Source of the DNA: Vampirovibrio chlorellavorus | GTDB lineage: Bacteria; Cyanobacteriota; Vampirovibrionia; Vampirovibrionales; Vampirovibrionaceae | Direction of reading: 5' to 3' | Assembly (NCBI RefSeq): GCF_003149375.1 | Contig: NZ_QFWH01000008.1 | Coordinates: 1 to 64,000, forward strand | Length of the DNA stretch: 64,000 nucleotides | Part shown: piece after piece, positions 1-64,000 of the stretch | How the letters are laid out: the number at the start of each line of letters is the position of its first letter | How positions within the stretch are numbered: position 1 is the first letter of the stretch | Program-made: the position numbers and the translations under genes | The notes under the pieces: generated by a model | Told to the model about the DNA's origin: nothing | What the model saw: the letters and a program-made list of their open reading frames with translations, nothing else | Databases searched by the model: none

Positions 1-18
1 TTTTGGAGATTTTGCCCA

Positions 19-1029
19 ATGGCCAGAGCCCGGAATATCAAACCCCAGTTCTTTAAAAATGAATTTCTCGCTCAACTCAGCCCGCATGCTCGCCTTCTGT
101 TTGTGGGCCTTTGGTGCATGGCCGATGTAAAAGGTCGCATGGAATATCGACCAGCTCGCATCCGTGCGGAATTATTCCCCTACGAATCTGTGGATATGGA
201 AGCCCTTTTGGATGAGTTGGCCTCCTCCCCCGAGCGGTTCATCATTCGTTACGAAATCGACGGATCCCATTACCTGGAGATTCCCAATTTTTCAAAACAC
301 CAGAATCCCCATAAAAAAGAGAAAGACAGTGGAAGCTCAATTCCCGCCCCTAGAGCGGATTTTCAGAAAAGACCCGGAAATTCCGGGACAAGACCGGGAA
401 ATTCCGGGTCTGGTACTGTACCGGACCCGATCCAGCACCGTACTAGCCCAGCTGATTCCCTCTTACTGATTCCTGATTCCCTCACACTGAAACCTGAGGG
501 TTCCGAACCTGACGGTTCGGGTGTGAGTGTGATCGGTTTGGAAAATGAAATAGACCCCAACCAAGCATTGGCTCAAGAGGGCATGCATTACCTGGCATCC
601 CTAAACAGTCCCAATCATCAAAATATCGGGTGGATTCAGGGATTCTTGAAAATCCAGCTTCAAGAGCTGGCGCAAACCAAACCTGATATTCCGAAACCGG
701 AAATCCTTCGGTTATGGCGAGACACTTGCGATCTTGCGGTGTCGAGAAACGCAACAGCCCCTCAGTGGCTCAAAACGACGTTTAAAAATAAATTAGATGC
801 CTGGGTGGTCGAAGCTCCAAAAACGCATGCTCTCGATGATCTCAGCAGCCAATCAGCGGCCTTGTTAAAGTTCCCTTTCATCAAACATAAGTACACCCCC
901 GAATGGTTCCGTTCAGAGGAACTGGAAATTCGCCCGGAATCCCCCAGCGGCTTGAGCCATAAAAAGACCTTTGATTATTATCCGCTTGCCCATCTGGAAG
1001 GTTGCCTGGAGGAACCCTCGAATGCATGA
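19..1029 (+). CDS. Phage-type replication initiator (lambda O / DnaD-like)
   Basis: 336 aa. The N-terminal ~90 residues look like the winged-helix domain of phage replisome organisers (aromatic-rich LLFVGLWCMAD segment, then a helix-rich stretch and HQNPHKKEK). The middle is low-complexity with repeated RPGNSG units, and the C-terminal half is a helical domain. A GGAG at 5-8 sits 10 nt before the ATG. It overlaps the DnaB-like helicase gene by 8 nt, the usual pairing of an origin-binding protein with the helicase it loads. The low-complexity middle coincides with DNA repeats (365-530) that look like an origin. The family call rests on domain pattern and neighbour; the exact family is uncertain. 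Confidence 0.7.
   Translation: MARARNIKPQFFKNEFLAQLSPHARLLFVGLWCMADVKGRMEYRPARIRAELFPYESVDMEALLDELASSPERFIIRYEIDGSHYLEIPNFSKHQNPHKKEKDSGSSIPAPRADFQKRPGNSGTRPGNSGSGTVPDPIQHRTSPADSLLLIPDSLTLKPEGSEPDGSGVSVIGLENEIDPNQALAQEGMHYLASLNSPNHQNIGWIQGFLKIQLQELAQTKPDIPKPEILRLWRDTCDLAVSRNATAPQWLKTTFKNKLDAWVVEAPKTHALDDLSSQSAALLKFPFIKHKYTPEWFRSEELEIRPESPSGLSHKKTFDYYPLAHLEGCLEEPSNA
365..530. repeat. Iteron-like repeats and large stem-loop inside the replication gene (candidate origin)
   Basis: Two 20-nt near-copies at 370-389 and 391-410 (18/20 identical, period 21) share the core GGAAATTCCGGG. They are followed by an 11-bp palindrome GGTACTGTACC at 411-421-region, three TGATTCC copies (453-459, 467-473, 474-480), and a stem-loop pairing 481-487 with 521-527 and 503-509 with 514-520. 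Iterons inside the initiator gene match the arrangement of the lambda O gene. Origin function is inferred. Confidence 0.5.
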
Positions 1030-2350
1030 TGTTGAGACAGAGCTTCAGCCGATTGAACGTCTTCCGCATTCAGTAGCGGTAGAGCAGGGCATTCTCTGTG
1101 GGCTATTGCAATATCCCGCTTTGTTTCCCCAAGTGGTTGGCCTGCTTCAGCCAGAACATTTTTACTCAAACGTTCATCAGGCAATCTTTCAGGCTATGCT
1201 GGATTGCTTTGAGCAGCAAGTTCCCCTTGAGCCCATCGCTTTAACGCAGGCTCTGGAGGTTTCCGGCGGCTTGGCCATGGCCGGAGGGTCAGCCTATCTC
1301 TATGATTTGTTGCTTGGCAGCAATCCCGATGTTCAGGTTCTGAACGACGCCAGCCTGAAGCACTGGACAAAGCTCTTGATTGATCTGGCCCGGCGGAGGG
1401 AAGTGATTCTGGCCTGTCAGGATATCGCAGACTCAGCCGCCCAACGGGATCAGTCCACCTATCTGGAAGAGGCGGAAAATTTGCTTTACCTAATATCGGA
1501 AACCTTCCCCACCGACACGATGGAGGCATTCGATCCCATTGAGGAGGCCATTCAGCAGCTTGAAGCGGAGACCAATAGCCCCAATGGGGTTACCGGCTTA
1601 TCCACGGGGTTCCCCACACTGGATAATTCCACCCACGGATTTCAACCGTGGCAGTTGATCACCGTGTCCGCCCGGCCCGGTGGGGGTAAGTCCGCCTTTG
1701 CTTTGAACGTGGCTTGCCATGTGGTGCTTCAGGAGCGCAAGCCGGTGCTTTATATCAGCCTGGAAATGACCGCCAGCGAGTTAATGAAGCGGGCCATCAA
1801 GGCCAAGGCAGGCAATCCTAAAGACATGGACGCCTTGAAGATAGCGGCCATGGCCTGGAAGCCCTTCCAAAAGGATCTGATTATTGAGGATGCCGCCGGT
1901 CAAACCCTGGCGGCCATCCAGTCTAAAATCCTGAAAGCCAAAAAGCGGCGGCCTGATTTGGCCTTGGTAGTGGTGGATCATATTGGCTTAATTGCCTCAG
2001 AGCCGAATGGCAAGCAACAGAACCGGGCCTATGAGATTCAGGCCATCACCAGCCGTCTAAAGACCCTGGCCAAAACTATTCAGGTTCCCATTATCCAACT
2101 GGCCCAGATGAACCGGGCGGTGGATGCCCGGCAGGACAAAAAGCCGATGCTCTCAGATCTTCGGGACTCGGGTGGCATTGAAATGGACAGCGATATTGTG
2201 CTTTTCACCAATATTGAGCGCATGGAAGACCGGAAGCCCACTGGTGTGGCTTCTTTGACTATCGCCAAGCAGCGGGATGGCGTCCAGATGGAGATTCCCC
2301 TTCTGTTCGTGCCTCATTTGACAAGGTTTAGGGAAAAACTTATGCCATAA
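1022..2350 (+). CDS. DnaB-like replicative helicase of a mobile element
   Basis: 442 aa from the ATG at 1022; GGAGG at 1008-1012 gives a 9-nt spacing and rules out the upstream TTG at 971. Residues ~15-110 match the DnaB N-terminal helical domain. The RecA-like C-terminal domain has Walker A ARPGGGKS (217-224), Walker B LVVVDH with D319, and the QLAQMNR / DLRDSGGIEMDSD motifs (359-392). It unwinds the fork as a hexamer. Its start overlaps the end of the replication-initiator gene, implying coupled translation. Its place beside that gene and an integrase suggests the element's helicase rather than the host copy. Confidence 0.85.
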   Translation: MHDVETELQPIERLPHSVAVEQGILCGLLQYPALFPQVVGLLQPEHFYSNVHQAIFQAMLDCFEQQVPLEPIALTQALEVSGGLAMAGGSAYLYDLLLGSNPDVQVLNDASLKHWTKLLIDLARRREVILACQDIADSAAQRDQSTYLEEAENLLYLISETFPTDTMEAFDPIEEAIQQLEAETNSPNGVTGLSTGFPTLDNSTHGFQPWQLITVSARPGGGKSAFALNVACHVVLQERKPVLYISLEMTASELMKRAIKAKAGNPKDMDALKIAAMAWKPFQKDLIIEDAAGQTLAAIQSKILKAKKRRPDLALVVVDHIGLIASEPNGKQQNRAYEIQAITSRLKTLAKTIQVPIIQLAQMNRAVDARQDKKPMLSDLRDSGGIEMDSDIVLFTNIERMEDRKPTGVASLTIAKQRDGVQMEIPLLFVPHLTRFREKLMP

Positions 2351-2455
2351 ATAAGAAACAGATAGGTTAATTTAAGTTAATTAGGTTTGGGCGCAATCCA
2401 TGTTGTAGGCCGGTTTTCATGGGGTTAAATAGCTCCAATAAAAGGAATTAACCCT

Positions 2456-3607
2456 TTGCCAAACTCATTTGTGTTCATAGTAGATATCGAAACATATAAG
2501 ACTCACATCAAATATGGGTTTTGCGCCACCGGCAAATCAAAAAAACCAATTGAAAACTATAAAACCTTCATGGATGAAAAAATTCAATCGGAATATCACG
2601 ATATTCTTGCAGACCTCTTAAACGTCGAAATTGGCGATCAAATATTTTTCTATATAACAAAAGAGGGTTTTAAGGATGTCTACGAAGTGACTGAAAAGCT
2701 CTTTTTTGACGCCACTGAAGTGGAAAATCTTCCGGCCAGTAGACCTTTTCGAATTCTGATCCGTCCAAAGTACCAATTTGAAAAAGCTGTACCTGAAGAT
2801 AGTTTATTCCTCAGTGAAAAAAGACGCTCCAAGTTTTGGCTACTTTATTTCAATAAAGCTCGTGGTAAAGCCAGGGGATGCACCCCTCTTGATCCTGATG
2901 CAAGCCAAGAGCTATTGGAGTTGCTCATAAAGTACAATGCTTGCGAGTACAGTAGCGCTACCCAAGTTCCTGAACGCTATCCAGGCATCAAGAGAGAAAT
3001 TAAGGAACTTAAGATTAAAACAAGGTTTGAGCAACCATTTTCTAGGGAAGATTCCTTGTTGGCAATGATATTGCGAGCTTATCAGACTAAAAGTGCCACA
3101 TTTTCCAGCATTTTCGGAGGCTTTGACCGCTTGGAGTGGATGGGAAGTAAAATTCCTTATGACATTACAGGAAAAAATATCGATCTTTTGCTATATCACC
3201 GAGCAAAGACACCGGACGAACAGTTTAGTCCACGTTATAAATATTCAGTTGTTGAGCTTAAAAGAGAAACTGCCGACCTTGCCGCACTTTATCAAGTACT
3301 GAATTATAGTCAAGCAGTGGGAAACAACTTGGCGGAAGGAGATTTCCATTTAGTTCAGCCAGTTCTTATTGCCCATGATTTCACTGATGATGTTCTTAAA
3401 GCGGTGGAGCTTGGCTTCTCAAACCATAAAAAACCAATTCTTGTTTCATATCGATATGTCCAAGATGAAGGACTAACACTAGAAATTATTAATAAACATG
3501 ATAATGACAGCCCAAGCCCAACAAAACCCATTAAGCGCAATAAGCGGGCTTCTCAATCCGAAACGCCTTATATTGAACCTCTGGTTGCAAAAGGAAAAAT
3601 CGGCTAA
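2456..3607 (+). CDS. EVE/PUA-like domain fused to PD-(D/E)XK nuclease (candidate type IV restriction-like protein)
   Basis: 383 aa, TTG start at 2456 preceded by AAAGGAA; an alternative start is not excluded. Residues ~1-115 contain a PUA/EVE-like pattern (GDQIFFYITKEG, then VYEVTEKLFFDATEV and a strand FRILIRPKYQFEKAVPE). The C-terminal half has a PD-(D/E)XK nuclease signature: IDLLLYH with D243, VVELKRE with E267 and K269, then Q280xxxY284. EVE domains bind modified bases and are often fused to nucleases in modification-dependent restriction. The gene is visibly more AT-rich than its neighbours and lies between replication genes and integrase, a usual cargo position. The EVE assignment is by eye and less sure than the nuclease. 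Confidence 0.55.
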   Translation: MPNSFVFIVDIETYKTHIKYGFCATGKSKKPIENYKTFMDEKIQSEYHDILADLLNVEIGDQIFFYITKEGFKDVYEVTEKLFFDATEVENLPASRPFRILIRPKYQFEKAVPEDSLFLSEKRRSKFWLLYFNKARGKARGCTPLDPDASQELLELLIKYNACEYSSATQVPERYPGIKREIKELKIKTRFEQPFSREDSLLAMILRAYQTKSATFSSIFGGFDRLEWMGSKIPYDITGKNIDLLLYHRAKTPDEQFSPRYKYSVVELKRETADLAALYQVLNYSQAVGNNLAEGDFHLVQPVLIAHDFTDDVLKAVELGFSNHKKPILVSYRYVQDEGLTLEIINKHDNDSPSPTKPIKRNKRASQSETPYIEPLVAKGKIG

Positions 3608-4893
3608 TCCCACCCCTTCATCGCCTCAATGACCTCCTGCTCTTTAGTCTGGCAATAGCTCATAGTCGTCTTGATGTCAGAATGCCCGCAAGCCCTCTGA
3701 AGCATTTGCAGCGGCCTGCCCTTGTTGGCATTGATGGTCACGAACGCCCGGCGAAGGGCGTGAGGGGAAACGGTGACACCTGCTAGCAATCCCAGTCTTT
3801 GTAATCTCTGGTACAGCCCGCTTCTGTCCATTGGCTTACCCTTGCGGTTCAAGAAGAGGGGCTGATGTTCCCCGCTTGGCACTTTGGCCTTATATTCTTT
3901 CAGGACTTCCAACAAGCGGGAGGAGATGCCCACCCTCCGGGTTTTATTTCCTTTTCCCAGCCTGACAATCAGCCAGCCGCCTTCCAAGTCAATATCACCC
4001 CAACGAAGGGAGCAGGATTCAGAAGCTCTCAAGCCAGTGTTTAACAATAAAAGCACTATGAGTCGCTCTTGTGTGGTTTCACAAACCTTCAAGAGGGCTG
4101 GAATGTCAGCATTATTGACAGCCGTTCGCTTGGGGGGAAGGTGCCTCTGTGGCTTCTGATGTTTCACTTCTTCTATAAAGCTGGGGGCTAGGGCATTTTC
4201 TCGAATCAGGAATTTAGCAAAAGAAATCAAAGCCTCATAAAGCCTTGCCTTCTTTGCGTACTGCTTGGGAGGAATCGCCATTAAGGCCATTTGCAGCGTT
4301 TTAGGAGAAACTTCACCGTACTTTTCAAGGAACTCATCTACTATGCGTTTGTAATTTTTTGAGGTGTTTGGGCTAAAGGGCTTACCAGTCATCAAGCCTG
4401 TTTCCATGGCCTTCACCCAGGCAAAGATAAAGAGGGCATGAGGCTTTCTATCCTGCCGAAGCGCTTCCTTTTCCTGCACCTTTCGAAGTTCTTTGTCTGC
4501 TTTCAGTTGATAAGAAAGCATTTCCAGAATTTTGGAGCTGATAAGCCAAGTGGTCTTCTTCCCGTAGGGTTTCGGGGTGGCTGGCAGCTTGCCCGTTTCA
4601 CACCATCGGGCGATTGTCATTGGATTCTTACCAAGTTTTGAGGCCGCTTCCTTGACTGACAGAAAAAGTCCCACATTTTGCACTTTTGCATGTTGGACTT
4701 TTGTGGAAGTTGGGGGCGTTTTGCCTATCGTTTTATGAGATGCCTCATATTTTCCATTACCAGCCTCACAAACAAAAACAGCCCCAGAATCAAGTTCTGA
4801 AGCCGGTTTCAAGTTTTTAAAAGTGGCGCGCTCGGAGAGATTCGAACTCCCGACCTCATGGTTCGTAAACATGAATCTTCTTGATTTTCTCAA
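3604..4893 (-). CDS. int: Tyrosine integrase with fused excisionase-like HTH
   Basis: Up to 429 aa. Residues ~74-125 form a MerR/excisionase-type HTH (LSVKEAASKLGKNPMTIARWCETGKLP). Residues ~150-250 are a core-binding domain and 255-429 the catalytic domain, with R289 (TGLRASE), K314 region, H378xxR381, H404 and nucleophile Y413. The most upstream residues (about 1-27) translate the tRNA-Arg 3' half, so the real start is probably downstream: TTG near 4812 or GTG at 4683 or 4674; none has a good RBS. The gene is convergent with the nuclease gene, overlapping it by 4 nt. It catalyses site-specific integration into the tRNA-Arg gene at the adjacent att repeat. Confidence 0.85.
   Translation of the reverse strand: MRKSRRFMFTNHEVGSSNLSERATFKNLKPASELDSGAVFVCEAGNGKYEASHKTIGKTPPTSTKVQHAKVQNVGLFLSVKEAASKLGKNPMTIARWCETGKLPATPKPYGKKTTWLISSKILEMLSYQLKADKELRKVQEKEALRQDRKPHALFIFAWVKAMETGLMTGKPFSPNTSKNYKRIVDEFLEKYGEVSPKTLQMALMAIPPKQYAKKARLYEALISFAKFLIRENALAPSFIEEVKHQKPQRHLPPKRTAVNNADIPALLKVCETTQERLIVLLLLNTGLRASESCSLRWGDIDLEGGWLIVRLGKGNKTRRVGISSRLLEVLKEYKAKVPSGEHQPLFLNRKGKPMDRSGLYQRLQRLGLLAGVTVSPHALRRAFVTINANKGRPLQMLQRACGHSDIKTTMSYCQTKEQEVIEAMKGWD
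4816..4867 (-). repeat. att repeat: displaced copy of tRNA-Arg(ACG) 3' half
   Basis: 52 bp identical to 5883-5934. It runs from the anticodon loop through the T arm, acceptor stem and CCA into 8 nt of downstream flank. Identity stops inside the anticodon loop, a typical crossover point for tyrosine integrases. The copy sits at the 5' end of the integrase gene, as expected for an att site. Confidence 0.85.
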
Positions 4894-4978
4894 TATACGA
4901 GGAATATACAGTCTGAATCTTCGAGAACATGAAGAATCATAGCTTGAAAAACCTCTAGGTAAAAGCCTCTTCTGTACG

Positions 4979-5011
4979 GGTTTTACAGCGGTTTTACAAC
5001 GGTTTTACAAC
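4979..5011. repeat. Three tandem 11-bp repeats near the att site
   Basis: Three consecutive copies of GGTTTTACARC at 4979-4989, 4990-5000 and 5001-5011, the last two identical. They overlap the 3' end of the toxin gene and lie ~110 bp from the att repeat. Short direct repeats near att often are arm-type integrase or excisionase sites; this role is inferred. Confidence 0.6.
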
Positions 5012-5371
5012 GGAGCTCAGCCACCAGAGCAACTTGTCAAAACGGAATTGCCCTGTTTCAAACCAGTTCATAAAATCCTGATAAGTCTTGGTATTATCAC
5101 AATCAATATATTGACCGTTCATCCGCAAGAAGGTATCAGTCATAAAGAGAGCCACTCGCTTATTACCGTCAATGAAAGGGTGGTTGTTGGCCAAACTTTC
5201 CATTAAAGCGGCAGCCTCTTCAATTAATCCCTCATAGTAACCAAGCTGGGGTCTGAACAAAGCGGCTTCCAAGGCACCCATGTCCCGAACGCCCGGATGT
5301 CCACCAAACTCGGCAATCAGAAGCCGATGAATCGCAAGCGCCTCTTGCAGTGTTGGGAAGTTATGACTCAT
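4994..5371 (-). CDS. doc: Doc/Fic-family toxin of a type II toxin-antitoxin pair
   Basis: 125 aa. The Fic-fold motif HPFIDGNKR at residues 64-72 has the Doc-type ending NKR, with H64, D68, K71 and R72 in place. The N-terminal LQEALAIHRLLIAEFGGHPGVRDMGALEAAL and the length match death-on-curing proteins. Doc of phage P1 inactivates EF-Tu by phosphorylation; whether this protein does so is inference. Its ATG overlaps the antitoxin stop by 4 nt (ATGA). The C-terminal codons run through the 11-bp tandem repeats. The pair lies between the two tRNA-Arg att repeats. Confidence 0.88.
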   Translation of the reverse strand: MSHNFPTLQEALAIHRLLIAEFGGHPGVRDMGALEAALFRPQLGYYEGLIEEAAALMESLANNHPFIDGNKRVALFMTDTFLRMNGQYIDCDNTKTYQDFMNWFETGQFRFDKLLWWLSSVVKPL

Positions 5372-5595
5372 TGGGCAAGTAGCCGACCCAGTTCACTGTT
5401 TTTCCTCAAGCTGCTCTGAAAATGAGCCATCACCTGATTGCGGGGCTTATCCGATTTCTTGGTTTCTAGATAAAGCCGCATGGCATCTTCCATTACAGCT
5501 TGAAATTGTCGACCTTCCTGTTCAGCCAAAGCCTTTAGCTCAGCCAATAAAACAGGATCTGCCTGGGTGGAAAATTTTTGTCTTTGTGTAGCCAT
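5368..5595 (-). CDS. Ribbon-helix-helix-like antitoxin partner of Doc
   Basis: 75 aa. The N-terminal part (QKFSTQADPVLLAELKALAEQEGRQFQAVMEDAMRLYLE) fits a ribbon-helix-helix DNA-binding fold, and the basic C-terminal tail (NQVMAHFQSSLRKNSELGRLLAQ) could be the toxin-neutralising segment. It is not obviously Phd-like. It is upstream of and overlaps the toxin gene by 4 nt. The likely promoter (5602-5630) ends 6 nt before the ATG, so the mRNA may be leaderless; the pair probably autoregulates there. Confidence 0.75.
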   Translation of the reverse strand: MATQRQKFSTQADPVLLAELKALAEQEGRQFQAVMEDAMRLYLETKKSDKPRNQVMAHFQSSLRKNSELGRLLAQ

Positions 5596-5601
5596 AACTT
5601 C

Positions 5602-5630
5602 AGTCTAGCTGATTTAAAATCGCATTTCAA
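5602..5630 (-). promoter_or_regulatory. Sigma-70-type promoter for the toxin-antitoxin operon
   Basis: On the minus strand TTGAAA (5630-5625), 17 nt, TAGACT (5607-5602). The antitoxin ATG starts 7 nt downstream of the -10, so transcription would begin at or next to the start codon. Confidence 0.6.
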
Positions 5631-5851
5631 GATTCATCTTGATGTTTCAAGCCAATTACATCCACTGCGCTTTTTCAGGGGTTCAAAACGCGCTGATAGC
5701 TGGATTTTTTTGGGAGAGTTCATGGCATAGGCCCATGCACTCAAAAAACAGGCGTTTTTCATATCAACCGCTATTCGCTGAAATTCTTATGGGATGAGTC
5801 TTTAATGGCGCGTCATCTTGAAAAGCATATCTACAACGGGTCAAAATACAA

Positions 5852-5875
5852 AAAACACCCGAAAAGGGGTGTTTT
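5852..5875 (-). terminator. Intrinsic terminator of tRNA-Arg
   Basis: Perfect 9-bp stem (5852-5860 with 5867-5875), 6-nt loop, followed on the minus strand by a T-rich run. It lies just downstream of the tRNA 3' end. Confidence 0.8.
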
Positions 5876-5882
5876 GAGAGGC

Positions 5883-5934
5883 TTTAAAAGTGGCGCGCTC
5901 GGAGAGATTCGAACTCCCGACCTCATGGTTCGTA
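5883..5934 (-). repeat. att repeat within and beside the intact tRNA-Arg gene
   Basis: The second copy of the 52-bp repeat of 4816-4867. It forms the 3' half of the functional tRNA plus 8 nt beyond CCA. The distance between copies is 1067 bp, which defines a potential excisable unit holding only the Doc toxin-antitoxin pair. Confidence 0.85.
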
Positions 5935-5967
5935 GCCATGCACTCTATCCAACTGAGCTACGAGCGC
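5891..5967 (-). tRNA. tRNA-Arg (ACG), CCA encoded
   Basis: 77 nt including encoded CCA. The acceptor stem GCGCTCG pairs with CGAGCGC and the discriminator is G. The D stem is GCTC/GAGT, the anticodon stem CATGG/CCATG with loop CTACGAA (anticodon ACG), and the T arm GGGAG-TTCGAAT-CTCTC. It is an integration target: its 3' half is duplicated at 4816-4867. Confidence 0.95.
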
Positions 5968-6172
5968 ACACGATAAAAGGTAGATTTATATATTGAAAGA
6001 AACACACCGGAAACGCAAGCCCCTCCCCTCACAATCTTTCACTTCCTGCCCGAAATCCCTGAAATCCGCCTGCACCCCCGCATGGCTTCCCCTCCCTCTG
6101 GATGAAACAATTCTTCAAAAAACGCTACAATAACAACAGGGCCCCCGTCCAAGCCCCGGAGCCACCCCACCC

Positions 6173-7525
6173 ATGAGCGAATCCCTGATCCCCGACGATA
6201 CCCTACAGGACACCCGCACCCGCATTCGGGAAATCTTGTACAGCACGGATCTCTACAAGTACAAGGGCCGGGTCTCCCGGCTGCAAGGCCTGACGGTGGA
6301 AGCCCAGCTTCCCAAACTGAAAATTGGCGACCTGTGCTTTATTGAAGGGGTGGATGGTGATGCCAAAGCCGCCGAAGTGGTAGCCTTCAAGGGGGATACC
6401 GCCCAAATGCTGCTGCTCTACGATGGGACGGGCATTTCTCAAGGGAGCTGGGTGACCACCACCAATGCCCCTATCACCGTACCGGTGGGTGATTTTCTGA
6501 TGGGACGCCTGATTTCTCCCTTGGGGGAACCCATGGACGGCATGCCTATGGATACCAGCAAGGCCCAGTTCGTCAGCATTGAAGCCGCCCCTCCCGACCC
6601 CTTGCACCGTCCCATCATCAAAAACACCTTTTTTACCGGTGTGCGAGCCGTGGACAGCCTGTTGACCATGGGCGCCGGACAGCGCATGGGCCTCTTTGCC
6701 GGTTCCGGGGTGGGGAAATCCACCATGCTGGGCATGATTGCCCGGAACTCGGAAGCGGATGTCAACGTAGTCGCCCTCATCGGCGAGCGGGGCCGGGAGG
6801 TCAAGGAATTTATGGAAAATAGCCTGGGCGAAGAGGGTATGGCCCGTTCCGTGCTGGTCTGCGCCACCGGGGATCAACCGCCCCTGTTGCGGATGAAATG
6901 CCTGCAAACCGCCACCGCCGTGGCCGAATACTTCCGGGATCAGGGTAAAAAAGTCTTCCTGATGACCGATACGGTTACCCGTTGCGCCATGTCCGGTCGG
7001 GAAGTGGGTCTAGCCATCGGCGAGCCGCCCACCATGAAGGGCTATCCGCCCTCTATCTTCTCCTGGTTACAAAAAGTGCTGGAGCGCACCGGCATTACGG
7101 AAAAAGGTTCCATTACCGCCCTGTATACGGTTCTGATGGAAGGCGATGACATCAACGACCCGGTGGTGGACACCGTTCGGGGGATTATCGATGGGCACAT
7201 CTTCCTCTCCCGGAAGATCGCCGCCCAGAACCGCTATCCGGCCATTGATATTCTGGGCAGCGTCAGCCGTCTGTTCACGGAAATCTGCGATGAGGAGCAT
7301 ATGCGGGCCGCCGGTAAAATGCGGGAACTGATGGCCGTCTATCAGGACGCCCGTGACCTGATTGACGTGGGCGCCTACGAGCATGGTTCCAACCCCAAGA
7401 TCGACGTGGCCATCCGCATGATGCCGGAAATTGATAACTTCCTGCGTCAGCGCATCAACGATGACGTCAGCATGGAGTCCACCCTCAACCAGTTAAAGGG
7501 CATGATGGCCGACGTGCAAATTTAA
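6173..7525 (+). CDS. fliI: Flagellar/type III export ATPase FliI
   Basis: 450 aa, normal for FliI/YscN. It has an N-terminal beta domain (~25-100), Walker A AGSGVGKST (176-184), GERGREV (204-210), Walker B VFLMTDTVTR around D266, and the C-terminal domain DLIDVGAYEHGSNPKID. As a hexamer it energises substrate entry into the flagellar or injectisome export apparatus at the cytoplasmic membrane. GGAG lies 11 nt before the ATG, with a TACAAT -10-like box at 6126-6131. No other export or flagellar gene is in the window, so FliI versus injectisome cannot be settled by context; sequence and the nearby chemotaxis genes favour FliI. It is convergent with coaX. Confidence 0.88.
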   Translation: MSESLIPDDTLQDTRTRIREILYSTDLYKYKGRVSRLQGLTVEAQLPKLKIGDLCFIEGVDGDAKAAEVVAFKGDTAQMLLLYDGTGISQGSWVTTTNAPITVPVGDFLMGRLISPLGEPMDGMPMDTSKAQFVSIEAAPPDPLHRPIIKNTFFTGVRAVDSLLTMGAGQRMGLFAGSGVGKSTMLGMIARNSEADVNVVALIGERGREVKEFMENSLGEEGMARSVLVCATGDQPPLLRMKCLQTATAVAEYFRDQGKKVFLMTDTVTRCAMSGREVGLAIGEPPTMKGYPPSIFSWLQKVLERTGITEKGSITALYTVLMEGDDINDPVVDTVRGIIDGHIFLSRKIAAQNRYPAIDILGSVSRLFTEICDEEHMRAAGKMRELMAVYQDARDLIDVGAYEHGSNPKIDVAIRMMPEIDNFLRQRINDDVSMESTLNQLKGMMADVQI

Positions 7526-7547
7526 CCCCGACCTGCGTTGCTCTCCC

Positions 7548-8357
7548 TTAGCTGAGCGAGAGGGTCAGCCGGTTATAGTCATACAACAAGGCCAGCCCCT
7601 TCAGGGTCAAAGCCGGGTCCGTCTGCTGAAAACGATGCTCCAGTCCGCAAACCCGCAGCACCACTTCTGCCAGACCGCCGGTGGCCAGGGCTAAAAACTC
7701 CGTGGTATCCAGCGTTTCAATGGATTCCTTCAGCAACTCTTTGACCATGCCCCGGTAGCCGATGCCCAACCCTGCTTCCAGGCAGGCAATGGTGTTTTGG
7801 CCCATGCCAATCTCTTCAGCCCGCTTGCCCGTGATGTCCACCCATGGCAGCTTGGCCGTTTTCTCCGGCAGGCAGGCCGCAAAAGTATTCAAGCCCGGCG
7901 CAATGGCCCCGCCCCAGTACACGCCCTTCGCACTGACCAGATCAAACGTGGTGGCCGTCCCAAAATCCACAATGATTAAATCCGTGTCGGGATACAATAA
8001 CCGGGCGCTGCAGGCATTCACCAGACGATCCATGCCCAATTGCCCCAACGGGTAGTGGCTAAAGTCCAGCGGCAGTTGAATGCGGGCCGGCGTCACGGCA
8101 AAAATACGGTGATCCGGCAGGTTATAGCAATACTGAATGGTCTTGCGGAAAACGGTCTCAATATCCGGCACCACGCTGGTGTAGGCCAGAGCGCCAAAAT
8201 GCAGGCCGGTACGGGCCAGACTGTCACGCAGCATGGCGCTGAACTTTTCCGGATGCGTCCGGGTGCCGGTGGCCCGCCACTGTTCCGTTAGCTGTCCATC
8301 CCGAAAAATTCCAAACTTGATATCCGTATTGCCAATATCAACGGCCAGCAAATTCAT
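7548..8357 (-). CDS. coaX: Type III pantothenate kinase
   Basis: 269 aa from the ATG at 8357; the open frame extends upstream, but MNLLAVDIGNTDIKFGIF is the conserved N-terminus. It has the ASKHA phosphate motif DIGNT, the MDRLVNA segment, VDFGTATTFDLV and GGAIAPGL, all diagnostic of CoaX. It phosphorylates pantothenate in the first step of CoA synthesis, in the cytoplasm. It starts 25 nt after the START-like gene on the same strand, so the two are probably cotranscribed. Confidence 0.93.
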   Translation of the reverse strand: MNLLAVDIGNTDIKFGIFRDGQLTEQWRATGTRTHPEKFSAMLRDSLARTGLHFGALAYTSVVPDIETVFRKTIQYCYNLPDHRIFAVTPARIQLPLDFSHYPLGQLGMDRLVNACSARLLYPDTDLIIVDFGTATTFDLVSAKGVYWGGAIAPGLNTFAACLPEKTAKLPWVDITGKRAEEIGMGQNTIACLEAGLGIGYRGMVKELLKESIETLDTTEFLALATGGLAEVVLRVCGLEHRFQQTDPALTLKGLALLYDYNRLTLSLS

Positions 8358-8382
8358 AGTAGCGGCATGATAGTCCGAATTA

Positions 8383-9024
8383 CTACCGTTGTCCAATCTC
8401 TCCCTTGCGGAAGGCCAGCTCGGCATGACGCTCCAGCGCGTTCAGTGATTTGAGTGTGTTGTTGCGGATTAACCCGGTGGAACCCGGCAGCGAAACGCCC
8501 GGATCAATGCTTAACTGATAGCTGAGCAAGGTGGCTTTACCGTTGTTCTGTGGCGTTAGTTTATAATTCGCCTGCAAAGACTTGAAGTCACCGGCAATGC
8601 GGGTCATGCTCAACTGTCGCTGGGCCTCGTTCTCCTGCGCCCGCACCCGGTATTTGTAAAGGGGCAGGAGGTTAGAAACCCGCATCCCCACATCCATTAA
8701 AGTGGTGGAACCACTGCGGCTCAGTACCCTGGTGCGTTCATAACCGGGCAAAATCTCGGAGACCCCCGGATAGTCGGTCAGCATATCCCAGACCAGCGCA
8801 GGAGGAGCCTGAATGAGTACCTGAGCCTTCACGGTTTTCAGGTTGCTGAACTTGGCCACGGGCGCCACGGATATCATGAGCATGTTTTCCGGCTCGGCCT
8901 GGGCCGGAATCAGGCTGGCCCCCAGGGCGATGCCAACTGTCAGACCCAGCAAAGCCAGCGGCTTGGTCTTGCTACAACCCTGTTGACCGAGTTTGCCGAA
9001 TGGTCTCTTGTCCGGTACACGCAC
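8383..9024 (-). CDS. Secreted SRPBCC/START-like (cyclase/dehydrase type) protein
   Basis: 213 aa, GTG start with GAGG 9 nt upstream. A signal peptide is seen (LALLGLTVGIALGASLIPAQA, about residues 22-43). The rest matches the SRPBCC helix-grip fold: VLIQAPPALVWDMLTDYPGVSEILPGYERTRVL, then alternating strands and a long C-terminal helix. Such domains bind hydrophobic ligands; the ligand is unknown, and the signal peptide puts this one in the periplasm. It is likely cotranscribed with coaX, with no evident functional link. Confidence 0.75.
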   Translation of the reverse strand: MRVPDKRPFGKLGQQGCSKTKPLALLGLTVGIALGASLIPAQAEPENMLMISVAPVAKFSNLKTVKAQVLIQAPPALVWDMLTDYPGVSEILPGYERTRVLSRSGSTTLMDVGMRVSNLLPLYKYRVRAQENEAQRQLSMTRIAGDFKSLQANYKLTPQNNGKATLLSYQLSIDPGVSLPGSTGLIRNNTLKSLNALERHAELAFRKGEIGQR

Positions 9025-9143
9025 CCTAAAGCGCCTCTTTCTACTGCTGACACGTTCCTATTGTAGCAACCAAACGGCAGGAAGCCATCATTCTATTGGT
9101 TAATTGGGCTGTTGGCGAAAGGGGCCAGATTCATGAGGCCTGC

Positions 9144-9413
9144 TTAAACCGTTTGTAAGCTCAGGGTTTGCCAGCTTGGCAAGGTTAGCTTTTGCTCCAC
9201 GGTGGTCAAAAAGTGAGTGGTCAGCCCGGTATCATCGCCCGGCAGTGCGAAAACCACTTCCAGCAGGGCGAAGGTATCAGGGCGTTCGGCTTTTAGCAGC
9301 ACGAGTTTCCGGATATTGACCGCCTGACTTTTAAACAAGGCCAGTAACTCCTTGACCCAGAGTGGATCCAGTTCGCCGTAGCCTCTCAGACAATAGGTGG
9401 TGGCCTTTGTCAC
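9144..9413 (-). CDS. Small ACT-like domain protein
   Basis: 89 aa, GTG start 18 nt after the stop of the upstream gene, with a TAGG about 9 nt before. The pattern (YCLRGYGELDPLWVKELLALFKSQAVNIRKLVLLKAERPDTFALLEVVFALPGDD) alternates strand-helix-strand-strand-helix like an ACT ligand-binding domain, similar in style to the N-terminus of SerB-type proteins. No catalytic domain follows. It is probably in an operon with the exported protein upstream. The ACT call is a by-eye fold match. Confidence 0.5.
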   Translation of the reverse strand: MTKATTYCLRGYGELDPLWVKELLALFKSQAVNIRKLVLLKAERPDTFALLEVVFALPGDDTGLTTHFLTTVEQKLTLPSWQTLSLQTV

Positions 9414-9431
9414 GATTTTGCGCCTACCCCG

Positions 9432-10244
9432 TTACTGGGCCAACTGCAACTTTTCGGTAAACCCGATTTCCTGAAGCATTTCGTAGCTACGCAAGCCCAC
9501 CCGGCTTTTAGGCTGGGATTTTACCACTTCGGCCAGCTCTTTCACCGCCTTACCGTAGTCTTTATCGGCGATATAGACCCGGGCCATCTCCATCATGGTG
9601 CGATCCCGGAGTTGGGCGAACTGGAGGGCCAGTTCTTTTTCCAGTTCAGCCTGTCCTTTGGCGGAGGGAATCTGGTTCAGGGTTTTATACAGGCCGATAT
9701 GGGCCTCGGTCAAATCGATCAACCACTGCCGGAGGGGAAGCAAACCGGTTTTGGCTTCGGCAAAGCGCTTGGCGTCGTTCAGTTGAATCAGGCGCTTCAG
9801 CTTGTTCTCGGCATCGGCAAAGCCCAGGGGGTTGGTGGGATCATCCAGTTTGGGATGGCTCAACACCGGTGGATTTTCACTGTCCACCTGCGGGGTTTCA
9901 ATCTTGGCGTTGGTGAGAGGAGGCTGGGTCAACAACGGTTCGTGCATGGGCCCGGTCTGCATCATGGAGGGCCCGGAAAGGGTCGGCTGGGCGCCCGGAG
10001 GCTTTTGACCCTTGGGCTGGGGGCCCTGCACTTCTTCTTCCTCGTCCTCAGACGCTGATTGCTTGTTCTTCATCAGCTTGGTCAGCATTTTGGTCACCCC
10101 GTTCTCCTGAACGGGTTTGGGAGGCGGGAGCTGAGGCCCTACCTGCGCGGATGCCGAAACAACAGCTAACAAGCCCACCACACTGGCCAGAATAGCGACG
10201 GAACCGGCAACGGACAAGGAACGAGAACGATTGGGGAACAACAT
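9432..10244 (-). CDS. Exported protein with TPR-like C-terminus, unknown function
   Basis: 270 aa from the ATG at 10244 (a GTG lies three codons upstream; GGAG is 10 nt before the ATG). A signal peptide (VAGSVAILASVVGLLAVVSASA) is followed by a Pro/Gln/Glu-rich linker with an acidic EDEEEE run. A helical C-terminal half (~140-265) ends in repeats resembling TPR (MARVYIADKDYGKAVKELAEVVKSQPKS). It is probably periplasmic and a protein-interaction factor. It lies downstream of the LCP gene with a 32-nt gap and is likely cotranscribed with it. Confidence 0.6.
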   Translation of the reverse strand: MLFPNRSRSLSVAGSVAILASVVGLLAVVSASAQVGPQLPPPKPVQENGVTKMLTKLMKNKQSASEDEEEEVQGPQPKGQKPPGAQPTLSGPSMMQTGPMHEPLLTQPPLTNAKIETPQVDSENPPVLSHPKLDDPTNPLGFADAENKLKRLIQLNDAKRFAEAKTGLLPLRQWLIDLTEAHIGLYKTLNQIPSAKGQAELEKELALQFAQLRDRTMMEMARVYIADKDYGKAVKELAEVVKSQPKSRVGLRSYEMLQEIGFTEKLQLAQ

Positions 10245-10276
10245 ATGGGGCACTCTCCGGAATATCAGAACTGATG

Positions 10277-11638
10277 CTACTGACGGCTGTCCGCTCCGAG
10301 GATCAGGGTGTAATCTTCTCCCACGCTACAGGCGTTACTCTCAAATGTAGTGCCCACAGGCGCAAAGATCAAGCGAGCCTTCTCCAGGCGCGGGTCGGAC
10401 TTGCGCACGGCATCGGTCAGGTTGTCCGTCACCCGGCTGGTATGCTCGATAATCTGGGTGCTGGTTCGACGCTGGCTATCTTTACAAACCACTTCAAACT
10501 GCTGACCCTCCAGCTTCTGAATCAACTGGGGCAGGCTGCTGGCCAGCGCCGGATCGTAGAAAATCCCCACCTTCAGGGGCTTACCGGTATCGGCGGAACC
10601 TCCAAACAGGGGCTGGGGATTGTCCAGAATCAGGCGATCCAGGATGAGTTGGGCCGGTTCCGGATCGATGACCCAGTAGCTCACGCGGGTGCCGCCGGGA
10701 TGTCCGGGCAGGGTGGCCGTGCGCAGGCTGTTCATATTCAAGTCCTTGCCAAAAAAGGCCAGGGTCAGCAAGTCGTTGGGATTTAAATCCGTTTCCACAT
10801 ACTGACTGGCCAATTGCACCATGTTGGGGATTTTAAACACAATGCCCGGCTCCCGCAGCTTTTTGGACACCGCGGCGATAAATTGCTGTTGCCGTCGAAT
10901 GCGTCCGATATCACCCAGCTGATCGTGCCGGAAGCGCAGGAACGCCTCGGCCTGCTTACCATCCAGATGGTGATTTCCCGGTTCAAAGTTGATAAACAGT
11001 TTGGCGGTGTTATCGGTGTAGTGCATAGGCTTTTCCACATACACGTCAATGCCGCCCAGGGCATCCACCAGGTCCCGAACGCCCCGCAGGTTGATGACAA
11101 TAAAATTGTCTACCGGTATGCCGAAAGAATCCTGAACCGTTCGCACCGCTAAATCGGGCCCTCCCAGGGCGTGGGCGGCGTTAATTTTGTCAATGCCACG
11201 GTTGCCTGCCAGATAGACCTTGCTGTCCCGGGGAATGGAAACCAGAGACACCTGCTTTTTATCGGCGTTGATGCGGGCCAGCATCATGGTGTCGGTGCGG
11301 GTGCCTTCAAAGGCGCTTTCCCCATTCTCTCGCTGACCGCGGTTGGGTTCATCCACGCCCATCACCAAAATCACCTTTTGTCCGGGTGATCCGTGCCAGG
11401 AGAACACCGGCTCCTGAGATACCGGATTCCGCAACACCCAGGGAATACTAAACAGCTTGATGCCGGTAAAGATCAACGCGGCGCATATCACGCCCGAGGC
11501 AATGACCAGCCAAAGGAGGGGGATTTTAGAGCGCTTGCGCACCGGGGGTTTGCGAACCATCTTGGGCGGTGGCGTTTGAACAGAGGTCACGTTGTTTACC
11601 TTTACTGCGTTGCTGGGCGTTGTGTCTTGCTCGTTCAT
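10277..11638 (-). CDS. LytR-CpsA-Psr (LCP) family glycopolymer transferase with LytR_C domain
   Basis: 453 aa from the ATG at 11638 (an in-frame TTG lies six codons upstream). It has a cytoplasmic Pro/Lys-rich tail, one membrane anchor (IPLLWLVIASGVICAALIFTGI), then the LCP domain: ILVMGVD, GTRTDTMMLARINADKKQVSLVSIPRDSKV, INAAHALGG, DALGGIDVYVEKPM, FLRFRHD. A C-terminal LytR_C domain follows (LKVGIFYDPALASSLPQLIQKLEG). LCP enzymes transfer lipid-linked glycopolymers to peptidoglycan on the outer face of the cytoplasmic membrane. The arginines and aspartate of the active site are present. Confidence 0.9.
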   Translation of the reverse strand: MNEQDTTPSNAVKVNNVTSVQTPPPKMVRKPPVRKRSKIPLLWLVIASGVICAALIFTGIKLFSIPWVLRNPVSQEPVFSWHGSPGQKVILVMGVDEPNRGQRENGESAFEGTRTDTMMLARINADKKQVSLVSIPRDSKVYLAGNRGIDKINAAHALGGPDLAVRTVQDSFGIPVDNFIVINLRGVRDLVDALGGIDVYVEKPMHYTDNTAKLFINFEPGNHHLDGKQAEAFLRFRHDQLGDIGRIRRQQQFIAAVSKKLREPGIVFKIPNMVQLASQYVETDLNPNDLLTLAFFGKDLNMNSLRTATLPGHPGGTRVSYWVIDPEPAQLILDRLILDNPQPLFGGSADTGKPLKVGIFYDPALASSLPQLIQKLEGQQFEVVCKDSQRRTSTQIIEHTSRVTDNLTDAVRKSDPRLEKARLIFAPVGTTFESNACSVGEDYTLILGADSRQ

Positions 11639-11766
11639 CTTGGCTGGGCATACCAAATGCGGATGGGGTTCTCAATGACAGTGGTGTCTGGGGGGCTTAT
11701 CGGGAGCGGTTTGACCGGGGCCGTGCGAGAACTGTAATTTGTTCCAGTCAACACAGGTATTCACCT

Positions 11767-11779
11767 TACAAATTGTAAT
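11767..11779. promoter_or_regulatory. Perfect palindrome, possible operator
   Basis: TTACAA-A-TTGTAA, upstream of the LCP gene on the minus strand. Its symmetry fits a dimeric repressor site; the regulator is unknown. Confidence 0.4.
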
Positions 11780-12003
11780 CTCAGTCCACAATGTCGGCAA
11801 GAAGACAGCCAAATGAAAACCGGCCCAACCCGGAAATTGCCTGCGACATAGGCTCCGCTTTAGCGGGTCGAGCTTGAGCCGCCAAATTTTACCCGCCAAT
11901 TTTTATCCAGGAGGCTAGTCGGTTTGTCCAACTGTGCAATTTCCCCCGAGTCGACTTTTGGCCACAATCAGCACCACAGCACCCAAAAACCGTGAGTGTT
12001 TAG

Positions 12004-12048
12004 AACCAGCCGTCCCGGCACGGGTACAGGCCCATTGGCTGGTTTTTT
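12004..12048 (+). terminator. Terminator/attenuator-like hairpin upstream of methyltransferase
   Basis: AACCAGCC (12004-12011) pairs with GGCTGGTT (12037-12044), with a GC-rich inner stem, and is followed by a run of T to 12048. It is 84 bp before the next plus-strand start codon. Confidence 0.55.
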
Positions 12049-12131
12049 GGGGGCGATGACAGGGCGTACCTGACCAGCAACGCCTGACAATGGACAATCC
12101 GACAGCACGTCCATACGCAAAGGGGAATGAT

Positions 12132-12935
12132 ATGCAGTTTTTGCAATCCAAAATTCTAGACGCCTACCAGCCGGGCAGTCTGGCCTGGCAGCTGCGACAA
12201 AAACGCTTTGAGCTGTTTCGGCAATGGCTTCAGCAGTTCCCCCGCCCCCTCAAAATTCTGGATGTGGGGGGCACCCCGGCGTTTTGGGAGAGCATGGGCT
12301 TTGAGAATCAGGGACAAATTCACATCACCCTGCTGAACGTGGAAGCCTATCCGGTCAACAATGCCCGCTTTAAGGGGCTTGGCTTTACCAGTCTGGCCGG
12401 GGACGCCACCGATCTGTCCCGCTTTGCCGACAAGAGCTTTGATGTGGTTTTTTCCAATTCGGTGATCGAGCATGTGGGAAACGACCTGCGGCAGTGGCAA
12501 ATGGCCCGGGAAATCTGCCGGGTGGGCAAGGCCTACTTTGTGCAAACGCCCAATTTGTACTTTCCCATTGAGGCCCATTTTTACTTCCCCTTTTTTCAGT
12601 TTTTGCCCATCCCCCTCCGGGCCTGGCTGCTGTATTACTTTGACCTGACCGGTGGGGGGCTGAAACGGACCCTGCTAGCCTGGCAGCACCGCCTGAGCTT
12701 TCGCCGCTTTCATCGCCGACAGGAGGAATCCTGGGAGCGCTGTGTGCAGCGGGTGCAATCCGTGCGACTGATGGGGGCGGCCAAATTTCGCAATTTATTT
12801 CCCAATGGCACCCTGCATGCGGAAAAATTCCTGGGGCTGAGCAAGTCCTTTATCCTGTACAACCCTCCGCTCAAAGCCCCTCAAGCCAGCAACCGGGTGA
12901 TTTACCTGCCCTCGGCCTCCCGGGCCGGGGTGTAG
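12132..12935 (+). CDS. Class I SAM-dependent methyltransferase
   Basis: 267 aa from the ATG at 12132, chosen because AGGGGA (12121-12126) precedes it. The Rossmann motif I is degenerate but recognisable (LKILDVGGTPAFW), with an acidic residue after strand 2 (LLNVEAYP), motif II-like LAGDATDLSRFADKSFDVVFSNSVIEHV, and QTPNLYFPIEAHFYFPF. This 'PN.YFP.E.H' pattern recurs in methyltransferases near glycan genes. Substrate unknown. Its 3' end overlaps the convergent small gene by 34 nt. Confidence 0.75.
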   Translation: MQFLQSKILDAYQPGSLAWQLRQKRFELFRQWLQQFPRPLKILDVGGTPAFWESMGFENQGQIHITLLNVEAYPVNNARFKGLGFTSLAGDATDLSRFADKSFDVVFSNSVIEHVGNDLRQWQMAREICRVGKAYFVQTPNLYFPIEAHFYFPFFQFLPIPLRAWLLYYFDLTGGGLKRTLLAWQHRLSFRRFHRRQEESWERCVQRVQSVRLMGAAKFRNLFPNGTLHAEKFLGLSKSFILYNPPLKAPQASNRVIYLPSASRAGV

Positions 12936-13252
12936 ATTTCCGCCCACATGCGGATTAGCTCAAACACCAGATCCTGATGCTTTTGGCCGCTTTGGGCGTC
13001 TTTCAGGTGCATGACCCGGCGAAGGTCAAACTTCAGGGGATCCCCGTGCGCCCCTTCCACAACCAGATGCAGCTTTACCAGATCCAGCTTGATCACTCGG
13101 GCCTGATCCCAGTAGGCCTCCTGTGCGTCTTGGCTGGTGTAGTAAAAACTGACCCGATGTGGAAATTTTCGAGCGGCAAAGGCAGGCCAGTCCGGATGAT
13201 CCTGAATGGTTCCACTGGTGCGCAAGGCGGCCAGCAATTCTTCAAACCCCAT
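12902..13252 (-). CDS. Conserved-looking small protein, unknown function
   Basis: 116 aa from the ATG at 13252, with GGAGG 8 nt upstream. No domain is recognised. It is soluble, with an alternating charged C-terminal half (VIKLDLVKLHLVVEGAHGDPLKFDLRRVMHLKDAQ). The strong RBS and coherent reading frame support it as real despite its 34-nt antisense overlap with the methyltransferase gene. Confidence 0.6.
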   Translation of the reverse strand: MGFEELLAALRTSGTIQDHPDWPAFAARKFPHRVSFYYTSQDAQEAYWDQARVIKLDLVKLHLVVEGAHGDPLKFDLRRVMHLKDAQSGQKHQDLVFELIRMWAEIYTPAREAEGR

Positions 13253-13438
13253 GATTGAACCTCCACATGCCTCAAGCATTTATTAACCGTCTTTTAAAAT
13301 ACACCGAACGGAACCGAATAAAAGGCTTGCTCAATATGCTAAACCCCAAAACCCTATCAACAAGAAAGCCTGTTAAAAACCAGTCCTGTTTGAGCGGCTT
13401 TGCCAGACACCGGATTAGGCACAGCCCCCCCGATCCCG

Positions 13439-13651
13439 CTAATGCGCCTCCCACCAGCCATCCCCATAGACTTCCGTCACCCGATCCACCCGCCGGTTGG
13501 CCTCGGTGCGCTCGGCCACGGCCTGAGCAACCAGGGTGCGCACATCCACCATAATATCGGCCACCACGGCATCGTGGGTAATATGGTTTTGTAGCTTCTG
13601 ATACAGGTGATGCAAGCGATCTCGACTGGTTCCCGTTGAAGATGAGCGCAT
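13439..13651 (-). CDS. Small helical protein, unknown function
   Basis: 70 aa from the ATG at 13651, preceded by GAGAGGG 8 nt upstream. It is predominantly helical and charged (LHHLYQKLQNHITHDAVVADIMVDVRTLVAQAVAERTEANRRVDRVTEVY). Function not recognised. The upstream extension of the frame has no RBS. Confidence 0.5.
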   Translation of the reverse strand: MRSSSTGTSRDRLHHLYQKLQNHITHDAVVADIMVDVRTLVAQAVAERTEANRRVDRVTEVYGDGWWEAH

Positions 13652-13769
13652 CGGGTGACCCTCTCTTCTGCCTGCCCCAGCGTAACAAATCGTCCTGAGA
13701 TCATCGATTCGGCAACTGGCTAGACTCCGTTTACCCAACCTGCCATCTCGCGGGAATCGTCCTGTATGT

Positions 13770-14894
13770 CTATGGCCCCGTTTTCATGGGCTTCAACTGA
13801 AAACGCTCCCCATGCCCCTGGGATAATTTTACGGAGAGTATCAGGCTCTTCAGTTCCCTGGCATACTCGCCATTGGGTTCCAGTTGCACATAGTTCAGGC
13901 TGGCCTGTAAGGCTTCATCCATCCGCTTCAGGCGGGTGAGGGAAACGGCCAGTAAATAGTAGGTGGTGGCATGCTTGGGGTTGATTTCCAAAGCCCGGCT
14001 GTAAGCGCTCACGGCATCCTGATAGGCGCCCTGCCGCAACCACAGATTGCCCAGATAGTAGTAGACCCACTCGTTCTCCGGCTCAAGGCGCTGGGCGTCG
14101 TTCAGGAATTTTTCCGACCGCTGGTATTGTCCCAACACCGCGTACAAATTCCCCAGATTGAGGCGGGCCAGATTGTAGTTTGAATCCCGCTTGAGGGCTT
14201 GCTGGTAGGCCGCTTCGGCTTTTTGATAGTCCCGCAGGTCTTCATAAAGCAGGCCCATGTTGTTGTAGGCAAACACAAAGGCCGGGTCAACGCTCAGGGT
14301 TTGCTGATAATAGCGAATGGCTTCCGTCCGCTCCCCCAGCTGATCATGCACCCGGGCCAGGTTGAAAATCAGGGCGGCGTTTTTGGCATCGACCAGAATC
14401 CCTTGCTGGTAATAGCGCTTGGCGGCTTGGGGATCGTTTTTTAGCAGGGCGATTTTACCGAGCCGAAAGTAAACCAGGGTCAGTTCATTGTTCAGGTTGG
14501 CCACTCGTTCAAAGGCCTGTTGCGCCTGATTCAGGTAGACCGCTTGCTGTTCCGGCAGATCCGTCTGGCGGGCCAGTTCAAAGTAAGTATTTCCCAAATG
14601 GTACAAGCCCAATACGCTGACCGGGTTCCGTTCCACGGTTTCAATCAGCGGAATCAGGGCCTTCCCATACTGCCCCCGGGCCATTTGTTGAGAGGCCTGA
14701 CTCAAGGGCACGAACTCGGAGGCGGCGATGAGATCGCCCGCCCGGTGGTATTGAGGCGCTACCACGGTTGGCCCGATAGCCAAGGCCGGGGCGTTCCATC
14801 CTGCCAGCACTGCGGCCAGCAACAGGGGTGTCAGTTTCAATACCTCGGTAGGCCAAGCCACCGGCGTTCTGCTTCTCAAAATATCCGTTTCCAC
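13770..14894 (-). CDS. Exported tetratricopeptide-repeat protein
   Basis: 374 aa, GTG start. The N-terminus holds a signal peptide (VLKLTPLLLAAVLAGWNAPALA, ending ~residue 39). At least eight TPR units follow from ~residue 65 to 345 (e.g. ALIPLIETVERNPVSVLGLYHLGNTYFELA, YNNMGLLYEDLRDYQKAEAAYQQAL, YYYLGNLWLRQGAYQDAVSAYSRAL). It is a periplasmic scaffold by inference; the partner is unknown. A good promoter at 14919-14947 yields a leader of only about 20 nt and no clear RBS. Confidence 0.82.
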   Translation of the reverse strand: METDILRSRTPVAWPTEVLKLTPLLLAAVLAGWNAPALAIGPTVVAPQYHRAGDLIAASEFVPLSQASQQMARGQYGKALIPLIETVERNPVSVLGLYHLGNTYFELARQTDLPEQQAVYLNQAQQAFERVANLNNELTLVYFRLGKIALLKNDPQAAKRYYQQGILVDAKNAALIFNLARVHDQLGERTEAIRYYQQTLSVDPAFVFAYNNMGLLYEDLRDYQKAEAAYQQALKRDSNYNLARLNLGNLYAVLGQYQRSEKFLNDAQRLEPENEWVYYYLGNLWLRQGAYQDAVSAYSRALEINPKHATTYYLLAVSLTRLKRMDEALQASLNYVQLEPNGEYARELKSLILSVKLSQGHGERFQLKPMKTGP

Positions 14895-14918
14895 GCTTGG
14901 TTATTTATTACTACATTT

Positions 14919-14947
14919 AGTATAGTTTATATATTAAAAATAGTAAA
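14919..14947 (-). promoter_or_regulatory. Sigma-70 promoter of the TPR gene
   Basis: On the minus strand TTTACT (14947-14942), 17-nt AT-rich spacer, TATACT (14924-14919), 25 nt before the GTG start. Confidence 0.6.
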
Positions 14948-15084
14948 GTGTTCCGATCGGGCTTTTTGAGGCCTGATATATAATCAATAAACAATTGAAA
15001 TCGGTAAAAATTGTCCGCTTAGTTCAACGCATGGGCTTACACCCAGCCGGTGAGGTCTCAAATGGAAGATTCCCGGATCGTTTC

Positions 15085-15924
15085 TCAGGCTTGGCAGACC
15101 GAACAAAAATAGGTGGTGCGTCCCCCAAAGGGCGCAATGTGCAAGGGGTGTCCCGCTTTGGGACAAACCGCCTTGGGGTGTCGCTGGTGGAGCATGTAAT
15201 GGGCTGGTAAGTGATCCCGGTCGGCGGCCACGTCCACAGTGCGTTGTAAAACGTCCACCACCTGCTGGTGCAAGGCCTTTGCCTCTTTAGCGCTTAATCC
15301 ACAGGCCTGCCGTCCCGGATGCAGTCCACTCTGATACAGGGCCTCATCGGCGTAAACGTTTCCCACCCCGGCCACCAGAGATTGATCCATGAGCGCTGGC
15401 TTCAGTTGTCCCTTGCGCTTTTGGAGGGCCGTCACAAAAGTCTCTCGATCCACGTTCAAGGCATCCGGCCCCAGTTTGCGGGCTTCAAAATAGCGATCCG
15501 CGTCGGCAGTCAAGCCCAGTTTGCCAAACATGCGCTGCTCATGAAAATTGAACAGGCCGCCGTCGGCCAGAACCAGTTGCACCCGAATATGGGCTTGTGG
15601 CAGCGCCGGATTGCCGTAGGCATTGACCACGGTCTGCCCGTCTCGTTCGAAGCTCAGGTAGCCGGTCATGCCAAAGTGCAGAAATAGCCAGCCCGCCTGC
15701 GGCTCGGATTCTATCTTCGGGAGCGGGGCAATTTTCACCAACAAGTGCTTACCCACCCTGCGGGTTTCTCCCAAACACCGTCCAGTCAAGGCTTCCTGCA
15801 ATGCCGCTTCTGTCGTATTTTCCAGAATTTTAGGCCTGAACACCCGAATGTCAGTCACCGGGCTGTGCAAGGCGTATCGCTCCGTAAAGCGGCGAAAGGT
15901 TTCCACCTCCGGTAATTCAGGCAT
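15085..15924 (-). CDS. mutM: Formamidopyrimidine-DNA glycosylase (Fpg/MutM)
   Basis: 279 aa. The catalytic N-terminus MPELPEVET (P2, E3) follows an AAGGAG RBS at 8 nt. K59 in RVGKHLL, the H2TH region (LMDQSLVAGVGNVYADEALYQSGLHP, ~179-203) and the finger arginine R269 (GGRTTYFC) are present. It removes oxidised purines such as 8-oxoguanine by N-glycosylase/AP-lyase action. Odd: the zinc finger normally has CxxC-x16-CxxC. Here C254, C274 and C277 remain, but the second cysteine is A257, with H259 close by as a possible substitute ligand. It is divergent from the MFS gene. Confidence 0.93.
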   Translation of the reverse strand: MPELPEVETFRRFTERYALHSPVTDIRVFRPKILENTTEAALQEALTGRCLGETRRVGKHLLVKIAPLPKIESEPQAGWLFLHFGMTGYLSFERDGQTVVNAYGNPALPQAHIRVQLVLADGGLFNFHEQRMFGKLGLTADADRYFEARKLGPDALNVDRETFVTALQKRKGQLKPALMDQSLVAGVGNVYADEALYQSGLHPGRQACGLSAKEAKALHQQVVDVLQRTVDVAADRDHLPAHYMLHQRHPKAVCPKAGHPLHIAPFGGRTTYFCSVCQA

Positions 15925-15958
15925 GGAGAAGTCTCCTTCGGAAAAGTCAAAATGAGAA

Positions 15959-15979
15959 GGTCAGCATTATCGGCTGACC
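15959..15979. promoter_or_regulatory. Inverted repeat between mutM and the MFS gene
   Basis: GGTCAGC (15959-15965) and GCTGACC (15973-15979) with a 7-nt centre, 35 bp upstream of the mutM start. It is a possible operator or a stem in the divergent leader. A second, shorter repeat ACGGAA-AA-TTCCGT lies at 16108-16121, nearer the MFS gene. Confidence 0.35.
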
Positions 15980-16178
15980 AAGTTGACCACAATGTTTCTT
16001 GGGTCGGACTCTTTATCATACACACCGGGCCCCGGTCCGAGAACGGTTGCTTCTGGCGTGTCCGACATCAACACTTGAAATCCCCGATGCGTGTAGGAAG
16101 ATGGAATACGGAAAATTCCGTGTAATCTCTTAGAGACTCCCCTTTCGTGATCCGTTGAACCCTGGCAGGAATAACCCC

Positions 16179-17408
16179 ATGACCGAATCTTCTACCAAGC
16201 GTGGCCTATCGCCCGTTTTCGTTATTTTTTTCACCATCCTCATCGACATGATTGGTTTTGGTATCGTTATTCCCATTCTTCCCCTGTATTCGCTGCACTT
16301 TAACGCCACGGACTGGCAAATTGGTATCCTGTTCGGCTGCTTTTCGCTGATGCAGCTCATTTTTGCCCCGCTGCTTGGCCGCTGGTCGGATCGCATCGGG
16401 CGTCGCCCCATCCTGTTGCTCAGCATTCTGGGCACCTCCCTCAGCTTCCTTATTATGGGGCTGGCCAACACCCTGTGGCTGCTTTTTCTGGGACGCCTCA
16501 TTGATGGCGCTTCAGGCGGGAACATTCCCACCGCCCAAGCCTATATTGCCGATGTCACGCCTCTGGAAAAGCGCTCCGGGGCCATGGGCCTGATTGGGGC
16601 GGCTTTTGGGCTTGGTTTTGTGATTGGTCCGGCCATTGGGGGCCTGTTAGGCCACTATTCCATTCAGTTGCCTTTTTATGTCGCTGCCGGACTCGCTTTA
16701 CTGAACGCCGTGGCCATTTATCTTTTTCTGCCGGAGAGCCTGAATGAGGCGCAGCGCAAAGCCCACCCTGCCGTTTCTGGCTCGCTGGTGCAGAATTTTT
16801 TACAGGTCAAAAATAGTCGCCTCGGCACGGTAATGTGGGTCTCTCTGCTTTCTACCCTGGCTTTTTCTCTGGTGACTGCCCTGTTCACCCTGTTTACGGC
16901 CCATCGTTTGCAATGGCACGCCCGCGAGAATGGCTGGTTGTTTGCCTACATTGGTATGCTGGGCGTTTTGATCCAGGGCGGAATGCTGCGCCGCATGGTG
17001 CCGAAAGTGGGCGAAAAACCGCTGATTATCGTGGGTAGTGTGTTCCTGTTTATCAGCATGGCTTTGTTGCCAGTCAGTAGCAACCTGATTTGGGTGGTGG
17101 TGGCCTCTTCGGCCCTGGCCATTGGCAACAGTCTGGTCACTCCGCTGGTTAGCGGTCTGGCCTCCAAGTCCGCCGATGCCCAATCGCAAGGCATTGTGCT
17201 GGGCGTGCTGCAGTCCACGGCCAGCCTGGGTAGGATGTTTGGGCCTATGGTGGGCGGCTTTTTACTGCAATACGACGCCAACACCAACAATGCCCTCTAT
17301 GGTATTTCACCCTTCTGGTTTTCCGCTTTGCTGATGGTGGCCACGGTGGTGGTGGCCCTGCGCCTGCCTGAGGATGCCATGCCTGACTCAGCCGTCAAGC
17401 ACCCCTGA
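16179..17408 (+). CDS. MFS transporter, TetA/multidrug-type (DHA1)
   Basis: 409 aa from the ATG at 16179 (AGGA 9 nt upstream), not the upstream TTG. There are twelve hydrophobic segments. The MFS signature GRWSDRIGRRPIL follows TM2, and motif C-like GFVIGPAIGGLLG is in TM5, typical of H+-antiporters. TM1 has IDMIGFGIVIPILP, as in TetA-like proteins. It is an inner-membrane exporter; the substrate cannot be read from the sequence. It is divergent from mutM and followed by wecG-like after ~125 bp. Confidence 0.88.
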   Translation: MTESSTKRGLSPVFVIFFTILIDMIGFGIVIPILPLYSLHFNATDWQIGILFGCFSLMQLIFAPLLGRWSDRIGRRPILLLSILGTSLSFLIMGLANTLWLLFLGRLIDGASGGNIPTAQAYIADVTPLEKRSGAMGLIGAAFGLGFVIGPAIGGLLGHYSIQLPFYVAAGLALLNAVAIYLFLPESLNEAQRKAHPAVSGSLVQNFLQVKNSRLGTVMWVSLLSTLAFSLVTALFTLFTAHRLQWHARENGWLFAYIGMLGVLIQGGMLRRMVPKVGEKPLIIVGSVFLFISMALLPVSSNLIWVVVASSALAIGNSLVTPLVSGLASKSADAQSQGIVLGVLQSTASLGRMFGPMVGGFLLQYDANTNNALYGISPFWFSALLMVATVVVALRLPEDAMPDSAVKHP

Positions 17409-17534
17409 CACTTTCTCAGTCGTTTGCGCCTGTTTGTCCCGACTTAAAGTCCGAGGCAATTTTGTACGGGGTTTTGCCTCTATAGGACATATCAGAGTAC
17501 AGCCCGGTAACGGGCCATTCCCCATAGGTTCATC

Positions 17535-18368
17535 ATGCTCTACTCCCCTGATTTGTCCATCCCCCAGACCCGGGAGGCCCTTGGCGACGACAGCCAGCCC
17601 GGCCAGCTTCTGCCCGACCCGCGCAGCGATATTGAAGGCATTGGGGTGGATAACATCTCTTGTTTACCCGCCCTGTTTGAACGGTTGCGGCAAGAGGCCC
17701 GGCGGCCCGGCAAGTCTGTTTTCGCGGCCCTGAACATTCATATTGCCAATATTGCCCATCAAAACCCGACCCTGCGGCAGTTTTTGCAAGCCAGCGACGT
17801 GGTTTACTGCGATGGTGCCGGAATCGTGCTGGCTTCCAGACTGCTGGGCAACCCCTTGCCGTGCCGGTTTACCGCCGCCGACTGGCTTCTCGACCTGTGG
17901 GCTTACCTCAGCCAGCATGGCATCACCGCTTTCTATCTCGGCGGGGAGCCGGGCATCGCTGAAAAAGCCCTGGCCCAGTTTGAGGAGCGCATGCCACAGC
18001 ACACCATTCTGGGTGTTCATCACGGCTTTATCCTGCAGGATGAAGCGCTGGAACGGCAGGTCATCGACCGCATCAACGCCCTGCAGCCCGATGTTTTATT
18101 CGTGGGTTTTGGCTGCCCCCTGCAAGAAATGTGGATTCAGCGGCATCAGGCCGCCTTGAACGTGTCCGTGTTCTACCCCATTGGGGCCACGCTGGATTAC
18201 CTGACCCGCAAAGTGCCCCGTTGTCCGGCCTGGATGGGTGAAAACGGTCTGGAGTGGCTATTTCGCTTTCTGGTAGAGCCCCGCCGTATGTTTGGCCGCT
18301 ATATTGTGGGCAACCCGTGGTTTTTGTGGCGTATTGGCTGGCAGGCCCTGCAACAACGCCTGGGTTAA
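17535..18368 (+). CDS. WecG/TagA/CpsF family (GT26) glycosyltransferase
   Basis: 277 aa, ATG with AGG 6 nt upstream. GT26 signatures are present: FAALNIHIANIAHQNPTLRQFLQASDVVYCDGAGIVLASRLLG, then YLGGEPGIAEKAL, PDVLFVGFGCPLQEMWI, and PIGATLDYLTRKVPRCPAWMGENGLEWLFRFLVEPRRMFGRYIVGNPWFL. Family members add N-acetylmannosamine(-uronate) to lipid-linked GlcNAc in surface polysaccharide or teichoic acid synthesis at the cytoplasmic membrane. Its product might be a substrate of the LCP protein at 10277-11638; this is inference. Confidence 0.92.
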   Translation: MLYSPDLSIPQTREALGDDSQPGQLLPDPRSDIEGIGVDNISCLPALFERLRQEARRPGKSVFAALNIHIANIAHQNPTLRQFLQASDVVYCDGAGIVLASRLLGNPLPCRFTAADWLLDLWAYLSQHGITAFYLGGEPGIAEKALAQFEERMPQHTILGVHHGFILQDEALERQVIDRINALQPDVLFVGFGCPLQEMWIQRHQAALNVSVFYPIGATLDYLTRKVPRCPAWMGENGLEWLFRFLVEPRRMFGRYIVGNPWFLWRIGWQALQQRLG

Positions 18369-18465
18369 TGGGTCAGTTATGGGGCGTTGGCGCTAGCAGT
18401 CAATGACAGGCCCGATGCTGGGCTTGTGCGGTCGGTCAGGCTTGATTATCGGGCTGCCGGTTTTT

Positions 18466-18879
18466 CTACTTTTTAGGCTTGAACGCCCCTTTTACAATCT
18501 GACCACTCTCCCACAGAATGACACCAGACCAAAACGCGCTCAGCGCCGCCAGTGGCCAGAGTGCTGGGGCGGCTACCGGCACCAGCATGGCGCCCACTAG
18601 TAAGGCGGGGGCCAGCCCGGTGGTGATATACCCTGAAATGAGGTAGTTTCGGCTCTTGGGATCCTGAAGTTCCTTTTTGAGCAGTTGAAGGCCTTGCGTC
18701 AGTTTATCCAGAAATGACGGCTGGGCCTGCTGAGCCTGGTTGGCGTCGCCGCTGAATCTTACCTTTCCCGAAACTGCCTTCCCCGAAACTGTGGAAAGTC
18801 GCCGGGAGCTGGAGGATACCGGCTGGCTCAATGGCCTTGCGGTGATTGGCTGCGTTGAAGAAACCCCATTTAGAACCAT
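18466..18879 (-). CDS. Small membrane protein, unknown function
   Basis: 137 aa. A Ser/Gln-rich N-terminus (to ~50) and a charged helix (FLDKLTQGLQLLKKELQDPKSRNY) lead into two probable membrane segments (ISGYITTGLAPALLVGAMLVPVAAPAL and LWPLAALSAFWSGVILW) and a basic tail. No family recognised. A 12-bp palindrome (ACTGCTAGCAGT, 18900-18911) overlaps a TATACT-like box just upstream. Confidence 0.6.
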   Translation of the reverse strand: MVLNGVSSTQPITARPLSQPVSSSSRRLSTVSGKAVSGKVRFSGDANQAQQAQPSFLDKLTQGLQLLKKELQDPKSRNYLISGYITTGLAPALLVGAMLVPVAAPALWPLAALSAFWSGVILWESGQIVKGAFKPKK

Positions 18880-19112
18880 TGTGAATAACCCATATTTTTA
18901 CTGCTAGCAGTATAACAAAAGCACAGACTCCTATAAAAAGAAGTCTCCTGTTAAAATTGCCTGTTGCAACCGGTTGCTGTCTCAATCAGTCGGGGAAGCC
19001 ACGGCAGCAGGCTGGCTTGCCACGGTGTGGGTGAAGAGGTGTGATTCATCCCCATGGTGCAAACAGCAGCGTCATTTTATTGCCGGATTTTCAGACCGTG
19101 TGCAGCATCCGG

Positions 19113-19895
19113 TTAGTTTATTTTGCTGTCTTGCACCGGATCGTAAATGACAAAGGTGTTCCGCTTTTCTTTGGCCCGGTACAAAGCGGTATCCGCATGC
19201 CGGATCAGCACTTCCTCATCCAGCCCATGTTCGGGGAATACGGCGATGCCCAGACTGATGCCAATGACGTATTCTTTGCCCTGCAGGGTGAATGGGGCCT
19301 GAATGGCGCTTAAAATACGCATGCACAAGGTGGCAATCGCCCCTCGCTCCTGTAGGCTGGGGCATACAAAGGCGAATTCATCGCCACCGTAGCGGGCAAT
19401 GGTATCCGATTCCCGAACCACATCCTTCAAGCGGCCCACCACTTGTTTGAGTAAGGCATCACCCGCCTCATGGCCCAGGGTGTCGTTGATGGGCTTGAAT
19501 TTATCCAAATCGGCCATGATCACGCAAAAGCGGCTCTTGTTCCGGTTGGCCAGTTTGATGGTTTGCAACAAGCCATCCCGAAACAACCGACGATTGGGAA
19601 GTTGGGTGAGTGGGTCATAGAAGGCCTGGCTTTCAAACTGGAGCATGGCGTGCTTGGTCTTCCGGCTGGAGATCTCCACTTCCGCTTTGAGTTGGTCGTA
19701 CTTTTTTCGGAGCCACAAGAGGGCGACAAACTCGATCAAGGCCACTATGAGGGCTATCCCCAAATAAGCCTCAAGGGTTGACGTTTTGGCGGCTGAGCTG
19801 GTTAAAGCGTGTGCTTTAAGGCCCAGGGCGCTTGATAAGAGAACCGCACTGGCGGTTTTCAGTTTTAGGGCCTTAAGGGGTCTGGAAGCCATCAT
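19113..19895 (-). CDS. Membrane-anchored diguanylate cyclase (GGDEF)
   Basis: 260 aa from the ATG at 19895 (a second ATG follows; the upstream frame begins at a TTG). One or two N-terminal hydrophobic segments (ASAVLLSSALGLKAHA; AYLGIALIVALIEFVALLW) and a short coiled linker precede a complete GGDEF domain (~95-255). This has DPLTQLPNRRLF, ADLDKFKPINDTLGHEAGDALL and the active-site RYGGDEF. It makes c-di-GMP from GTP. An RxxD inhibitory site is not obvious. No EAL/HD-GYP partner is in the window; the neighbouring chemotaxis genes suggest a motility link, inferred only. Confidence 0.9.
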   Translation of the reverse strand: MMASRPLKALKLKTASAVLLSSALGLKAHALTSSAAKTSTLEAYLGIALIVALIEFVALLWLRKKYDQLKAEVEISSRKTKHAMLQFESQAFYDPLTQLPNRRLFRDGLLQTIKLANRNKSRFCVIMADLDKFKPINDTLGHEAGDALLKQVVGRLKDVVRESDTIARYGGDEFAFVCPSLQERGAIATLCMRILSAIQAPFTLQGKEYVIGISLGIAVFPEHGLDEEVLIRHADTALYRAKEKRNTFVIYDPVQDSKIN

Positions 19896-20464
19896 TGAAT
19901 ATTGCCACAAAACGATACTGACGGAATGAATGCGGTTTCCTTATATATCTCCAGTCCGGGATTTTTACCTTGCTGCCTTGCCACCGGGTTTAATTCTTTT
20001 GGGGAAAGGTCTGGAAATGCTGTTTTCTTATATGGACACCCCAAGCGGGTATCGGGTTGAAAGCCTCACATTCCTATTAGTATACCACTCCTTAAGATTG
20101 TTGGGTTTATAAAAGCGGCCTGAAAAAGTTTCTGGCTGGCCCGCGGCTGAAGTCAGGAACGCCTGCCCCGGACTCTCGCGCCATGCTGGTATTCGGGTTG
20201 TCCACGGGTCAGCTATCTAAGGATCTTGAGAGACTGCCGGGCATGGCGCCTTTTCGGAGCGTTCTCTGAAGGCCAGCGCTTTGTGGTCACCCAAGCGCTC
20301 CCGCATCCTCTTACCTTTGGGAAAAAGTTTGGCGCACAAAATAGTCGGGCTCTGTTTTTATGCGCTCGAAATCGACGTATTTCACCAACGGTTGTATCTT
20401 TTTCCCTGCCTGTCGCTAACCAGCGGCACACTTCCCTCCCATTTTTTTGATACTGGAGTTACCC
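19896..20464. other. Non-coding stretch with stem-loops
   Basis: 569 bp with no supported gene. It contains a 9-bp perfect inverted repeat, GCGCCATGC (20178-20186) with GCATGGCGC (20241-20249), and a hairpin AGCGCTT/AAGCGCT (about 20275-20299). Then comes a pyrimidine-rich leader to the small gene at 20465. It could be a structured RNA or leader. Confidence 0.4.
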
Positions 20465-20704
20465 ATGATTAATACCACCTCAAATAGCACCCAAAATCCC
20501 ATTTATAAAAGCCCCGCTAAAAATGCGGGTGCCCCAAAAACCAAACAGGCTGACCCAAAGCCTAGCGCGCCGCCATTAACCGTGGCTGATGATAAAACCT
20601 TGCAGGCTTTTATTGATGCTCGTGGTGAAGCCGCTAAAATTGCCGCCCAAATTCTTAAGGAAAGAAAGCAGGCCGCGGGTCGAAGCATCGACGTGCTGGT
20701 TTAA
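20465..20704 (+). CDS. Small Lys/Ala/Pro-rich protein, unknown function
   Basis: 79 aa, ATG with GGAG 7 nt upstream (CTGGAGTTACCC). The first half is disordered (Asn, Ser, Pro, Lys), the second a predicted amphipathic helix (LQAFIDARGEAAKIAAQILKERKQAAGRSIDVLV). No domain recognised. It is followed directly by a strong terminator, so it is a self-contained transcription unit. Confidence 0.65.
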   Translation: MINTTSNSTQNPIYKSPAKNAGAPKTKQADPKPSAPPLTVADDKTLQAFIDARGEAAKIAAQILKERKQAAGRSIDVLV

Positions 20705-20719
20705 TTCAAATGACTGAAG

Positions 20720-20758
20720 CGGAGCCGATCCGGATAGTAGCGGGTCGGCTCCGTTTTT
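20720..20758 (+). terminator. Intrinsic terminator of the small gene
   Basis: CGGAGCCGA (20720-20728) pairs with TCGGCTCCG (20745-20753), followed by TTTTT. Confidence 0.85.
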
Positions 20759-20812
20759 ATGAGTGGTGGGGCGTTGTGCTTCAGCCTGTGGGCAGGGGCA
20801 TTGGAAGTGCCC

Positions 20813-22693
20813 TCAAATATCGCTCAGGATGGTGTTCAGTGCGTCCAGCTTTCTGCTGAGTTCGCTGAACACGCTGACGCTTTCAGCCGTCGCTTCAGAG
20901 GCTTGGGCCAGTAGTTGAATGTTTTGAGTGATTTTCTCGATGGACAGCGCAGTTCCGTTAACGGTGTGACTGATTTCCGAGGAGGTGGCCGACTGTTCCT
21001 CGACTGCGCTGGCGATGGTACGGATAATCTCGTTGATTTCTTCCACGGTTTCGGCAATGGATACAATGGTTTGAATAGCGGTTTGGGTGTTCTGTTGAAT
21101 GGTTTCGATTTTGAGGCGGATGTTTTCGGTGGCCTCCGCGGATTGCTTGGCCAGTGCTTTGACTTCGTTGGCCACCACGGCGAAACCTTTGCCCGCGTCA
21201 CCGGCGCTGGCGGCTTCAATGGTGGCGTTTAAGGCCAACAGGTTGGTTTGGGAAGCGATGTCTTTAATCAGATCGATCACAGAGTTAATTTCCTGGGACG
21301 ATCGGCCCAACTCATCCATTATTTTTTTGGACTCTTCGGCCTTTTTCTCCGCGTTGTGGGTGATTTGAGAGGCTTGCTGGGTATTGCGGCTGATTTCTTC
21401 CACACTGCTGCTCATCTCGGTGATGGCGCTGGCCAGGGTTTGAATGTTCCGGTTGGAATCTTCGGCCATGTCCGCCACGTGTTGAGATTTTTGAACATTG
21501 CCATCCATTGCTGTGCCGATTTGCAGGTTGGCGTCTTTCAATTGATCGGAGAAACTGCTTAACTCCATTGAGCTTTGCTTGATTTGCTCTGATTTTCGGG
21601 TTTCCGCTTCCTGTTTTTGTATGCGCTCAATGTTGGCGGAAACCAGTTTTCCTACCGTTTTCAAAGCCTCCAGTCGTTGGGCGCTTGGGTTTAAGGTTTC
21701 TGTGGTGAAGAAGTCCATGGTGCCCGTAATTTCACCGTTCACAAAGAGAGGAAAGCAAATACCGGATTTGACGCCCGCTCTTTGGGCGGGGTCACGGCGA
21801 ACGCAGTCCGTTACGGTTCCCAAATCCTGAATAAAGACAAGCTCTCCACGTTCCCAGGCTTTGCCATTGATTCCCACGCCCTTTTTGAATTCAGCACTTT
21901 GGGTGATTTTTAAGAATTCGGGATTGACAGTGCCCGAGTCTTGTTGAAAGCGCAGTGACTGGCTTACTTTATCAATCTGCCAAAACGAAGCGTAGGCCCA
22001 CTCGAAAGTGTCGCGGACGTTGTCCAATGCGATCTGAAGCGCTTCTTTTTCCGTTTTGGCTTCAATCAGATTTTGAATAATTTGATTGATGGCCTCTGTA
22101 TCTTTGGCGTTCTGCTGAACAACCTCTTGCTTTCTAAGGCGTTCAATCGTGGACGCTACCAATTGGCCAATACCCCGAAGAACTTCCAGTTGCTCGTCAT
22201 CTGGGGATAAAACTTTGGTAGAGAAAAAGTCCATGGTGCCGATGACTTTTTCATCGGTAATAATCGGGAAGCAAATACCGGATTTGACGCCCGCTTTTTG
22301 AGCTGATTCGCGTCTGCAGCAGTCTACCATCTCGCCCAGGTCTTTTACAAAAAAGAGGTCTCGTGTTTTCCAGGCCCGACCATTGATTCCCACGCCTTCG
22401 CTGAAGCTGGCGCTGCGGGTCACCTGTTCAAACTCGCTGTTGACACTGCCCGATTCGGTATAAAAACGCAGTGTGTTGGACTGGGCATCCAGTGCCCAAT
22501 AGGAACCATAATCCCACTTGAAAGACTGTTTAACACTATCCAGCGCCGCTTTTAGTGCGCTCATTTCATCGCTGGCGGCGTTTAGCACTTTGATGACCTT
22601 AATGACGGCTAGCGCGTTACCGCTGTCATTCTGCAGGACTGGGGACTTAAGCTTGGACACGTTTTTGGGATGATGGCTCAGTAGGTTCAGCAT
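20813..22693 (-). CDS. Soluble methyl-accepting chemotaxis protein with two GAF domains
   Basis: 626 aa. There is no membrane segment. Two homologous GAF domains (~30-190 and ~205-365) share [18 protein letters not shown], a Cys-containing C(C)RR/CVRR segment, and [16 protein letters not shown]. The MCP signalling domain (~400-626) has the conserved hairpin tip [20 protein letters not shown]. It is a cytoplasmic receptor feeding the CheA/CheW made by the adjacent operon. The conserved Cys in each GAF could bind a redox ligand or metal; that is inference. It is separated from cheY by 77 nt, so may have its own promoter. Confidence 0.92.
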
Positions 22694-22770
22694 GGTGCCC
22701 TTTCTTTTAATTTGAAAAATACAAAACCCTGGCGAGAAATATGGTGAATGACGAGATAATGTTCAACGGT

Positions 22771-23145
22771 TTAAAGCGTTACCAGTTGTTCAAATTTCTC
22801 CCGAAGGTCTTCCGCATTGAAAGGCTTTACCAGGTAGTTATTGGCTCCTGCCTGTATGGCCGTGATGACATTGGTTCTTTCGCCTTCGGTGGTAACCATT
22901 AAAATGGGGGTTTTGTTGCCAGAGGCGCGAATGTTGCGAACGGCGTCTATACCTAGCATATTGGGCATGTTCCAATCCATCAGGATAATGCTGTATTGCT
23001 GGCTTGCTGCTTTTTCAACCGCTTCACAACCATCTGTGGCTTCTTCGATATTGTCATTAGCGATATTCATACTGTTGAGAATTCCCATGATGACCCGTCT
23101 CATAATGGCGGAATCATCAACTACCAGAACTTTGATCGAACTCAT
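22771..23145 (-). CDS. cheY: CheY-type response regulator
   Basis: 124 aa from the ATG at 23145, with AAGGAG 8 nt upstream, ruling out the longer frame. It is a single receiver domain: acidic pair VVDDSAIMRR, phospho-Asp in ILMDWNMPNMLG, Thr in MVTTEGER, and Lys in YLVKPF. No output domain. It is likely phosphorylated by the operon's CheA; it may control the flagellar switch or act as a phosphate sink beside the second CheY. Confidence 0.93.
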   Translation of the reverse strand: MSSIKVLVVDDSAIMRRVIMGILNSMNIANDNIEEATDGCEAVEKAASQQYSIILMDWNMPNMLGIDAVRNIRASGNKTPILMVTTEGERTNVITAIQAGANNYLVKPFNAEDLREKFEQLVTL

Positions 23146-23194
23146 TTCAGGGACTCCTTGTCGGCTTTGGAATGGATAAATTGGGGGCTGCCTG

Positions 23195-23701
23195 CTAGTT
23201 CGTAAACTTGAAAGAGACTTGCAGGCTAAAGCTTTGTTGTTCGACTTCAAATACAATACACAGGTACGGGCAGTTTTTGGGACTGGCGGAAATCTCGTGA
23301 CCAGAACCCAAAATGATGCTGGGTAAAGACAATCGGTAATTCGAGTTGGTTTCCGTCGACAAAGAGGTTTTGGTGTTGCCCGAAATCATGTTCACCAGTT
23401 CACCAATGCCATCCGAACGATCTTCCGCGGAAATGGCCTCTGCGTTGGCTCCAATCAGGCGGGAGACAATGAGATTAGCAAGTTTGATGGGAAACGACAA
23501 TGCGACCATGCCCTCGCCGCCTTCACCGGTAATCCCAATCAATGCCGAGATATCGCCTCCTGCCACATAGGAGGCCTGTGGGCGGACCTCTTTTACGGAA
23601 ACCGTGGTGTTGGCCATGGTTCCCAAAACATCCTGGGTGGATTTGATTAAGGCGTTTACCAGTTTGGCGTCCAGTACTTTTTTTTCAGAAACTTCGCTCA
23701 T
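23195..23701 (-). CDS. cheX: CheX phosphatase
   Basis: 168 aa. A CheC/CheX fold with one active-site helix carrying the ExxN signature (IGELVNMISGNTK) and the GDISALIGITGEGGEGMVALSF core strands. CheX dimers dephosphorylate CheY-P. It lies between two cheY genes (gaps of 49 and 30 nt), in keeping with a role in resetting both regulators. Terminal strand VEQQSFSLQVSFKF. Confidence 0.9.
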   Translation of the reverse strand: MSEVSEKKVLDAKLVNALIKSTQDVLGTMANTTVSVKEVRPQASYVAGGDISALIGITGEGGEGMVALSFPIKLANLIVSRLIGANAEAISAEDRSDGIGELVNMISGNTKTSLSTETNSNYRLSLPSIILGSGHEISASPKNCPYLCIVFEVEQQSFSLQVSFKFTN

Positions 23702-23731
23702 TATGTCTCCTAGTGATTTTGACTTTAAACT

Positions 23732-24106
23732 TTAAAGAGAGCCGCCCAGGCATTCCAGCATGGTCGTCATCAGGTCTTCCGGGCTGAACGGTTTGACCAG
23801 GTAATGCTTAGCCCCTGCCTGAATGGCGCGCACAATGTTGGCTCGCTCTGCTTCGGTGGTGACCATCATGACCGGAATTGACTTGAACCGTTCATCCGCT
23901 TTCAGATACTGTAGCGTGGTGAAGCCATCCATTACCGGCATATTCCAATCCAGTAAAATCAGGCTGACATCCGGGTACTCGTTATCCAGAAGGTTTAACG
24001 CTTCCTGTCCATCTCCCGCTTCCAGAAAGTCCAGCCCCAGTGTTTCGGCGCTGCCCCGAATGATTTTCCTGATGATTGCGGAATCATCTACAGACAGAAC
24101 TTTCAT
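23732..24106 (-). CDS. cheY: CheY-type response regulator
   Basis: 124 aa. Receiver domain with LSVDDSAIIRK, phospho-Asp in LILLDWNMPVMDG, MVTTEAER and YLVKPFSPED. A paralogue of the CheY at 22771-23145. It starts 3 nt after the cheR stop, so it is translated with cheR. Confidence 0.93.
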   Translation of the reverse strand: MKVLSVDDSAIIRKIIRGSAETLGLDFLEAGDGQEALNLLDNEYPDVSLILLDWNMPVMDGFTTLQYLKADERFKSIPVMMVTTEAERANIVRAIQAGAKHYLVKPFSPEDLMTTMLECLGGSL

Positions 24107-24109
24107 CCG

Positions 24110-24961
24110 CTATCTGCTCCTTTTGAGTTTATAGTAAGCGCCGCCACATGCTTCCAGTCTTTCAAAGTCATCACTGTAGCCGATCAATGATTCGGAAGCC
24201 CCGATAAATAGATAGCTATCCGGATTCAGGCACTGAGCCAGTTTTTTGAATAACTCTTTTTTAAACTCCGTAGAGAAATAGATGGCCACGTTTCGCAGCA
24301 TAATCACATCGAAACGACCCAACTCAGTGAACGGATTCATCAGGTTCAGCTGTTGAAACTGGACAATCTGTCTGACGGTTTCATCCAGTACATAAACCCG
24401 GCCATCCTGTTTGAAGTATCGCTCCCTGAGTTCCTCCGGCATGCCTCTGGAAATGGAGAGGGCATCATATCGGCCAGCCTTGGCAATAAACAGTATGGCT
24501 TTTGAGAGGTCGGTGGCCGTAATGGACAAGGCGCCGCTGGTTAATTCCCTGCCCTTTCCCAGTCGTGCCAATTCGTGGGCGATTAACGAGATGGAGTAGG
24601 GTTCCTGCCCGGATGAACAGGCGGCTGACCAGAAGCGGATTTGCCTTTTTTCCCCGTTTTTAATTTTTTGCAAGAGTTCTGGAAAGATAACTTCCTTTAA
24701 AATTTCATAGGGCCATTGATCCCGAAACCACAGGGTTTCATTGGTGGTCATGGCCTCAATAATTTTATTCTTGATGCCGGGATCACTTTGGCTGATTTTG
24801 TAAAGATCGCTGAAATTGAGACAGGCATTTTCAATGGCCAGTCTACTGAGACGGGTTTCCAGCAGGTAGGCCTTGTCACTACTGATGGTGATGCCGCATT
24901 CTTTTTCTATGAATTTTTGAAACAGGGTCAGCTCTGTTTCTGAAATTGTCAGAGAGGTCAT
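24110..24961 (-). CDS. cheR: Chemoreceptor methyltransferase CheR
   Basis: 283 aa, full length. An N-terminal helical domain (1-75) precedes the SAM-binding domain, with TTNETLWFRDQWPYE, WSAACSSGQEPYSISL, ITATDLS, FDVIMLRNVAIYFS and LFIGASESLIGY. It methylates receptor glutamates using S-adenosylmethionine. Its ATG overlaps the cheB stop by 4 nt. Its substrates probably include the MCPs at 20813 and 32030. Confidence 0.95.
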   Translation of the reverse strand: MTSLTISETELTLFQKFIEKECGITISSDKAYLLETRLSRLAIENACLNFSDLYKISQSDPGIKNKIIEAMTTNETLWFRDQWPYEILKEVIFPELLQKIKNGEKRQIRFWSAACSSGQEPYSISLIAHELARLGKGRELTSGALSITATDLSKAILFIAKAGRYDALSISRGMPEELRERYFKQDGRVYVLDETVRQIVQFQQLNLMNPFTELGRFDVIMLRNVAIYFSTEFKKELFKKLAQCLNPDSYLFIGASESLIGYSDDFERLEACGGAYYKLKRSR

Positions 24962-26079
24962 AAGCCTCGTCCTTTCCTCACCAGTTGTGTGATGCGTTGA
25001 GCCAGCAAGGACAGATCCACCGACTCATCGGCCAGTCGAAGCTCTTCAACGGCTTTGGGCATGCCGTAGACCACACACGATTTTTCGCTTTGCACCAGAG
25101 AGTAACACCCTGTTTGCTTCAGGCTTTTCACACCCAAAGCGCCATCGCTTCCCATGCCGGTCATAATCAGTGACAAGACATTTTTGCCATAGACGGGACT
25201 GATCGATCGGAACAGCACATCGACGGCCGGGCGACAGCTATTTTCCGGCGGGCCTTCGTGAATCAGTATCTTGACATCATGGCCCGCTTTAAAAATTTCC
25301 ATGTGTTTACCACCGGGAGCGATATAGGCAGTGTTGGGTAAAACCAGATCATGGTGCGCTGCCTCTTTGACGTTTAATCTGGATTTTCGGTTCAAGCTGC
25401 TGGCCAGGGACTCCGTAAAGATGGGAGGCATGTGCTGAACCAGCAGAACCGGAATGTTTAAATCCTCTGGAAGCATGGGCAATACCTCCGATAGCGCATT
25501 GGGTCCCCCCGTGGAAACGCCAATGACCAGCACGTCAAAGTGGCCGGGTACTGTTGGGAGGCTGGATGGTTTAGAGGGCGGCGATGCGATGACCGGATTC
25601 TGGTTGGTAGAAGGGTTCAGGATCGGGGTGGGTGTTACCGTGGACTTGGTGGTAGTCAGTCTGGCAAGCCGTTTGGACCGGAAGTGACGAAAGACTTGCG
25701 TTAGTTTTTGCTGCAACTCGTTTTTACTGTCTTCAACATTGATCCCGTCCGGTTTGGGGATAAATTCCAGGGCTCCCAATTCCAGGGCCCTGATGGTGAT
25801 ATCGGCGCTGGATTTGTTTAAACCACTGACCATGACCACCCCGATGTCCGGATGATTTTTGTTCAGTATGCCCAGTGTTTCCAGTCCGTCCATTTCCGGC
25901 ATTTCGATATCCAGCAGGACAAGGTCCACCTTCAAATGTTCCAGTTTGGCCAGGGCGATTTTTCCGTTGCTGGCGGTGGCGGCTACAGTGGCATCGGGGA
26001 TATTACTGACAATATTGCTGAGAATACTGCGGTAGGTGACCGTATCATCTACAATCAAAACATTTAATGTGTCAGTCAT
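24958..26079 (-). CDS. cheB: Chemotaxis methylesterase/deamidase CheB
   Basis: 373 aa from the ATG at 26079; a TTG three codons upstream is an alternative. It has a receiver domain (LIVDDTVTYRSIL, LVLLDIEMPEMDGLETL), a Thr/Pro-rich linker (~140-185), then the esterase with GVSTGGPNAL (catalytic Ser), LLVQHMPP (His), and MTGMGSDGALG (Asp). It removes receptor methyl groups after CheA phosphorylates it. Gap of 34 nt to cheW; overlap of 4 nt with cheR. Confidence 0.95.
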   Translation of the reverse strand: MTDTLNVLIVDDTVTYRSILSNIVSNIPDATVAATASNGKIALAKLEHLKVDLVLLDIEMPEMDGLETLGILNKNHPDIGVVMVSGLNKSSADITIRALELGALEFIPKPDGINVEDSKNELQQKLTQVFRHFRSKRLARLTTTKSTVTPTPILNPSTNQNPVIASPPSKPSSLPTVPGHFDVLVIGVSTGGPNALSEVLPMLPEDLNIPVLLVQHMPPIFTESLASSLNRKSRLNVKEAAHHDLVLPNTAYIAPGGKHMEIFKAGHDVKILIHEGPPENSCRPAVDVLFRSISPVYGKNVLSLIMTGMGSDGALGVKSLKQTGCYSLVQSEKSCVVYGMPKAVEELRLADESVDLSLLAQRITQLVRKGRGL

Positions 26080-26113
26080 AGGGCTCAATGTTTCTTACCT
26101 TCGGCACCAGGAC

Positions 26114-26587
26114 TTATTTCAGGAGTTTATCAACGGAGAGGACTGCGACCAGGGAGTTATTTTGTTTGATGACGCCGGTTAAAAACTGACCGTCAATTTT
26201 TCCCATGTTGGCCGGTGGGGGTTCAATGGATTGCTCCGGGACGATGACAACATCTCGAATATCGTCTACCAATAATCCCACTTTATCGGATGTGGCCGCG
26301 AAATCCCCTTGATCCGGCTCAATACCCAGAGCTTGTAATTCCTGTTCCGTTTTGAGGATGATGTTGTGAGAGTCCTGGGCGACAGTGGCCTTTTCCAGGC
26401 CAAGCCGTTTGTTCAGATCCAGAATGGTCACAATTTGTCCCCGCAGGTTCAACAGTCCTCGAATGTAGGCGTTGGCATGAGGAACCGGGGTGATTTCCAG
26501 CTGCTTGTTGATTTCTCGCACCATGAGAATGTCGATGCCAAAGAGCTGGCCACTTAGTAAGAATGTTGTAAATGATCGGTTGGCCAT
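26114..26587 (-). CDS. cheW: CheW coupling protein
   Basis: 157 aa, ATG with GGAG 6 nt upstream. A CheW fold with FLLSGQLFGIDILMVREI, ITPVPHANAYIRGLLNLRGQIVTILDLNKRLGL and the terminal VAVLSVDKLLK strand. It links receptors to CheA. The gene begins inside the 3' end of cheA, overlapping it by 34 nt in another frame, so expression is coupled. Confidence 0.94.
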   Translation of the reverse strand: MANRSFTTFLLSGQLFGIDILMVREINKQLEITPVPHANAYIRGLLNLRGQIVTILDLNKRLGLEKATVAQDSHNIILKTEQELQALGIEPDQGDFAATSDKVGLLVDDIRDVVIVPEQSIEPPPANMGKIDGQFLTGVIKQNNSLVAVLSVDKLLK

Positions 26588-29394
26588 TGATCACTCCTAT
26601 TACTCGCTTGAAGCATTCCGGCGGATTCCAGTAAGCCCGCAAAATTCAGGAATAATGTCACGTGGTTGTTAATCACGGCGGACCCTTGAACGCCGGGATG
26701 TTGAATAAAGGATTTTTCCAGTTCGACGGCTATATCCAGTGCGTCAATAATCCTGGTGGCCACGATACCTGCCTGACCCGAGCCTTCAAGAGGCAAGATC
26801 AGAAAGGCCTCTTCAATCGTTTGGGAAACAGGTGTGACCGGTAAATAGTCGTCCAGAAAAATCAGCAGAATGCTTTTTCCCTGATGGGGGAGGAATTTTC
26901 GATTCCCAATCCGCTCGACGTCAGACATTTTGAACTGCTCCAGTCGGAGGATTTTAGACAGTGGAAGGGCGAAAATTTCCTGTTCCGCGCTGTTAAAGAG
27001 CAGGATGGACTGGTTTTGCTGTTGGGCTCGATGGCCGTTGAGGAAAGCGTTTTCCTGCAGCCGTCTTTCCTCTTCCGCGTTAATCTCGGAGAAGGACAGT
27101 CCAGAGGTGGCGACCAGCCCGCTAACATCCAGAATCATGGCCACCCGTCCGTCGCCCATAATGGTGGCGCCCGAGAAGCATTTGCAGTTCTTGATAAACT
27201 GTGAAAGTGGTTTGACCACGATTTCCTCGATATCTCGGATGCACTCTACAATCAGTCCATATTGCATGTTCCCTGACTTGAGTACCAGGATGTTGTAATC
27301 GCTTTTACCGTCGCTGCGGCGTTCTTTGAGCGAGTTGGGATGATCGGCCAGCAGTCTCTGATCCTCAATGCTTTCGCGCCGGTTTACAATGACTTCCGGT
27401 GTTGCCATGGGCGCTGCCATTTCAGGGTGGGCTTCGAGAGTTACCGTCTCATCCAGTCCCAGGGTGGTGCTGAGTTTGATGAGTGGTAACAGCTTACCCC
27501 GGAGCCTGAGAACCGAGGCGGTACCTACTTTTTCGATGCGGGTGGCGATTTGGGAGGCCTTGACGCAGACCAGTTCTACCAGATTGATTTGCGGAACCGC
27601 AAAAGTTTGTCCGGCACTTTCCACCACCAGGGATGGAATAATGGCCAGGGTCAAAGGCAGTCTTAACAGAATGGTGGTGCCTTTGCCTTTTTCTGTTTCA
27701 ATACTGATGCTGCCGCCGATTTGCTCGATGTTGGTACGTACCACGTCCATACCCACCCCTCGACCGGATACATCGGTGATTTGTTCCGCAGTGGAAAAAC
27801 CCGGGGCGAAAATCAGATTGACTTGCTCCTGTACACTCATCTGGCGGAGTGTGGCGTCCGTGATGATTCCTTTTTCCAGGGCTTTGCTAGCGACGCGTTC
27901 GTGATCAATACCAGCCCCGTCATCAATGACAGCGATATTGATATGGCCACTTTCCTGATAGGCTTTCAGGATGATGGTTCCCTGGCGGGGTTTGCCTGCC
28001 TGTTCACGCTGTTCCGGCTTTTCCATGCCATGATCGCAGCAATTCCGGATCAGGTGAGTGAGCGGATCGGACAGGCTTTCCAGTATGGATTTGTCCAGTT
28101 CCACTTCTTCGCCCACCATCTGTAAGGCAATTTCCTTACCAAGGCTTCTGGAAAGATCCCGGATCACCCGGGGGAATTTGCCGAAAACACTGGCAATTGG
28201 CTGCATCCGTGTCTGCATGATGTGTTCTTGCAGGTCACTGGTGACCAGGTTGATATTCTGAATGATGGCGCTCAGACCTTCGTGGTTGTCGCTGAGGGCC
28301 TTGTTTTCGATGGCACGGGCCAGCTGGTTTCTAGCCAAGACCATTTCACCGGCCAAGTCCATCAGGCGGTTTAGCAGATCCACTTTGACCCGAATGCTGT
28401 CATTGGAGCTGTCCGCACCGGCACTGCTTTTTGAAAGGGCTTTGGAAGTGGTTTCGGTCGCCGGGGCCTTGGCTGGAGGAGCGGGCTTCTCTTCCGCTTT
28501 TGCAGGGAGGGCGGTCAGCGCTGTATTTATTTCCGGGGATGATGTATTTGCGTTTTCCGTTGCTTTCGATATTTCTGAAGCGCCACTGTTCACCTTTTTG
28601 GGGGGAGGCTCTTCTCCCGTGATCTTGAACTCGGAGATTTGTTGCTCAGGGATATTTAAAGCAATGGAGAGCAAGTCGGCTTCCAACACGGAACTGTAAA
28701 GAAATAGAAAGGGCAGCGCTTCATCCAGGGAGTTTTCCAGTCCGCTGATGCCGGAGATATCCAGCGCCGTGTCCAGCACGTTGCCGGTAGTCATCAGCAA
28801 GTCCAGAAACTGAAGAGGACTGCGATTCTGGAATGCCAGATCGTTGTCTGTAAACACTTTGATGGAGTAGATTTTATGGCCATTTTGTTTGGCGGAATTA
28901 ATGGCGACAGAGTCAGCGAACAACAGGCTCTTCTCTTCTTCAGGGCTGTTACAAGTCGGCTTCTCTTCTCCCGCTTTGGATACTTTTTCGATGGGCACCA
29001 TGGCTCTGGGATTGATTAAGCTTTCCAGTTGCTCAACCACATCTTGAAAGGGCACATTCTCGCTGTTTCCAATCTCATCCAGCATGAGTCGCAGGCGATC
29101 CACGCCAATGAGAAGCGGGTCCATGACCGCTGCCGTGGGTTCCAGTTTTCCATCCCGCATGATCATTAGAACGCTTTCCATGCTGTGGCTAAGCGCTTTT
29201 AATGCCTCAAGACCAAAGAACCCGGAGGCCCCTTTGATGCTATGAATAGCCCGAAACACCCGGTTAATAATCTCGGGATCGACTGACTTGCCACCTTCTT
29301 CCAGCGCCAATAAATCGGGCTCGATTGAAGAGAGATGTTCTCGACTTTCAATTACGAACTCAAGGAGTAACGACTCATCGTTGATACTGCTCAT
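26554..29394 (-). CDS. cheA: Chemotaxis histidine kinase CheA with two CheW-like domains
   Basis: 946 aa, longer than most CheA. An HPt domain with H51 (AIHSIKGASGF), a region ~170-260 resembling a P2-type binding domain, a Pro/Ala linker (260-330), then a dimerisation domain (~333-395). The HATPase has N451, DDGAGID (491-497) and GRGVGMD (544-550). A first CheW-like domain spans ~580-770, and a second CheW-like stretch ~800-935 (SILLFNSAEQEIFALPLSKILRLEQF ... VTLFLNFAGLLES). It phosphorylates CheY and CheB. It starts 3 nt after the STAS gene. The extra C-terminal CheW-like unit is unusual. Confidence 0.95.
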   Translation of the reverse strand: MSSINDESLLLEFVIESREHLSSIEPDLLALEEGGKSVDPEIINRVFRAIHSIKGASGFFGLEALKALSHSMESVLMIMRDGKLEPTAAVMDPLLIGVDRLRLMLDEIGNSENVPFQDVVEQLESLINPRAMVPIEKVSKAGEEKPTCNSPEEEKSLLFADSVAINSAKQNGHKIYSIKVFTDNDLAFQNRSPLQFLDLLMTTGNVLDTALDISGISGLENSLDEALPFLFLYSSVLEADLLSIALNIPEQQISEFKITGEEPPPKKVNSGASEISKATENANTSSPEINTALTALPAKAEEKPAPPAKAPATETTSKALSKSSAGADSSNDSIRVKVDLLNRLMDLAGEMVLARNQLARAIENKALSDNHEGLSAIIQNINLVTSDLQEHIMQTRMQPIASVFGKFPRVIRDLSRSLGKEIALQMVGEEVELDKSILESLSDPLTHLIRNCCDHGMEKPEQREQAGKPRQGTIILKAYQESGHINIAVIDDGAGIDHERVASKALEKGIITDATLRQMSVQEQVNLIFAPGFSTAEQITDVSGRGVGMDVVRTNIEQIGGSISIETEKGKGTTILLRLPLTLAIIPSLVVESAGQTFAVPQINLVELVCVKASQIATRIEKVGTASVLRLRGKLLPLIKLSTTLGLDETVTLEAHPEMAAPMATPEVIVNRRESIEDQRLLADHPNSLKERRSDGKSDYNILVLKSGNMQYGLIVECIRDIEEIVVKPLSQFIKNCKCFSGATIMGDGRVAMILDVSGLVATSGLSFSEINAEEERRLQENAFLNGHRAQQQNQSILLFNSAEQEIFALPLSKILRLEQFKMSDVERIGNRKFLPHQGKSILLIFLDDYLPVTPVSQTIEEAFLILPLEGSGQAGIVATRIIDALDIAVELEKSFIQHPGVQGSAVINNHVTLFLNFAGLLESAGMLQASNRSDQWPTDHLQHSY

Positions 29395-29397
29395 TTT

Positions 29398-29703
29398 TCA
29401 ATTTTCCTCCAGATGAATCAGTTGCTCCAGTTTGCAGACCCGAATGACCTTGAGGACACTGGGATTTACAACTTCGAGTTTTAACAGGCGGTTTTGAGAC
29501 TGGCAGGTTTTGTAGAGACCGATCAACAGTTTCAGCCCAAGCGAGTCGATGAGTTCCACTTGCCGCATGTCCAGAACGACATCCCTGTCCGGATTGGCGT
29601 TGATGGCTTCCAGCATTTTCTTTTGCAAGGCGTCAATAAACGTCGAGTTAAAATTTTCTTCAGAAATTAACCGAAGTTCTTTTTCATTGACCACAGTTTG
29701 CAT
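29398..29703 (-). CDS. STAS-domain (anti-anti-sigma-like) protein
   Basis: 101 aa from the ATG at 29703 (AAAGG 11 nt upstream). A TTG at 29802 would give 134 aa and overlap the upstream gene's end. The STAS fold is seen: EKELRLISEENFNSTFIDALQKKMLEAI, VVLDMRQVELIDSLGLKLLIGLYK (Ser of the DSxG switch present), LLKLEVVNPSVLKVIRVCKL. STAS proteins act as phospho-switches or clustering modules; in a chemotaxis operon its partner may be CheA or a receptor. No anti-sigma kinase gene is nearby. Confidence 0.8.
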   Translation of the reverse strand: MQTVVNEKELRLISEENFNSTFIDALQKKMLEAINANPDRDVVLDMRQVELIDSLGLKLLIGLYKTCQSQNRLLKLEVVNPSVLKVIRVCKLEQLIHLEEN

Positions 29704-29776
29704 GGCTAATACGACCTTTGTTGATGAGGGTTGTGCGGAGGCTTTCAGTTTAGGCTGCCCTTTCAGTATATTCTCT

Positions 29777-31501
29777 TTAACGTAATGCGATATCCACTCC
29801 AAAGTGGAGTCTTGGCTTTTGGCTAAAGGGCACCATGCGGATGATGGGATAGGCCAGATCCAACCTGCCGCTGATGCGGTTGGTCAGTTGGGTCCGTAAA
29901 CCGATACCCGTTGAGAACACTTTGTAGTTGGCGTCAACGCCATCCGCTGGGGCTGCGATTTGCCCGTAGCCATAATCCACAAAGGTGAGCATTTGCGTGG
30001 AATCCCGTAAGGTCTTATCCGAGAAGGGCAGTTTTAATTTTTTAGGGATAAAGTATGCGGGTGCCTGCAATTGGCTGGTCATAACCACGTAGCGATCCAC
30101 GAAAAAGTAGACTTCCCGGTAACCACGCCCATAGAAAGTGCCTCCCAAACCACCCACATCAAAATTGGATAGCCCGTTGGGGGTGAATTGCCACTGTATG
30201 TTAAACAGACCCGTGGACTTCAGGGGCAAAGGACGGGTTAGTGCCGCGTAGCCCGTATAACGGAAGTATTGGCTACCCCCCTTGAACCAGGACAACCGTG
30301 GATCGTTTGACAAGGAGCCGCCCCAAATGGGCACAGCGCCCGCAAATTCGCTGCGAGTGGACAGATAGGTCTTACCGATGTTCTGATCATAGTTAATTCC
30401 GGCTCTCAGGGTGCGCACGTATTCACGTTCCAGCGAGCCTTCTCCCCAGTGGCTTTTTGAGTTTTTCAAGTCAAAGGCCACATCAACGCTGGCTCTGAGG
30501 TTGGGACGATCCAGGAAGGTGTATTTCAGGCCCGGAGATATCCGGTAGGCCCAACCATGGGTGTCAAACTGGGTGTACAAGCTTTGAAAGGGTGTAATAC
30601 TGGCGTACTGTGCTTCCAGGGTTGCTCTCAGAGAGGGACGAATGGGGAATTCGTACCGGTTGAATATACCCCAGGAACGGTAACCTTGCACATAACCCGT
30701 CATCAGGGAGTCCCCGTGACCAGTCACGTTGTTGGAAACCGCGGTGGCGGCACCAAAGTGTCGCCCGAAGATGACCTGATCCAGATTGTTAGCCGAGGCG
30801 ATGAGGTGCAGGTTTTTTCTGGATTCTCCGCCATGAATTTTGACGTCAACCTGATGCGTGTAGGGCTCCACTTCCAGCTCGGTATCAAAACTTAAGTCCG
30901 GGTTAGATTGAATCAGTCGGATCTGGCGCTTTAAAGCGGAGAGTCGCAAGGGCTCATTTTCATGAATGCCTCGGGTTAAATGGCTGAGGGCCCGACCTTG
31001 CCACTTGTCCTCCAGCGAGATATCCACCTTGCCCACGAGCATGGGCGTCACAGTCAACACAATTTTTTGGTCTGCCATTCGGGCGCTGACATCGCATAAA
31101 TACCCATCATCGGCACATTGGGCGATTTCTTTTTTAGCCAGTTCAGACAGTCTGGCGGATGTCATTGGCTCAGTCTGGGGCAGGGCTTGATTCTGCCACT
31201 TCAGGGGGGGGCCGTACTCAATCGTCACCCCCGGCACAGAGAGCGTTCCCTCGGCCAGTTTTCCCTCCAGATCCTTTTGAATATAGAAGGGTTCCGGGGT
31301 GTTCTTGAGCGCTTCAATATCCAGTTTGACTTGTGGTCCGTAGCTTCCGTAAACCAGGTTGGGAGTAGTGGCCATAACGGGTAATTCACTGGCGGTATAG
31401 GGCATTACCGGTTCATCGGCGAATGCGCCCCAATGGAAAAGACCGGCTGATAAGAGCAGCGGGACAACCCTTATGGTATGGGCAAACGAGAAGGATCTCA
31501 T
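29777..31501 (-). CDS. Omp85-superfamily outer-membrane protein (TpsB/ShlB-like)
   Basis: 574 aa from the ATG at 31501, where a signal peptide begins (MRSFSFAHTIRVVPLLLSAGLFHWGAFA). The longer frame has no RBS. The N-terminal ~100-280 residues suit POTRA-like domains (VPGVTIEYGPPLKWQ, then LTVTPMLVGKVDISLED, LSALKRQIRLIQSNPDLSFDTELE). The rest is a 16-strand-type barrel rich in aromatic-Gly strands ending LHFGVDIALR. Family members secrete or insert proteins across the outer membrane. No TpsA substrate gene is nearby. It is the first gene of the run leading into STAS-cheA. Confidence 0.75.
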   Translation of the reverse strand: MRSFSFAHTIRVVPLLLSAGLFHWGAFADEPVMPYTASELPVMATTPNLVYGSYGPQVKLDIEALKNTPEPFYIQKDLEGKLAEGTLSVPGVTIEYGPPLKWQNQALPQTEPMTSARLSELAKKEIAQCADDGYLCDVSARMADQKIVLTVTPMLVGKVDISLEDKWQGRALSHLTRGIHENEPLRLSALKRQIRLIQSNPDLSFDTELEVEPYTHQVDVKIHGGESRKNLHLIASANNLDQVIFGRHFGAATAVSNNVTGHGDSLMTGYVQGYRSWGIFNRYEFPIRPSLRATLEAQYASITPFQSLYTQFDTHGWAYRISPGLKYTFLDRPNLRASVDVAFDLKNSKSHWGEGSLEREYVRTLRAGINYDQNIGKTYLSTRSEFAGAVPIWGGSLSNDPRLSWFKGGSQYFRYTGYAALTRPLPLKSTGLFNIQWQFTPNGLSNFDVGGLGGTFYGRGYREVYFFVDRYVVMTSQLQAPAYFIPKKLKLPFSDKTLRDSTQMLTFVDYGYGQIAAPADGVDANYKVFSTGIGLRTQLTNRISGRLDLAYPIIRMVPFSQKPRLHFGVDIALR

Positions 31502-32029
31502 GGGTTCTTTTACACTCCCAACAATTAACACTTTTGCACAATACACGCATTCAATATCCCTGGGCCGCGTCGGTGACCCTAAGGGAAAACAGTGCCTAAA
31601 CGCTTTAGCTAATCTTTTTTGTACGTTGTTGAATGGTATGTTTTTCTTCCGTTTGGAAATGGATCTTGGTTGGCTAGAAACATATCTGGAATCAATATAC
31701 AAGATTTTGTTTTCATTTGCTGAAAATGGAATCGAACTTCCCCTGTTTAGAGTAGGCTGCTGTCTACCGCTTGCCTGCGCCTTTCCGCTTGTCCTATCCA
31801 CGGAGGACATAAACCTCTTACTACTTTTGCTAGTGTTTGCTTAGGCCATTTTATTACGACAGCTTCAGACGCCTCTTAAAATCCTGCAGATGGAGGTTTA
31901 CCAGAACCTCGATAAATTTGCATTATTAAAGTGATTGCTAAAGATGTTGCTCTTGATTTGAATCATTTTCATTTTTGATTGGGCAAGTTGAATGAATCTG
32001 TTTTTAATTGATTGTTTGGGAGTTGGAAG
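31502..32029. other. Divergent intergenic region between the Omp85 and chemoreceptor genes
   Basis: 528 bp, AT-rich on the chemoreceptor side. No coding frame with an RBS. It must hold both divergent promoters, but no convincing -35/-10 pair or sigma-28 box could be assigned by eye. Confidence 0.4.
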
Positions 32030-34360
32030 ATGTTGTCGCTCATCTGTAAGCCGATGGTTAGGCTGATTAACTGCTTTTCCTATAGCATGAAGTTTGGGAT
32101 GTTGTCATTGTTGTTTTTGGCGGTGTTGGCAACCCCGGTCTATGTCCTGAATGGCTATGTTGAAGGATCTAATGACTTTGCCAGAAAAGAAATTGCCGGA
32201 CTGTTATACATTAACCCGGTCAAAAATTTTTTATTTAGTGTGAATCAATACAATTTAATGGATGCAAACCCGGGTTCTCAGGCGTGGTCGGCTGTGGAGA
32301 AAAACTGGGCTGCCGTGGAAGGAATCGAGAAAGAGAAAGGTGCTTTACTCTCTACCAAACAGGCTTTTTCGGATTTAAAGGCGGCTTATGCCGATTTTGT
32401 GAATTCGGAAAATGCCCGGGATAAAACCGATGCCGGGCGTTATGCCATTGTGGATAAGCTGCTTAGTCAATCCATTGCCCTGATTAGTACAGTGGGCACC
32501 AATTCCAATTTGGTTCTGGACCCGGATACGGACGCTTATTATGTGATGGATACGGTGGTTTACCGCTTGCCGGTGCTGGTTCAGTATATTAACCAACTGC
32601 ATCATCACGGGCTGGCCCTGAACCGTCAAGGCCGTGTCAGTCTTGAGGATGTTGAAAAGGCCATTGAGCTAAAGACTCATTTGGCTGATACCTTGGCGTT
32701 AATCCAGGGGAATCTGGATACGACGTTGGGCTCAACCAGGGATAAGATGGCTGGCTTTGAGCTGAAACCGGTTTTTGGCCAGTATTTTCCAACCTTGAGC
32801 CAATATATTGACTATACCCGGGCTGCCTTGCGTACCTCTGGGGGAGAGGGGGGGAGTTCCATGAGCTTCCGGGCCTCGACTTCCAAAATTACCAATTTGT
32901 CTCTGGCAGCTTCTCAGTATGCCTCTGCGTTTTATGATAAAGGCAGTTCAGTGATGATTCGTCTGTTGCACCAGCGGATACACCGCACCAATGAGCCGTG
33001 GAATTTTATGGTGTTGGTCTCTTCCGTGGTTCTTCTGTTTATTTTTTACTTTATGGCGAGTTTCCGCTTGGCTGTGGTGCAAACGGTGAAAGGTCTGGAA
33101 AGCACCAGCAAGCGTTTGGCTAACGGAGATTTAACCCAGCGCGTTCAGGTGGAAACCCGTGATGAATTGAGCGATGTGGGGCACGCCTTTAATCAAATGG
33201 CAGAGGCCTTCTCCAGGCTGATTGGTGAAGTCAGGGAGAACGCCTTCCAGGTTACTTCCGCCTCGGAAAGTCTGTCGGCGACCTCTACCCAGATGAAGCA
33301 GGAAGCCATGACCATGACCCAGTTGTCGGAAACGGCCAGCCATTTGAGTGAAACCGTGGATGATAGCGTGAAAACCGTGGCCGCCGCGGTGGAGCAAAGC
33401 AGCGCCAATATCAGCGAAGTTTCCAAGGCCAGCAGCAATGTGGAGCATAATATCAAAATTGTGAAAACGTCCGCTGAGGATGTATCCACTCGCATGCAGT
33501 CTATTGCGGACGCGGCTGAAGAAATGTCCACGTCCGTAACCACGGTGGCTTCGGCCATGGAGGAAATGTCCGCCTCCTTGAATGAAGTCTCTCAAAGCGC
33601 CGCTGAAGCGGCCAAGGTGGCCAACGTGGCTGAAGGAACCGCCAAAACCACCAGCGAGACGGTCAATGCCCTTGGAGATTCCGCCCGAGAGATTGAGAAT
33701 GTATTGGGTGTGATCAAGGAAATCGCCTCACAAACCAACCTGCTGGCCCTGAACGCCACCATTGAAGCCGCCAGCGCCGGTGATGCCGGAAAAGGCTTCG
33801 CCGTAGTGGCCAATGAGGTGAAGGAGTTGGCCAAGCGTTCGGCGGAGGCAACGGAGGACATTCGCTCCCGCATTGATAATATGCAATCTAACACCCATGC
33901 GGCGGTGAGCGCCATTGAGCAGATTCTGGTGATTATTTCTGAGATCAACCATATTAATTCCACCATTGCCAGTGCCGTGGAGGAACAGACCGCCACCGTG
34001 AACGAGATCACCCGGAGCGTGGCAGGAGCCGCCCGATCGGCTGGTGAGGTGACCCGCAATGTGCAAGAGGTGGCTGAAACCACTGCCAATGTGGCCATCA
34101 AGATCAACGAGGCCGACCAGGGTGTTAGCCTGATTGCCACCAATATCGCAGAACTGGCCCAGGGGACCAATGAAATTGCCAAAGGCGCTGGTAGTGCGGC
34201 GACTGGTACGGCACAGATGGCTGAAAAAGTGGAACAGGTCAACCATACCAGTGTTTCTACTGAAAAAGGAGCCATCAATGTTCAGACCACGGCACAAGAC
34301 CTGTCCGAGCTGGCTGGTCGCTTGCGAGTGGTGGTAGAGCGTTTTAAAGTGGCCGTTTAG
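32030..34360 (+). CDS. Transmembrane methyl-accepting chemotaxis protein
   Basis: 776 aa from the ATG at 32030 (GGAG 7 nt upstream; the TTG at 32012 is less likely). TM1 (~20-42), a large periplasmic helical sensor region with no recognised ligand domain, and TM2 (~325-347, [21 protein letters not shown]). A HAMP domain (~348-402) and a long signalling domain with tip [20 protein letters not shown] near residue 563 follow. Segments [16 protein letters not shown] and [20 protein letters not shown] hold likely Glu/Gln methylation sites. It signals through the divergent operon's CheA/CheW. Confidence 0.93.
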
Positions 34361-34522
34361 GGGTAAAATACCCTTGTGTGAGAATGGAAAGTGAAACCAC
34401 GGTTACAAAACCGCAAGAATGGTCAATTCTACTTTTTTCCCTGTTTTTATATCAGTATGATGTCATTTGAGGCCCCATTGAGGGATAGATTTCAAATGGA
34501 TGTGTTTCAAAAAGGAGAGACT

Positions 34523-34789
34523 ATGAGAGTTTTGAGCCTGTCCCTGGTAATGGCCGCCGTGCTGGTGAACGCTGGCGTTCTGGCCCAGGCGGAATCCACT
34601 GTGGATGCGTCATTGAAGTCGGATTATTCCTATGTTGACCTGTCCACGACGGGCAAGGAAGAGAGTAGCGCTTTGCTGATGGTGCAGCCCGATACTGCCA
34701 AAGAGACCAAAACCACCGAGGCCAGCGATAAACCTCAGGCTTCTCAATGTTTTGCGGCCAACAAGCAGTTTGTACATTGCTTGCGCTAG
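34523..34789 (+). CDS. Small secreted protein with C-terminal Cys pair
   Basis: 88 aa from the ATG at 34523, chosen because AAGGAGAG precedes it and a signal peptide starts there (LSLSLVMAAVLVNAGVLAQA). The mature ~67 residues are polar, ending SQCFAANKQFVHCLR with two cysteines nine residues apart that could form a disulfide. No family recognised. A strong terminator follows at 34832-34868, so it is likely a separate, well-expressed gene downstream of the chemoreceptor. Confidence 0.7.
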   Translation: MRVLSLSLVMAAVLVNAGVLAQAESTVDASLKSDYSYVDLSTTGKEESSALLMVQPDTAKETKTTEASDKPQASQCFAANKQFVHCLR

Positions 34790-34831
34790 ACTTCGCTGGC
34801 TTTTTGGCTTCATATTTTTAAAAATCTCTGG

Positions 34832-34868
34832 AAAAGAGGGGCACTCCCATTGGGAACGCCCCTCTTTT
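34832..34868. terminator. Bidirectional intrinsic terminator
   Basis: 11-bp perfect stem, AAAAGAGGGGC (34832-34842) with GCCCCTCTTTT (34858-34868). It gives U-runs in both directions and serves the converging genes at 34523 and 34897. Confidence 0.88.
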
Positions 34869-34896
34869 CGGGTTTTCCGGGTATCGATTGGCTTGC

Positions 34897-36243
34897 TTAT
34901 TCCAGCGTGGAACCGTTCAGCGATTGCTGGCTGGCATCGGCGGCAGAGGGTTGAGCTTCTACCTCTGTTGTTGGCGTGCTTTCCTCCGGGGCCTCTGGGG
35001 ATGCCGGGCTTGTGGTGGCTGGCTCTGAAGTGGGGCCCGGAGCCGCTTTGGGCGAGGTCTGTGTTTCGGCGGCAATGGCCAGGCTCATCATCTGGTTTAC
35101 GGAACTCAGCAACTTGCTGGCCTGAGCGCTAAACAGACCGGGCTCAACCTGCATTTCGTATTCTCGTACCTTGCGCACTTTAATGGCTGAAGATACGCCC
35201 ATCTGGCGCATGGCCATATTGGCAGCGAAGCCCAGAGCCTGGGCCCCGAAGTTTTGACCATCAAAACGCACCAGTCCAACGGGGTCCACGTTTTGAACCG
35301 GCTTTTTCAGGACGAAGTTCAGCTGGTAGTTGGCGCTGTAGGCGGTTTGGTTCTCACCAACCCGGGTGAAAAACCGGACATGGCTGCCGGGGCTAATGGA
35401 CAGGCCGAAGGTGGAGTCCTTGGCGCTGCTGCCAAAGGGGTTCCCGGGAAGATAGCCGCCGATGGCCTTCAGTTTTTTAAAGTCCACATAGTAGGTGACG
35501 GCGATGGGAGTGAAATCGGAGAAATCCTGATAGGCTCGGCTCTTGGCTTTGGTTTCCCCGTTCTGGGCAAAACCGGCCCCGATTTGCTTCATGCCATCCA
35601 CAAAGCTGGGTTTGGCGCCCGCAAAAATATCGCTGTTGACGTCCAGCCGCTCCAGCGGGAACCCTTGGGGAACCACAGACCACACCGTGTTCTTGCCGAA
35701 TTTGGTGGCCCGTTGCGTGTTGCTGGTCAGGTCATCGTTGTGTTTGCCCCGGGTCAGGGTTTCCTGAACGAAGGCCTGATAGTTGGCGCTGTTGGCGATT
35801 TGCTCCTGGGGGACGAGTTCAAAACCCTGCTGGGCCAGTCGCTCCTGAAATTCCCGGTACATGGCCTCGGTGATTTGTTGACGCACCTCGGGTGTGATGT
35901 TTTTGACCTCAAGCTCCCAGCGGTTATCGCTCCAGTTTCCGGTTCGAATCCCGTTCAGGGTGCTGCCATTGGTCTGTTCCACCACCACTTCGGAAAATAC
36001 CACGTGAAAGCCCACGATCCCGACCCGGTGGACGCCATTGACCGACTCCTTGCGGGAAAATGTACTGGTTTTTGGACTTTTGGTGTCCACGTATTCTTTG
36101 GTTACAGCCACAGGCTGTTGTTCCAGGGCCTGAAAATCAAAGGGGGTGATAAACTCACGGGCCTGAGCGGGCAGAGATGAGCAGATGACGGTTCCGGCCA
36201 GCAGCAGACTGAGAAGCGGCGAAGTAGAACGGGAAAAACGCAT
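34897..36243 (-). CDS. Exported protein of unknown function
   Basis: 448 aa from the ATG at 36243 (AGGA 9 nt upstream). A signal peptide (PLLSLLLAGTVICSSLPAQA), a folded mixed alpha/beta region (~30-390), and a low-complexity Pro/Glu/Ser/Thr tail (~395-448). Two runs (HRVGIVGFHVVFSE; FTPIAVTYYVDFKKLKAIGGYLPGNPFGSSAKDSTFGLSISPGSHVRFF) look like beta-rich domains. No family recognised. Probably periplasmic. Confidence 0.6.
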   Translation of the reverse strand: MRFSRSTSPLLSLLLAGTVICSSLPAQAREFITPFDFQALEQQPVAVTKEYVDTKSPKTSTFSRKESVNGVHRVGIVGFHVVFSEVVVEQTNGSTLNGIRTGNWSDNRWELEVKNITPEVRQQITEAMYREFQERLAQQGFELVPQEQIANSANYQAFVQETLTRGKHNDDLTSNTQRATKFGKNTVWSVVPQGFPLERLDVNSDIFAGAKPSFVDGMKQIGAGFAQNGETKAKSRAYQDFSDFTPIAVTYYVDFKKLKAIGGYLPGNPFGSSAKDSTFGLSISPGSHVRFFTRVGENQTAYSANYQLNFVLKKPVQNVDPVGLVRFDGQNFGAQALGFAANMAMRQMGVSSAIKVRKVREYEMQVEPGLFSAQASKLLSSVNQMMSLAIAAETQTSPKAAPGPTSEPATTSPASPEAPEESTPTTEVEAQPSAADASQQSLNGSTLE

Positions 36244-36361
36244 GGGGATTGTTCCTATGTTATCAAGACAAGACTTTGCAATACGCAATACACAGTTGTG
36301 TTTTAACTATAAAATAAACAAGTTGCTTTGGCGACTGTGGTCCGGAATGGCGATGGTGGGG

Positions 36362-36736
36362 TTAGTCGGGTTGACCGGAGAGCAGTTCGATTTCATACCC
36401 GTCCGGGTCTTCAATAAAGGCCATGGACCGTCCGTTGGGCATGGTCGTGCATTCTTCGGTAATCTTAACGCCTTCCGCGCGCATTTGTTCAAGGGCATCC
36501 GGGACGTTGTCTACCTGAAAGGCCAGATGGAAAATATCTTCTGGTAATTGAAAGTCTGGGTCCCAGGGTAAATAGGCCAGTTCCAGTTCGGTCGGGGAGC
36601 CCGGCACCTGCATAAATGCCAACTGGCTCCCTCGGGGGGATGTCTTTCGCCCGCGGCAGGTCATATTGAAGTAACGGCTGTAAAAAGCGATGGCCCGCTC
36701 AATGTCCCGAACTTTCAGGCGAGTGTGTAAAAACAT
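36362..36736 (-). CDS. Glyoxalase/VOC-family protein (GloA-like)
   Basis: 124 aa from the ATG at 36736 (GAGG 6 nt upstream). Two beta-alpha-beta-beta-beta units: LHTRLKVRDIERAIAFYSRYFNMTCRGR ... LELAYL and FHLAFQVDNVPDALEQMRAEGVKI ... MAFIEDPDGYEIELLS. The metal ligands of lactoylglutathione lyase (H4, E58 region, H near 71, E in GYEIEL) appear to be present. It would convert hemithioacetal of methylglyoxal to a lactoyl thioester; a different VOC substrate is possible. Confidence 0.85.
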   Translation of the reverse strand: MFLHTRLKVRDIERAIAFYSRYFNMTCRGRKTSPRGSQLAFMQVPGSPTELELAYLPWDPDFQLPEDIFHLAFQVDNVPDALEQMRAEGVKITEECTTMPNGRSMAFIEDPDGYEIELLSGQPD

Positions 36737-36938
36737 GCGTGCCTCTTTCCTTCTGGCCCTTTGACGGTATGGTTTTAACGAGGGGACTTGTAACCCAATT
36801 TTTTTGTTCCAGTTTATAACGAGTGGGGTCCGCATTGAAGTCCCTGACTGTCTGCTAAAGCGCTCAGCCTTTTTTTCTGGCAATTCAGCCTTTTTTTCGG
36901 TTTGATTCAGATAAAGGCCCGCAAGTTAAGGCCCCGCG

Positions 36939-38072
36939 ATGCAGAGACTTGCCAGCCGCCCGGGCTCTTGCTGGTTTGCCCCGGATGGGCCTCAGTGCAA
37001 CGGAAAGGACACAACGGCCAGCATGGACAATGTTTCGTGGTTCCAGATTCCCCGGCCCAGCATGCTGTCTGCGGCGGTGGTTCAATTTCAGGGTGGGGAC
37101 AAGCCCGGCCCGCCAGAAGCGTCAAAGCCCAAGGCGTTCCTGTTGCAATCGGACCAACTTCGGTTATCCGTTCCTCAGTCAGGCAGACAGCCTCACTTTA
37201 ATCCCCGCACGACCCGGGTTTTGTTGTCTGTGGATTATGATGGGACCCTCAGCACGGATTTGGTGGGGGCCGAGCGTTTCCAACAGCAGCGTAGTGATTG
37301 TTTGCTGCACCTGAACACCGGGCGCTGCGTTGAAGATTTGGCGCCTTTGGGGGAACGGCTGCGAGGGCTCAAACTATACGCCCTGAGTACCTCTAATGGG
37401 GAGGGGCTGTTTATCAATCATCAGGCACTCCCGGCCAATCGTTGGATAGCACAGATTGCGGAACAGCAACAGCGGGGGCAGAACGCTCAGTCATCCGACT
37501 GGCGGCAGTCCGTGCAGTCCAAAACGGGTTGGGATCACTTCCGGGTGGGCCGTGTGATACGGTCTTTTATTGAGCGGCGACTGGCATATCCCGGCTTCGG
37601 CCCCCTGGAGTGCGTTCCCCAGTCAGAGGCGGTGGCTTCGGCTATTTTGGAGACTCTGCGCCAGGAGCGAATTCAGGCTGACTTCAGCGTAGAAGGGGAC
37701 ACCTTGCATAAATTTTGTCCTCAGGGCTACGCCAAGCATTCCCCGGTGAGCTTTTTGGCGGCACGGTGTCCCAACCTGAAACGGGTGGTGGTGGCGGGGG
37801 ATGGTCTCAATGATTATGCCCTGATGACCCTGGAGTCGGTGGTGAATGGTCGTGGACAACCCGTGGCGGTGGATCGGGTTCTGGTGGCCCGGGACAACGC
37901 TTTCGTGCAGCGTGTCTTACAAGAGGCACCCAATCCGTTGAAAGTCAGGATGGTGTCCCCCAGGCGGCACACCTTGTTTGAGTCCATCGCCGACCGGGTG
38001 GCGTCGGTGCCGCCGGATGAGGCCGCTGAACCGTCCAGCCTGCCGCAGGACGTGGCGGTTGTCACGGCGTAA
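36939..38072 (+). CDS. HAD-superfamily phosphatase (Cof/sucrose-phosphatase-like)
   Basis: 377 aa from 36939; an ATG at 37023 (349 aa) is an equally plausible start, neither with a strong RBS. The first ~90 residues are low-complexity. The HAD core has motif I LLSVDYDGTLSTD (D99, D101), motif II-like HLNTGR, a C2-type cap region, and motif IV VVVAGDGLNDYALM. This order matches type IIB sugar-phosphate phosphatases. The substrate is not predictable. No clear operon partner. Confidence 0.75.
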   Translation: MQRLASRPGSCWFAPDGPQCNGKDTTASMDNVSWFQIPRPSMLSAAVVQFQGGDKPGPPEASKPKAFLLQSDQLRLSVPQSGRQPHFNPRTTRVLLSVDYDGTLSTDLVGAERFQQQRSDCLLHLNTGRCVEDLAPLGERLRGLKLYALSTSNGEGLFINHQALPANRWIAQIAEQQQRGQNAQSSDWRQSVQSKTGWDHFRVGRVIRSFIERRLAYPGFGPLECVPQSEAVASAILETLRQERIQADFSVEGDTLHKFCPQGYAKHSPVSFLAARCPNLKRVVVAGDGLNDYALMTLESVVNGRGQPVAVDRVLVARDNAFVQRVLQEAPNPLKVRMVSPRRHTLFESIADRVASVPPDEAAEPSSLPQDVAVVTA

Positions 38073-38095
38073 AGCCACTGACTGGCTTATTGGTT

Positions 38096-38776
38096 CTAGA
38101 GGCAGAACGCCGGGTTGGTGCCGTGAATGGCCAGACAAATCGACAACCCTGAGGCAATGGCCGCTTGGGGATCGGCAACCTGCTGGCGGGTGCCTGCCAC
38201 CTCAATGAACCCGGCCCCGGTTAAATGGGTCAGAAGTTCCTGAATGTGGGCGTTGAAGTCGCCCCGCTCAAAGCGGCCGTAATGGCGGTGCATCACAAAA
38301 TAGATGCGTCCTCCCGGGGTCATTTGGCTTTTGAGGGCCTTTAAAATGCGGCTCATTTTATGGGAAGGCCAGTACATCACGCTGTTCACGGCCAGAATGT
38401 GATCGAACTTCCGGTTAAAATCGGGTAAGTCAGCCACATCGGCCTGTAAAAGCTGGACTTTGCCGCTTTGAATGGCTTTCTGATTCAGCTGGGTCGCCTT
38501 TTGCAGCATCAGCGGGGCGGGATCGATGCCGGTGATCCGGCTGACCGGGGTGCGCTTGACCAGTTCCCGGATGGCCTGGCCAGTGCCAAAGCCGATTTCA
38601 AGAACAGTTTCATTCGGTTGCACCTGCATTAAGTCTACCGCCCATTGATTGACCGACTCAAAAGTGGTTGATAAGCAGCTGGCCACAATCTCGCCATAGA
38701 AGCCGTCGGGCTTGGCCAGTTGGCCGAGGACGATTTTTGATTCGTCGATGAAGTTGGGGAAGGCAGGATTCGGCAT
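38096..38776 (-). CDS. SAM-dependent methyltransferase (UbiE-like)
   Basis: 226 aa from the ATG at 38776; the upstream open frame lacks a family match. Motif I VLEIGFGTGQAIRELVKRT, motif post-I GIDPAPLMLQKA, LLQADVADLP, and FDHILAVNSVMYW are present. Small-molecule methyltransferase type (Methyltransf_11/25). The substrate is unknown. It is convergent with the HAD gene. Confidence 0.8.
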   Translation of the reverse strand: MPNPAFPNFIDESKIVLGQLAKPDGFYGEIVASCLSTTFESVNQWAVDLMQVQPNETVLEIGFGTGQAIRELVKRTPVSRITGIDPAPLMLQKATQLNQKAIQSGKVQLLQADVADLPDFNRKFDHILAVNSVMYWPSHKMSRILKALKSQMTPGGRIYFVMHRHYGRFERGDFNAHIQELLTHLTGAGFIEVAGTRQQVADPQAAIASGLSICLAIHGTNPAFCL

Positions 38777-39066
38777 CAGATTTACAGGCTTTGGCTGGAA
38801 TTCCGCTTGCGTTTCGGTTAGGGGACGCTTTTTACTGGAATTCAGGGCATTATAGGGGAGCTGGAGCAAGCCCAACGGGCAAGTGCATGAAAGTTTAGCA
38901 AAAAACCGGGGACAGTTAAAATTCCCCGCCCCCGCCAGGGAAATCCGGGATGTCAAGGATATGTCAACCTGTGGGCTTGATGGGGCTTTGCCTCTGTGGG
39001 ATGGTTATGTCGAAGCCGTTTTTTTAATCAGGGCGGGACGGTGGGAGACAGTTTGAGGCAGTCGCA

Positions 39067-39780
39067 TTGGTGAGTTTCTGGCGGGGACGGTTTTTTTGCA
39101 GCTTAATGCTGGCGGCGGGACTCTGTCTGGGCTCTGCTCAGGCTCAGCAGACTATTTTTAACGTGCCTTCCGCGGACGTGACCCCCCAAGGGGAAATCTT
39201 TTTGCAGCATGAAAGCCAGTTCAGGATCTGGCGGCCCGGTCGCTTTCTCAACAGCACGGAGTATTCGGCTTTCGGGCTGGGTCACGGGACTGAGCTGGAT
39301 GTGACCCTGTTTAACGTCAACGCCCCGGCTTCCGATAACATCACCCTGGGGGTGGGATTGAAGAAGATTGTGCCGCTATTCCCCAAAAAATTTCCCCGGC
39401 AGGAATTCAAACTGACTGTGGGCCAGCTGGTGCCGGTTTCCCTGCAAGGCCAGGGGGTCGGCAATTGGTCTTACGCCCACCTCAGCGCGCGGGCGCCCCG
39501 GTTGAAAACTCGGCTGGCGGTCGGGGTCAGTACGGGTACCCGGCAGATCTTCGGGCGCACCACGGTGGGGGCCATCGCCACTCTGGAGCAGCCGGTGACC
39601 AAGCGCTTGAGCTTGCAGGGCGACTGGTACTCGGGCACGCACGCCCTGGGCTTTTTGATTACCGGCTTCAGTTACGCCTTACCCTACAATACTGTGCTGT
39701 TTGGGGGTTATCAAATTCCCAATACGCCCCGATGTGGTCGGCAGGGCTTTGTATTTGAGTTCGCCAAATATGTGAAATAA
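39067..39780 (+). CDS. Exported, probably outer-membrane beta-barrel protein
   Basis: 237 aa, TTG start (a GTG follows at 39070). Signal peptide FCSLMLAAGLCLGSAQA. The mature part alternates short amphipathic strands with many aromatic and Gly residues (LGHGTELDVTLFNVNAP, NITLGVGLKKIVPLFP, FKLTVGQLVPVSLQGQGVGNWSYAHLSAR) and ends VFEFAKYVK. It is consistent with a small barrel or beta-sandwich in the envelope. No family named. Confidence 0.55.
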   Translation: MVSFWRGRFFCSLMLAAGLCLGSAQAQQTIFNVPSADVTPQGEIFLQHESQFRIWRPGRFLNSTEYSAFGLGHGTELDVTLFNVNAPASDNITLGVGLKKIVPLFPKKFPRQEFKLTVGQLVPVSLQGQGVGNWSYAHLSARAPRLKTRLAVGVSTGTRQIFGRTTVGAIATLEQPVTKRLSLQGDWYSGTHALGFLITGFSYALPYNTVLFGGYQIPNTPRCGRQGFVFEFAKYVK

Positions 39781-39918
39781 GGCAAAGCACCCCGGAGAGG
39801 AGGCTTCTTCATTTCTGGGGCACTGGTTGGCTGGAGGGCCTCCGGCAGATTTTCAGGCCAGACCGTGCTATACTCTGGCCCAATTGTGAGGTTGTGTCGA
39901 AGGGAGTTGGCCGAGGCT

Positions 39919-41418
39919 ATGACGATTGCGTCTCCATTGTGGACTGGGTTGGTGTTGGCCTGTGGGGCAGGCTTGGTTCTGCCTTTTATGACTGGCGGAA
40001 AGCCCGTCTGGCGTTGGCAGTGGACCGCCGCTCAGATCCAGCAGCTGGTTTGGGGGGGCAGTCTGCTTGGACTGGCGGCCCTTTTGGCCGTGGGCTTGCA
40101 TCTGGCAGCGGCTCAAACTTTGGGGTTCGCCCTGGCTGGCTTTGCGGCCATGGCGCTGCTGTCCGGCTTGAGTCTGCCGGTGGGGGTGCCGGGGCTTTTG
40201 CTGGTGATAGTGGCGTTTTTTATAGGCGGGGCTGGCGATGCGCAGATCCCCATCCAGAATGTGCAGGCCTATTTGCTGGGCCTGCTGCTGGCTCAGCTGG
40301 CACTGTCTGAGGGCCCTTCTCCTGAGCGCTCCTCCCGCTGGCTGGAGTTTTTATGGCCCGCCATTTTTGGGGTGGGCTCGATCTGGATTGCTTTAACCAG
40401 CCCCCAGAATGGCTGGGCCAATCAGCAGGGGCTATTGTTGCTGTCCTTGGCCATCGCCGTGCTGTTACGAAGCGTTTCACTGTTTCCGGTCTTGTCCGAA
40501 TCAAAAATACGGCAAGCCCTCTTTGTCTCTATCACCTCCGGCTTGCTGGCCTGGTTGGGCATTCAGAATGCGCTATTACAACCCAACCTGTCCCCCTGGG
40601 CCTTCCTGATTGCGGGCGGGAGCCTGTTGGGGTTTGGGTTAGCGGCGTTGGGGTCTGTATCCTCCTCTAAAATGGTCGGCATTCGGGCGATGCAGCTGCT
40701 GTTGTTGGGGCTGGCCACCTTGGTGGCCTCTCGACTGTTTGGTTCCACGGGTTGGCTGGTCTTGGCGGCCTCGCTGTTATCGGCCACGGGATCTGTGGCG
40801 GGCAAGGCGGCGGCAAGCAATCTCCAAACCGGTAGCGATGAACCGCCCGCTGGATTGTCTGTGGTCGGTCTGGCCAGTCTGTTTTTGGTGGGGCGGGTTT
40901 TATTGCAGACGTTTATTGTGCAGTTTAACCCCAACGTCACCGGCATTAACATTACCCATCCTTACGCCAGCGCGGCCCTGTATGTTGGATTTGCTGTTAT
41001 GCTGCTGCTACCGTCATTGCTTAAAGCCACAAAGCCTGCTTCGGAAACACAGACCGCTTTGTCTCATGGGTTTTTACCCGTGGTTTTGGGGGCCATCGCT
41101 CTGTTGTCGGCGGGATTGGCCAACTATTTTTTACACGCCGAAGCCACTGGCAGCTTTTTGACTGCCTTGTGGGTCACGGGGATTGGCGTCACTCTGCTGG
41201 GCCCCTTTACCGATGAACAGAGCCGCTTTGTGCCGCTTCAGTTGGCTTTTCTCACCACGCTCATCTGTCTGTTGTCCCCGGAATTGATTGAAGCGGGCAA
41301 TCTGGCTGAGAAGAACGAGAAACTGTGGGTGCTGACGGGGGCCTTTATCGTTTATAGTGCCTTAGCCCTGCTGATTCAGAAACAAGGCTCAGGGCGTCAG
41401 GCGGTACCAGTCGCGTGA
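39919..41418 (+). CDS. Polytopic membrane protein, unknown function
   Basis: 499 aa from the ATG at 39919. Almost wholly hydrophobic, with roughly 14-16 probable membrane helices and very short loops, rich in Leu, Gly and Ala. There are no transport or catalytic motifs I can recognise. The last 30 nt overlap the convergent vanW-like gene. Confidence 0.65.
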   Translation: MTIASPLWTGLVLACGAGLVLPFMTGGKPVWRWQWTAAQIQQLVWGGSLLGLAALLAVGLHLAAAQTLGFALAGFAAMALLSGLSLPVGVPGLLLVIVAFFIGGAGDAQIPIQNVQAYLLGLLLAQLALSEGPSPERSSRWLEFLWPAIFGVGSIWIALTSPQNGWANQQGLLLLSLAIAVLLRSVSLFPVLSESKIRQALFVSITSGLLAWLGIQNALLQPNLSPWAFLIAGGSLLGFGLAALGSVSSSKMVGIRAMQLLLLGLATLVASRLFGSTGWLVLAASLLSATGSVAGKAAASNLQTGSDEPPAGLSVVGLASLFLVGRVLLQTFIVQFNPNVTGINITHPYASAALYVGFAVMLLLPSLLKATKPASETQTALSHGFLPVVLGAIALLSAGLANYFLHAEATGSFLTALWVTGIGVTLLGPFTDEQSRFVPLQLAFLTTLICLLSPELIEAGNLAEKNEKLWVLTGAFIVYSALALLIQKQGSGRQAVPVA

Positions 41419-42075
41419 AATCATACGATCGTTTCGGAAAACGCTGACCAGCACACTGTGTTGGTTGGGCTGCCGGGTTGTTCGCAGAATACGGGCTGAC
41501 TGCATGACCTGTTTTCCCTGAAAGGCCAACGACAGGGTGTTTCCGTTTTCAGTCACGGCAATGCGCAGGGCCTGAGGCTGGTTGTTTTTGAACTTTAAAT
41601 CAGCGCCGCCGTACCACACCGTGGCATCCAGCCCTGGCGGCACGCTGTGGATGGTTCGCAAGTGGGGTACCCGTTGCTCAATGGGCAGATTGGCTTTCAA
41701 GGCCAACTGGTATAAAGCCGATGACAGCAGGCAAATGCCGCCGCCCACCGTGCTGGGGCTTTCACCACCTAGATAAGAGGGAGCAGCCTGATAACCTCGG
41801 GCCTTGGTGCGGGGGCCTACCGAGCGGTTGAAGGAAAAGCTCTGTCCCGCAGGGATGATGACCCCGTTGAGGTGGCGGATGGCCGTACGCAGGTTGTTTT
41901 TTTGCGCCGGTGACAGGCTTTGTACGGAGAGTTGCTGCTGAGCCACCGGCTGGGCAAAGGGATTGCCCCACCAGCACAGGGCCAGTAGGGTGATGGGCAC
42001 ACTCCACAGACCAAGGCGCTGAAAGAGCTGTTTTGTGACAGATAGACCTTTAGGTTGCGATTTAGCAGGCAGCAA
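41389..42075 (-). CDS. VanW-family exported protein
   Basis: 228 aa, TTG start with GGAG 8 nt upstream; that RBS is formed by the end of the A2M gene, so translation is coupled. One N-terminal membrane or signal segment (LWSVPITLLALCWWGNPFA). The VanW core has IIPAGQSFSFNRSVGPRTKARGYQAAPSYLGGESPSTVGGGICLLSSALYQLALKANL and VPPGLDATVWYGGADLKFKN. VanW proteins are associated with peptidoglycan, vancomycin clusters and germination; the activity is uncertain. Third gene of the AMMECR1-A2M-vanW operon. Confidence 0.88.
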   Translation of the reverse strand: MLPAKSQPKGLSVTKQLFQRLGLWSVPITLLALCWWGNPFAQPVAQQQLSVQSLSPAQKNNLRTAIRHLNGVIIPAGQSFSFNRSVGPRTKARGYQAAPSYLGGESPSTVGGGICLLSSALYQLALKANLPIEQRVPHLRTIHSVPPGLDATVWYGGADLKFKNNQPQALRIAVTENGNTLSLAFQGKQVMQSARILRTTRQPNQHSVLVSVFRNDRMISRDWYRLTP

Positions 42076-42080
42076 GGGGG

Positions 42081-45000
42081 TTACTCCACGACCTGAATGC
42101 TATCCAGCGCGGAGTAAGCCTTGACCCGCTGGCTGTACATCCCCTCCAGCTTGACTGGGTTCATCTGGAAGGTGCCGGGCAGCTCCATGCGCACCAGGGC
42201 GTGGAACTCCGATTTCCCGGCGGGAACGCTATTGGCGAACATGACCACCCGATCGTCCAGAATATCCTGATGGGCCCACCACCAGTTGCCCCAGTCACCC
42301 GAGAACTGGCCTTCCTCGTCAGATTCCTGTAGCAGAGATTCCCGTGGGTCATTGGAAATCACCTCGCCCCCGCTGGGCAAAGCTGCTTCCAATAGTACAT
42401 AGGGCAGTGCCACTGGCGTGTTGACCGTCACTTTCATTAGTACCGTTTCCCCGGCCCGAACCTGATTGCCGGACAGGGGGTACATTTTAAAGCGCATGGT
42501 GCCGTTGGGGCCCACCGGTTCCGCTTGAATGCGGAAGAATTTCCGCTGGATGCTGAGCCCTTGGGGCATGGCCACTTGCGGGACTTGGGCACCCGGTTGT
42601 AGTGCTTGCCAGTAGGTCAGGACGGTGCTGTAGAACAACTCGCCGGGGCCTTCCTTGCGCAGGCTGATGAAGGTCGGGTGCTGTTGGGCTAGCGCGACCC
42701 GGGTGGTGAACTCTGGATCGTACAATTGGGCCTGAGTGAAAGCACGGGCTTCCGTCCACAAGTTGGAGGTGGCTGTGAAATTGGGCGGCTGGTTACTGCG
42801 CAGGGCCAGCGTTTTTTCCAGCAGGGCCTTGAGTACCAGCGCAGTGGTTTTGGTGTTGTCCCAACCGTCCTTGCCCCGTTGCAGCATCAACCAGCGCTCA
42901 ATGGCGGCCAGGGTGTCCGGCGCAACCGTGGCATAAGGTCGCATGGCCAGGGTGGCCCTCAGGCCCAGCGCTGTGGCTTCCGTTCCGGTGAAGCGATAGG
43001 TGTAATCGGCAGAATCAAAGCCCAGTTTTTTGCCCATTGGGGCGGTGTGATCCCAGCTCATCGTGTCGGCGCTGTGATCGGCCAGACGGTTCAGGGCGGC
43101 GAAGCTCTGCAGAGCGGCAGCGGTGTCTTGCTGCTTGACAAAGGCCAGCGTCAGGTAGCTCAGGGCTTCCGGGGTGGCCTTGGGAACCTGACTGAGAACG
43201 AACTGGCGGGTTTGGGCATCGGTTTTTTGACCGTACAAGGCCAGCACCTGCTGCAGGTAGGCTAAATCGGTGAATCGCTCTGCTTGTAAAATGCGCTCAG
43301 AGGCCAGTTTGGGGTCGGCCAACTGGTGTGCCAACTTTTTGGCTTTGGCTTGCATCCACTTGAGGCCATCGGCTTGCCACTGATCCGGCAAAATGTGCCA
43401 ATCAACTGGCATGTTGAGCTGCTTCAGCGTGGCCAGACCCTCCATGACATAGGCGGTCATGGCAGGGTCGCTTTCCCCGTATTGCCACCAGCCCCAGCCG
43501 CCATCCGGATTGTGGGCGTCTTTCAACTTGCCCAGGGCTTTCAGGCTGACTTGCCGGAATTTTTCCTGCTGGGCTTGAGAGAGGGGGAGATTTAATTGCT
43601 GACTGAGCTGGACGGCCACCATGGAGGGCACCAGACGGCTCATGGTTTGCTCCGTGCAGCCGTAGGGATAGTCGATCAGGCTGTCAAAACTCCCCAAAAC
43701 CGGCCCAATGGTGGAACCGGCCACCGACAGGATGACTTGGGCCAATCGGGGATCGGTATTGGGTGGGAGTTTCAGTGGGATTTCCACCGCCTCCACGGGT
43801 TTTGGCAATTGCCCGCTGTGGGCTTCACTTACCTCAACGCCCAAGGGATGGATGGGTACTTGCAGTTCCAGGGCATCCCCGGCGGTTTGCCCAACGGCTT
43901 TGATGGCTACAGTGCCCTGTCCCGGTGTTTTGATTGTGACCGGCCATTCGTAACGGCTGGCCTTGTCCGCTTGGATGGTCAGCTTTTGGCTGAGGGCCTG
44001 CCGAGTCTCAAACTGGGATGAGGGGTTCAGCGTGAGTGCCACCGTTTGGGGCTGCTGGGTGTAGTTATGCACAATGGCGGTCAGTCGGGCCTGATCGTGC
44101 TGGGTGTAAAAGCGGGGCAAGGCTAGCCGTACGATCAGATCCTGAGTGGCAATGACCTTGGAGAGAGCAGCGCCCACATCGGTCTGCGCGGTGATCCCCC
44201 GCACGGTGGCCCGCCAGGTGGTTAAATTATCCGGCAACTGTATGGTAGCCTTGGCCAGGCCCTGAGCATCGGTTTTTAGAACCGGTTGCCAACCGGCCAC
44301 ATCCCGAAAATCCTTGCGCACCTTGGGCTCAATTTTATCCGGCCCCGCGGAGTACTCTTCCGGGAAGGAGGACAGGGTGAGGACCGAGTTGTAAATTCTG
44401 GGGTAAAAGAATTTGCGGATGTCTTCGGCGGCATCGGGGCGAATGGCGTAGATGCTTTCATCCACCACCCCCAGGGAGACCTCGGTGTTGGGGGCTGGCT
44501 GGCCGTTGGGGTACTTGGCGGTAATGGTGTAGGTGGCTTTCTCCCCCGGCTGGTAACGGGCCTTGTCCGGGGTGACCGTCAGGTTTAAAAAATGCTGGGC
44601 CGGGGAGACCATGGCCATTTCCGACTGGTTGTAAAACTGGTGCTTGGGGCCCACAAAGGTGGCCGTCACGTACACATTGGGGGCGTAATCGCCGCTTAGC
44701 GGGATTTCCACCACTTTGGCCGTGGCGTCCATGGGCACCACTTGCAGAGTGTGAATTTTACTGCCTTCCACGGCCACAATGGCCTGCCCCTTTTCTTTCC
44801 CGCTGACGGGGGCTGTAATCAGAGCCTTGGCCACTTCGCCGGGTTGGTAAATCTTTTTATCCAACTTCAGAGAAAAAGCCTCCTGCTGGGCCTGTTGCCC
44901 TTCTCGGACATAAGGTTGGTTGGGGCTGGCAATCCACAGGCTGCTTTGATCGTAAATGGTATGCCCGTGATCATCGCTGGCTCTGGCCGTCAGGTAGTAG

Positions 45001-47090
45001 TTGTCGCTGAAGTACTGATCGGTGGTGGGCAGGGTCACCGCCGCTTTGCCCTGGGCATTGGTGGTGGCTGAAACGGTGCCCAGGACGCTGGTGCCCCGGT
45101 ACTCCTGCTTGACCCGATCCCAGTTCCAGCGCATCAGGGAGACGGAAATGGCCCGATGGGCCACCGGTTGCCCGTTGTAATAGACGGCATTCAGTTCCGC
45201 TTGCACCGGCTCTCCGGCCCGTGTGACTGATTGCTTGGGTTGCACAAACAGGGTGAAATCTCCGGCCACCACCGATTGCGATCCGCTGCCCACCACGGCC
45301 ATGCGACTGAGGTCGGTGACTTCCGCCTGAATGGTGTAGCGACGATCCAGATAATCCAGACTGTAAGGCTCATTGGGATCAATCTTCATGGGCTGGGTGG
45401 GGAAGTCAATCAGCGCTTCCCCGGTGGCGTCCGTCTGGGCAAAGCCTTCCGTAATGTAGTCTCCGGCGTAGCTCAGGTCTTCAAACACCCCGTCATCGTT
45501 GTCCCAGTCATCAAAGTAGCCGTAGTAATCCGGGCGAGGCATCAGGCCAAAGCGGGATGACCAGTCGGTGCTGGCGTAAACGGTGTATTTCACCCGGGCG
45601 TTGGTGACGGGAGCCCCGAAGTAGTAATTGGCCCGAATGCGGGCCTCGGCTCGGTCCCCGGCCACCAGCCGGGGTTGCAGGGGCAGAACGTCTACCTGAT
45701 ATTCCGGCTTGCGGTATTGGGCCACCTCAAAGCGCTCGTAGGATTCGCTACCATCCGGGTAAGTAATGGTGAGCTGGTACGCACCGGTTTTGCCGTCTTT
45801 GGGCACTTGGTAAAGTCCATGGAAGGTGCCGTGATCGTTGGTATTCACCCGACCTTCCCAGAGTTTGGTGTTGTCCGGGTCCTCAATGCGCAGGCCCAGG
45901 CTCATACCGGCCTTGGGCGTCTGGAAACCGCTGGCCGTTTTCAGGCGGGAAATCCCCTTGAAGTAAACGGTTTGCCCCAGCCGGTAAATAGGCCGTTCGG
46001 TATAAAAGTAGGTGCTGTAGTTATCCCGGGCGTCGTTCCAGAAGCCGATGCCCCCAAAGGCCCGGTTTTTGGCTTGCGTGCCGATGGCCAGCCAGTTGTA
46101 GTTGCTTTCCCGCTTGCGGGCGTTGGGCACGGGAAAGGAAGCAATCCCCTGAGCGTTGGTTTTACCCTGACCCAGGCGGGCCAACTGCGGGTGATCCCGA
46201 TCCAGCAGTTGAATTTGGGCGTTGGGCACCGGTTGCAGGGTGTTTAAATCGATGGCCCGCACCCAGGTCTGATCCACGGCCTGTTTGACGATGAGGCCCA
46301 GATTGCTGACGCTGAACCACATCACGTTCCAGTCCGACTTTTGCTTCAGATTGCTGACTTCCGCCACCAGCAAATATTCGCCGGGGGGCAGGGGCTCATT
46401 CAGTTTGAATTCGGCGTGGGACCAGTCCTGATAATCCCGCTCCAGCTTTCGGCTGAGGGTTTTTAGCGGCGTTTCGTTCTTAAAGAGAACACCGCTGTTT
46501 TTTTGGTAAGGCTTGTACAGGGAGAGGTCGGCACTGAAGTCCATGCCATTCTGGCGGCTGTTTTGCAGTAGGCTGAGCATGTCCTTGCGATAAATGCGCA
46601 CGGTGGCCTGATCGCTGCCCATGGCGTTCAGCCAGAAGTGGGGGACCTCCTTGCCGGTAAAGACCCGGGTGTTGCTGGCAATGTTGACGCTGGGTTCCAG
46701 AATGGCCAAATGCACGGCGTCCTTGAGTTGGGTGGTTTTGGCCTCATCCACGAACAGGCCTTGCTCATCGGTGGTGGAAAAGCCGGGGGCCCGCACGGTC
46801 AGGCTGTATTCCCCCACCGGAAGCTGGTTGATTTTAAAAGTGCCATCCGGCTTGACCCATACCCCCCGCTCCACCAGCGTGCCGCCCCGTGGGCCCACGG
46901 CCAGGGCGTAAACCTTGTTGCCCTTGATGTCGTAGCTGCTTAACTGGAAGCCTTCCTGCTCCAGATCGATTTTTCCGGCCAGGCTGCCAGTGGGTTTCTC
47001 CAGACCAATGGCGATGGCCCCGCCCGCAAATAACAGGGCGACCACGCTGACGCTGAGGAGAACGCTTTGGTTGGGCTTATTGGTAAACAT
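42081..47090 (-). CDS. Bacterial alpha-2-macroglobulin with thioester motif
   Basis: 1669 aa from the ATG at 47090 (AGGA 9 nt upstream). An N-terminal signal anchor (VLLSVSVVALLFAGGAIAIG) without a lipobox Cys, a carboxypeptidase-regulatory-like domain (~25-105), a series of macroglobulin domains, and the A2M family core (YTITAKYPNGQPAPNTEVSLGVVDESIY; LPDNLTTWRATVRGITA). The thioester CTEQ is at residues 1145-1148 (PYGCTEQTMSR), with a terpenoid-toroid helical domain and receptor-binding-like C-terminus. It would trap attacking proteases covalently in the periplasm or at the cell surface. It overlaps the AMMECR1 gene by 14 nt and lies 5 nt before vanW. Confidence 0.93.
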   Translation of the reverse strand: MFTNKPNQSVLLSVSVVALLFAGGAIAIGLEKPTGSLAGKIDLEQEGFQLSSYDIKGNKVYALAVGPRGGTLVERGVWVKPDGTFKINQLPVGEYSLTVRAPGFSTTDEQGLFVDEAKTTQLKDAVHLAILEPSVNIASNTRVFTGKEVPHFWLNAMGSDQATVRIYRKDMLSLLQNSRQNGMDFSADLSLYKPYQKNSGVLFKNETPLKTLSRKLERDYQDWSHAEFKLNEPLPPGEYLLVAEVSNLKQKSDWNVMWFSVSNLGLIVKQAVDQTWVRAIDLNTLQPVPNAQIQLLDRDHPQLARLGQGKTNAQGIASFPVPNARKRESNYNWLAIGTQAKNRAFGGIGFWNDARDNYSTYFYTERPIYRLGQTVYFKGISRLKTASGFQTPKAGMSLGLRIEDPDNTKLWEGRVNTNDHGTFHGLYQVPKDGKTGAYQLTITYPDGSESYERFEVAQYRKPEYQVDVLPLQPRLVAGDRAEARIRANYYFGAPVTNARVKYTVYASTDWSSRFGLMPRPDYYGYFDDWDNDDGVFEDLSYAGDYITEGFAQTDATGEALIDFPTQPMKIDPNEPYSLDYLDRRYTIQAEVTDLSRMAVVGSGSQSVVAGDFTLFVQPKQSVTRAGEPVQAELNAVYYNGQPVAHRAISVSLMRWNWDRVKQEYRGTSVLGTVSATTNAQGKAAVTLPTTDQYFSDNYYLTARASDDHGHTIYDQSSLWIASPNQPYVREGQQAQQEAFSLKLDKKIYQPGEVAKALITAPVSGKEKGQAIVAVEGSKIHTLQVVPMDATAKVVEIPLSGDYAPNVYVTATFVGPKHQFYNQSEMAMVSPAQHFLNLTVTPDKARYQPGEKATYTITAKYPNGQPAPNTEVSLGVVDESIYAIRPDAAEDIRKFFYPRIYNSVLTLSSFPEEYSAGPDKIEPKVRKDFRDVAGWQPVLKTDAQGLAKATIQLPDNLTTWRATVRGITAQTDVGAALSKVIATQDLIVRLALPRFYTQHDQARLTAIVHNYTQQPQTVALTLNPSSQFETRQALSQKLTIQADKASRYEWPVTIKTPGQGTVAIKAVGQTAGDALELQVPIHPLGVEVSEAHSGQLPKPVEAVEIPLKLPPNTDPRLAQVILSVAGSTIGPVLGSFDSLIDYPYGCTEQTMSRLVPSMVAVQLSQQLNLPLSQAQQEKFRQVSLKALGKLKDAHNPDGGWGWWQYGESDPAMTAYVMEGLATLKQLNMPVDWHILPDQWQADGLKWMQAKAKKLAHQLADPKLASERILQAERFTDLAYLQQVLALYGQKTDAQTRQFVLSQVPKATPEALSYLTLAFVKQQDTAAALQSFAALNRLADHSADTMSWDHTAPMGKKLGFDSADYTYRFTGTEATALGLRATLAMRPYATVAPDTLAAIERWLMLQRGKDGWDNTKTTALVLKALLEKTLALRSNQPPNFTATSNLWTEARAFTQAQLYDPEFTTRVALAQQHPTFISLRKEGPGELFYSTVLTYWQALQPGAQVPQVAMPQGLSIQRKFFRIQAEPVGPNGTMRFKMYPLSGNQVRAGETVLMKVTVNTPVALPYVLLEAALPSGGEVISNDPRESLLQESDEEGQFSGDWGNWWWAHQDILDDRVVMFANSVPAGKSEFHALVRMELPGTFQMNPVKLEGMYSQRVKAYSALDSIQVVE

Positions 47091-47664
47091 CGGCAACAAT
47101 CCTGTACAGCTGAAACTTTTCGTTGGGGGCAATGCCCGCTTTTAGCTTGGCCTGCACCAGCATATAGTTGGCATCTCTGGCTTCTCCGGGCAGCATGACC
47201 CCAGCCTTCCCTCCCTGACGCACCATCAGGCCATCCCGCAGGGGGTTGATAGCCGCTAGCCGGTTGACGGGTTGCAGGGCCTTAACCACCGTGACCTGTG
47301 GCTGGAGCAGGGGCCACTCGCTTTCGCGGATGGGCGGATAGCGATACTCCTTGCTCAGGGCCCCCAACGTGGCGTACACGGTGGCCTCGGACACGGTTTT
47401 ATACTGCGGGTAGGCGGATCCCCAGCAGGCCCGGGGTTTGCCATTGCGGCTCAGGGTGACAAAAACCCCCCGTGGTTTGGAGTAGCGCTCATTCAGTCGG
47501 GAGCTGAGGGCTAAAGCGTTCCATTGGGCGCTTGGTGAATGGTTACTGAAGTACACCTGTCCCGTTTTCTGCACCAGTTGGGTGGGGGTCAGGGTGTCCG
47601 CATGTGCCAGTCCGCAGAGCAGGCTCATCAGCAGACCAAGAACCAGGCTCTGCCTCGTCCGCAT
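47077..47664 (-). CDS. Secreted AMMECR1-domain protein
   Basis: 195 aa from the ATG at 47664 (GGGGAAG 5 nt upstream). It has a signal peptide (QSLVLGLLMSLLCGLAHA). The AMMECR1 signature is recognisable: GVFVTLSRNGKPRACWGSAYPQ (equivalent of the family's RGCIG), RYPPIRESEWPLLQPQVTVVKALQPV, LMVRQGGKAGVMLPGEA. AMMECR1 proteins are usually cytosolic and of unclear chemistry; a signal peptide is unusual. Its stop overlaps the A2M start by 14 nt, so the two are coupled. Confidence 0.72.
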   Translation of the reverse strand: MRTRQSLVLGLLMSLLCGLAHADTLTPTQLVQKTGQVYFSNHSPSAQWNALALSSRLNERYSKPRGVFVTLSRNGKPRACWGSAYPQYKTVSEATVYATLGALSKEYRYPPIRESEWPLLQPQVTVVKALQPVNRLAAINPLRDGLMVRQGGKAGVMLPGEARDANYMLVQAKLKAGIAPNEKFQLYRIVADVYQ

Positions 47665-47797
47665 TGAACTTCCCCTGAGGCTGACCGGCGGGTCATTGCC
47701 CCTTCGTCCCTTTGGCAATGGAATTTTCTCTCCTAACCCGTACAATAGGCATCAACATCCACTGGCCAAGACGCCCTTCGATTTGAGCGAGGATGAA

Positions 47798-48694
47798 ATG
47801 CACGATTATTTTACCAGCTCCAGCCTATCCCGGCGCGATTTTTTAAAGGGCTTGGCCCTGACTGCCGCGGCGCTGGTTCTGCCATCCGCAATCCGGTGGC
47901 CTGAAGGGCAAGCGGTGGAGCCTGTTACTCCCTTTTGGTGGTGTGCGTTGCGAGATGGCAAGCCCCATGGTTCCAATCATCCGGGGAATTGCTTTGGGCT
48001 GCCCGGTTCCTTAATGAAGCTGGTGGCGGCCACGGCCTTGCTGGAGGAACGCTTGCTCTCTTCCGATCAGCTCTTGGAGTGTCGAGGAACCTTGCGGATT
48101 AAGGGGCAGTTGTATCGTTGCCAGCATGCCCATGGAAAAATCAACATGCGGCAGGCCTTGGCGGCTTCCTGCAATATCTACTTCGCTCAGGCGGCGGAAG
48201 TGTTGAGTACCCGGCGGTTTTTGCAATACGCTGAGGCCTTTCAGCTCAATCGACCCACCGGCCCCAGCCGGGAAAGCGCTTATCTATTTCCCTCGGCCAC
48301 GGCATTGACGCACTCGTCCCAGCTGTATGTGCTGGGTCTGGCCAAGCCCATGCAGCCCAGCGCCGCACAACTCTTGCGGATGACCCGGCACATTGCTTTA
48401 CGCGATATCCAAGGCTTTCAGCCAGCCACCTGGCGCATCTTGCAAAGCGGCATGCGTTCAGCGGTCACGCAGGGAACGGCCCGACAACTGGACCCGCACA
48501 ATCGTTGGCGGGTGGCCGCCAAAACCGGCACCACGCCATCCGGGGAGTTTTATCAGTCCTGGGTGATGGGCTTTTTCCCCATTGAAAAGCCAGTGGTGGC
48601 TTTTTGCGGACGGGCGTTGAGCGGGACTGCCAAGGACGCCGCTGTGCCCGCGGCTCGCCAGTGGTTGCAGCAGGCCCCCTGGGCTTCGGTGTAA
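47798..48694 (+). CDS. Tat-exported penicillin-binding transpeptidase domain protein
   Basis: 298 aa from the ATG at 47798 (GAGGAT just upstream). A twin-arginine signal SRRDFLK (11-17) leads a hydrophobic stretch. The catalytic triad motifs of PBPs and beta-lactamases are in order: SLMK with S71/K74, SCN 124-126, KTG 242-244. There is no glycosyltransferase domain. It is short for a class B PBP. It may crosslink or edit peptidoglycan in the periplasm, or bind beta-lactams. It is divergent from the AMMECR1-A2M-vanW operon with a ~130-bp shared upstream region, and 17 nt before the SpoIID gene. A2M next to PBP1C is a known bacterial pairing. Confidence 0.85.
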   Translation: MHDYFTSSSLSRRDFLKGLALTAAALVLPSAIRWPEGQAVEPVTPFWWCALRDGKPHGSNHPGNCFGLPGSLMKLVAATALLEERLLSSDQLLECRGTLRIKGQLYRCQHAHGKINMRQALAASCNIYFAQAAEVLSTRRFLQYAEAFQLNRPTGPSRESAYLFPSATALTHSSQLYVLGLAKPMQPSAAQLLRMTRHIALRDIQGFQPATWRILQSGMRSAVTQGTARQLDPHNRWRVAAKTGTTPSGEFYQSWVMGFFPIEKPVVAFCGRALSGTAKDAAVPAARQWLQQAPWASV

Positions 48695-48711
48695 GGTGGC
48701 CTCTGGGAACG

Positions 48712-49923
48712 ATGGTTGAACCGACAGTGCAGAACTTAAAATGGAGCAGCTTTAAATTGATTCTGCCATGGCGCGTTCTGTTGGCCACCGGGTGGTGCAT
48801 TGCTCTGCTGACCGGCTCAGTCGAGGCTGCCCTGCCCTCACAGGTTCGGGTTCGTCTGTTTGAAGCCCACCCCACGGTTCAGGCCTTTCGGTTGCAAGGA
48901 GCCCTGCGGATTCAGGGCGGCGCTGGCTCCTCCGTGCCAGCATCGGTACTGACTGTGGGGCAGTCGCAGGGACGCCTTTGGGCCCGCTGTGGACCTCGGC
49001 AGAGCCTGTGTTATCGGGGTGCCCGGTTGACCGTTCAAGCTATGGGAGGGCAGCCCATTCAAGTGACCGCCCTGCACGGAGACCGGTCCCTGCCCGCCCG
49101 GCGCTACAGCGGACCGTTGACGTTTGTGATCCAGCAAGGGCGGTTGAGGGTGTTCAATACCCTGCTCGCTCGGCATTATGTGGCCGTGGTTATTTCCAGT
49201 GAAACCGGGCCTGGTTGGCCGTTGGAAGCCCTGAAGGCGCAGGCGGTTCTCACTCAAACCCGGCTGAGCCGGTACAAGCCCGGAGATGTGTTGGGGGACT
49301 CCACCCAGCAGGAGGTATATCTGGGAGAGGCTTACCGGAAACCCAACGCCGAACAGGCGGTGCGGGCGGTGTGGGGACAGACTTTGACTTCCAATGGGCA
49401 GGCCATTCAGCCGTATTACCATGCCAGTTGTGGTGGACACACCAGCCATCTTCGATGGTTTGCCGGGCAGGCAATGCCGTCGGGGCAGGTGGACGGGGTG
49501 ATTTGTCCCTATTGCGCCAAGGCCCCTTTTGCCCAGACCACGGTGTCTGTACTTAATGCGGCCCAGTGGCAGTCGGTTTACCCGAACAGCATTCCGAAAA
49601 AAGCCCCTTTGGCAGAAAGTATGCCCACAGTCACTCAGGTGGATGCCAGTGGTCGGCCCCTGCAGGTGCAGGTGGGGGCGCAGCGGTTGAGCGGCTATCA
49701 GTTTTGGCTTCGGCTGGGTCAGCGGTTGGGCTGGGATAAGCTACCCGGCACCCGTTTTCAGCTTCAGGCCTTGCCTAACGGTCGACTTCGCCTCAGCTCT
49801 ACCGGTGCGGGTCATGGGGTGGGGCTGTGCCAGTGGGGCGCCGCAGAAATGGCCCGGCAAGGCCAGCGCTATAATCAAATCCTGAAATTCTACTTCCCGC
49901 AGGCCCGGCTGAGTGGGCGTTAA
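48712..49923 (+). CDS. SpoIID/LytB-domain protein
   Basis: 403 aa from the ATG at 48712. An N-terminal signal segment (VLLATGWCIALLTGSVEAA), a beta-rich region (~30-150), then the SpoIID domain. This has VVISSETGPGWPLEALKAQAVLTQTRLSR with the probable catalytic Glu, YYHASCGGHTS, and the terminal GHGVGLCQWGAAEMARQGQRYNQILKFYFP. SpoIID is a lytic transglycosylase acting on denuded glycan, so this is probably a periplasmic peptidoglycan remodeller. It lies 17 nt after the PBP gene and is convergent with the STAND gene, 12 nt away. Confidence 0.9.
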   Translation: MVEPTVQNLKWSSFKLILPWRVLLATGWCIALLTGSVEAALPSQVRVRLFEAHPTVQAFRLQGALRIQGGAGSSVPASVLTVGQSQGRLWARCGPRQSLCYRGARLTVQAMGGQPIQVTALHGDRSLPARRYSGPLTFVIQQGRLRVFNTLLARHYVAVVISSETGPGWPLEALKAQAVLTQTRLSRYKPGDVLGDSTQQEVYLGEAYRKPNAEQAVRAVWGQTLTSNGQAIQPYYHASCGGHTSHLRWFAGQAMPSGQVDGVICPYCAKAPFAQTTVSVLNAAQWQSVYPNSIPKKAPLAESMPTVTQVDASGRPLQVQVGAQRLSGYQFWLRLGQRLGWDKLPGTRFQLQALPNGRLRLSSTGAGHGVGLCQWGAAEMARQGQRYNQILKFYFPQARLSGR

Positions 49924-49935
49924 CCTTTGTGGTCT

Positions 49936-52869
49936 TTAACCTTTGCCATGAAGTTCGTGAACCTTCTTGGAGAGCCAGCGCAGGCTCTCATCCGCCAGTG
50001 TATTGGCCCCGCTGGACAGGGCCAGCTGAAAATTCTGGATGGCTTGGGCCCATTGGCCCTGACTTTCACAGAGTTGCCCCAATTGGGTGTAAAACTGGGC
50101 CTGCCACAGAGCGGATCGGTTCTGAATGGAGAGGCTGAGCCCCTGCTGGGCGTAGCGTTGCGCCTGTGGCCAGTTCTTCAGGTGGCGCTGTAGTTTGCAG
50201 AGGCGCTCCAGGGTATTGAATTGCCCCTCGGTGTTTTGGCTGTCCTGATCGAACTTCAGTGCCTTTTGCAGGCACTCCTGGGCGGAGGACCACTGCTGTT
50301 TGTCCTGATACAGCAGGGACAGGTTGGTGAGGGTGGCTGCCGCAGACAAGGGGTTGCCCAGGGCTTCATCCAGCGACAAGGCCTTTTGGTAGGCCTCAAT
50401 GGCCGCATCCAGATCGCCTTGATCGTCATGCACTCCGGCCAGCTGAAAGTGAATTTCCGCCTGTCCCGAGGGGTTATCGGCGGATTGGTACCAGCGCAAG
50501 GCGTGTTGAAAAGCCTCAATGGCCTGAGGGGACTGTTTTCGGTAGGCGTAAATCTCCCCCAGATCCTGATAGACTTGCCCCAGACGGCCCAGCCACACGG
50601 CGTCCACCGTGTCGTCCTCGTACATCAGCTTGCGGATTTGCTCGGCCGCTTTCAGCAGGTTGGACAAGGCGCTGTTGTGGTGATAGGTCTGTTTGTTGAC
50701 GGTGCCGTTCAGCCGGTAGGCCTCGGCCATCACGTCCTTGGGGACGCTGCCTTTCAGGCTGAGGGCCTTTTGCAGGCAGGAGCCAGCGCTTTCGTAACGG
50801 CCATGGCTGGCCCGGTAGCGGGCCAGTTCAATCAATTCCTGGGCGATTAAACTGTGGTTTTGAGCGGCCACGGCGGAGGCCAGACGGCTTTGAATGATTT
50901 TTTCCTGCTCGTCTTCCGCCTGAACGCTGGCCACGGCGGACAGCACGTCCCCGGGGGCCGTTGGGACAGGCTCTGGTGGGGTGAGGGGCCCTGGTGGATT
51001 GGGGGAAAGGGCCTCGGAGGCGGCTACCTCCGCTTGCAGCAATTCCCCCAGGCTTTTATGCTGTTGCAGCAGGCGCTTCTCTTCGTCACTCAGGCCTAAT
51101 TCATCCAGTTCCTGTGGCAGAAAAGGTTTCTGGCTGCTTTCACGCAGTAAGTGTAAAAAGGAGTGCGCTTCCTCCGGCGTGGGGGTAGGCGTCTCCTCTG
51201 AGCCAGCGCCCGCAACCGGCTCGGGCAAGTTTATATTTTTGTAGTCGGACAGGGTGAGGGGACGATCGACCGGGCCGACCGGCTGCTTGAACCCGGCCAG
51301 ATAGGTTTTGGTGGACAGGGGCGGCTCATCCATGCCGGAGATGAGTCCCCCGGTGGAGGCGGTTTTGCGTTCTCGGGCCGCATTGCTGTGGTACTTGGCT
51401 TCCGCCAGCAGGGCCCGATTTTTAATTTTCAGGATGCGGTGTTCGGGCTCCTGTGTTCTTTCCTGCCGATAAAAATCCTGTAGAACCCCGTGCAGGCGCT
51501 CCCGCTCCCCGGCTGGCAGGCTGCTGTAAATGATGAGCCTGACCCTGTGATACAACTCGTACCAGGGGCTGAACTTCTTGTGATGCGCTTCCGCCACGGT
51601 GGCGTTATTGCCGGTCTCGAGGTGATGGCGCTTGCGAATATGCTCCAGCACCTCTTGCGGAGGGTAGCTTATTTTGAGTAAATCCCGCAACAGGGAATGC
51701 TCCAGAATATACTGCAGGGCCGATTTCTCCAGCCGGGTCGGGCCTAAAACCGGAAAACAGAGCCCGGTCAAGGCCAGTAGGGAGGCAGGGTCCACGGGGT
51801 GACGCAAAAAGGCCATGACCTGAAACAGCCGTCGCTGCTGATCGGGTAAACGCTGGTAAATCAGGCTGATGAGGGTAGAGAGCGTGGTGGGTTCCTGCCC
51901 AGTGGGGACGCTTTGGGTTTGTTCCAGCGTGTTTTCCAGCAGGCGGTTCAGGGTGGCAAAATCCAGGTTGGTCTGGCGGTTGAGGTGCTGGATGATTTGG
52001 AGCAACCAGGGCTGGCCCTCCGTTTTTTGCCACAGGCCTTGCAGGGGTTTTAAGGCGGTTTGGGGCGCGAGCATATTTTCCAGCACCGCCGCATCGGTTT
52101 GTAGGGCTTCCGGTTTTGGATTCAGGCTCTCCAGAAATGTTACGGTCTCGGCCTGAGGCAACCCTTCCAGATGAATGTCCGACACGCCTTCCTGATTGGG
52201 GCTCATATCGGCATGGGGTAGTCGCTCCCCGATGAGTACCATTTTAATGTTGGGAAAGGTCAGCAGGAAGTTGAGCATTTCCTTAAAGGGGTAGGAGTTG
52301 AAGCGCAGTTCCGGGTCAACGATGTACTCCACGTTGTCCAGCACCAGGAGCAAGGGCATCCCGGACACTTGTACAATCAGTTTTTCCAGACGCTTCAGGG
52401 GATCGTCCCCGGCTTTTTCCGGTAAGGCGTTGGAAGGGCTTGTCGGCTGGCCGGTGTGGGTTTGTGCGTCGCAGACGTAGGTAATGTAGTGAATAAGAAA
52501 CTGGATAATCTCTTCAAAGTCGCTGTGCCGGTTGACGTCAAACCACAGTAACTGCTCGTTGTGGCTGCCCATCAGTTCGATGAGTCCCCGTACCAGGCTG
52601 GTCTTGCCGCATCCCTGAGGGCCACCCACCAGCACGATTTTGGTTTCCGCCTGATTCAGGGCCCGGGCCAGTTTCAGAATCAGCGGCTTGCGATGCGTAA
52701 AGACGTGGGGCTCATAGCGAATGCAGCGCTTGGTGACTGTCAGCGGGGACAGGACGTTGCGGCGCTCTTGGGGGGCGGAGCTGGGCTTGGCGCGCCGTGA
52801 GGGGATGAATGAGCCGTTTTCAATGCGCTCAATCACGCCGGGGCTAATAAAGATGGGGGGGGCTGTCAT
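49936..52869 (-). CDS. STAND-type P-loop NTPase with C-terminal TPRs
   Basis: 977 aa. It has an N-terminal basic segment, an AAA/STAND NTPase with Walker A VGGPQGCGKTS (81-91), Walker B LLLVLDN (D178), a winged-helix-like region (~330-460), a Pro/Glu-rich linker (~530-665), and TPR units from ~690 to 965. No membrane segment and no effector domain (nuclease, TIR, protease, DNA-binding LuxR) is visible. Such proteins act as ligand-triggered switches in regulation or antiphage defence; nothing in the sequence decides between these. It is divergent from rsmG. Confidence 0.78.
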   Translation of the reverse strand: MTAPPIFISPGVIERIENGSFIPSRRAKPSSAPQERRNVLSPLTVTKRCIRYEPHVFTHRKPLILKLARALNQAETKIVLVGGPQGCGKTSLVRGLIELMGSHNEQLLWFDVNRHSDFEEIIQFLIHYITYVCDAQTHTGQPTSPSNALPEKAGDDPLKRLEKLIVQVSGMPLLLVLDNVEYIVDPELRFNSYPFKEMLNFLLTFPNIKMVLIGERLPHADMSPNQEGVSDIHLEGLPQAETVTFLESLNPKPEALQTDAAVLENMLAPQTALKPLQGLWQKTEGQPWLLQIIQHLNRQTNLDFATLNRLLENTLEQTQSVPTGQEPTTLSTLISLIYQRLPDQQRRLFQVMAFLRHPVDPASLLALTGLCFPVLGPTRLEKSALQYILEHSLLRDLLKISYPPQEVLEHIRKRHHLETGNNATVAEAHHKKFSPWYELYHRVRLIIYSSLPAGERERLHGVLQDFYRQERTQEPEHRILKIKNRALLAEAKYHSNAARERKTASTGGLISGMDEPPLSTKTYLAGFKQPVGPVDRPLTLSDYKNINLPEPVAGAGSEETPTPTPEEAHSFLHLLRESSQKPFLPQELDELGLSDEEKRLLQQHKSLGELLQAEVAASEALSPNPPGPLTPPEPVPTAPGDVLSAVASVQAEDEQEKIIQSRLASAVAAQNHSLIAQELIELARYRASHGRYESAGSCLQKALSLKGSVPKDVMAEAYRLNGTVNKQTYHHNSALSNLLKAAEQIRKLMYEDDTVDAVWLGRLGQVYQDLGEIYAYRKQSPQAIEAFQHALRWYQSADNPSGQAEIHFQLAGVHDDQGDLDAAIEAYQKALSLDEALGNPLSAAATLTNLSLLYQDKQQWSSAQECLQKALKFDQDSQNTEGQFNTLERLCKLQRHLKNWPQAQRYAQQGLSLSIQNRSALWQAQFYTQLGQLCESQGQWAQAIQNFQLALSSGANTLADESLRWLSKKVHELHGKG

Positions 52870-53073
52870 GGGCTATCCGTCGGGCCATTCAGGGGGCCAT
52901 CCAATGCGTGGCCGGCCAGGGCATTGTCCACACTCTCTCTCTTTTATTGTACACTGGGCTTGGCCGCAAACCCGGTGCTTTGGCCTTTGGCAGGGCAAAA
53001 ACCCTCGGTCTGGAGGAGGGCGACACTCTCTCCGCGACATTGTTCAGTAACCCCCAGGAAAGTTTTTTGCGTC

Positions 53074-53802
53074 ATGACCTTTGAACAACCCTCAGCCGCC
53101 CAATGGGAACAATGGGTCGCCGATTGCCAGGCCATCGGGGTGACCATTCCGGCGGATCGTCTCCCTCTGTTTCAGCGGTTTTACACCCTGTTGCTGACGG
53201 CCAACCAGGCCGTGAATTTAACCCGCATTACCGCTCCGCAGGATTTTCTGGATCGAAATTTGCTGGATTCGTTGACCCTGTCTCCGCTCATTGACGCCGG
53301 ACAGCGGGTGGTGGATATCGGCAGCGGGGCTGGGTTTCCGGCCATTCCCCTGGCGCTGGCCCGTCCCGATGTGACCGTGGTGGCGGCGGAATCCATTGGC
53401 AAAAAGTGCAAGTTTATTCAGGAAACCGCCGAAGCGCTCGGTTTGACCAATCTGACTGTGCTGAACGCCCGCAGTGAGGAGCTGGCCCGGGAGCGTGACT
53501 ACCGGGAAGCCTTTGATGTGGTCACGGCCCGTGCGGTGGCAGCACTTCCCACCCTGCTGGAACTCTGCGCTCCGCTGGCCACGGTGGGTGGTCGGGTCAT
53601 CGCCATGAAGGGGCTGAATGCCGAAGTGGAGTTGAGCGCCTCGCAAAAGGCCATTCGGGTGCTGGCCTTGCGCCATGGGCAGAGCGTGTCGTTTGCGTTG
53701 CCCCAACTGCAGGGCTCCCGGCTGCTGGTGTTTGAGAAGGTGGCCCGCACTCAGGATGCTTACCCCCGAGCGGCGGGACTGCCCGCCAAGAAGCCCTTGT
53801 AA
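53074..53802 (+). CDS. rsmG: 16S rRNA (guanine-N7)-methyltransferase RsmG
   Basis: 242 aa from the ATG at 53074; the open frame extends 50 codons upstream, but the family starts near here. GidB/RsmG signatures: NLTRITAPQDFLDRNLLDSL, VVDIGSGAGFPAIPLAL, VVAAESIGKKCKFIQETAEALGL, ARAVAALPTLLELCAPL. It methylates N7 of G527 in 16S rRNA; loss is known to give low-level streptomycin resistance. Its usual parA/parB neighbours are absent. Confidence 0.95.
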   Translation: MTFEQPSAAQWEQWVADCQAIGVTIPADRLPLFQRFYTLLLTANQAVNLTRITAPQDFLDRNLLDSLTLSPLIDAGQRVVDIGSGAGFPAIPLALARPDVTVVAAESIGKKCKFIQETAEALGLTNLTVLNARSEELARERDYREAFDVVTARAVAALPTLLELCAPLATVGGRVIAMKGLNAEVELSASQKAIRVLALRHGQSVSFALPQLQGSRLLVFEKVARTQDAYPRAAGLPAKKPL

Positions 53803-53817
53803 GTCGGCTCGAGTCTG

Positions 53818-55560
53818 TTATCTTACGCTGTTGGGATTCAGGTTTTTATGAATGCTGTTGGCGATTTGGGGCTTGCCGTCTTTTTCCATCAGGTCGGCCA
53901 CATTGCGCAGGAAGTTCAGCACTTCCGGGTTGCCGGGTAATGGGCCATTCTGGGCGTTACCAGCGGCTTTTTTGGCTGGTTGGGCCACTTTGGAGGCATT
54001 AAGCGGGTTGGTGGCCGGGGCATTCTTAAAGTTGACCGGATTGACTGCTTTTTGAGCGGCAGCGGCTCGGTTGACCGGCGTGTTTTTGGGCTTGACCGTG
54101 TTGCCCTGGGCTGCGGCGATTTGTTGCTGGGCTTGCTGCAGTAGCTCCTGCTGTAAGGCTTGAGCCCGTCTCATTTCCTTGACCATGGTTTCATCCGGGA
54201 AGCTGCCCTTGGGTGGTGCCTTGGGGGCGGGCTGGTTGGCCTGTTTGTACTGACTCACCGCTTGCCTGGGCGCTGCCGGGGTTTTCATGGGCTTCTGTCT
54301 GGGTTCGCTGACCGCTTGCACCATGGCCAGCAGTTGTTCCATGTTGGGCGTTTGGCCGCCAAAGGGTTCCTTAGCCGGGGAAGTGGGTTGCGTGGCTCTG
54401 GAAGATCCTGTTTTGGGGGCCGCCTGTGGTTTTTCCGCAGGTGTTTTTAAAATCGGTGTTTTTTCGATTTGGCTCAGGGAGCGCAGGCCAATCACGTCAT
54501 CGGCATGCTTTTTGCCGCTGTTTTTGACAGGCGCTTCGGGATGCTCGGTTTTACGGGCAGGGTCGTGCTTGCTGCGGTAGGCGTCGGCCATTTCCCGGAA
54601 GCTGACCTTTTTGCCGTTGTGTTGTTCCAGGATCAGTTCTTCCAGATCAGGCTCGACCTGCTTGAGCTTCAGGATTTTGTGAACCACGAAGCCGCCCACG
54701 CCTAGGGCCATCAGGGCCAATATACCACCCAGAATGTAGTTGTTGTACTGCCCGTTCTTGGCGTTTTCCAGAATGGGATCGGGAGTGCCAGGCATGTCCT
54801 GACTTGGCAGGTTCAGGGGTTTGGCCTGCTCGGATTTGGCTTGGGTGGGGGACAGTGGGGCTTTGGGCTCATCACTGGATGGGCTCATGAGAGGCTTGGC
54901 CGGTTTGCTTTCCACCAAGCCGCCAAAGGGAATGCTCTCTTCAAGGTTCTGGGTATCCGTGTTGCTGGCGGCAACCGGCTTTGAAGTGGCCATGTCTACA
55001 GGCCGGGCGCTGGTGGGCGCGGGCATGTCCGCTTTACCGGCAGGGCGGTAATTGGCGGGCTGGATGCCGCTATCCTGAATTTGTTTCAAGGCCGCACGGG
55101 TCTGTTGATCGAAGCTGTCGGGGTTGTTCCAGCCGGGGCCGCTGGGGGCGGAGGCGCTATTGGGGGTGGTAAAGGCCACGCTGGGAGGAGCCAGATTTTC
55201 ACCCCGCACAATCAGACGGATTTTATGCTCGTTGATGGGCTGCAGAATGACGTGGCTGATGTTGGAGGCCCCGCCGAAGTTGGTGCGAATGGTCTCCGTG
55301 GCGTTGACCTGATCCACTTCCAAAATCAGCTTTTTTTCAGAGGTCAGCACTTTTTGCACCGGCACAATACTGCCCGTGTGCAGGATGATATTGGTCTGCT
55401 GGTGAGTGGTGCTGAGATCCACGCTGTCCAGATTGAAGTTTTCGGCCCAACAGGCTGGGGCGAACCAGGGCGTCAAGGTTAATCCCGCAGCCAGTAGCCA
55501 CTGTTTGCCAGGCCAAGAGCAGAGGGAATTCCACTGATGAGTTGTTTGCATCACTCTCAT
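53818..55560 (-). CDS. AMIN-like domain protein with membrane segment and Pro/Ala/Gln-rich tail
   Basis: 580 aa; an ATG three codons in is an alternative start. Signal peptide (WLLAAGLTLTPWFAPACWA), then a beta-rich AMIN-like domain (~42-130: NFNLDSVDLSTTHQQTNIILHTGSIVP ... KKLILEVDQVNATETIRTNFG ... HKIRLIVRGEN). A Pro/Ser-rich linker, one membrane helix (~283-303, YILGGILALMALGVGGFVV), and a long cytoplasmic low-complexity region with a conserved-looking C-terminal helix (VLNFLRNVADLMEKDGKPQIANSIHK) follow. AMIN domains localise envelope proteins through peptidoglycan. No catalytic domain. Confidence 0.6.
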   Translation of the reverse strand: MRVMQTTHQWNSLCSWPGKQWLLAAGLTLTPWFAPACWAENFNLDSVDLSTTHQQTNIILHTGSIVPVQKVLTSEKKLILEVDQVNATETIRTNFGGASNISHVILQPINEHKIRLIVRGENLAPPSVAFTTPNSASAPSGPGWNNPDSFDQQTRAALKQIQDSGIQPANYRPAGKADMPAPTSARPVDMATSKPVAASNTDTQNLEESIPFGGLVESKPAKPLMSPSSDEPKAPLSPTQAKSEQAKPLNLPSQDMPGTPDPILENAKNGQYNNYILGGILALMALGVGGFVVHKILKLKQVEPDLEELILEQHNGKKVSFREMADAYRSKHDPARKTEHPEAPVKNSGKKHADDVIGLRSLSQIEKTPILKTPAEKPQAAPKTGSSRATQPTSPAKEPFGGQTPNMEQLLAMVQAVSEPRQKPMKTPAAPRQAVSQYKQANQPAPKAPPKGSFPDETMVKEMRRAQALQQELLQQAQQQIAAAQGNTVKPKNTPVNRAAAAQKAVNPVNFKNAPATNPLNASKVAQPAKKAAGNAQNGPLPGNPEVLNFLRNVADLMEKDGKPQIANSIHKNLNPNSVR

Positions 55561-55754
55561 ACCACCACCGTTCTTTCCACTCGTTTGGGCCTACCCGGAA
55601 CCGGATAGATATCCTCAAAGTAACGTGTTTCACGGGGGGCTTCATCAACCATCCGGTTGAGTTTGTTCAGTCAGAGGTCGGCCCATGGGCGCAGGCATGG
55701 GGGTGTAGATCCGGGGTGATTTATTGAAGGCAGCCCTACCAAAATTTAAATTTT

Positions 55755-56360
55755 TTAATGGGGAACGGTTATCCCGGTGACCGTGCAAAGCGATTGACTC
55801 TTCTCCAGCCCCTTGGTGTGCGGAGTGGTCACAAACTCGCAGGGATCATACCCTTGCTCTTTAAGCTTTTGGGCCAGATGCTGCAAGGTTTCCGTCGGCA
55901 GGCTGGGAGTGCGTCCCATGATCCAGCCGTAACGCCGGGAGGGTTGGGCCACGATAAACGCCTGATAGTCCTCATCCAGCGCCGTAATCCAGAAATCGCC
56001 CAAGGGCAGGTAGATCCAGCCCAGTAGTTTCAGGAAGGTGGTTCGCTGTTTGGCCCCGCTTTCATCCAGAATTTTGGAGCGCCCCTCGGCCATAAAGGGT
56101 TTGCCCGTGGTGTCGCAGCGGTTAATGACTTTCAGCAATTTGGGCGAGAGCTGGAAGTATTCATCGGTGGTGTTGGCGACGCATTGTTTTTCAAACGGGT
56201 TGGGGGTGTATGCAATCTCGTACCACAGGCCCAAAAAGCGGTTCATATCCACCTTGGCCGGGGTTTGCAAGGGCGGTTTGGATTTGGCGATGGCCGGGCC
56301 GCCACCCAAAAACAGCAGGCCCGATAAGAGCAGGGCGCCGAGTGTTTGCTGAAGGTTCAT
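55755..56360 (-). CDS. Lipocalin (Blc/apolipoprotein D-like), exported
   Basis: 201 aa from the ATG at 56360 (AGGA 8 nt upstream). Signal peptide LGALLLSGLLFLGGGPAIA. The lipocalin signature GLWYEIAYTPNPFEKQCVANTTDEYF is followed by FWITALDEDYQAFIVAQPSRRYGWIMGRTPSLP. It binds a hydrophobic ligand in the periplasm or at the outer membrane; Blc homologues store or move lysophospholipid. No lipobox Cys. It is a paralogue of the next gene upstream (56467-57108), 106 nt apart, and may be cotranscribed. Confidence 0.9.
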   Translation of the reverse strand: MNLQQTLGALLLSGLLFLGGGPAIAKSKPPLQTPAKVDMNRFLGLWYEIAYTPNPFEKQCVANTTDEYFQLSPKLLKVINRCDTTGKPFMAEGRSKILDESGAKQRTTFLKLLGWIYLPLGDFWITALDEDYQAFIVAQPSRRYGWIMGRTPSLPTETLQHLAQKLKEQGYDPCEFVTTPHTKGLEKSQSLCTVTGITVPH

Positions 56361-56466
56361 AGGCTTGATCCTTTCCAAAGGCAGACGTGCCCATTTTAAG
56401 GCAATATCCTGAGAAAACATATTGGAAGTATTCTCGCTGCAGCGCAGGCCGGTTAAAACCGCCGGA

Positions 56467-57108
56467 TTATTTGGCCGTCGGGCTGACGGCCACGCACAGG
56501 GGCTGTTTCTGACTGAAGCCACCGGTTTGCGGCATGGTGATGAAATCGCAGGGGTTGTAGCCTTGGTCTGCCAGTTTTTTAGAGAGGCCCTTCAGGGTTT
56601 CCGTAGGCAATTCCGGGGTGCGGGAGAGTATCCAGCCGTATTTGCGAGTGGGATGACCAATCAGGGCGGTGCTGTAGTCATCGGCCAGATCGATGATCCA
56701 GTAATCGCCAGAGGCCCAGAACTGCCAGCCGAACAGGGGCAGGTTAAGAAAACTGACTTTGAGTTTGGCGTTGGTTTTGGGATCGACCACCCGGGCCAGG
56801 CCGGTGGCGCTTTGCCGCTTGCCATTGCTCAGTTGGCAGCTATTGAACACGGAAACTTCCCCGGAGGCCAGCCGGGTGTATTCGGCGGTGGTGTTGCCCA
56901 CGCACTTGCGCTCAAAAAACATGGGGATGGCGGCAATCTCGTACCACTTGCCGGTGTATTTCTCCAGATCCACATGCGCCACCGTGGTGGGCGGGGCCGG
57001 AGTCTTGGCATGGGCAGGGAGCGAATTCCCCCAGAAGAGTCCGTTGACTAGCCCCAGTAGGGTTAGTCCTAATCCGAATAAGGTGGTGTGATAAACCCGT
57101 TTTTTCAT
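56467..57108 (-). CDS. Lipocalin (Blc-like), exported, tandem paralogue
   Basis: 213 aa, AAGGAG 6 nt before the ATG. Signal peptide (LFGLGLTLLGLVNGLFWGNSLPAHA). GKWYEIAAIPMFFERKCVGNTTAEYTRL, then YWIIDLADDYSTALIGHPTRKYGWILSRTPELPTETL. Conserved Cys residues match those in the downstream paralogue and probably form a disulfide. It arose with 55755-56360 by tandem duplication, now clearly diverged. Confidence 0.9.
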   Translation of the reverse strand: MKKRVYHTTLFGLGLTLLGLVNGLFWGNSLPAHAKTPAPPTTVAHVDLEKYTGKWYEIAAIPMFFERKCVGNTTAEYTRLASGEVSVFNSCQLSNGKRQSATGLARVVDPKTNAKLKVSFLNLPLFGWQFWASGDYWIIDLADDYSTALIGHPTRKYGWILSRTPELPTETLKGLSKKLADQGYNPCDFITMPQTGGFSQKQPLCVAVSPTAK

Positions 57109-57347
57109 GGTGGCTCCTTCGTGGGCCCTTGCTGCGGATAGTTAGATTGAAGGTAAAAGACAGCCCACACGCAATTGACCAGCCGGTCTATATGCCTGTT
57201 GTCGTCCTGTTGTTGGCTTAAAGTTGCCGGACCGGGGTTTGGCGGCGATGGGGCCAAGGGGGTATGAGACGATTGGCTGTGTTGATTTGATGGGAATTCG
57301 CCAGAGGTGCCATGCTCAAATCATTCCGTCTATGGGTCGACTTTCGG

Positions 57348-57377
57348 GTGACAAGGTTGGGCTTCATCCTGTACAAT
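57348..57377 (+). promoter_or_regulatory. Sigma-70-type promoter of the microprotein gene
   Basis: GTGACA (57348-57353), 18 nt, TACAAT (57372-57377); each hexamer is 5/6 to consensus. The predicted leader is about 180 nt long. Confidence 0.55.
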
Positions 57378-57417
57378 ATGAGCATCATCAATTTCAAGGG
57401 GATGTCAAAACCATCGA

Positions 57418-57458
57418 GCTTCCGGGGGAAGCGTAGGGAAAGTCGCTCGCTGCGCGAG
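57418..57458 (+). promoter_or_regulatory. Two hairpins in the microprotein leader
   Basis: GCTTCC-GGG-GGAAGC (57418-57432) and CTCGC-TGC-GCGAG (57446-57458), between the promoter and the gene. They may stabilise the mRNA or regulate it. Confidence 0.4.
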
Positions 57459-57566
57459 ACAATTCAAAAAACGTAGTTCTTTATTTTCAATTCCATTTCA
57501 AAGCCATAACGACTCAATAACTCAAAAATCCCGACTGAAAGAAATAAAGGAATGAGGAGGTTACTT

Positions 57567-57662
57567 ATGGATGTTTACGTGGCTGCCTTGATCGTAACCG
57601 GATCATCAATTGTGTGTGGCATGTTTTTGGTGAATGAAAGCGCCAAATTGCCGCATTCCTAG
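57567..57662 (+). CDS. 31-residue single-pass membrane microprotein
   Basis: 31 aa. A very strong RBS, GAGGAGG (57554-57560), is 6 nt before the ATG. The peptide starts MDVYVAALIVTGSSIVCGMF and ends LVNESAKLPHS: one uncharged hydrophobic helix (~4-22) with one Cys and a short polar C-terminus. No known family recognised. It has its own promoter and leader, and a weak downstream stem, so it looks like a standalone gene, below usual gene-calling length. Confidence 0.6.
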   Translation: MDVYVAALIVTGSSIVCGMFLVNESAKLPHS

Positions 57663-57720
57663 TTCAATTCTCGCTCAATTTTCTACCACCACCTTCCATT
57701 AACACTTTGACTAACCGGAG

Positions 57721-57756
57721 TAACAGCGTGTCTTGTTGAATCAGGGCGCGCTGTTA
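57721..57756 (+). terminator. Stem-loop downstream of the microprotein gene
   Basis: TAACAGCG (57721-57728) pairs with CGCTGTTA (57749-57756), with a 20-nt loop. It is followed by TTCTGTTC, a poor U-tract, so it is a weak terminator at best. Confidence 0.35.
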
Positions 57757-57881
57757 TTCTGTTCAGGGGTAAGGAATTTGGGCATACGCTGGCGAAGGGG
57801 TCGATGGGTGGCAATTTGGGGCGGTTTTGTTTTTTATTGGTGTATTCCTCACCGCCCCCCGGGAAACCCGATTGACGCCGT

Positions 57882-59318
57882 ATGTTGTTTAACAGCCTGA
57901 CTTATATCCTGTTCCTGGCCCTGGTGGCCCTGTTGTACTGGAACGTGCCGCCTCGTTTTCGGGTGCCCTTGCTGTTGCTGGCCAGTTATGGGTTTTACAT
58001 GAGCTGGAGTCCTCCGCACGGGTTGATATACGGCCCGCTGATCCTTGTGGACTCCCTATACTTTTACGGCTTGAGCGTGGCCATGGTTCGCTGGCCTGAC
58101 TTTAAAAAGTCCTTGCTGATTTTCGGCGTGACTACCGAGTTGTTGTTACTAGCTTACTTTAAATACGCCAACTTCCTGGCCCAAACCAGCGAGCAGATTT
58201 TGCGATGGCTGCACCTGCCTGCCGCCCATCAACAGTTTGATATCTTCCTGCCCTTGGCGATTTCCTTTACCAACTTTGTGTTGATCAGTTACCTGATTGA
58301 CGTGTATCGGGGTAAGGAAACCCCAGATCCTTCCTTTGTGCGCTTTGCCACCTATGTGGCTTTTTTCCCTCACCTGATTGCCGGGCCCATTGTGCGGGCC
58401 AGTGAACTGCTGCGCCAGTTTGACGACAACCCTCGCTTTGACAAGGCCCGCTTGATTCAGGGCATTCACCGCTTCTGCACCGGTTTCTTCCTGAAGGTGT
58501 TTATCGCCGATGTCATTGCCGTGTATGTCGATACCATTTTCGGGCATCCCGGCTTGCAGGCTTTTAATACCAACTGGATTGCCCTGTACGGGTTTAGCGT
58601 GCAACTGTTTTGCGACTTTTTCGGCTACACGCTCATGGCTCAGGGATCGGCGCTGATACTGGGCTACACCTTGCCAGAGAACTTCAACGCCCCCTACTTC
58701 GCCAAAAACATGTCGGAGTTTTGGCAGCGCTGGCATATTTCGTTGTCTCGCTGGCTGCGCGATTATTTGTACATTCCGCTGGGGGGCAATCGGCACGGCA
58801 AGGTTAACACTTACCGCAACCTGTTTATCACCATGGGCCTGGGTGGGCTGTGGCATGGGGCCAGCTGGAATTTTGTAATCTGGGGCCTGCTGAATGGATT
58901 ATTCCTGTGCATCTATAAAACGGCGGCCTACTTCAAAATCAATCGTTTCATTCCCACGGCGCTGGCGGTAATCATAACCTTTCACGCGGTGTGCCTGACC
59001 CGGGTCTTTTTTCGGGCCCCCACCCTTCAGGAGGCCTGGCATTTTTTAGGCGCACTGCTCAATCCCTTCCATTGGCAAACCCTGGCCACGCCTGCGGGCA
59101 GCGTGGAGGATGGACATGCCTTTATGGCCCCGGAAACCGCCTTGTTACTGGTGATTTTGTTTTTTGTAGGACATGCCCTGATTCGCTACTACCGGCCCCG
59201 GCTCACCCATCCCTTGTGGCAAGAGGCCTCCATCGCCGCCGCCTACGGGATTTTTCTCTACGGGCTGATTACTCTGGGGGGGCGTTCCTCCCAGCAGTTT
59301 ATTTACTTTCAATTCTAG
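57882..59318 (+). CDS. MBOAT O-acyltransferase (AlgI/DltB-like)
   Basis: 478 aa, ~10-12 membrane helices. It starts MLFNSLTYILFLALVALLYW like AlgI. MBOAT features: FFPHLIAGPIVRASELL, FWQRWHISLSRWLRDYLYIPLGGNRHG, and catalytic His in GLGGLWHGASWNFVIWG. It moves acyl groups across the inner membrane for O-acetylation of a polysaccharide. There is no obvious RBS, but an 8-bp inverted repeat lies in the leader. The SGNH gene follows immediately, and the two form an acetylation pair. Confidence 0.93.
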   Translation: MLFNSLTYILFLALVALLYWNVPPRFRVPLLLLASYGFYMSWSPPHGLIYGPLILVDSLYFYGLSVAMVRWPDFKKSLLIFGVTTELLLLAYFKYANFLAQTSEQILRWLHLPAAHQQFDIFLPLAISFTNFVLISYLIDVYRGKETPDPSFVRFATYVAFFPHLIAGPIVRASELLRQFDDNPRFDKARLIQGIHRFCTGFFLKVFIADVIAVYVDTIFGHPGLQAFNTNWIALYGFSVQLFCDFFGYTLMAQGSALILGYTLPENFNAPYFAKNMSEFWQRWHISLSRWLRDYLYIPLGGNRHGKVNTYRNLFITMGLGGLWHGASWNFVIWGLLNGLFLCIYKTAAYFKINRFIPTALAVIITFHAVCLTRVFFRAPTLQEAWHFLGALLNPFHWQTLATPAGSVEDGHAFMAPETALLLVILFFVGHALIRYYRPRLTHPLWQEASIAAAYGIFLYGLITLGGRSSQQFIYFQF

Positions 59319-60539
59319 ATGTTGATGATGAACCAATCGCCCCCAAAGCATTTGCCTGCCTCCATGCCACAACCGCCTGCCGCCCCCCCACCTCCGGGTC
59401 AGCGCTGGCGACCTGTGCTGCTGGGCGTGGTGGGCTTTGGCGTGTTCAATCTGTTGGTTTCCCTGTTGGTGACCTGCTCGCCCCTCAATCAGCGCTTTAA
59501 TTTCAAGTACGGTAATTTTTTACCGGCCAAGCTGCAACTGCTAAATGTTTACGGCCCATCCTCGGTCAATGTGCTGTTTCTGGGAACCTCTCAAACCAAC
59601 AACGGCTTCATCCCGGCCTTCTTTGATGCTCGCATGGGCCATGGCGTGAAAAGTTTCAATCTGGGCTTGCCCAACAATCGCTACGATATTATGCTGGCCA
59701 CCCTTCAGTTGTATCAACGACGCTATGGCAAGCCCCAATTGGTGTTGCTGGAACTCAGCCCCTCCATTCAGGAGACAGACTCCCGCTACTATTATTTATC
59801 GGCGCTCTATTACCGAACGCTCATTGAACAGGAGTCCAACCAGCTCTTCTCGTATTTGTCGAATCCGCTGTTGGCGGACAACGTCAAGCAGGAGTTAGTG
59901 ACCTCTGCTTTCAGTAGTTTGCGGCAATACCGCAACACGTTTTCTCCGGTCAGCCTGCTGGATAAAGTGGGTGGCAAGATGCGGCAAGTCACCCAGCGTC
60001 TGCCGGTGTGGGCCAATGCCCCGGCCATGGCGGAATCGCCTGCGGATGATGCTGTGACCGCTTCTCTGGATGAGGCGGACACGCCCCCACCGGCCTGGGT
60101 CACCGATAAAATGCTATCCGGAGGCTGGTACCCCAAGGCCCAAAGCCCGTACATGACAACCCGGCAAGGCATTGCGGATAGTGTTCGGGAAGCCCGAAAG
60201 TACTATATTGACGCCCAGACGTCGGTGAATTTCGAGAAAATCAGGGCCTTGCTGGCTTATTGTCAGCATCAGGGCATCCCGGTGGCCTTGGTGACCTGGC
60301 CGAACCACCCAGCTTATGTGCAGGCATTTCAGCATTCTCCCCTGCATCCCGATTATCAGCGGGGAGTGGCCCATTTATTAAAAAAATATCCGGTACTATG
60401 GATCGATCTGAACCGGTATTCACCAGCGGCGACAAAAGCATTGGGAGCAGGGACCTTCGCCGACCCCCGGCATTTGACCCCGGAGGGAGCCCGGTGGTTT
60501 ACCCAAACCCTGGCCGAGCGGTTGACAGGGCGGTCTTAA
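59319..60539 (+). CDS. Membrane-anchored SGNH-type acetyltransferase/hydrolase (AlgX/DltD-like)
   Basis: 406 aa; its ATG is the nucleotide after the MBOAT stop. A Pro-rich cytoplasmic tail, one membrane anchor (~33-52, VLLGVVGFGVFNLLVSLLVTC), then an SGNH-like domain. Block I is VLFLGTSQTNNGF (nucleophile Ser), with LGLPNNRYDIMLATLQL, and block V FADPRHLTPEGARWF (Asp, His). It would pass the acetyl group from the MBOAT protein to the polymer on the periplasmic side. The family call is from motifs and context. Confidence 0.8.
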   Translation: MLMMNQSPPKHLPASMPQPPAAPPPPGQRWRPVLLGVVGFGVFNLLVSLLVTCSPLNQRFNFKYGNFLPAKLQLLNVYGPSSVNVLFLGTSQTNNGFIPAFFDARMGHGVKSFNLGLPNNRYDIMLATLQLYQRRYGKPQLVLLELSPSIQETDSRYYYLSALYYRTLIEQESNQLFSYLSNPLLADNVKQELVTSAFSSLRQYRNTFSPVSLLDKVGGKMRQVTQRLPVWANAPAMAESPADDAVTASLDEADTPPPAWVTDKMLSGGWYPKAQSPYMTTRQGIADSVREARKYYIDAQTSVNFEKIRALLAYCQHQGIPVALVTWPNHPAYVQAFQHSPLHPDYQRGVAHLLKKYPVLWIDLNRYSPAATKALGAGTFADPRHLTPEGARWFTQTLAERLTGRS

Positions 60540-60789
60540 AATACGCTTTGGCACGCTTTCACAGCGGATTTTTCACCTGAGCCGGACGGGGCTGTTTGAG
60601 CATTCCTAAATGTTGCCTGCCGGTTGGCGTATTCCTGTTTGATCCGGGGATGCCCTTTGTGAAATACTACTGCCAACTAAAGTGTTCAGCCTACACCATC
60701 ATTTTGATATTTTTTGACACTCCGTTAACACCCTGTCTCCTCACTCACCGTTCATTTTTATTGAAAACAAGATAGAAGGACGTTCCGAA

Positions 60790-62082
60790 ATGACAGCTCC
60801 CTGGGTTCCGCATGTGGTCATCGTTGGCGGCGGCTTTGGCGGCTTGTATGCGGCTCAGGCCTTGGGCAATCAGCCGGTCAAGGTAACGTTGATCGACAAG
60901 CGTAATTTTCACCTGTTCCAACCGTTGTTGTACCAAATCGCCACCGGCAGCCTGTCTCCGGGCGATATTGCATCCCCCTTGCGCACCGTTGTGAAAAAGT
61001 TTTCCAACGTACGGGTCATCATGGATGAGGTGCTGGATATCGATCCGCAGGCCAAAACCCTGAAACTGAAGCACAACGCCGAGGGCGTCAGTTATGACAT
61101 GCTGGTGCTGGCCACTGGCGGGATGACCCACTACTTTGGCAACGATGCCTGGGCCCAGCATACCCAGAGCCTGAAAACGGTGGAAGAAGCTCTGGATATG
61201 CGGCGTAAGGTCTTTATGGCCTTTGAAAAAGCCGAGCAGGAGCCTGATCCCCAAAAGCGGGACGCCTTGATGAACTTTGTCATCGTGGGCGGGGGCCCTA
61301 CCGGGGTGGAATTGGCCGGAGCCCTGGCCGAGCTGTCCCGTTTCAGTATGCCGTCCGATTTCAAGAACATTGACTGCCGTCGGGCCAACATTATATTGGT
61401 GGAAATGGGGCCCCGGGTGTTGGCCGCCTACCCCGAGGATTTATCTCAAAAGGCCGGGGAAACCCTGGAGCGCTTGGGCGTTACTTTGCGCACCGGCACC
61501 TCTGTGACCGATATTCAGGAAGGCATGATTACTCTCTCTGCTCAGGGAAACACCGAGCATATTCCGGCGGAAACCATCCTGTGGGCCGCTGGGGTGAAGG
61601 CCTCTCCCCTGGGACAGTTGTTATGCGAGAAAACCGGCTGCGAGCTGGATCGGGGGGGGCGGGTCATTGTGGAAGCCGACCTGTCCGTTCCCAAGCACCC
61701 GGAAATTTTTATTGTGGGCGATTTGGCCAACTACTCCCACACCCCCGATAAACGTCCCTTACCGGGGGTAGCCCCGGTGGCCATGCAGCAGGGCCGTTAT
61801 TTGGCCCAATCTATTCTCAAGCGCCAGAAAGGCCAGTCGGTTCAGCCCTTCAAATATCTCAACAAGGGAAATCTGGCCGTTATTGGCATCAACGAGGCGG
61901 TGGCCGATCTGCATAAAGTCCATCTCAGTGGCTTCCCGGCCTGGTTTATTTGGGCCTTTGTCCACGTCATGTACCTGGTGGAGTTTGATAATAAGGTACT
62001 GGTCATGTTGCAGTGGCTATGGGCCTTCTTCACCCGACGCCACAGCGCCCGCCTGATCACGGGTAAGGGATCCTACGATTAA
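60790..62082 (+). CDS. ndh: Type II NADH dehydrogenase
   Basis: 430 aa, GAAGGA 9 nt before the ATG. FAD-binding VIVGGGFGGLYAAQAL, then NFHLFQPLLYQIATGSLSPGDIASPLR, NAD(P)-binding FVIVGGGPTGVELAGALAEL, and IFIVGDLANY. C-terminal amphipathic membrane anchor (FPAWFIWAFVHVMYLVEFDNKVLVMLQWLWAFF). It is a single-subunit, non-proton-pumping NADH:quinone oxidoreductase of the cytoplasmic membrane. The 250-bp upstream gap shows no clear promoter. Confidence 0.95.
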   Translation: MTAPWVPHVVIVGGGFGGLYAAQALGNQPVKVTLIDKRNFHLFQPLLYQIATGSLSPGDIASPLRTVVKKFSNVRVIMDEVLDIDPQAKTLKLKHNAEGVSYDMLVLATGGMTHYFGNDAWAQHTQSLKTVEEALDMRRKVFMAFEKAEQEPDPQKRDALMNFVIVGGGPTGVELAGALAELSRFSMPSDFKNIDCRRANIILVEMGPRVLAAYPEDLSQKAGETLERLGVTLRTGTSVTDIQEGMITLSAQGNTEHIPAETILWAAGVKASPLGQLLCEKTGCELDRGGRVIVEADLSVPKHPEIFIVGDLANYSHTPDKRPLPGVAPVAMQQGRYLAQSILKRQKGQSVQPFKYLNKGNLAVIGINEAVADLHKVHLSGFPAWFIWAFVHVMYLVEFDNKVLVMLQWLWAFFTRRHSARLITGKGSYD

Positions 62083-62353
62083 TTCCCGCTTTCAGTTTTT
62101 ACGGTTATTTTTTTTCAATAGGCCTCCCTCCCGATTTTGCACGGATGGTCTTGAGCCAATGCCCAGTGGTCTGGGGTGTGTGGTTTCTCTCCGACACTCA
62201 GACACGCCCGGAGTGGCGTCTTTTCGGACGGTCTCTCCGTGGGCTCCCTCGAATCGCTCCAGAGTGTAGTAGCCCCTAGGGTAATGGCGTGGGGCTGCGG
62301 GAACGGAGTAAGCTATAATCAGTTAGGTTAGGTAATCAGGCTGGAAAAAGCGT

Positions 62354-64000
62354 ATGGGGTTCCTCAAAAGGCTCATCAAGGAGAAAGAGCTGGCCTTGCT
62401 CTTGCTGACCGGGCTGGCCGTGATTGTGCTGATGGATGCTCTGCTGGCGGAAGGCTTCCGCAAGGATCAGCGCAACCGGCAGATTCTGGACGCCGAGCGC
62501 TTGCAAGCCAAGGTGGAATCCTCTCTGGAAGAGCATGTGACGGCTTTAATCGCCTTGAAAGTCGTTTACCAGAATTTTACCGACATTACCCATTACGACT
62601 TCCAACAGTACGGTAAATCCATCACCTCCACCCTGGGGGGCTTTCAACGCCTGTTGTATATCGACCCCTCCCTGACCATTCGGCAGGTGTATCCGCTGAC
62701 GCCGGAAAACGCAGGGCTGTACAACTACTCCCTGCTGAAACAGGGGCCCATGACCCGGGCTTTGCTGAACGCCAAGAATTCCCAAAGCCCTTCCACCTCC
62801 CGGCTGATTCCATTCCTGAATCATCCTAAAAGTTTCTGGGCCTTCATCCCGATTTACCGCAATAATGCCCGACACGATTTTTTGGGGTTTGCCGCTGGCG
62901 AAATCTCCATGGAGAAAGTGTTTCAGCCTCTGGCCCCTTCTTTTTCCGCCTATCAAATCCAGTTGATCGATCCGGCCAATGTGAAGCTGTTTGAACATGT
63001 CACCATTGATGGCACTGTCAACAAGCGGGTGTATACCTCCCGCTTTAATTTACTGGGTCAGCCCTGGCGGCTTCAGCTCAATCCGGTCAATCCGCCCACG
63101 GAAACCCTGCTGTTTCAGCGGAGCAGCTTGTGGGTGGGCGGGCTCATGATTCTCTTTCTGCTGGGGCTGGTGATTATGGGCTCCAAGCGGCATAAGTTTG
63201 AGCTGGAAGAGGCTCAGAAGCAGTTTGAGACGATTGTGGAAGCTTCGCCAGACGGCATTTTGCTGCTGGATGAGCGGTTGGACCTGCAGATTTCCAACCG
63301 GGTTATTCGGGACTGGCTGGGGCAAGATGAAGTCGCCTTGCAGGGAAGGAACTTCTTTCAGCTGTTTGAATGCCAATGCCCGAATTTGGGCAAATGCAGC
63401 GAATTGTCTCACTTGCTTTGCACCACCACCCAATTTGCCCAGGATTTGCCGGATGTACTGGAAACCCGGATCATCGACGCGCCGGAGACTAGCCCTAAAA
63501 CCCTGCGCTTGAACGCTTCCCGCATTGTGCAGGAAAAAAACGGGAAAAAAGAGCCCGGTTTCATTTGCGTGCTGGGCGATATTTCTACCAGCAAAGAATT
63601 GGAACGGGTCAAGGAAACCTATGTGGCCACCCTGACCCATGACCTGAAAACCCCTTTGCTGGCCCAGCAAATGGTACTGGAAACCCTGGGGAATGGCACC
63701 ATTGGCCCCATTAACGAGGAGCAGCGCAAATTGCTGCTGGGGGCCAAGGAAAGTGTGCATGATCTGGTGGAGATGGTGAACAGCACCCTGCTGTTCTACA
63801 AGCTGGAATCCTCGCATGTGCAGTTACACCGTCAAAAATCCCAGTTGGCCGGGGTGGCGAAAGAGGTCATGAGCAGCCTGCAGCCTTTGGCCGAGAAAAA
63901 GGACGCGCCTTTGGAGCTGGATGCGGCCATGGCGTTGCCGGATGCCTGGATTGACGTGATTCAGATGAAGCGGGTATTCCACAATTTGTTGTCTAATGCC
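62354..64000 (+). CDS. Sensor histidine kinase, truncated by the window end
   Basis: First 549 residues; the frame is still open at 64000. ATG at 62354 with GGAAAA upstream and a TATAAT at 62314-62319. Two membrane helices (~13-34; 258-277) enclose a ~220-residue periplasmic sensor of CHASE type. A cytoplasmic PAS domain starts ~288 (FETIVEASPDGILLLDERLDLQISN) and contains four clustered cysteines, C340, C342, C348, C356. HisKA follows with phospho-acceptor H429 (LTHDLKTPLL), and the HATPase N box begins (HNLLSNA, 543-549). The response regulator is not in view. Confidence 0.9.
   Translation, partial: MGFLKRLIKEKELALLLLTGLAVIVLMDALLAEGFRKDQRNRQILDAERLQAKVESSLEEHVTALIALKVVYQNFTDITHYDFQQYGKSITSTLGGFQRLLYIDPSLTIRQVYPLTPENAGLYNYSLLKQGPMTRALLNAKNSQSPSTSRLIPFLNHPKSFWAFIPIYRNNARHDFLGFAAGEISMEKVFQPLAPSFSAYQIQLIDPANVKLFEHVTIDGTVNKRVYTSRFNLLGQPWRLQLNPVNPPTETLLFQRSSLWVGGLMILFLLGLVIMGSKRHKFELEEAQKQFETIVEASPDGILLLDERLDLQISNRVIRDWLGQDEVALQGRNFFQLFECQCPNLGKCSELSHLLCTTTQFAQDLPDVLETRIIDAPETSPKTLRLNASRIVQEKNGKKEPGFICVLGDISTSKELERVKETYVATLTHDLKTPLLAQQMVLETLGNGTIGPINEEQRKLLLGAKESVHDLVEMVNSTLLFYKLESSHVQLHRQKSQLAGVAKEVMSSLQPLAEKKDAPLELDAAMALPDAWIDVIQMKRVFHNLLSNA

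Follow-up and report, generated by a model that had tools for sequence, protein, structure and literature searches.

A region at about 366-530 of the window (the whole stretch of 64,000 nucleotides analysed) most probably represents a phage replication origin that doubles as coding sequence for the disordered linker of the phage's initiator, a reading to which we give a probability of about 0.85 from sequence comparison. Its DNA was organised as two modules whose order was constant: semi-palindromic iterons that differ between phages came first, and an array of TGATTCC heptads after them. A candidate origin within the initiator gene had been proposed in a preliminary description of this DNA, and the proposal was supported by conservation at the DNA level and by arrays lying outside the gene in some phages. 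One stretch of DNA would then act as an origin and also encode protein, and its repeat pattern shows the frame conflict caused by TGA. Intragenic origins are already known; a shared heptad array with frame avoidance, sometimes extragenic, was new to the literature searched, in which, with most subscription papers outside its range, no description of a conserved TGATTCC heptad array, including LIPDSLNLIPDS, was found. To our knowledge, most temperate phages have no mapped origin, and a sequence signature inside or outside the initiator gene could call origins in many phage genomes.

The locus and the initiator protein

The window, which starts at base 1 of its contig, seems to open within the terminal part of a prophage, with the initiator gene close to that base. 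The gene was an open frame of 336 aa (19-1029, + strand), the product of which matched PHROG 16167, "replication initiation protein", over residues 1-158 (phrog_16167, E 2.4e-46); matches to phage replication-initiation families covered the first 100-150 residues. It had no match in Pfam (0 families at E up to 1) or NCBIfam, and the sequence search of the PDB gave no significant relative. The next gene (1022-2350, +), the start of which overlapped the initiator stop, encoded a DnaB-type replicative helicase (PF03796, E 2.2e-64; PF00772, E 8.3e-19), as the preliminary description had stated. Between the helicase and a tyrosine integrase (3604-4893, -) lay a gene for a protein of unknown type (2456-3607, +) with NucS-like (E 0.0036) and EVE-like (E 0.067) matches, both weaker than the cutoffs. 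A Doc-type toxin gene (4994-5371, -; TIGR01550, above cutoff) stood beside the integrase, and the small gene upstream of it (5368-5595, -), without a family match, may encode an antitoxin. A tRNA-Arg was located at 5891-5967.

AlphaFold2 and fold comparison placed an N-terminal winged-helix domain at residues ~1-110 (19-348, +), predicted with a pLDDT of 92-98 at residues 11-90 and with the order helix-helix-helix-wing; the structure alignment held 69 sequences from 132 dereplicated genes plus chosen loci. Residues 125-178 were predicted to be disordered (pLDDT <50), and the repeats described below fell on that stretch, which agrees with their earlier assignment to the low-complexity middle of the initiator. 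The C-part of the protein was moderately confident. The best structural rows for the N-domain were RepA_N initiator domains with Z of 6.6-7.8, and a Z below 8 may reflect a common arrangement. They included 4pql (Z 7.8, rmsd 2.9, 85 aligned), 4pt7 (Z 7.2) and 5kbj (Z 7.1), all under the trust level of 8 of the tool, which we take to be RepA_N structures, while Foldseek gave no match with E <0.001 for the initiator. A C-terminal domain (552-1029, +), a putative helicase contact, was supported by conservation against the relative L010 and by a DnaD-like alignment, in which residues 186-265 were matched to the DnaD-like domain 2zc2 with Z 6.6 and 3.1 Å over 69 residues, below the trust level. The layout of N-domain, repeat-bearing linker, C-domain and then DnaB was confirmed.

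Repeats in the linker DNA

The first module of the linker DNA consisted of CCGGAAATTCCGG semi-palindromes (366-408, +) and the second was the TGATTCC array (453-501, +). Direct-repeat search in 365-530 gave as the best 20-mer repeat the pair already noted in the preliminary description, 18/20 identical with a period of 21, at 366-385 and 387-406. Such a repeat was reached in 0/300 dinucleotide shuffles and in 1/300 synonymous-codon resamplings, and its formation by chance is very unlikely. The semi-palindromes of this module were CCCGGAAATTCCGGG at 373-387 and CCGGGAAATTCCGGG at 394-408, the former being a 7+1+7 palindrome absent from the earlier list; palindrome arms of at least 7 were reached in 20/300 shuffles and 23/300 resamplings. 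The 11-bp palindrome reported earlier, GGTACTGTACC, was found by direct inspection at 412-422 (+), and at its place the relatives had other palindromic or repeated motifs. Perfect palindromes as a general rule upstream of the heptads were rejected since many relatives lacked arms of at least 6, and the iterons are thus better called repeats, often semi-palindromic. By eye, TACTAGCCCAGC (441-452, +) ran straight into the first heptad, and the similar TAGCC(C/G)GGC was seen in the relative L003 and before the noncoding array L048.

The 24 nt at 369-392 were identical in the relative L006 in another reading frame, so that the same DNA encoded RPGNSG here and DPEIPG in L006; by our own arithmetic, a 24-nt chance match between two linkers is expected at ~1e-10 per pair. 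This is the conserved DNA with variable peptide that the preliminary description had proposed to look for among homologues, and it agrees with its suggestion that RPGNSG was a by-product. Motifs similar to the iterons were also present in L005 and L209. In viral contigs, the iteron-type pattern of the window had a single match, L238, where the protein was a different one. At 2126-2290 of L238, CCGGAA(A/T)TTCCGG-type repeats stood, by eye, apparently in the frame of a protein unrelated to the initiator family, and they could possibly form an independent intragenic origin.

Seven units made up the heptad array in exact 7-bp register, namely TGATTCC, CTCTTAC, TGATTCC, TGATTCC, CTCACAC, TGAAACC and TGAGGGT. 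The three exact TGATTCC copies at 453, 467 and 474, which had been noticed before, were thus part of a longer array. Taken alone they were only modestly unusual, with any 7-mer present three times in 8/300 shuffles and 11/300 resamplings; their significance in the window comes from the comparison with relatives.

Folded as single-stranded DNA, 365-530 gave -37.3 kcal/mol against -21.0 ± 2.7 (z -5.9, 0/200 shuffles), which bore out the long interrupted stem-loop of the preliminary description. Its 3' part, a branched stem-loop at 481-527 (+), partly overlapped the 3' end of the array. The stem-loop was not conserved in L010 since GGTGTGAG was kept there and the partner arm was missing. An AT-rich unwinding region beside the repeats was rejected because AT was not raised (0.43-0.50 in 361-540, versus 0.43-0.60 along the initiator gene).

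Selection on DNA or on peptide

Relatives were collected by the N-domain protein only, with N-domain matches <85 residues left out and dereplication by shared 15-mers, and the best 80 of at least 553 loci gave 66 genes. The linkers of these 66 genes contained 141 TGATTCC, with at least one copy in 52/66, while the N-domains contained 0, the C-part 1 and the reverse strand of the linkers 1. The codon-usage null was 12.1 ± 2.9 (maximum 22 in 300), which places the observed number ~12-fold above it, and synonymous permutation within the linkers gave 30.7 ± 4.3 (maximum 44). Among the 14/66 genes of this best-80 set without TGATTCC, 6 had at least two TGANTCY variants and the other 8 had fewer than two.

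The codon phase of the 141 copies, in the same 66 non-redundant genes from the best 80 of at least 553 N-domain matches, was 0 at position 1, 73 at position 2 and 68 at position 3. A 7-bp repeat passes through all three codon phases, one of which reads TGA, and TGATTCC never stood at codon position 1 because that phase would read the stop. Being limited to positions 2 and 3, TGATTCC therefore occurs as tandem doublets, with a substitute (CTCTTAC or CTTAACC, for example) as each third unit. Consistent with the register, 100/168 close TGATTCC pairs were spaced by a multiple of 7 bp, and the unit after a position-2 copy was another TGATTCC in 37/73; the 68 position-1 units were CTTAACC (13), CTTAAAC (7), GGATTCC (6) and others. 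In the window, CTCTTAC and CTCACAC were the units in the stop-forming phase.

Selection of the linker peptide (ADSLLLIPDSL and similar), for example as a contact with a helicase loader, with the DNA repeats merely following it, is highly improbable as the explanation of these data. The heptad block was in the same reading frame in every best match to the window, and therefore the frame alone leaves peptide constraint possible for the heptad part; LIPDS also recurs in many relatives (alignment consensus). Its codons tell against such selection, as they were almost always TGATTCCTGATTCC-like, GC-rich genes included. LIPDS occurred 54 times in the 66 genes (best 80 of at least 553), with ATT in 52, CCT in 52, GAT in 54 and TCC in 37 against background frequencies of 0.29, 0.21, 0.45 and 0.13, respectively, and the trend was the same in genes with GC3 >0.65 (28 occurrences). 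Synonymous sites of TGATTCC were frozen, whereas their free divergence would have spoken against the preliminary description. Also against peptide selection are the excess of TGATTCC over the codon-usage null, the iteron DNA common to different frames, and the noncoding arrays of 11 phages whose own initiator had 0 (10/11) or 1 (1/11, L033) TGATTCC copies. Judged from these comparisons, selection is on the linker DNA and not on the peptide, and, within the origin reading, the RPGNSG and LIPDS peptides are very probably by-products of it.

Arrays inside and outside initiator genes

The DNA pattern of three TGATTCC, two of them tandem, was found at no fewer than 120 viral loci, while the reversed control pattern gave 2. 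Among the 120 loci listed, the array lay in an initiator with the N-domain profile in 100, the initiator stood elsewhere in 11 and none was present in the stretch in 9. By eye, three of these 9 (L041, L071, L072) were initiators cut by the contig edge, four (L068, L108, L118, L130) were of the noncoding type and two (L112, L122) were unrelated, so that 103 arrays among the 120 listed were inside initiators, 15 in noncoding DNA and 2 unrelated.

In the 11 phages with a noncoding array and an initiator elsewhere in the stretch, the initiator started 2.3-3.3 kb from the array, which was on the same strand as the initiator in 4 and on the opposite strand in 7. The noncoding arrays reached 9 uninterrupted TGATTCC copies, and the ORFs overlapping them were short only (41-79 residues); a coding role there is still conceivable. 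Directly 5' of the noncoding heptads were repeats or palindromes of the kinds found inside other initiators, and the iteron-then-heptad order was kept in 11/11 noncoding contexts inspected, opposite-strand ones included.

Where ORFs were read (L009/L048 and L033), a repressor-like gene had its 3' end next to the noncoding array, and the semi-palindromes resemble operators. These features would suit an operator or autoregulation site in place of an origin. Such a site is improbable, since the element tracks initiators (103/120 listed loci inside genes) and stands mid-gene, not at a promoter, and its layout matches the lambda and pSK41 origins as these are described in the accessible parts of the sources cited below.

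Heptameric repeats dispersed in cyanobacterial chromosomes are a known class, and a neutral simple-repeat expansion akin to them could be imagined here. The TGATTCC pattern was present in 7/386 genomes of the phylum of the window, and in 6/7 of these (L219-L224) it stood away from initiators of the same family in the stretch examined. Neutral expansion is barely credible, as the same heptamer occurs in initiators of Pseudomonas, Escherichia, Hafnia, Acinetobacter and Bordetella phages and strand bias, phase and position are conserved.

Relatives, cassette exchange and host range

The nearest full-length relative, L010 of the same genus, had 72% protein identity to the initiator of the window. 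At the DNA level, 502-2350 (C-domain and helicase) was 91.3% identical and 19-498 was 37-70% identical; L010 thus had a different N-domain and origin, joined at ~502 to the conserved C-domain and helicase. The N-domain and origin have thus been exchanged as a unit, while the C-domain and helicase stayed the same. L010 had no TGATTCC and, by eye, TTAACCC-like repeats instead. In L011 (55%), the 439-498 block, with most of the heptads, had 78% DNA identity and the flanking blocks 48% and 65%. The iteron type could be labelled in 74/151 genes, and mutual-information statistics that ignore kinship gave N-domain columns 99, 63, 24, 23, 22, 50 and 55 among the leaders; by eye, KMELFPC-type helices accompanied AACGTT/CGTTAA iterons. 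A link between iteron type and N-domain residues, with kinship ignored, is suggestive only.

At least two TGATTCC copies were present in 5/8 initiators of named phages, namely Hafnia yong1 (4), JBD44 (2), Escherichia Louie (5), Acinetobacter SR (3) and Bordetella IFTN3 (2). TGATTCC was not found in the initiators of the other three, F10, Mx8 and VvAW1; F10 had TGATTCT-type copies by eye. TGATTCC was also present at L013 and L014, loci from Eubacterium and Stenotrophomonas genomes, and DNA matching the linker of phage Louie was found in 19/5,426 E. coli genomes.

Several other arrangements were observed. The Myxococcus phage Mx8 initiator (L232, from 4971) had, by eye, an insertion after the N-domain other than heptads, presumably of GIY-YIG type. 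An HNH-endonuclease-like domain stood between the N-domain and the TGATTCC array in L026 and L120 (by eye), and the linker of L178 had GGTAATAGGG-type repeats where TGATTCC would stand. E. coli strains were seen with this prophage region both as a chromosomal copy (L242 for 0H26) and in circular "plasmid" records, L240 (NZ_CP081694.1, 29,741 bp) and L241 (NZ_CP081786.1, 39,448 bp). The 29.7-kb circle L240 kept the initiator region and had no annotated portal, capsid or large terminase genes. The circular, phage-derived L240 and L241 were considered as candidate natural minireplicons; the 6.2-kb record L239 was linear and may be an assembly fragment.

Proposed mechanism

In the proposed origin, the winged-helix N-domain would bind the iterons as dimers or oligomers, and the adjacent heptad array would be opened or presented as a single strand. 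As in the loop-back model, that initiator may itself bind the heptads, and its C-domain would deliver the DnaB helicase, the product of the following gene. We infer the single-strand role of the heptads by analogy. A more tentative idea, which we consider rather doubtful, is that the heptads could be a portable opening element common to a large class of phage origins, in which the iterons would set specificity through the N-domain and the constancy of the heptads across bacterial phyla would reflect their melting and their retention as a GGAATCA single strand, either by the helicase-loading machinery or by a conserved initiator part. If true, the heptad array would be the phage counterpart of the DnaA-trio or of the RctB repeats.

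Comparison with known systems

The preliminary description had compared the layout with lambda ori, in which, according to the accessible part of PMC7466680, iterons lie midway along the initiator gene O, beside a gene of helicase function. The comparison held for the iterons mid-gene and for the helicase gene next to it. It failed for the AT-rich tract, since the window has none beside the iterons and the heptad array occupies that place. Also unlike lambda, the array of some relatives stands 2.3-3.3 kb away from the initiator gene, and the initiator of the window had no match to the lambda O family in the Pfam profile search (0 families, E up to 1).

Among the N-domain tblastn matches listed were many mycobacteriophages, some with proteins annotated RepA-like. 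In the accessible part of PMC7157519, mycobacteriophage repA was sufficient, the ori was presumed to lie within or beside it and no repeated motifs were found; the RepA-like proteins with a homologous N-domain by tblastn may differ from the RepA proteins of that study.

At the unwinding element of V. cholerae ori2, RctB recognises 5'-(G/A)ATCA-3' repeats (PMC10797057, accessible part). The bottom strand of TGATTCC, GGAATCA, contains AATCA, and in both systems iterons stand beside short repeats, whereas the initiator of the window is unrelated to RctB; the likeness of the heptads to RctB repeats may be taken as a lead only.

In RepA_N plasmids, as described in the accessible part of PMC5703833, Rep boxes at the centre of the rep gene are the binding site of the N-terminal winged-helix domain, the middle of the protein is a dispensable linker, and between pPR9 and pSK41 the NTD and origin were swapped while the CTD was kept. 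The window differs in that its initiator had no Pfam profile match, RepA_N (PF06970) included, in that a phage DnaB follows the C-domain, and in the heptad array, which is without mention in that part of PMC5703833. It resembles RepA_N/pSK41 in the semi-palindromic repeats within the initiator gene and in the exchange of NTD and origin seen with L010. The top fold rows of the N-domain, at Z values below the trust level, are NTD structures of RepA_N initiators (PMC7145576, accessible part). By fold rank, the closest architectural match appears to be with RepA_N plasmid initiators, ahead of lambda O.

Follow-up and report, generated by a model that had tools for sequence, protein, structure and literature searches.

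The window, by which we mean the whole 64,000-nucleotide stretch of Vampirovibrio chlorellavorus DNA that was analyzed, begins with genes of a mobile element followed by two copies of a tRNA-derived repeat. One of these genes encodes a likely EVE/PUA-like domain fused to a predicted nuclease domain. The features of the locus are:

19–1029, + strand: phage-type replication initiation protein of the element (PHROG 16167, E = 2.4e-46)
971–2350, + strand: DnaB-like helicase of the same element, given as the longest ORF with the true start probably inside (Pfam DnaB_C, 2.5e-64)
2440–2447, + strand: ribosome-binding site AAAAGGAA, ~9 nt 5′ of the TTG start
2456–3607, + strand: EVE-like/PD-(D/E)XK fusion gene, one open ORF of 383 codons (383 aa) with a TTG start
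2456–2935, + strand: likely EVE/PUA-like domain, residues ~1–160 (hhalign to the EVE profile, prob 78–90; Pfam EVE, E = 0.067)
3035–3490, + strand: predicted EndoMS/NucS-like PD-(D/E)XK nuclease domain, residues 194–345 (NCBIfam NucS, hhalign, AF2 fragment, Foldseek)
3047–3049, + strand: E198, helix-1 glutamate, invariant (four-way alignment)
3182–3184, + strand: D243, predicted metal ligand, invariant (four-way alignment)
3254–3262, + strand: E267-L-K269, predicted catalytic (D/E)XK, E and K invariant (four-way alignment)
3293–3307, + strand: Q280xxxY284, QxxxY motif, Q and Y invariant (four-way alignment)
3604–4893, − strand: tyrosine integrase with HTH, true start probably inside (Pfam Phage_integrase, 4.2e-37; HTH_17, 2.6e-7)
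4823–4867, + strand: att copy 2, an exact 45-bp repeat of the tRNA-Arg 3′ part and right end of the integrase-bearing element
5890–5934, + strand: att copy 1, inside tRNA-Arg(ACG) (5891–5967, − strand)

The fusion gene has the coordinates and length given in the original prediction, which read it as a modified-base reader joined to a nuclease in a cargo slot between helicase and integrase; both flanking genes are confirmed by their Pfam matches. The TTG start is supported both by the ribosome-binding site ~9 nt upstream and by the closest homologue, which begins at the equivalent place. With a G+C content of 39.3% (GC3 34.6%), the gene is more AT-rich than its neighbors, as had been noticed, and the most AT-rich of its element, compared with 49.7% for rep, 53.5% for dnaB, 48.5% for int and 57–58% for host genes. 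The fusion and integrase genes are convergent, with stop codons that overlap at 3604–3607, and no terminator-like site was found in 2200–3800. The protein stays below the thresholds of all Pfam, PHROG and NCBIfam models. The matches that we do observe are weak: Pfam EVE over residues 56–116, NCBIfam NucS over residues 263–318 (E = 0.0036) and, across the nuclease part, candidate-defence profiles of PADLOC.

The tRNA-Arg(ACG) region at 4823–5967 is an integration hot spot. In addition to the two copies in the window, a third copy of the 45-bp att sequence lies at ~309414–309463 of host contig C4, 4.5 kb from the contig end. Base 1 of the window is itself a contig end, and part of the element is absent from the window contig (C8). 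On the simplest reading, the element, with its replication initiator, DnaB, fusion and integrase genes, runs from the C4 end into the window contig across a presumed C4–C8 junction, and it is best explained as a small, integrative, phage-satellite-like element inserted at tRNA-Arg(ACG). Near the C4 end (L010:13764–14775) we also observe a nucleotidyltransferase gene with an adjoining small gene, by eye a HEPN/MNT-like pair; located just inside the third att copy, this pair probably marks the element's other end. The interval between the two exact att copies of the window is most simply read as a separate 1.07-kb Doc/RHH toxin–antitoxin cassette (4994–5595). Among the congeners, G002 likewise has a cassette of this kind between its att copies and does not resemble the window to the left of 4816; in G004 the att copies flank a DUF2971 gene.

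Three homologues, 23–35% identical to the window protein, were found. With tblastn against the plasmid collection, a full-length homologue was found on a haloarchaeal plasmid, from Halobaculum limi (90% coverage, E = 6e-33). Among 386 genomes searched within the phylum, another was found in G404 (E = 5.8e-9), which belongs to the same bacterial class but is distant. The G404 protein, used as the query, in turn identified a homologue on a second haloarchaeal plasmid, from Haladaptatus (NZ_CP120471.1, E = 4e-18). In the four-way alignment, E198, D243, E267, K269, Q280 and Y284 are identical in all four family members. D243, E267-x-K269 and Q280xxxY284 thus lie where the original prediction placed them, and E267 and K269, the pair whose conservation in homologues it had singled out, are kept in all three.

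Occurrence of the fusion gene is sporadic. The family protein was found in none of four congeners, and G404 is the one other convincing genome among the 386 sampled in the phylum. Protein, alignment and DNA-pattern scans of the viral_contigs and genome_contigs collections found no relative, and tblastn against phages found nothing. Two DNA-pattern matches in viral contigs were attributed to chance, and two further genome matches were set aside, one (G133) being weak and in a frame with stops and the other (G533) belonging to a different large protein. The low G+C content, together with the sporadic occurrence, supports the proposal that the gene was acquired separately as mobile cargo.

The fold of the C-terminal half is assigned, fairly securely, as EndoMS/NucS-type PD-(D/E)XK; each line of evidence is weak singly, yet all agree. 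The single sequence (P0001) does not rise above background against the NucS profile and just the family profile exceeds it, being collinear with NucS_C-family proteins with the active-site columns in register and an hhalign score of 36.8 (maximum of 26.2 in 100 shuffles). Searched against the PDB, the family profile gives five weak matches that include NucS and EndoMS (2vld, 5gke), the others appearing unrelated. Two of the homologues match NucS as well (E = 0.0009 and 0.008), along with weak matches to PADLOC PDC-S02/S11/REase_II. The AF2 model of residues 194–350 alone has a pTM of 0.57, a mean pLDDT of just 55.8 and the element order helix–strand–strand–helix–strand–helix–strand. With this fragment as the query, the top four Foldseek matches in the PDB are all EndoMS/NucS (prob 0.75–0.89, E 0.03–0.09), in agreement with the nuclease fold that the original prediction had proposed to check by structure. 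The protein therefore has the invariant D, (D/E)-x-K and Q on an alpha/beta core by which PD-(D/E)XK enzymes are recognized, and DNA cleavage is predicted. It is not assigned as a NucS equivalog, as it scores 16.4 bits against a curated cut-off of 216 (NCBIfam NF003270).

The fold of the N-terminal domain is likely EVE/PUA-like, as judged by profile comparison. The family profile resembles EVE above controls, though the single-sequence Pfam match (residues 56–116, E = 0.067, 13.6 bits) falls below the cut-off of 23. The four-member profile reaches an hhalign score of 44.8 (prob 78), compared with at most 19.4 in 150 column shuffles and 13.0 for the reversed alignment, and the N-terminal part alone reaches 47.1 (prob 90); the EVE side of the comparison was drawn from proteins of the same phylum, EVE–McrB and EVE–HNH fusions among them. 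When 90 ORFs of at least 300 aa were ranked blind against EVE, places one to three went to the only three family members among them. The match spans from GD-x-IFFY (residues 60–66, the best-matching segment) to about residue 160, so that the domain originally proposed stands, with a boundary beyond the residue 120 first given. The first third of the domain is not reliably alignable to EVE, and the portion of the EVE fold that makes up much of the pocket is not recognizably conserved. The base pocket of VcaM4I, with residues P24, W82 and Y130, lies partly in this first third (PMC7897488), and these three residues could not be mapped onto the fusion protein. Single-sequence AF2 of the full-length protein gives a pLDDT of 33, and a PDB profile search with residues ~1–170 found no PUA protein. 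On inspection by eye, P0003 and P0004 also call to mind the plant DCD domain, which is EVE-like and whose fusion to PD(D/E)XK nucleases in prokaryotes has been reported (PMC7641849). A scan of 386 genomes returned neither the DCD family (PF10539) nor its control, and so carries no weight either way. We infer a role for the N-terminal domain as a putative modified-base reader.

The three relatives differ in their surroundings. In G404 the homologue overlaps a MutH/Sau3AI-family endonuclease gene by 1 base, its start coinciding with the final base of that gene, and is convergent with a Dcm-type (cytosine C5) methyltransferase gene. The Haladaptatus homologue (NZ_CP120471.1, L013:141–12903) lies after the DISARM genes drmA, drmB and drmC; next come a MutH/Sau3AI gene and two C5-methyltransferase genes. 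The Halobaculum homologue stands alone, with no annotated DNA methyltransferase within ~24 kb. A sister Haladaptatus plasmid (NZ_CP119793.1) carries the same MutH/Sau3AI–Dcm island beside BREX-5 and lacks the homologue, which indicates that the MutH/Sau3AI link is loose and suggests that defence modules are exchanged around this island. Sau3AI systems on other plasmids likewise occur without a homologue, and an obligate MutH/Sau3AI–Dcm module was accordingly rejected.

The cytosine methylation potential of the host bears on what the reader might recognize. C5-methyltransferase matches occur at three places in the host genome, on contigs C7, C10 and C11, and at least two of the enzymes appear intact. 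The C7 gene lies beside a gene that by eye is terminase-like, the C11 match is split over two frames, and on C10 (L098:3757–6133) the methyltransferase gene precedes a 363-aa ORF containing the stretch GIEVKTTKK, with which it possibly forms a host Type II restriction–modification (R–M) pair. No MutH/Sau3AI gene was found in the host genome. Provided that these enzymes are active, the host's own DNA would be attacked by a nuclease that responds to 5mC wherever it occurs, so that 5mC in any context is an unlikely target; 5hmC, another hypermodification or a restricted context appears more likely as the trigger. Considered together with the Sau3AI-coupled homologue, the host enzymes point to a target that would be context-specific or carry a different modification such as 5hmC, or to a protein that in some relatives would be part of an ordinary R–M system.

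We favor, with a probability of roughly 55%, the reading that the product of the fusion gene is a modification-dependent (Type IV-like) restriction endonuclease that works on its own and travels as cargo of the small integrative phage-satellite-like element. The gene's invariant predicted catalytic residues, cargo position, distinct base composition and sporadic occurrence are shown by the analysis, as is, at the level of sequence profiles, its two-domain architecture. In the proposed mechanism, which we infer from sequence, the EVE/PUA-like domain would flip out a modified base of incoming phage DNA and hold it in a pocket, and the EndoMS/NucS-type domain would then cut the DNA by means of D243, E267, K269 and Q280, protecting the host from the phage. 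A modified-cytosine trigger, if there is one, would have to be of a type or in a context not produced by the host C5-methyltransferases, such as 5hmC or a hypermodified base. The lack of a methyltransferase beside the window gene or its Halobaculum homologue fits the expectation for a Type IV enzyme, and the presence of relatives in defence loci (a Sau3AI/Dcm operon and DISARM drmABC) supports a restriction function. Counting against this reading, the location of two of the three homologues near C5-methyltransferases would also fit a modification-sensitive enzyme, and part of the element is missing from the window contig, so a partner gene is possible. The modification-dependent design of the original prediction is thus upheld in its architecture and narrowed in its target, since a plain modified-cytosine target is constrained by the host methyltransferases and the Sau3AI-coupled homologue.

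The neighborhoods of the G404 and Haladaptatus homologues, along with the C5-methyltransferases of the window's host, would also suit a Type II-like restriction nuclease whose PUA-like domain reads a specific unmodified sequence while a C5-methyltransferase encoded elsewhere protects the host. We consider this unlikely, albeit the likeliest of the rival readings. An adjacent candidate for the cognate methyltransferase is found just near those two homologues and adjoins neither the window gene nor the Halobaculum homologue; the Sau3AI systems and sister-plasmid island that lack a homologue argue against an obligate R–M part; and any new host would be killed by a mobile restriction enzyme that arrives with no methyltransferase of its own. 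It is improbable that the protein serves the element in repair or replication, as a nuclease that acts with the neighboring DnaB and, like NucS/EndoMS, is specific for mismatches or branches. NCBIfam, hhalign, the PDB profile search and Foldseek do all place its nuclease domain nearest to EndoMS/NucS, and its gene adjoins dnaB, but the score far below the NucS equivalog cut-off, the EVE match of the N-terminal domain, the absence of replication genes around the homologues and a base composition unlike that of dnaB all speak against such a role. Less probable still is an RNA-triggered effector or toxin whose N-terminal domain would bind RNA, either modified or structured. Domains of the PUA/ASCH superfamily often bind RNA (PMC7641849), and a nucleotidyltransferase gene from a toxin–antitoxin-like pair lies on contig C4, the probable site of the element's far end; the catalytic domain, however, is of the DNA-cutting EndoMS/NucS type, and the relatives are associated with DNA restriction–modification and DISARM loci.

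The Type IV-like reading that we prefer agrees with a described class, as EVE–PD(D/E)XK proteins were identified as putative Type IV restriction endonucleases by Bell, Wolf and Koonin in 2020 (PMC7641849). The window protein shares their domain combination and likewise has a solitary, mobile context, and its EVE domain, similar to many of the defence type, is detectable by profiles only (PMC7641849). It differs from the class in lying below all Pfam, PHROG and NCBIfam thresholds and in having a nuclease that is specifically EndoMS/NucS-like. VcaM4I, an EVE–HNH endonuclease that restricts DNA containing 5mC or 5hmC (PMC7897488), offers a model for the action of the reader in that an N-terminal EVE domain precedes a C-terminal nuclease, which is HNH rather than PD-(D/E)XK. 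The mismatch endonuclease NucS/EndoMS (PDB 2vld, 5gke, 5gkj) has a similar C-terminal nuclease with the D, E-x-K and Q/Y helix motif; its N-terminal domain is different, and the fusion protein lacks a repair context. Sau3AI-type R–M and DISARM genes adjoin distant homologues at two loci, but neither is found beside the window gene.

From its sequence, we regard the window protein as a real, divergent and unannotated fusion of the EVE–PD(D/E)XK type, a class itself predicted in 2020; some interest is added by its nuclease being of EndoMS type and by one relative being coupled to a Sau3AI-type gene. As a tentative and rather doubtful extension, the family may be a lineage spanning Bacteria and haloarchaea that joined an EndoMS/NucS-type (mismatch-repair) nuclease to an EVE/DCD-like modified-base reader, and that would serve both as a solitary mobile Type IV enzyme and as a third gene coupled to Sau3AI-type R–M operons; in these it would intercept phages that are shielded from the Type II enzyme by their modified cytosines. 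Named predicted active-site residues are now available for a probable defence gene lying outside all curated family models. This one protein family is found both as solitary mobile cargo and beside Sau3AI-type R–M and DISARM genes, and it makes directly testable the question of which modified base such a reader would target in hosts that methylate their own cytosines.
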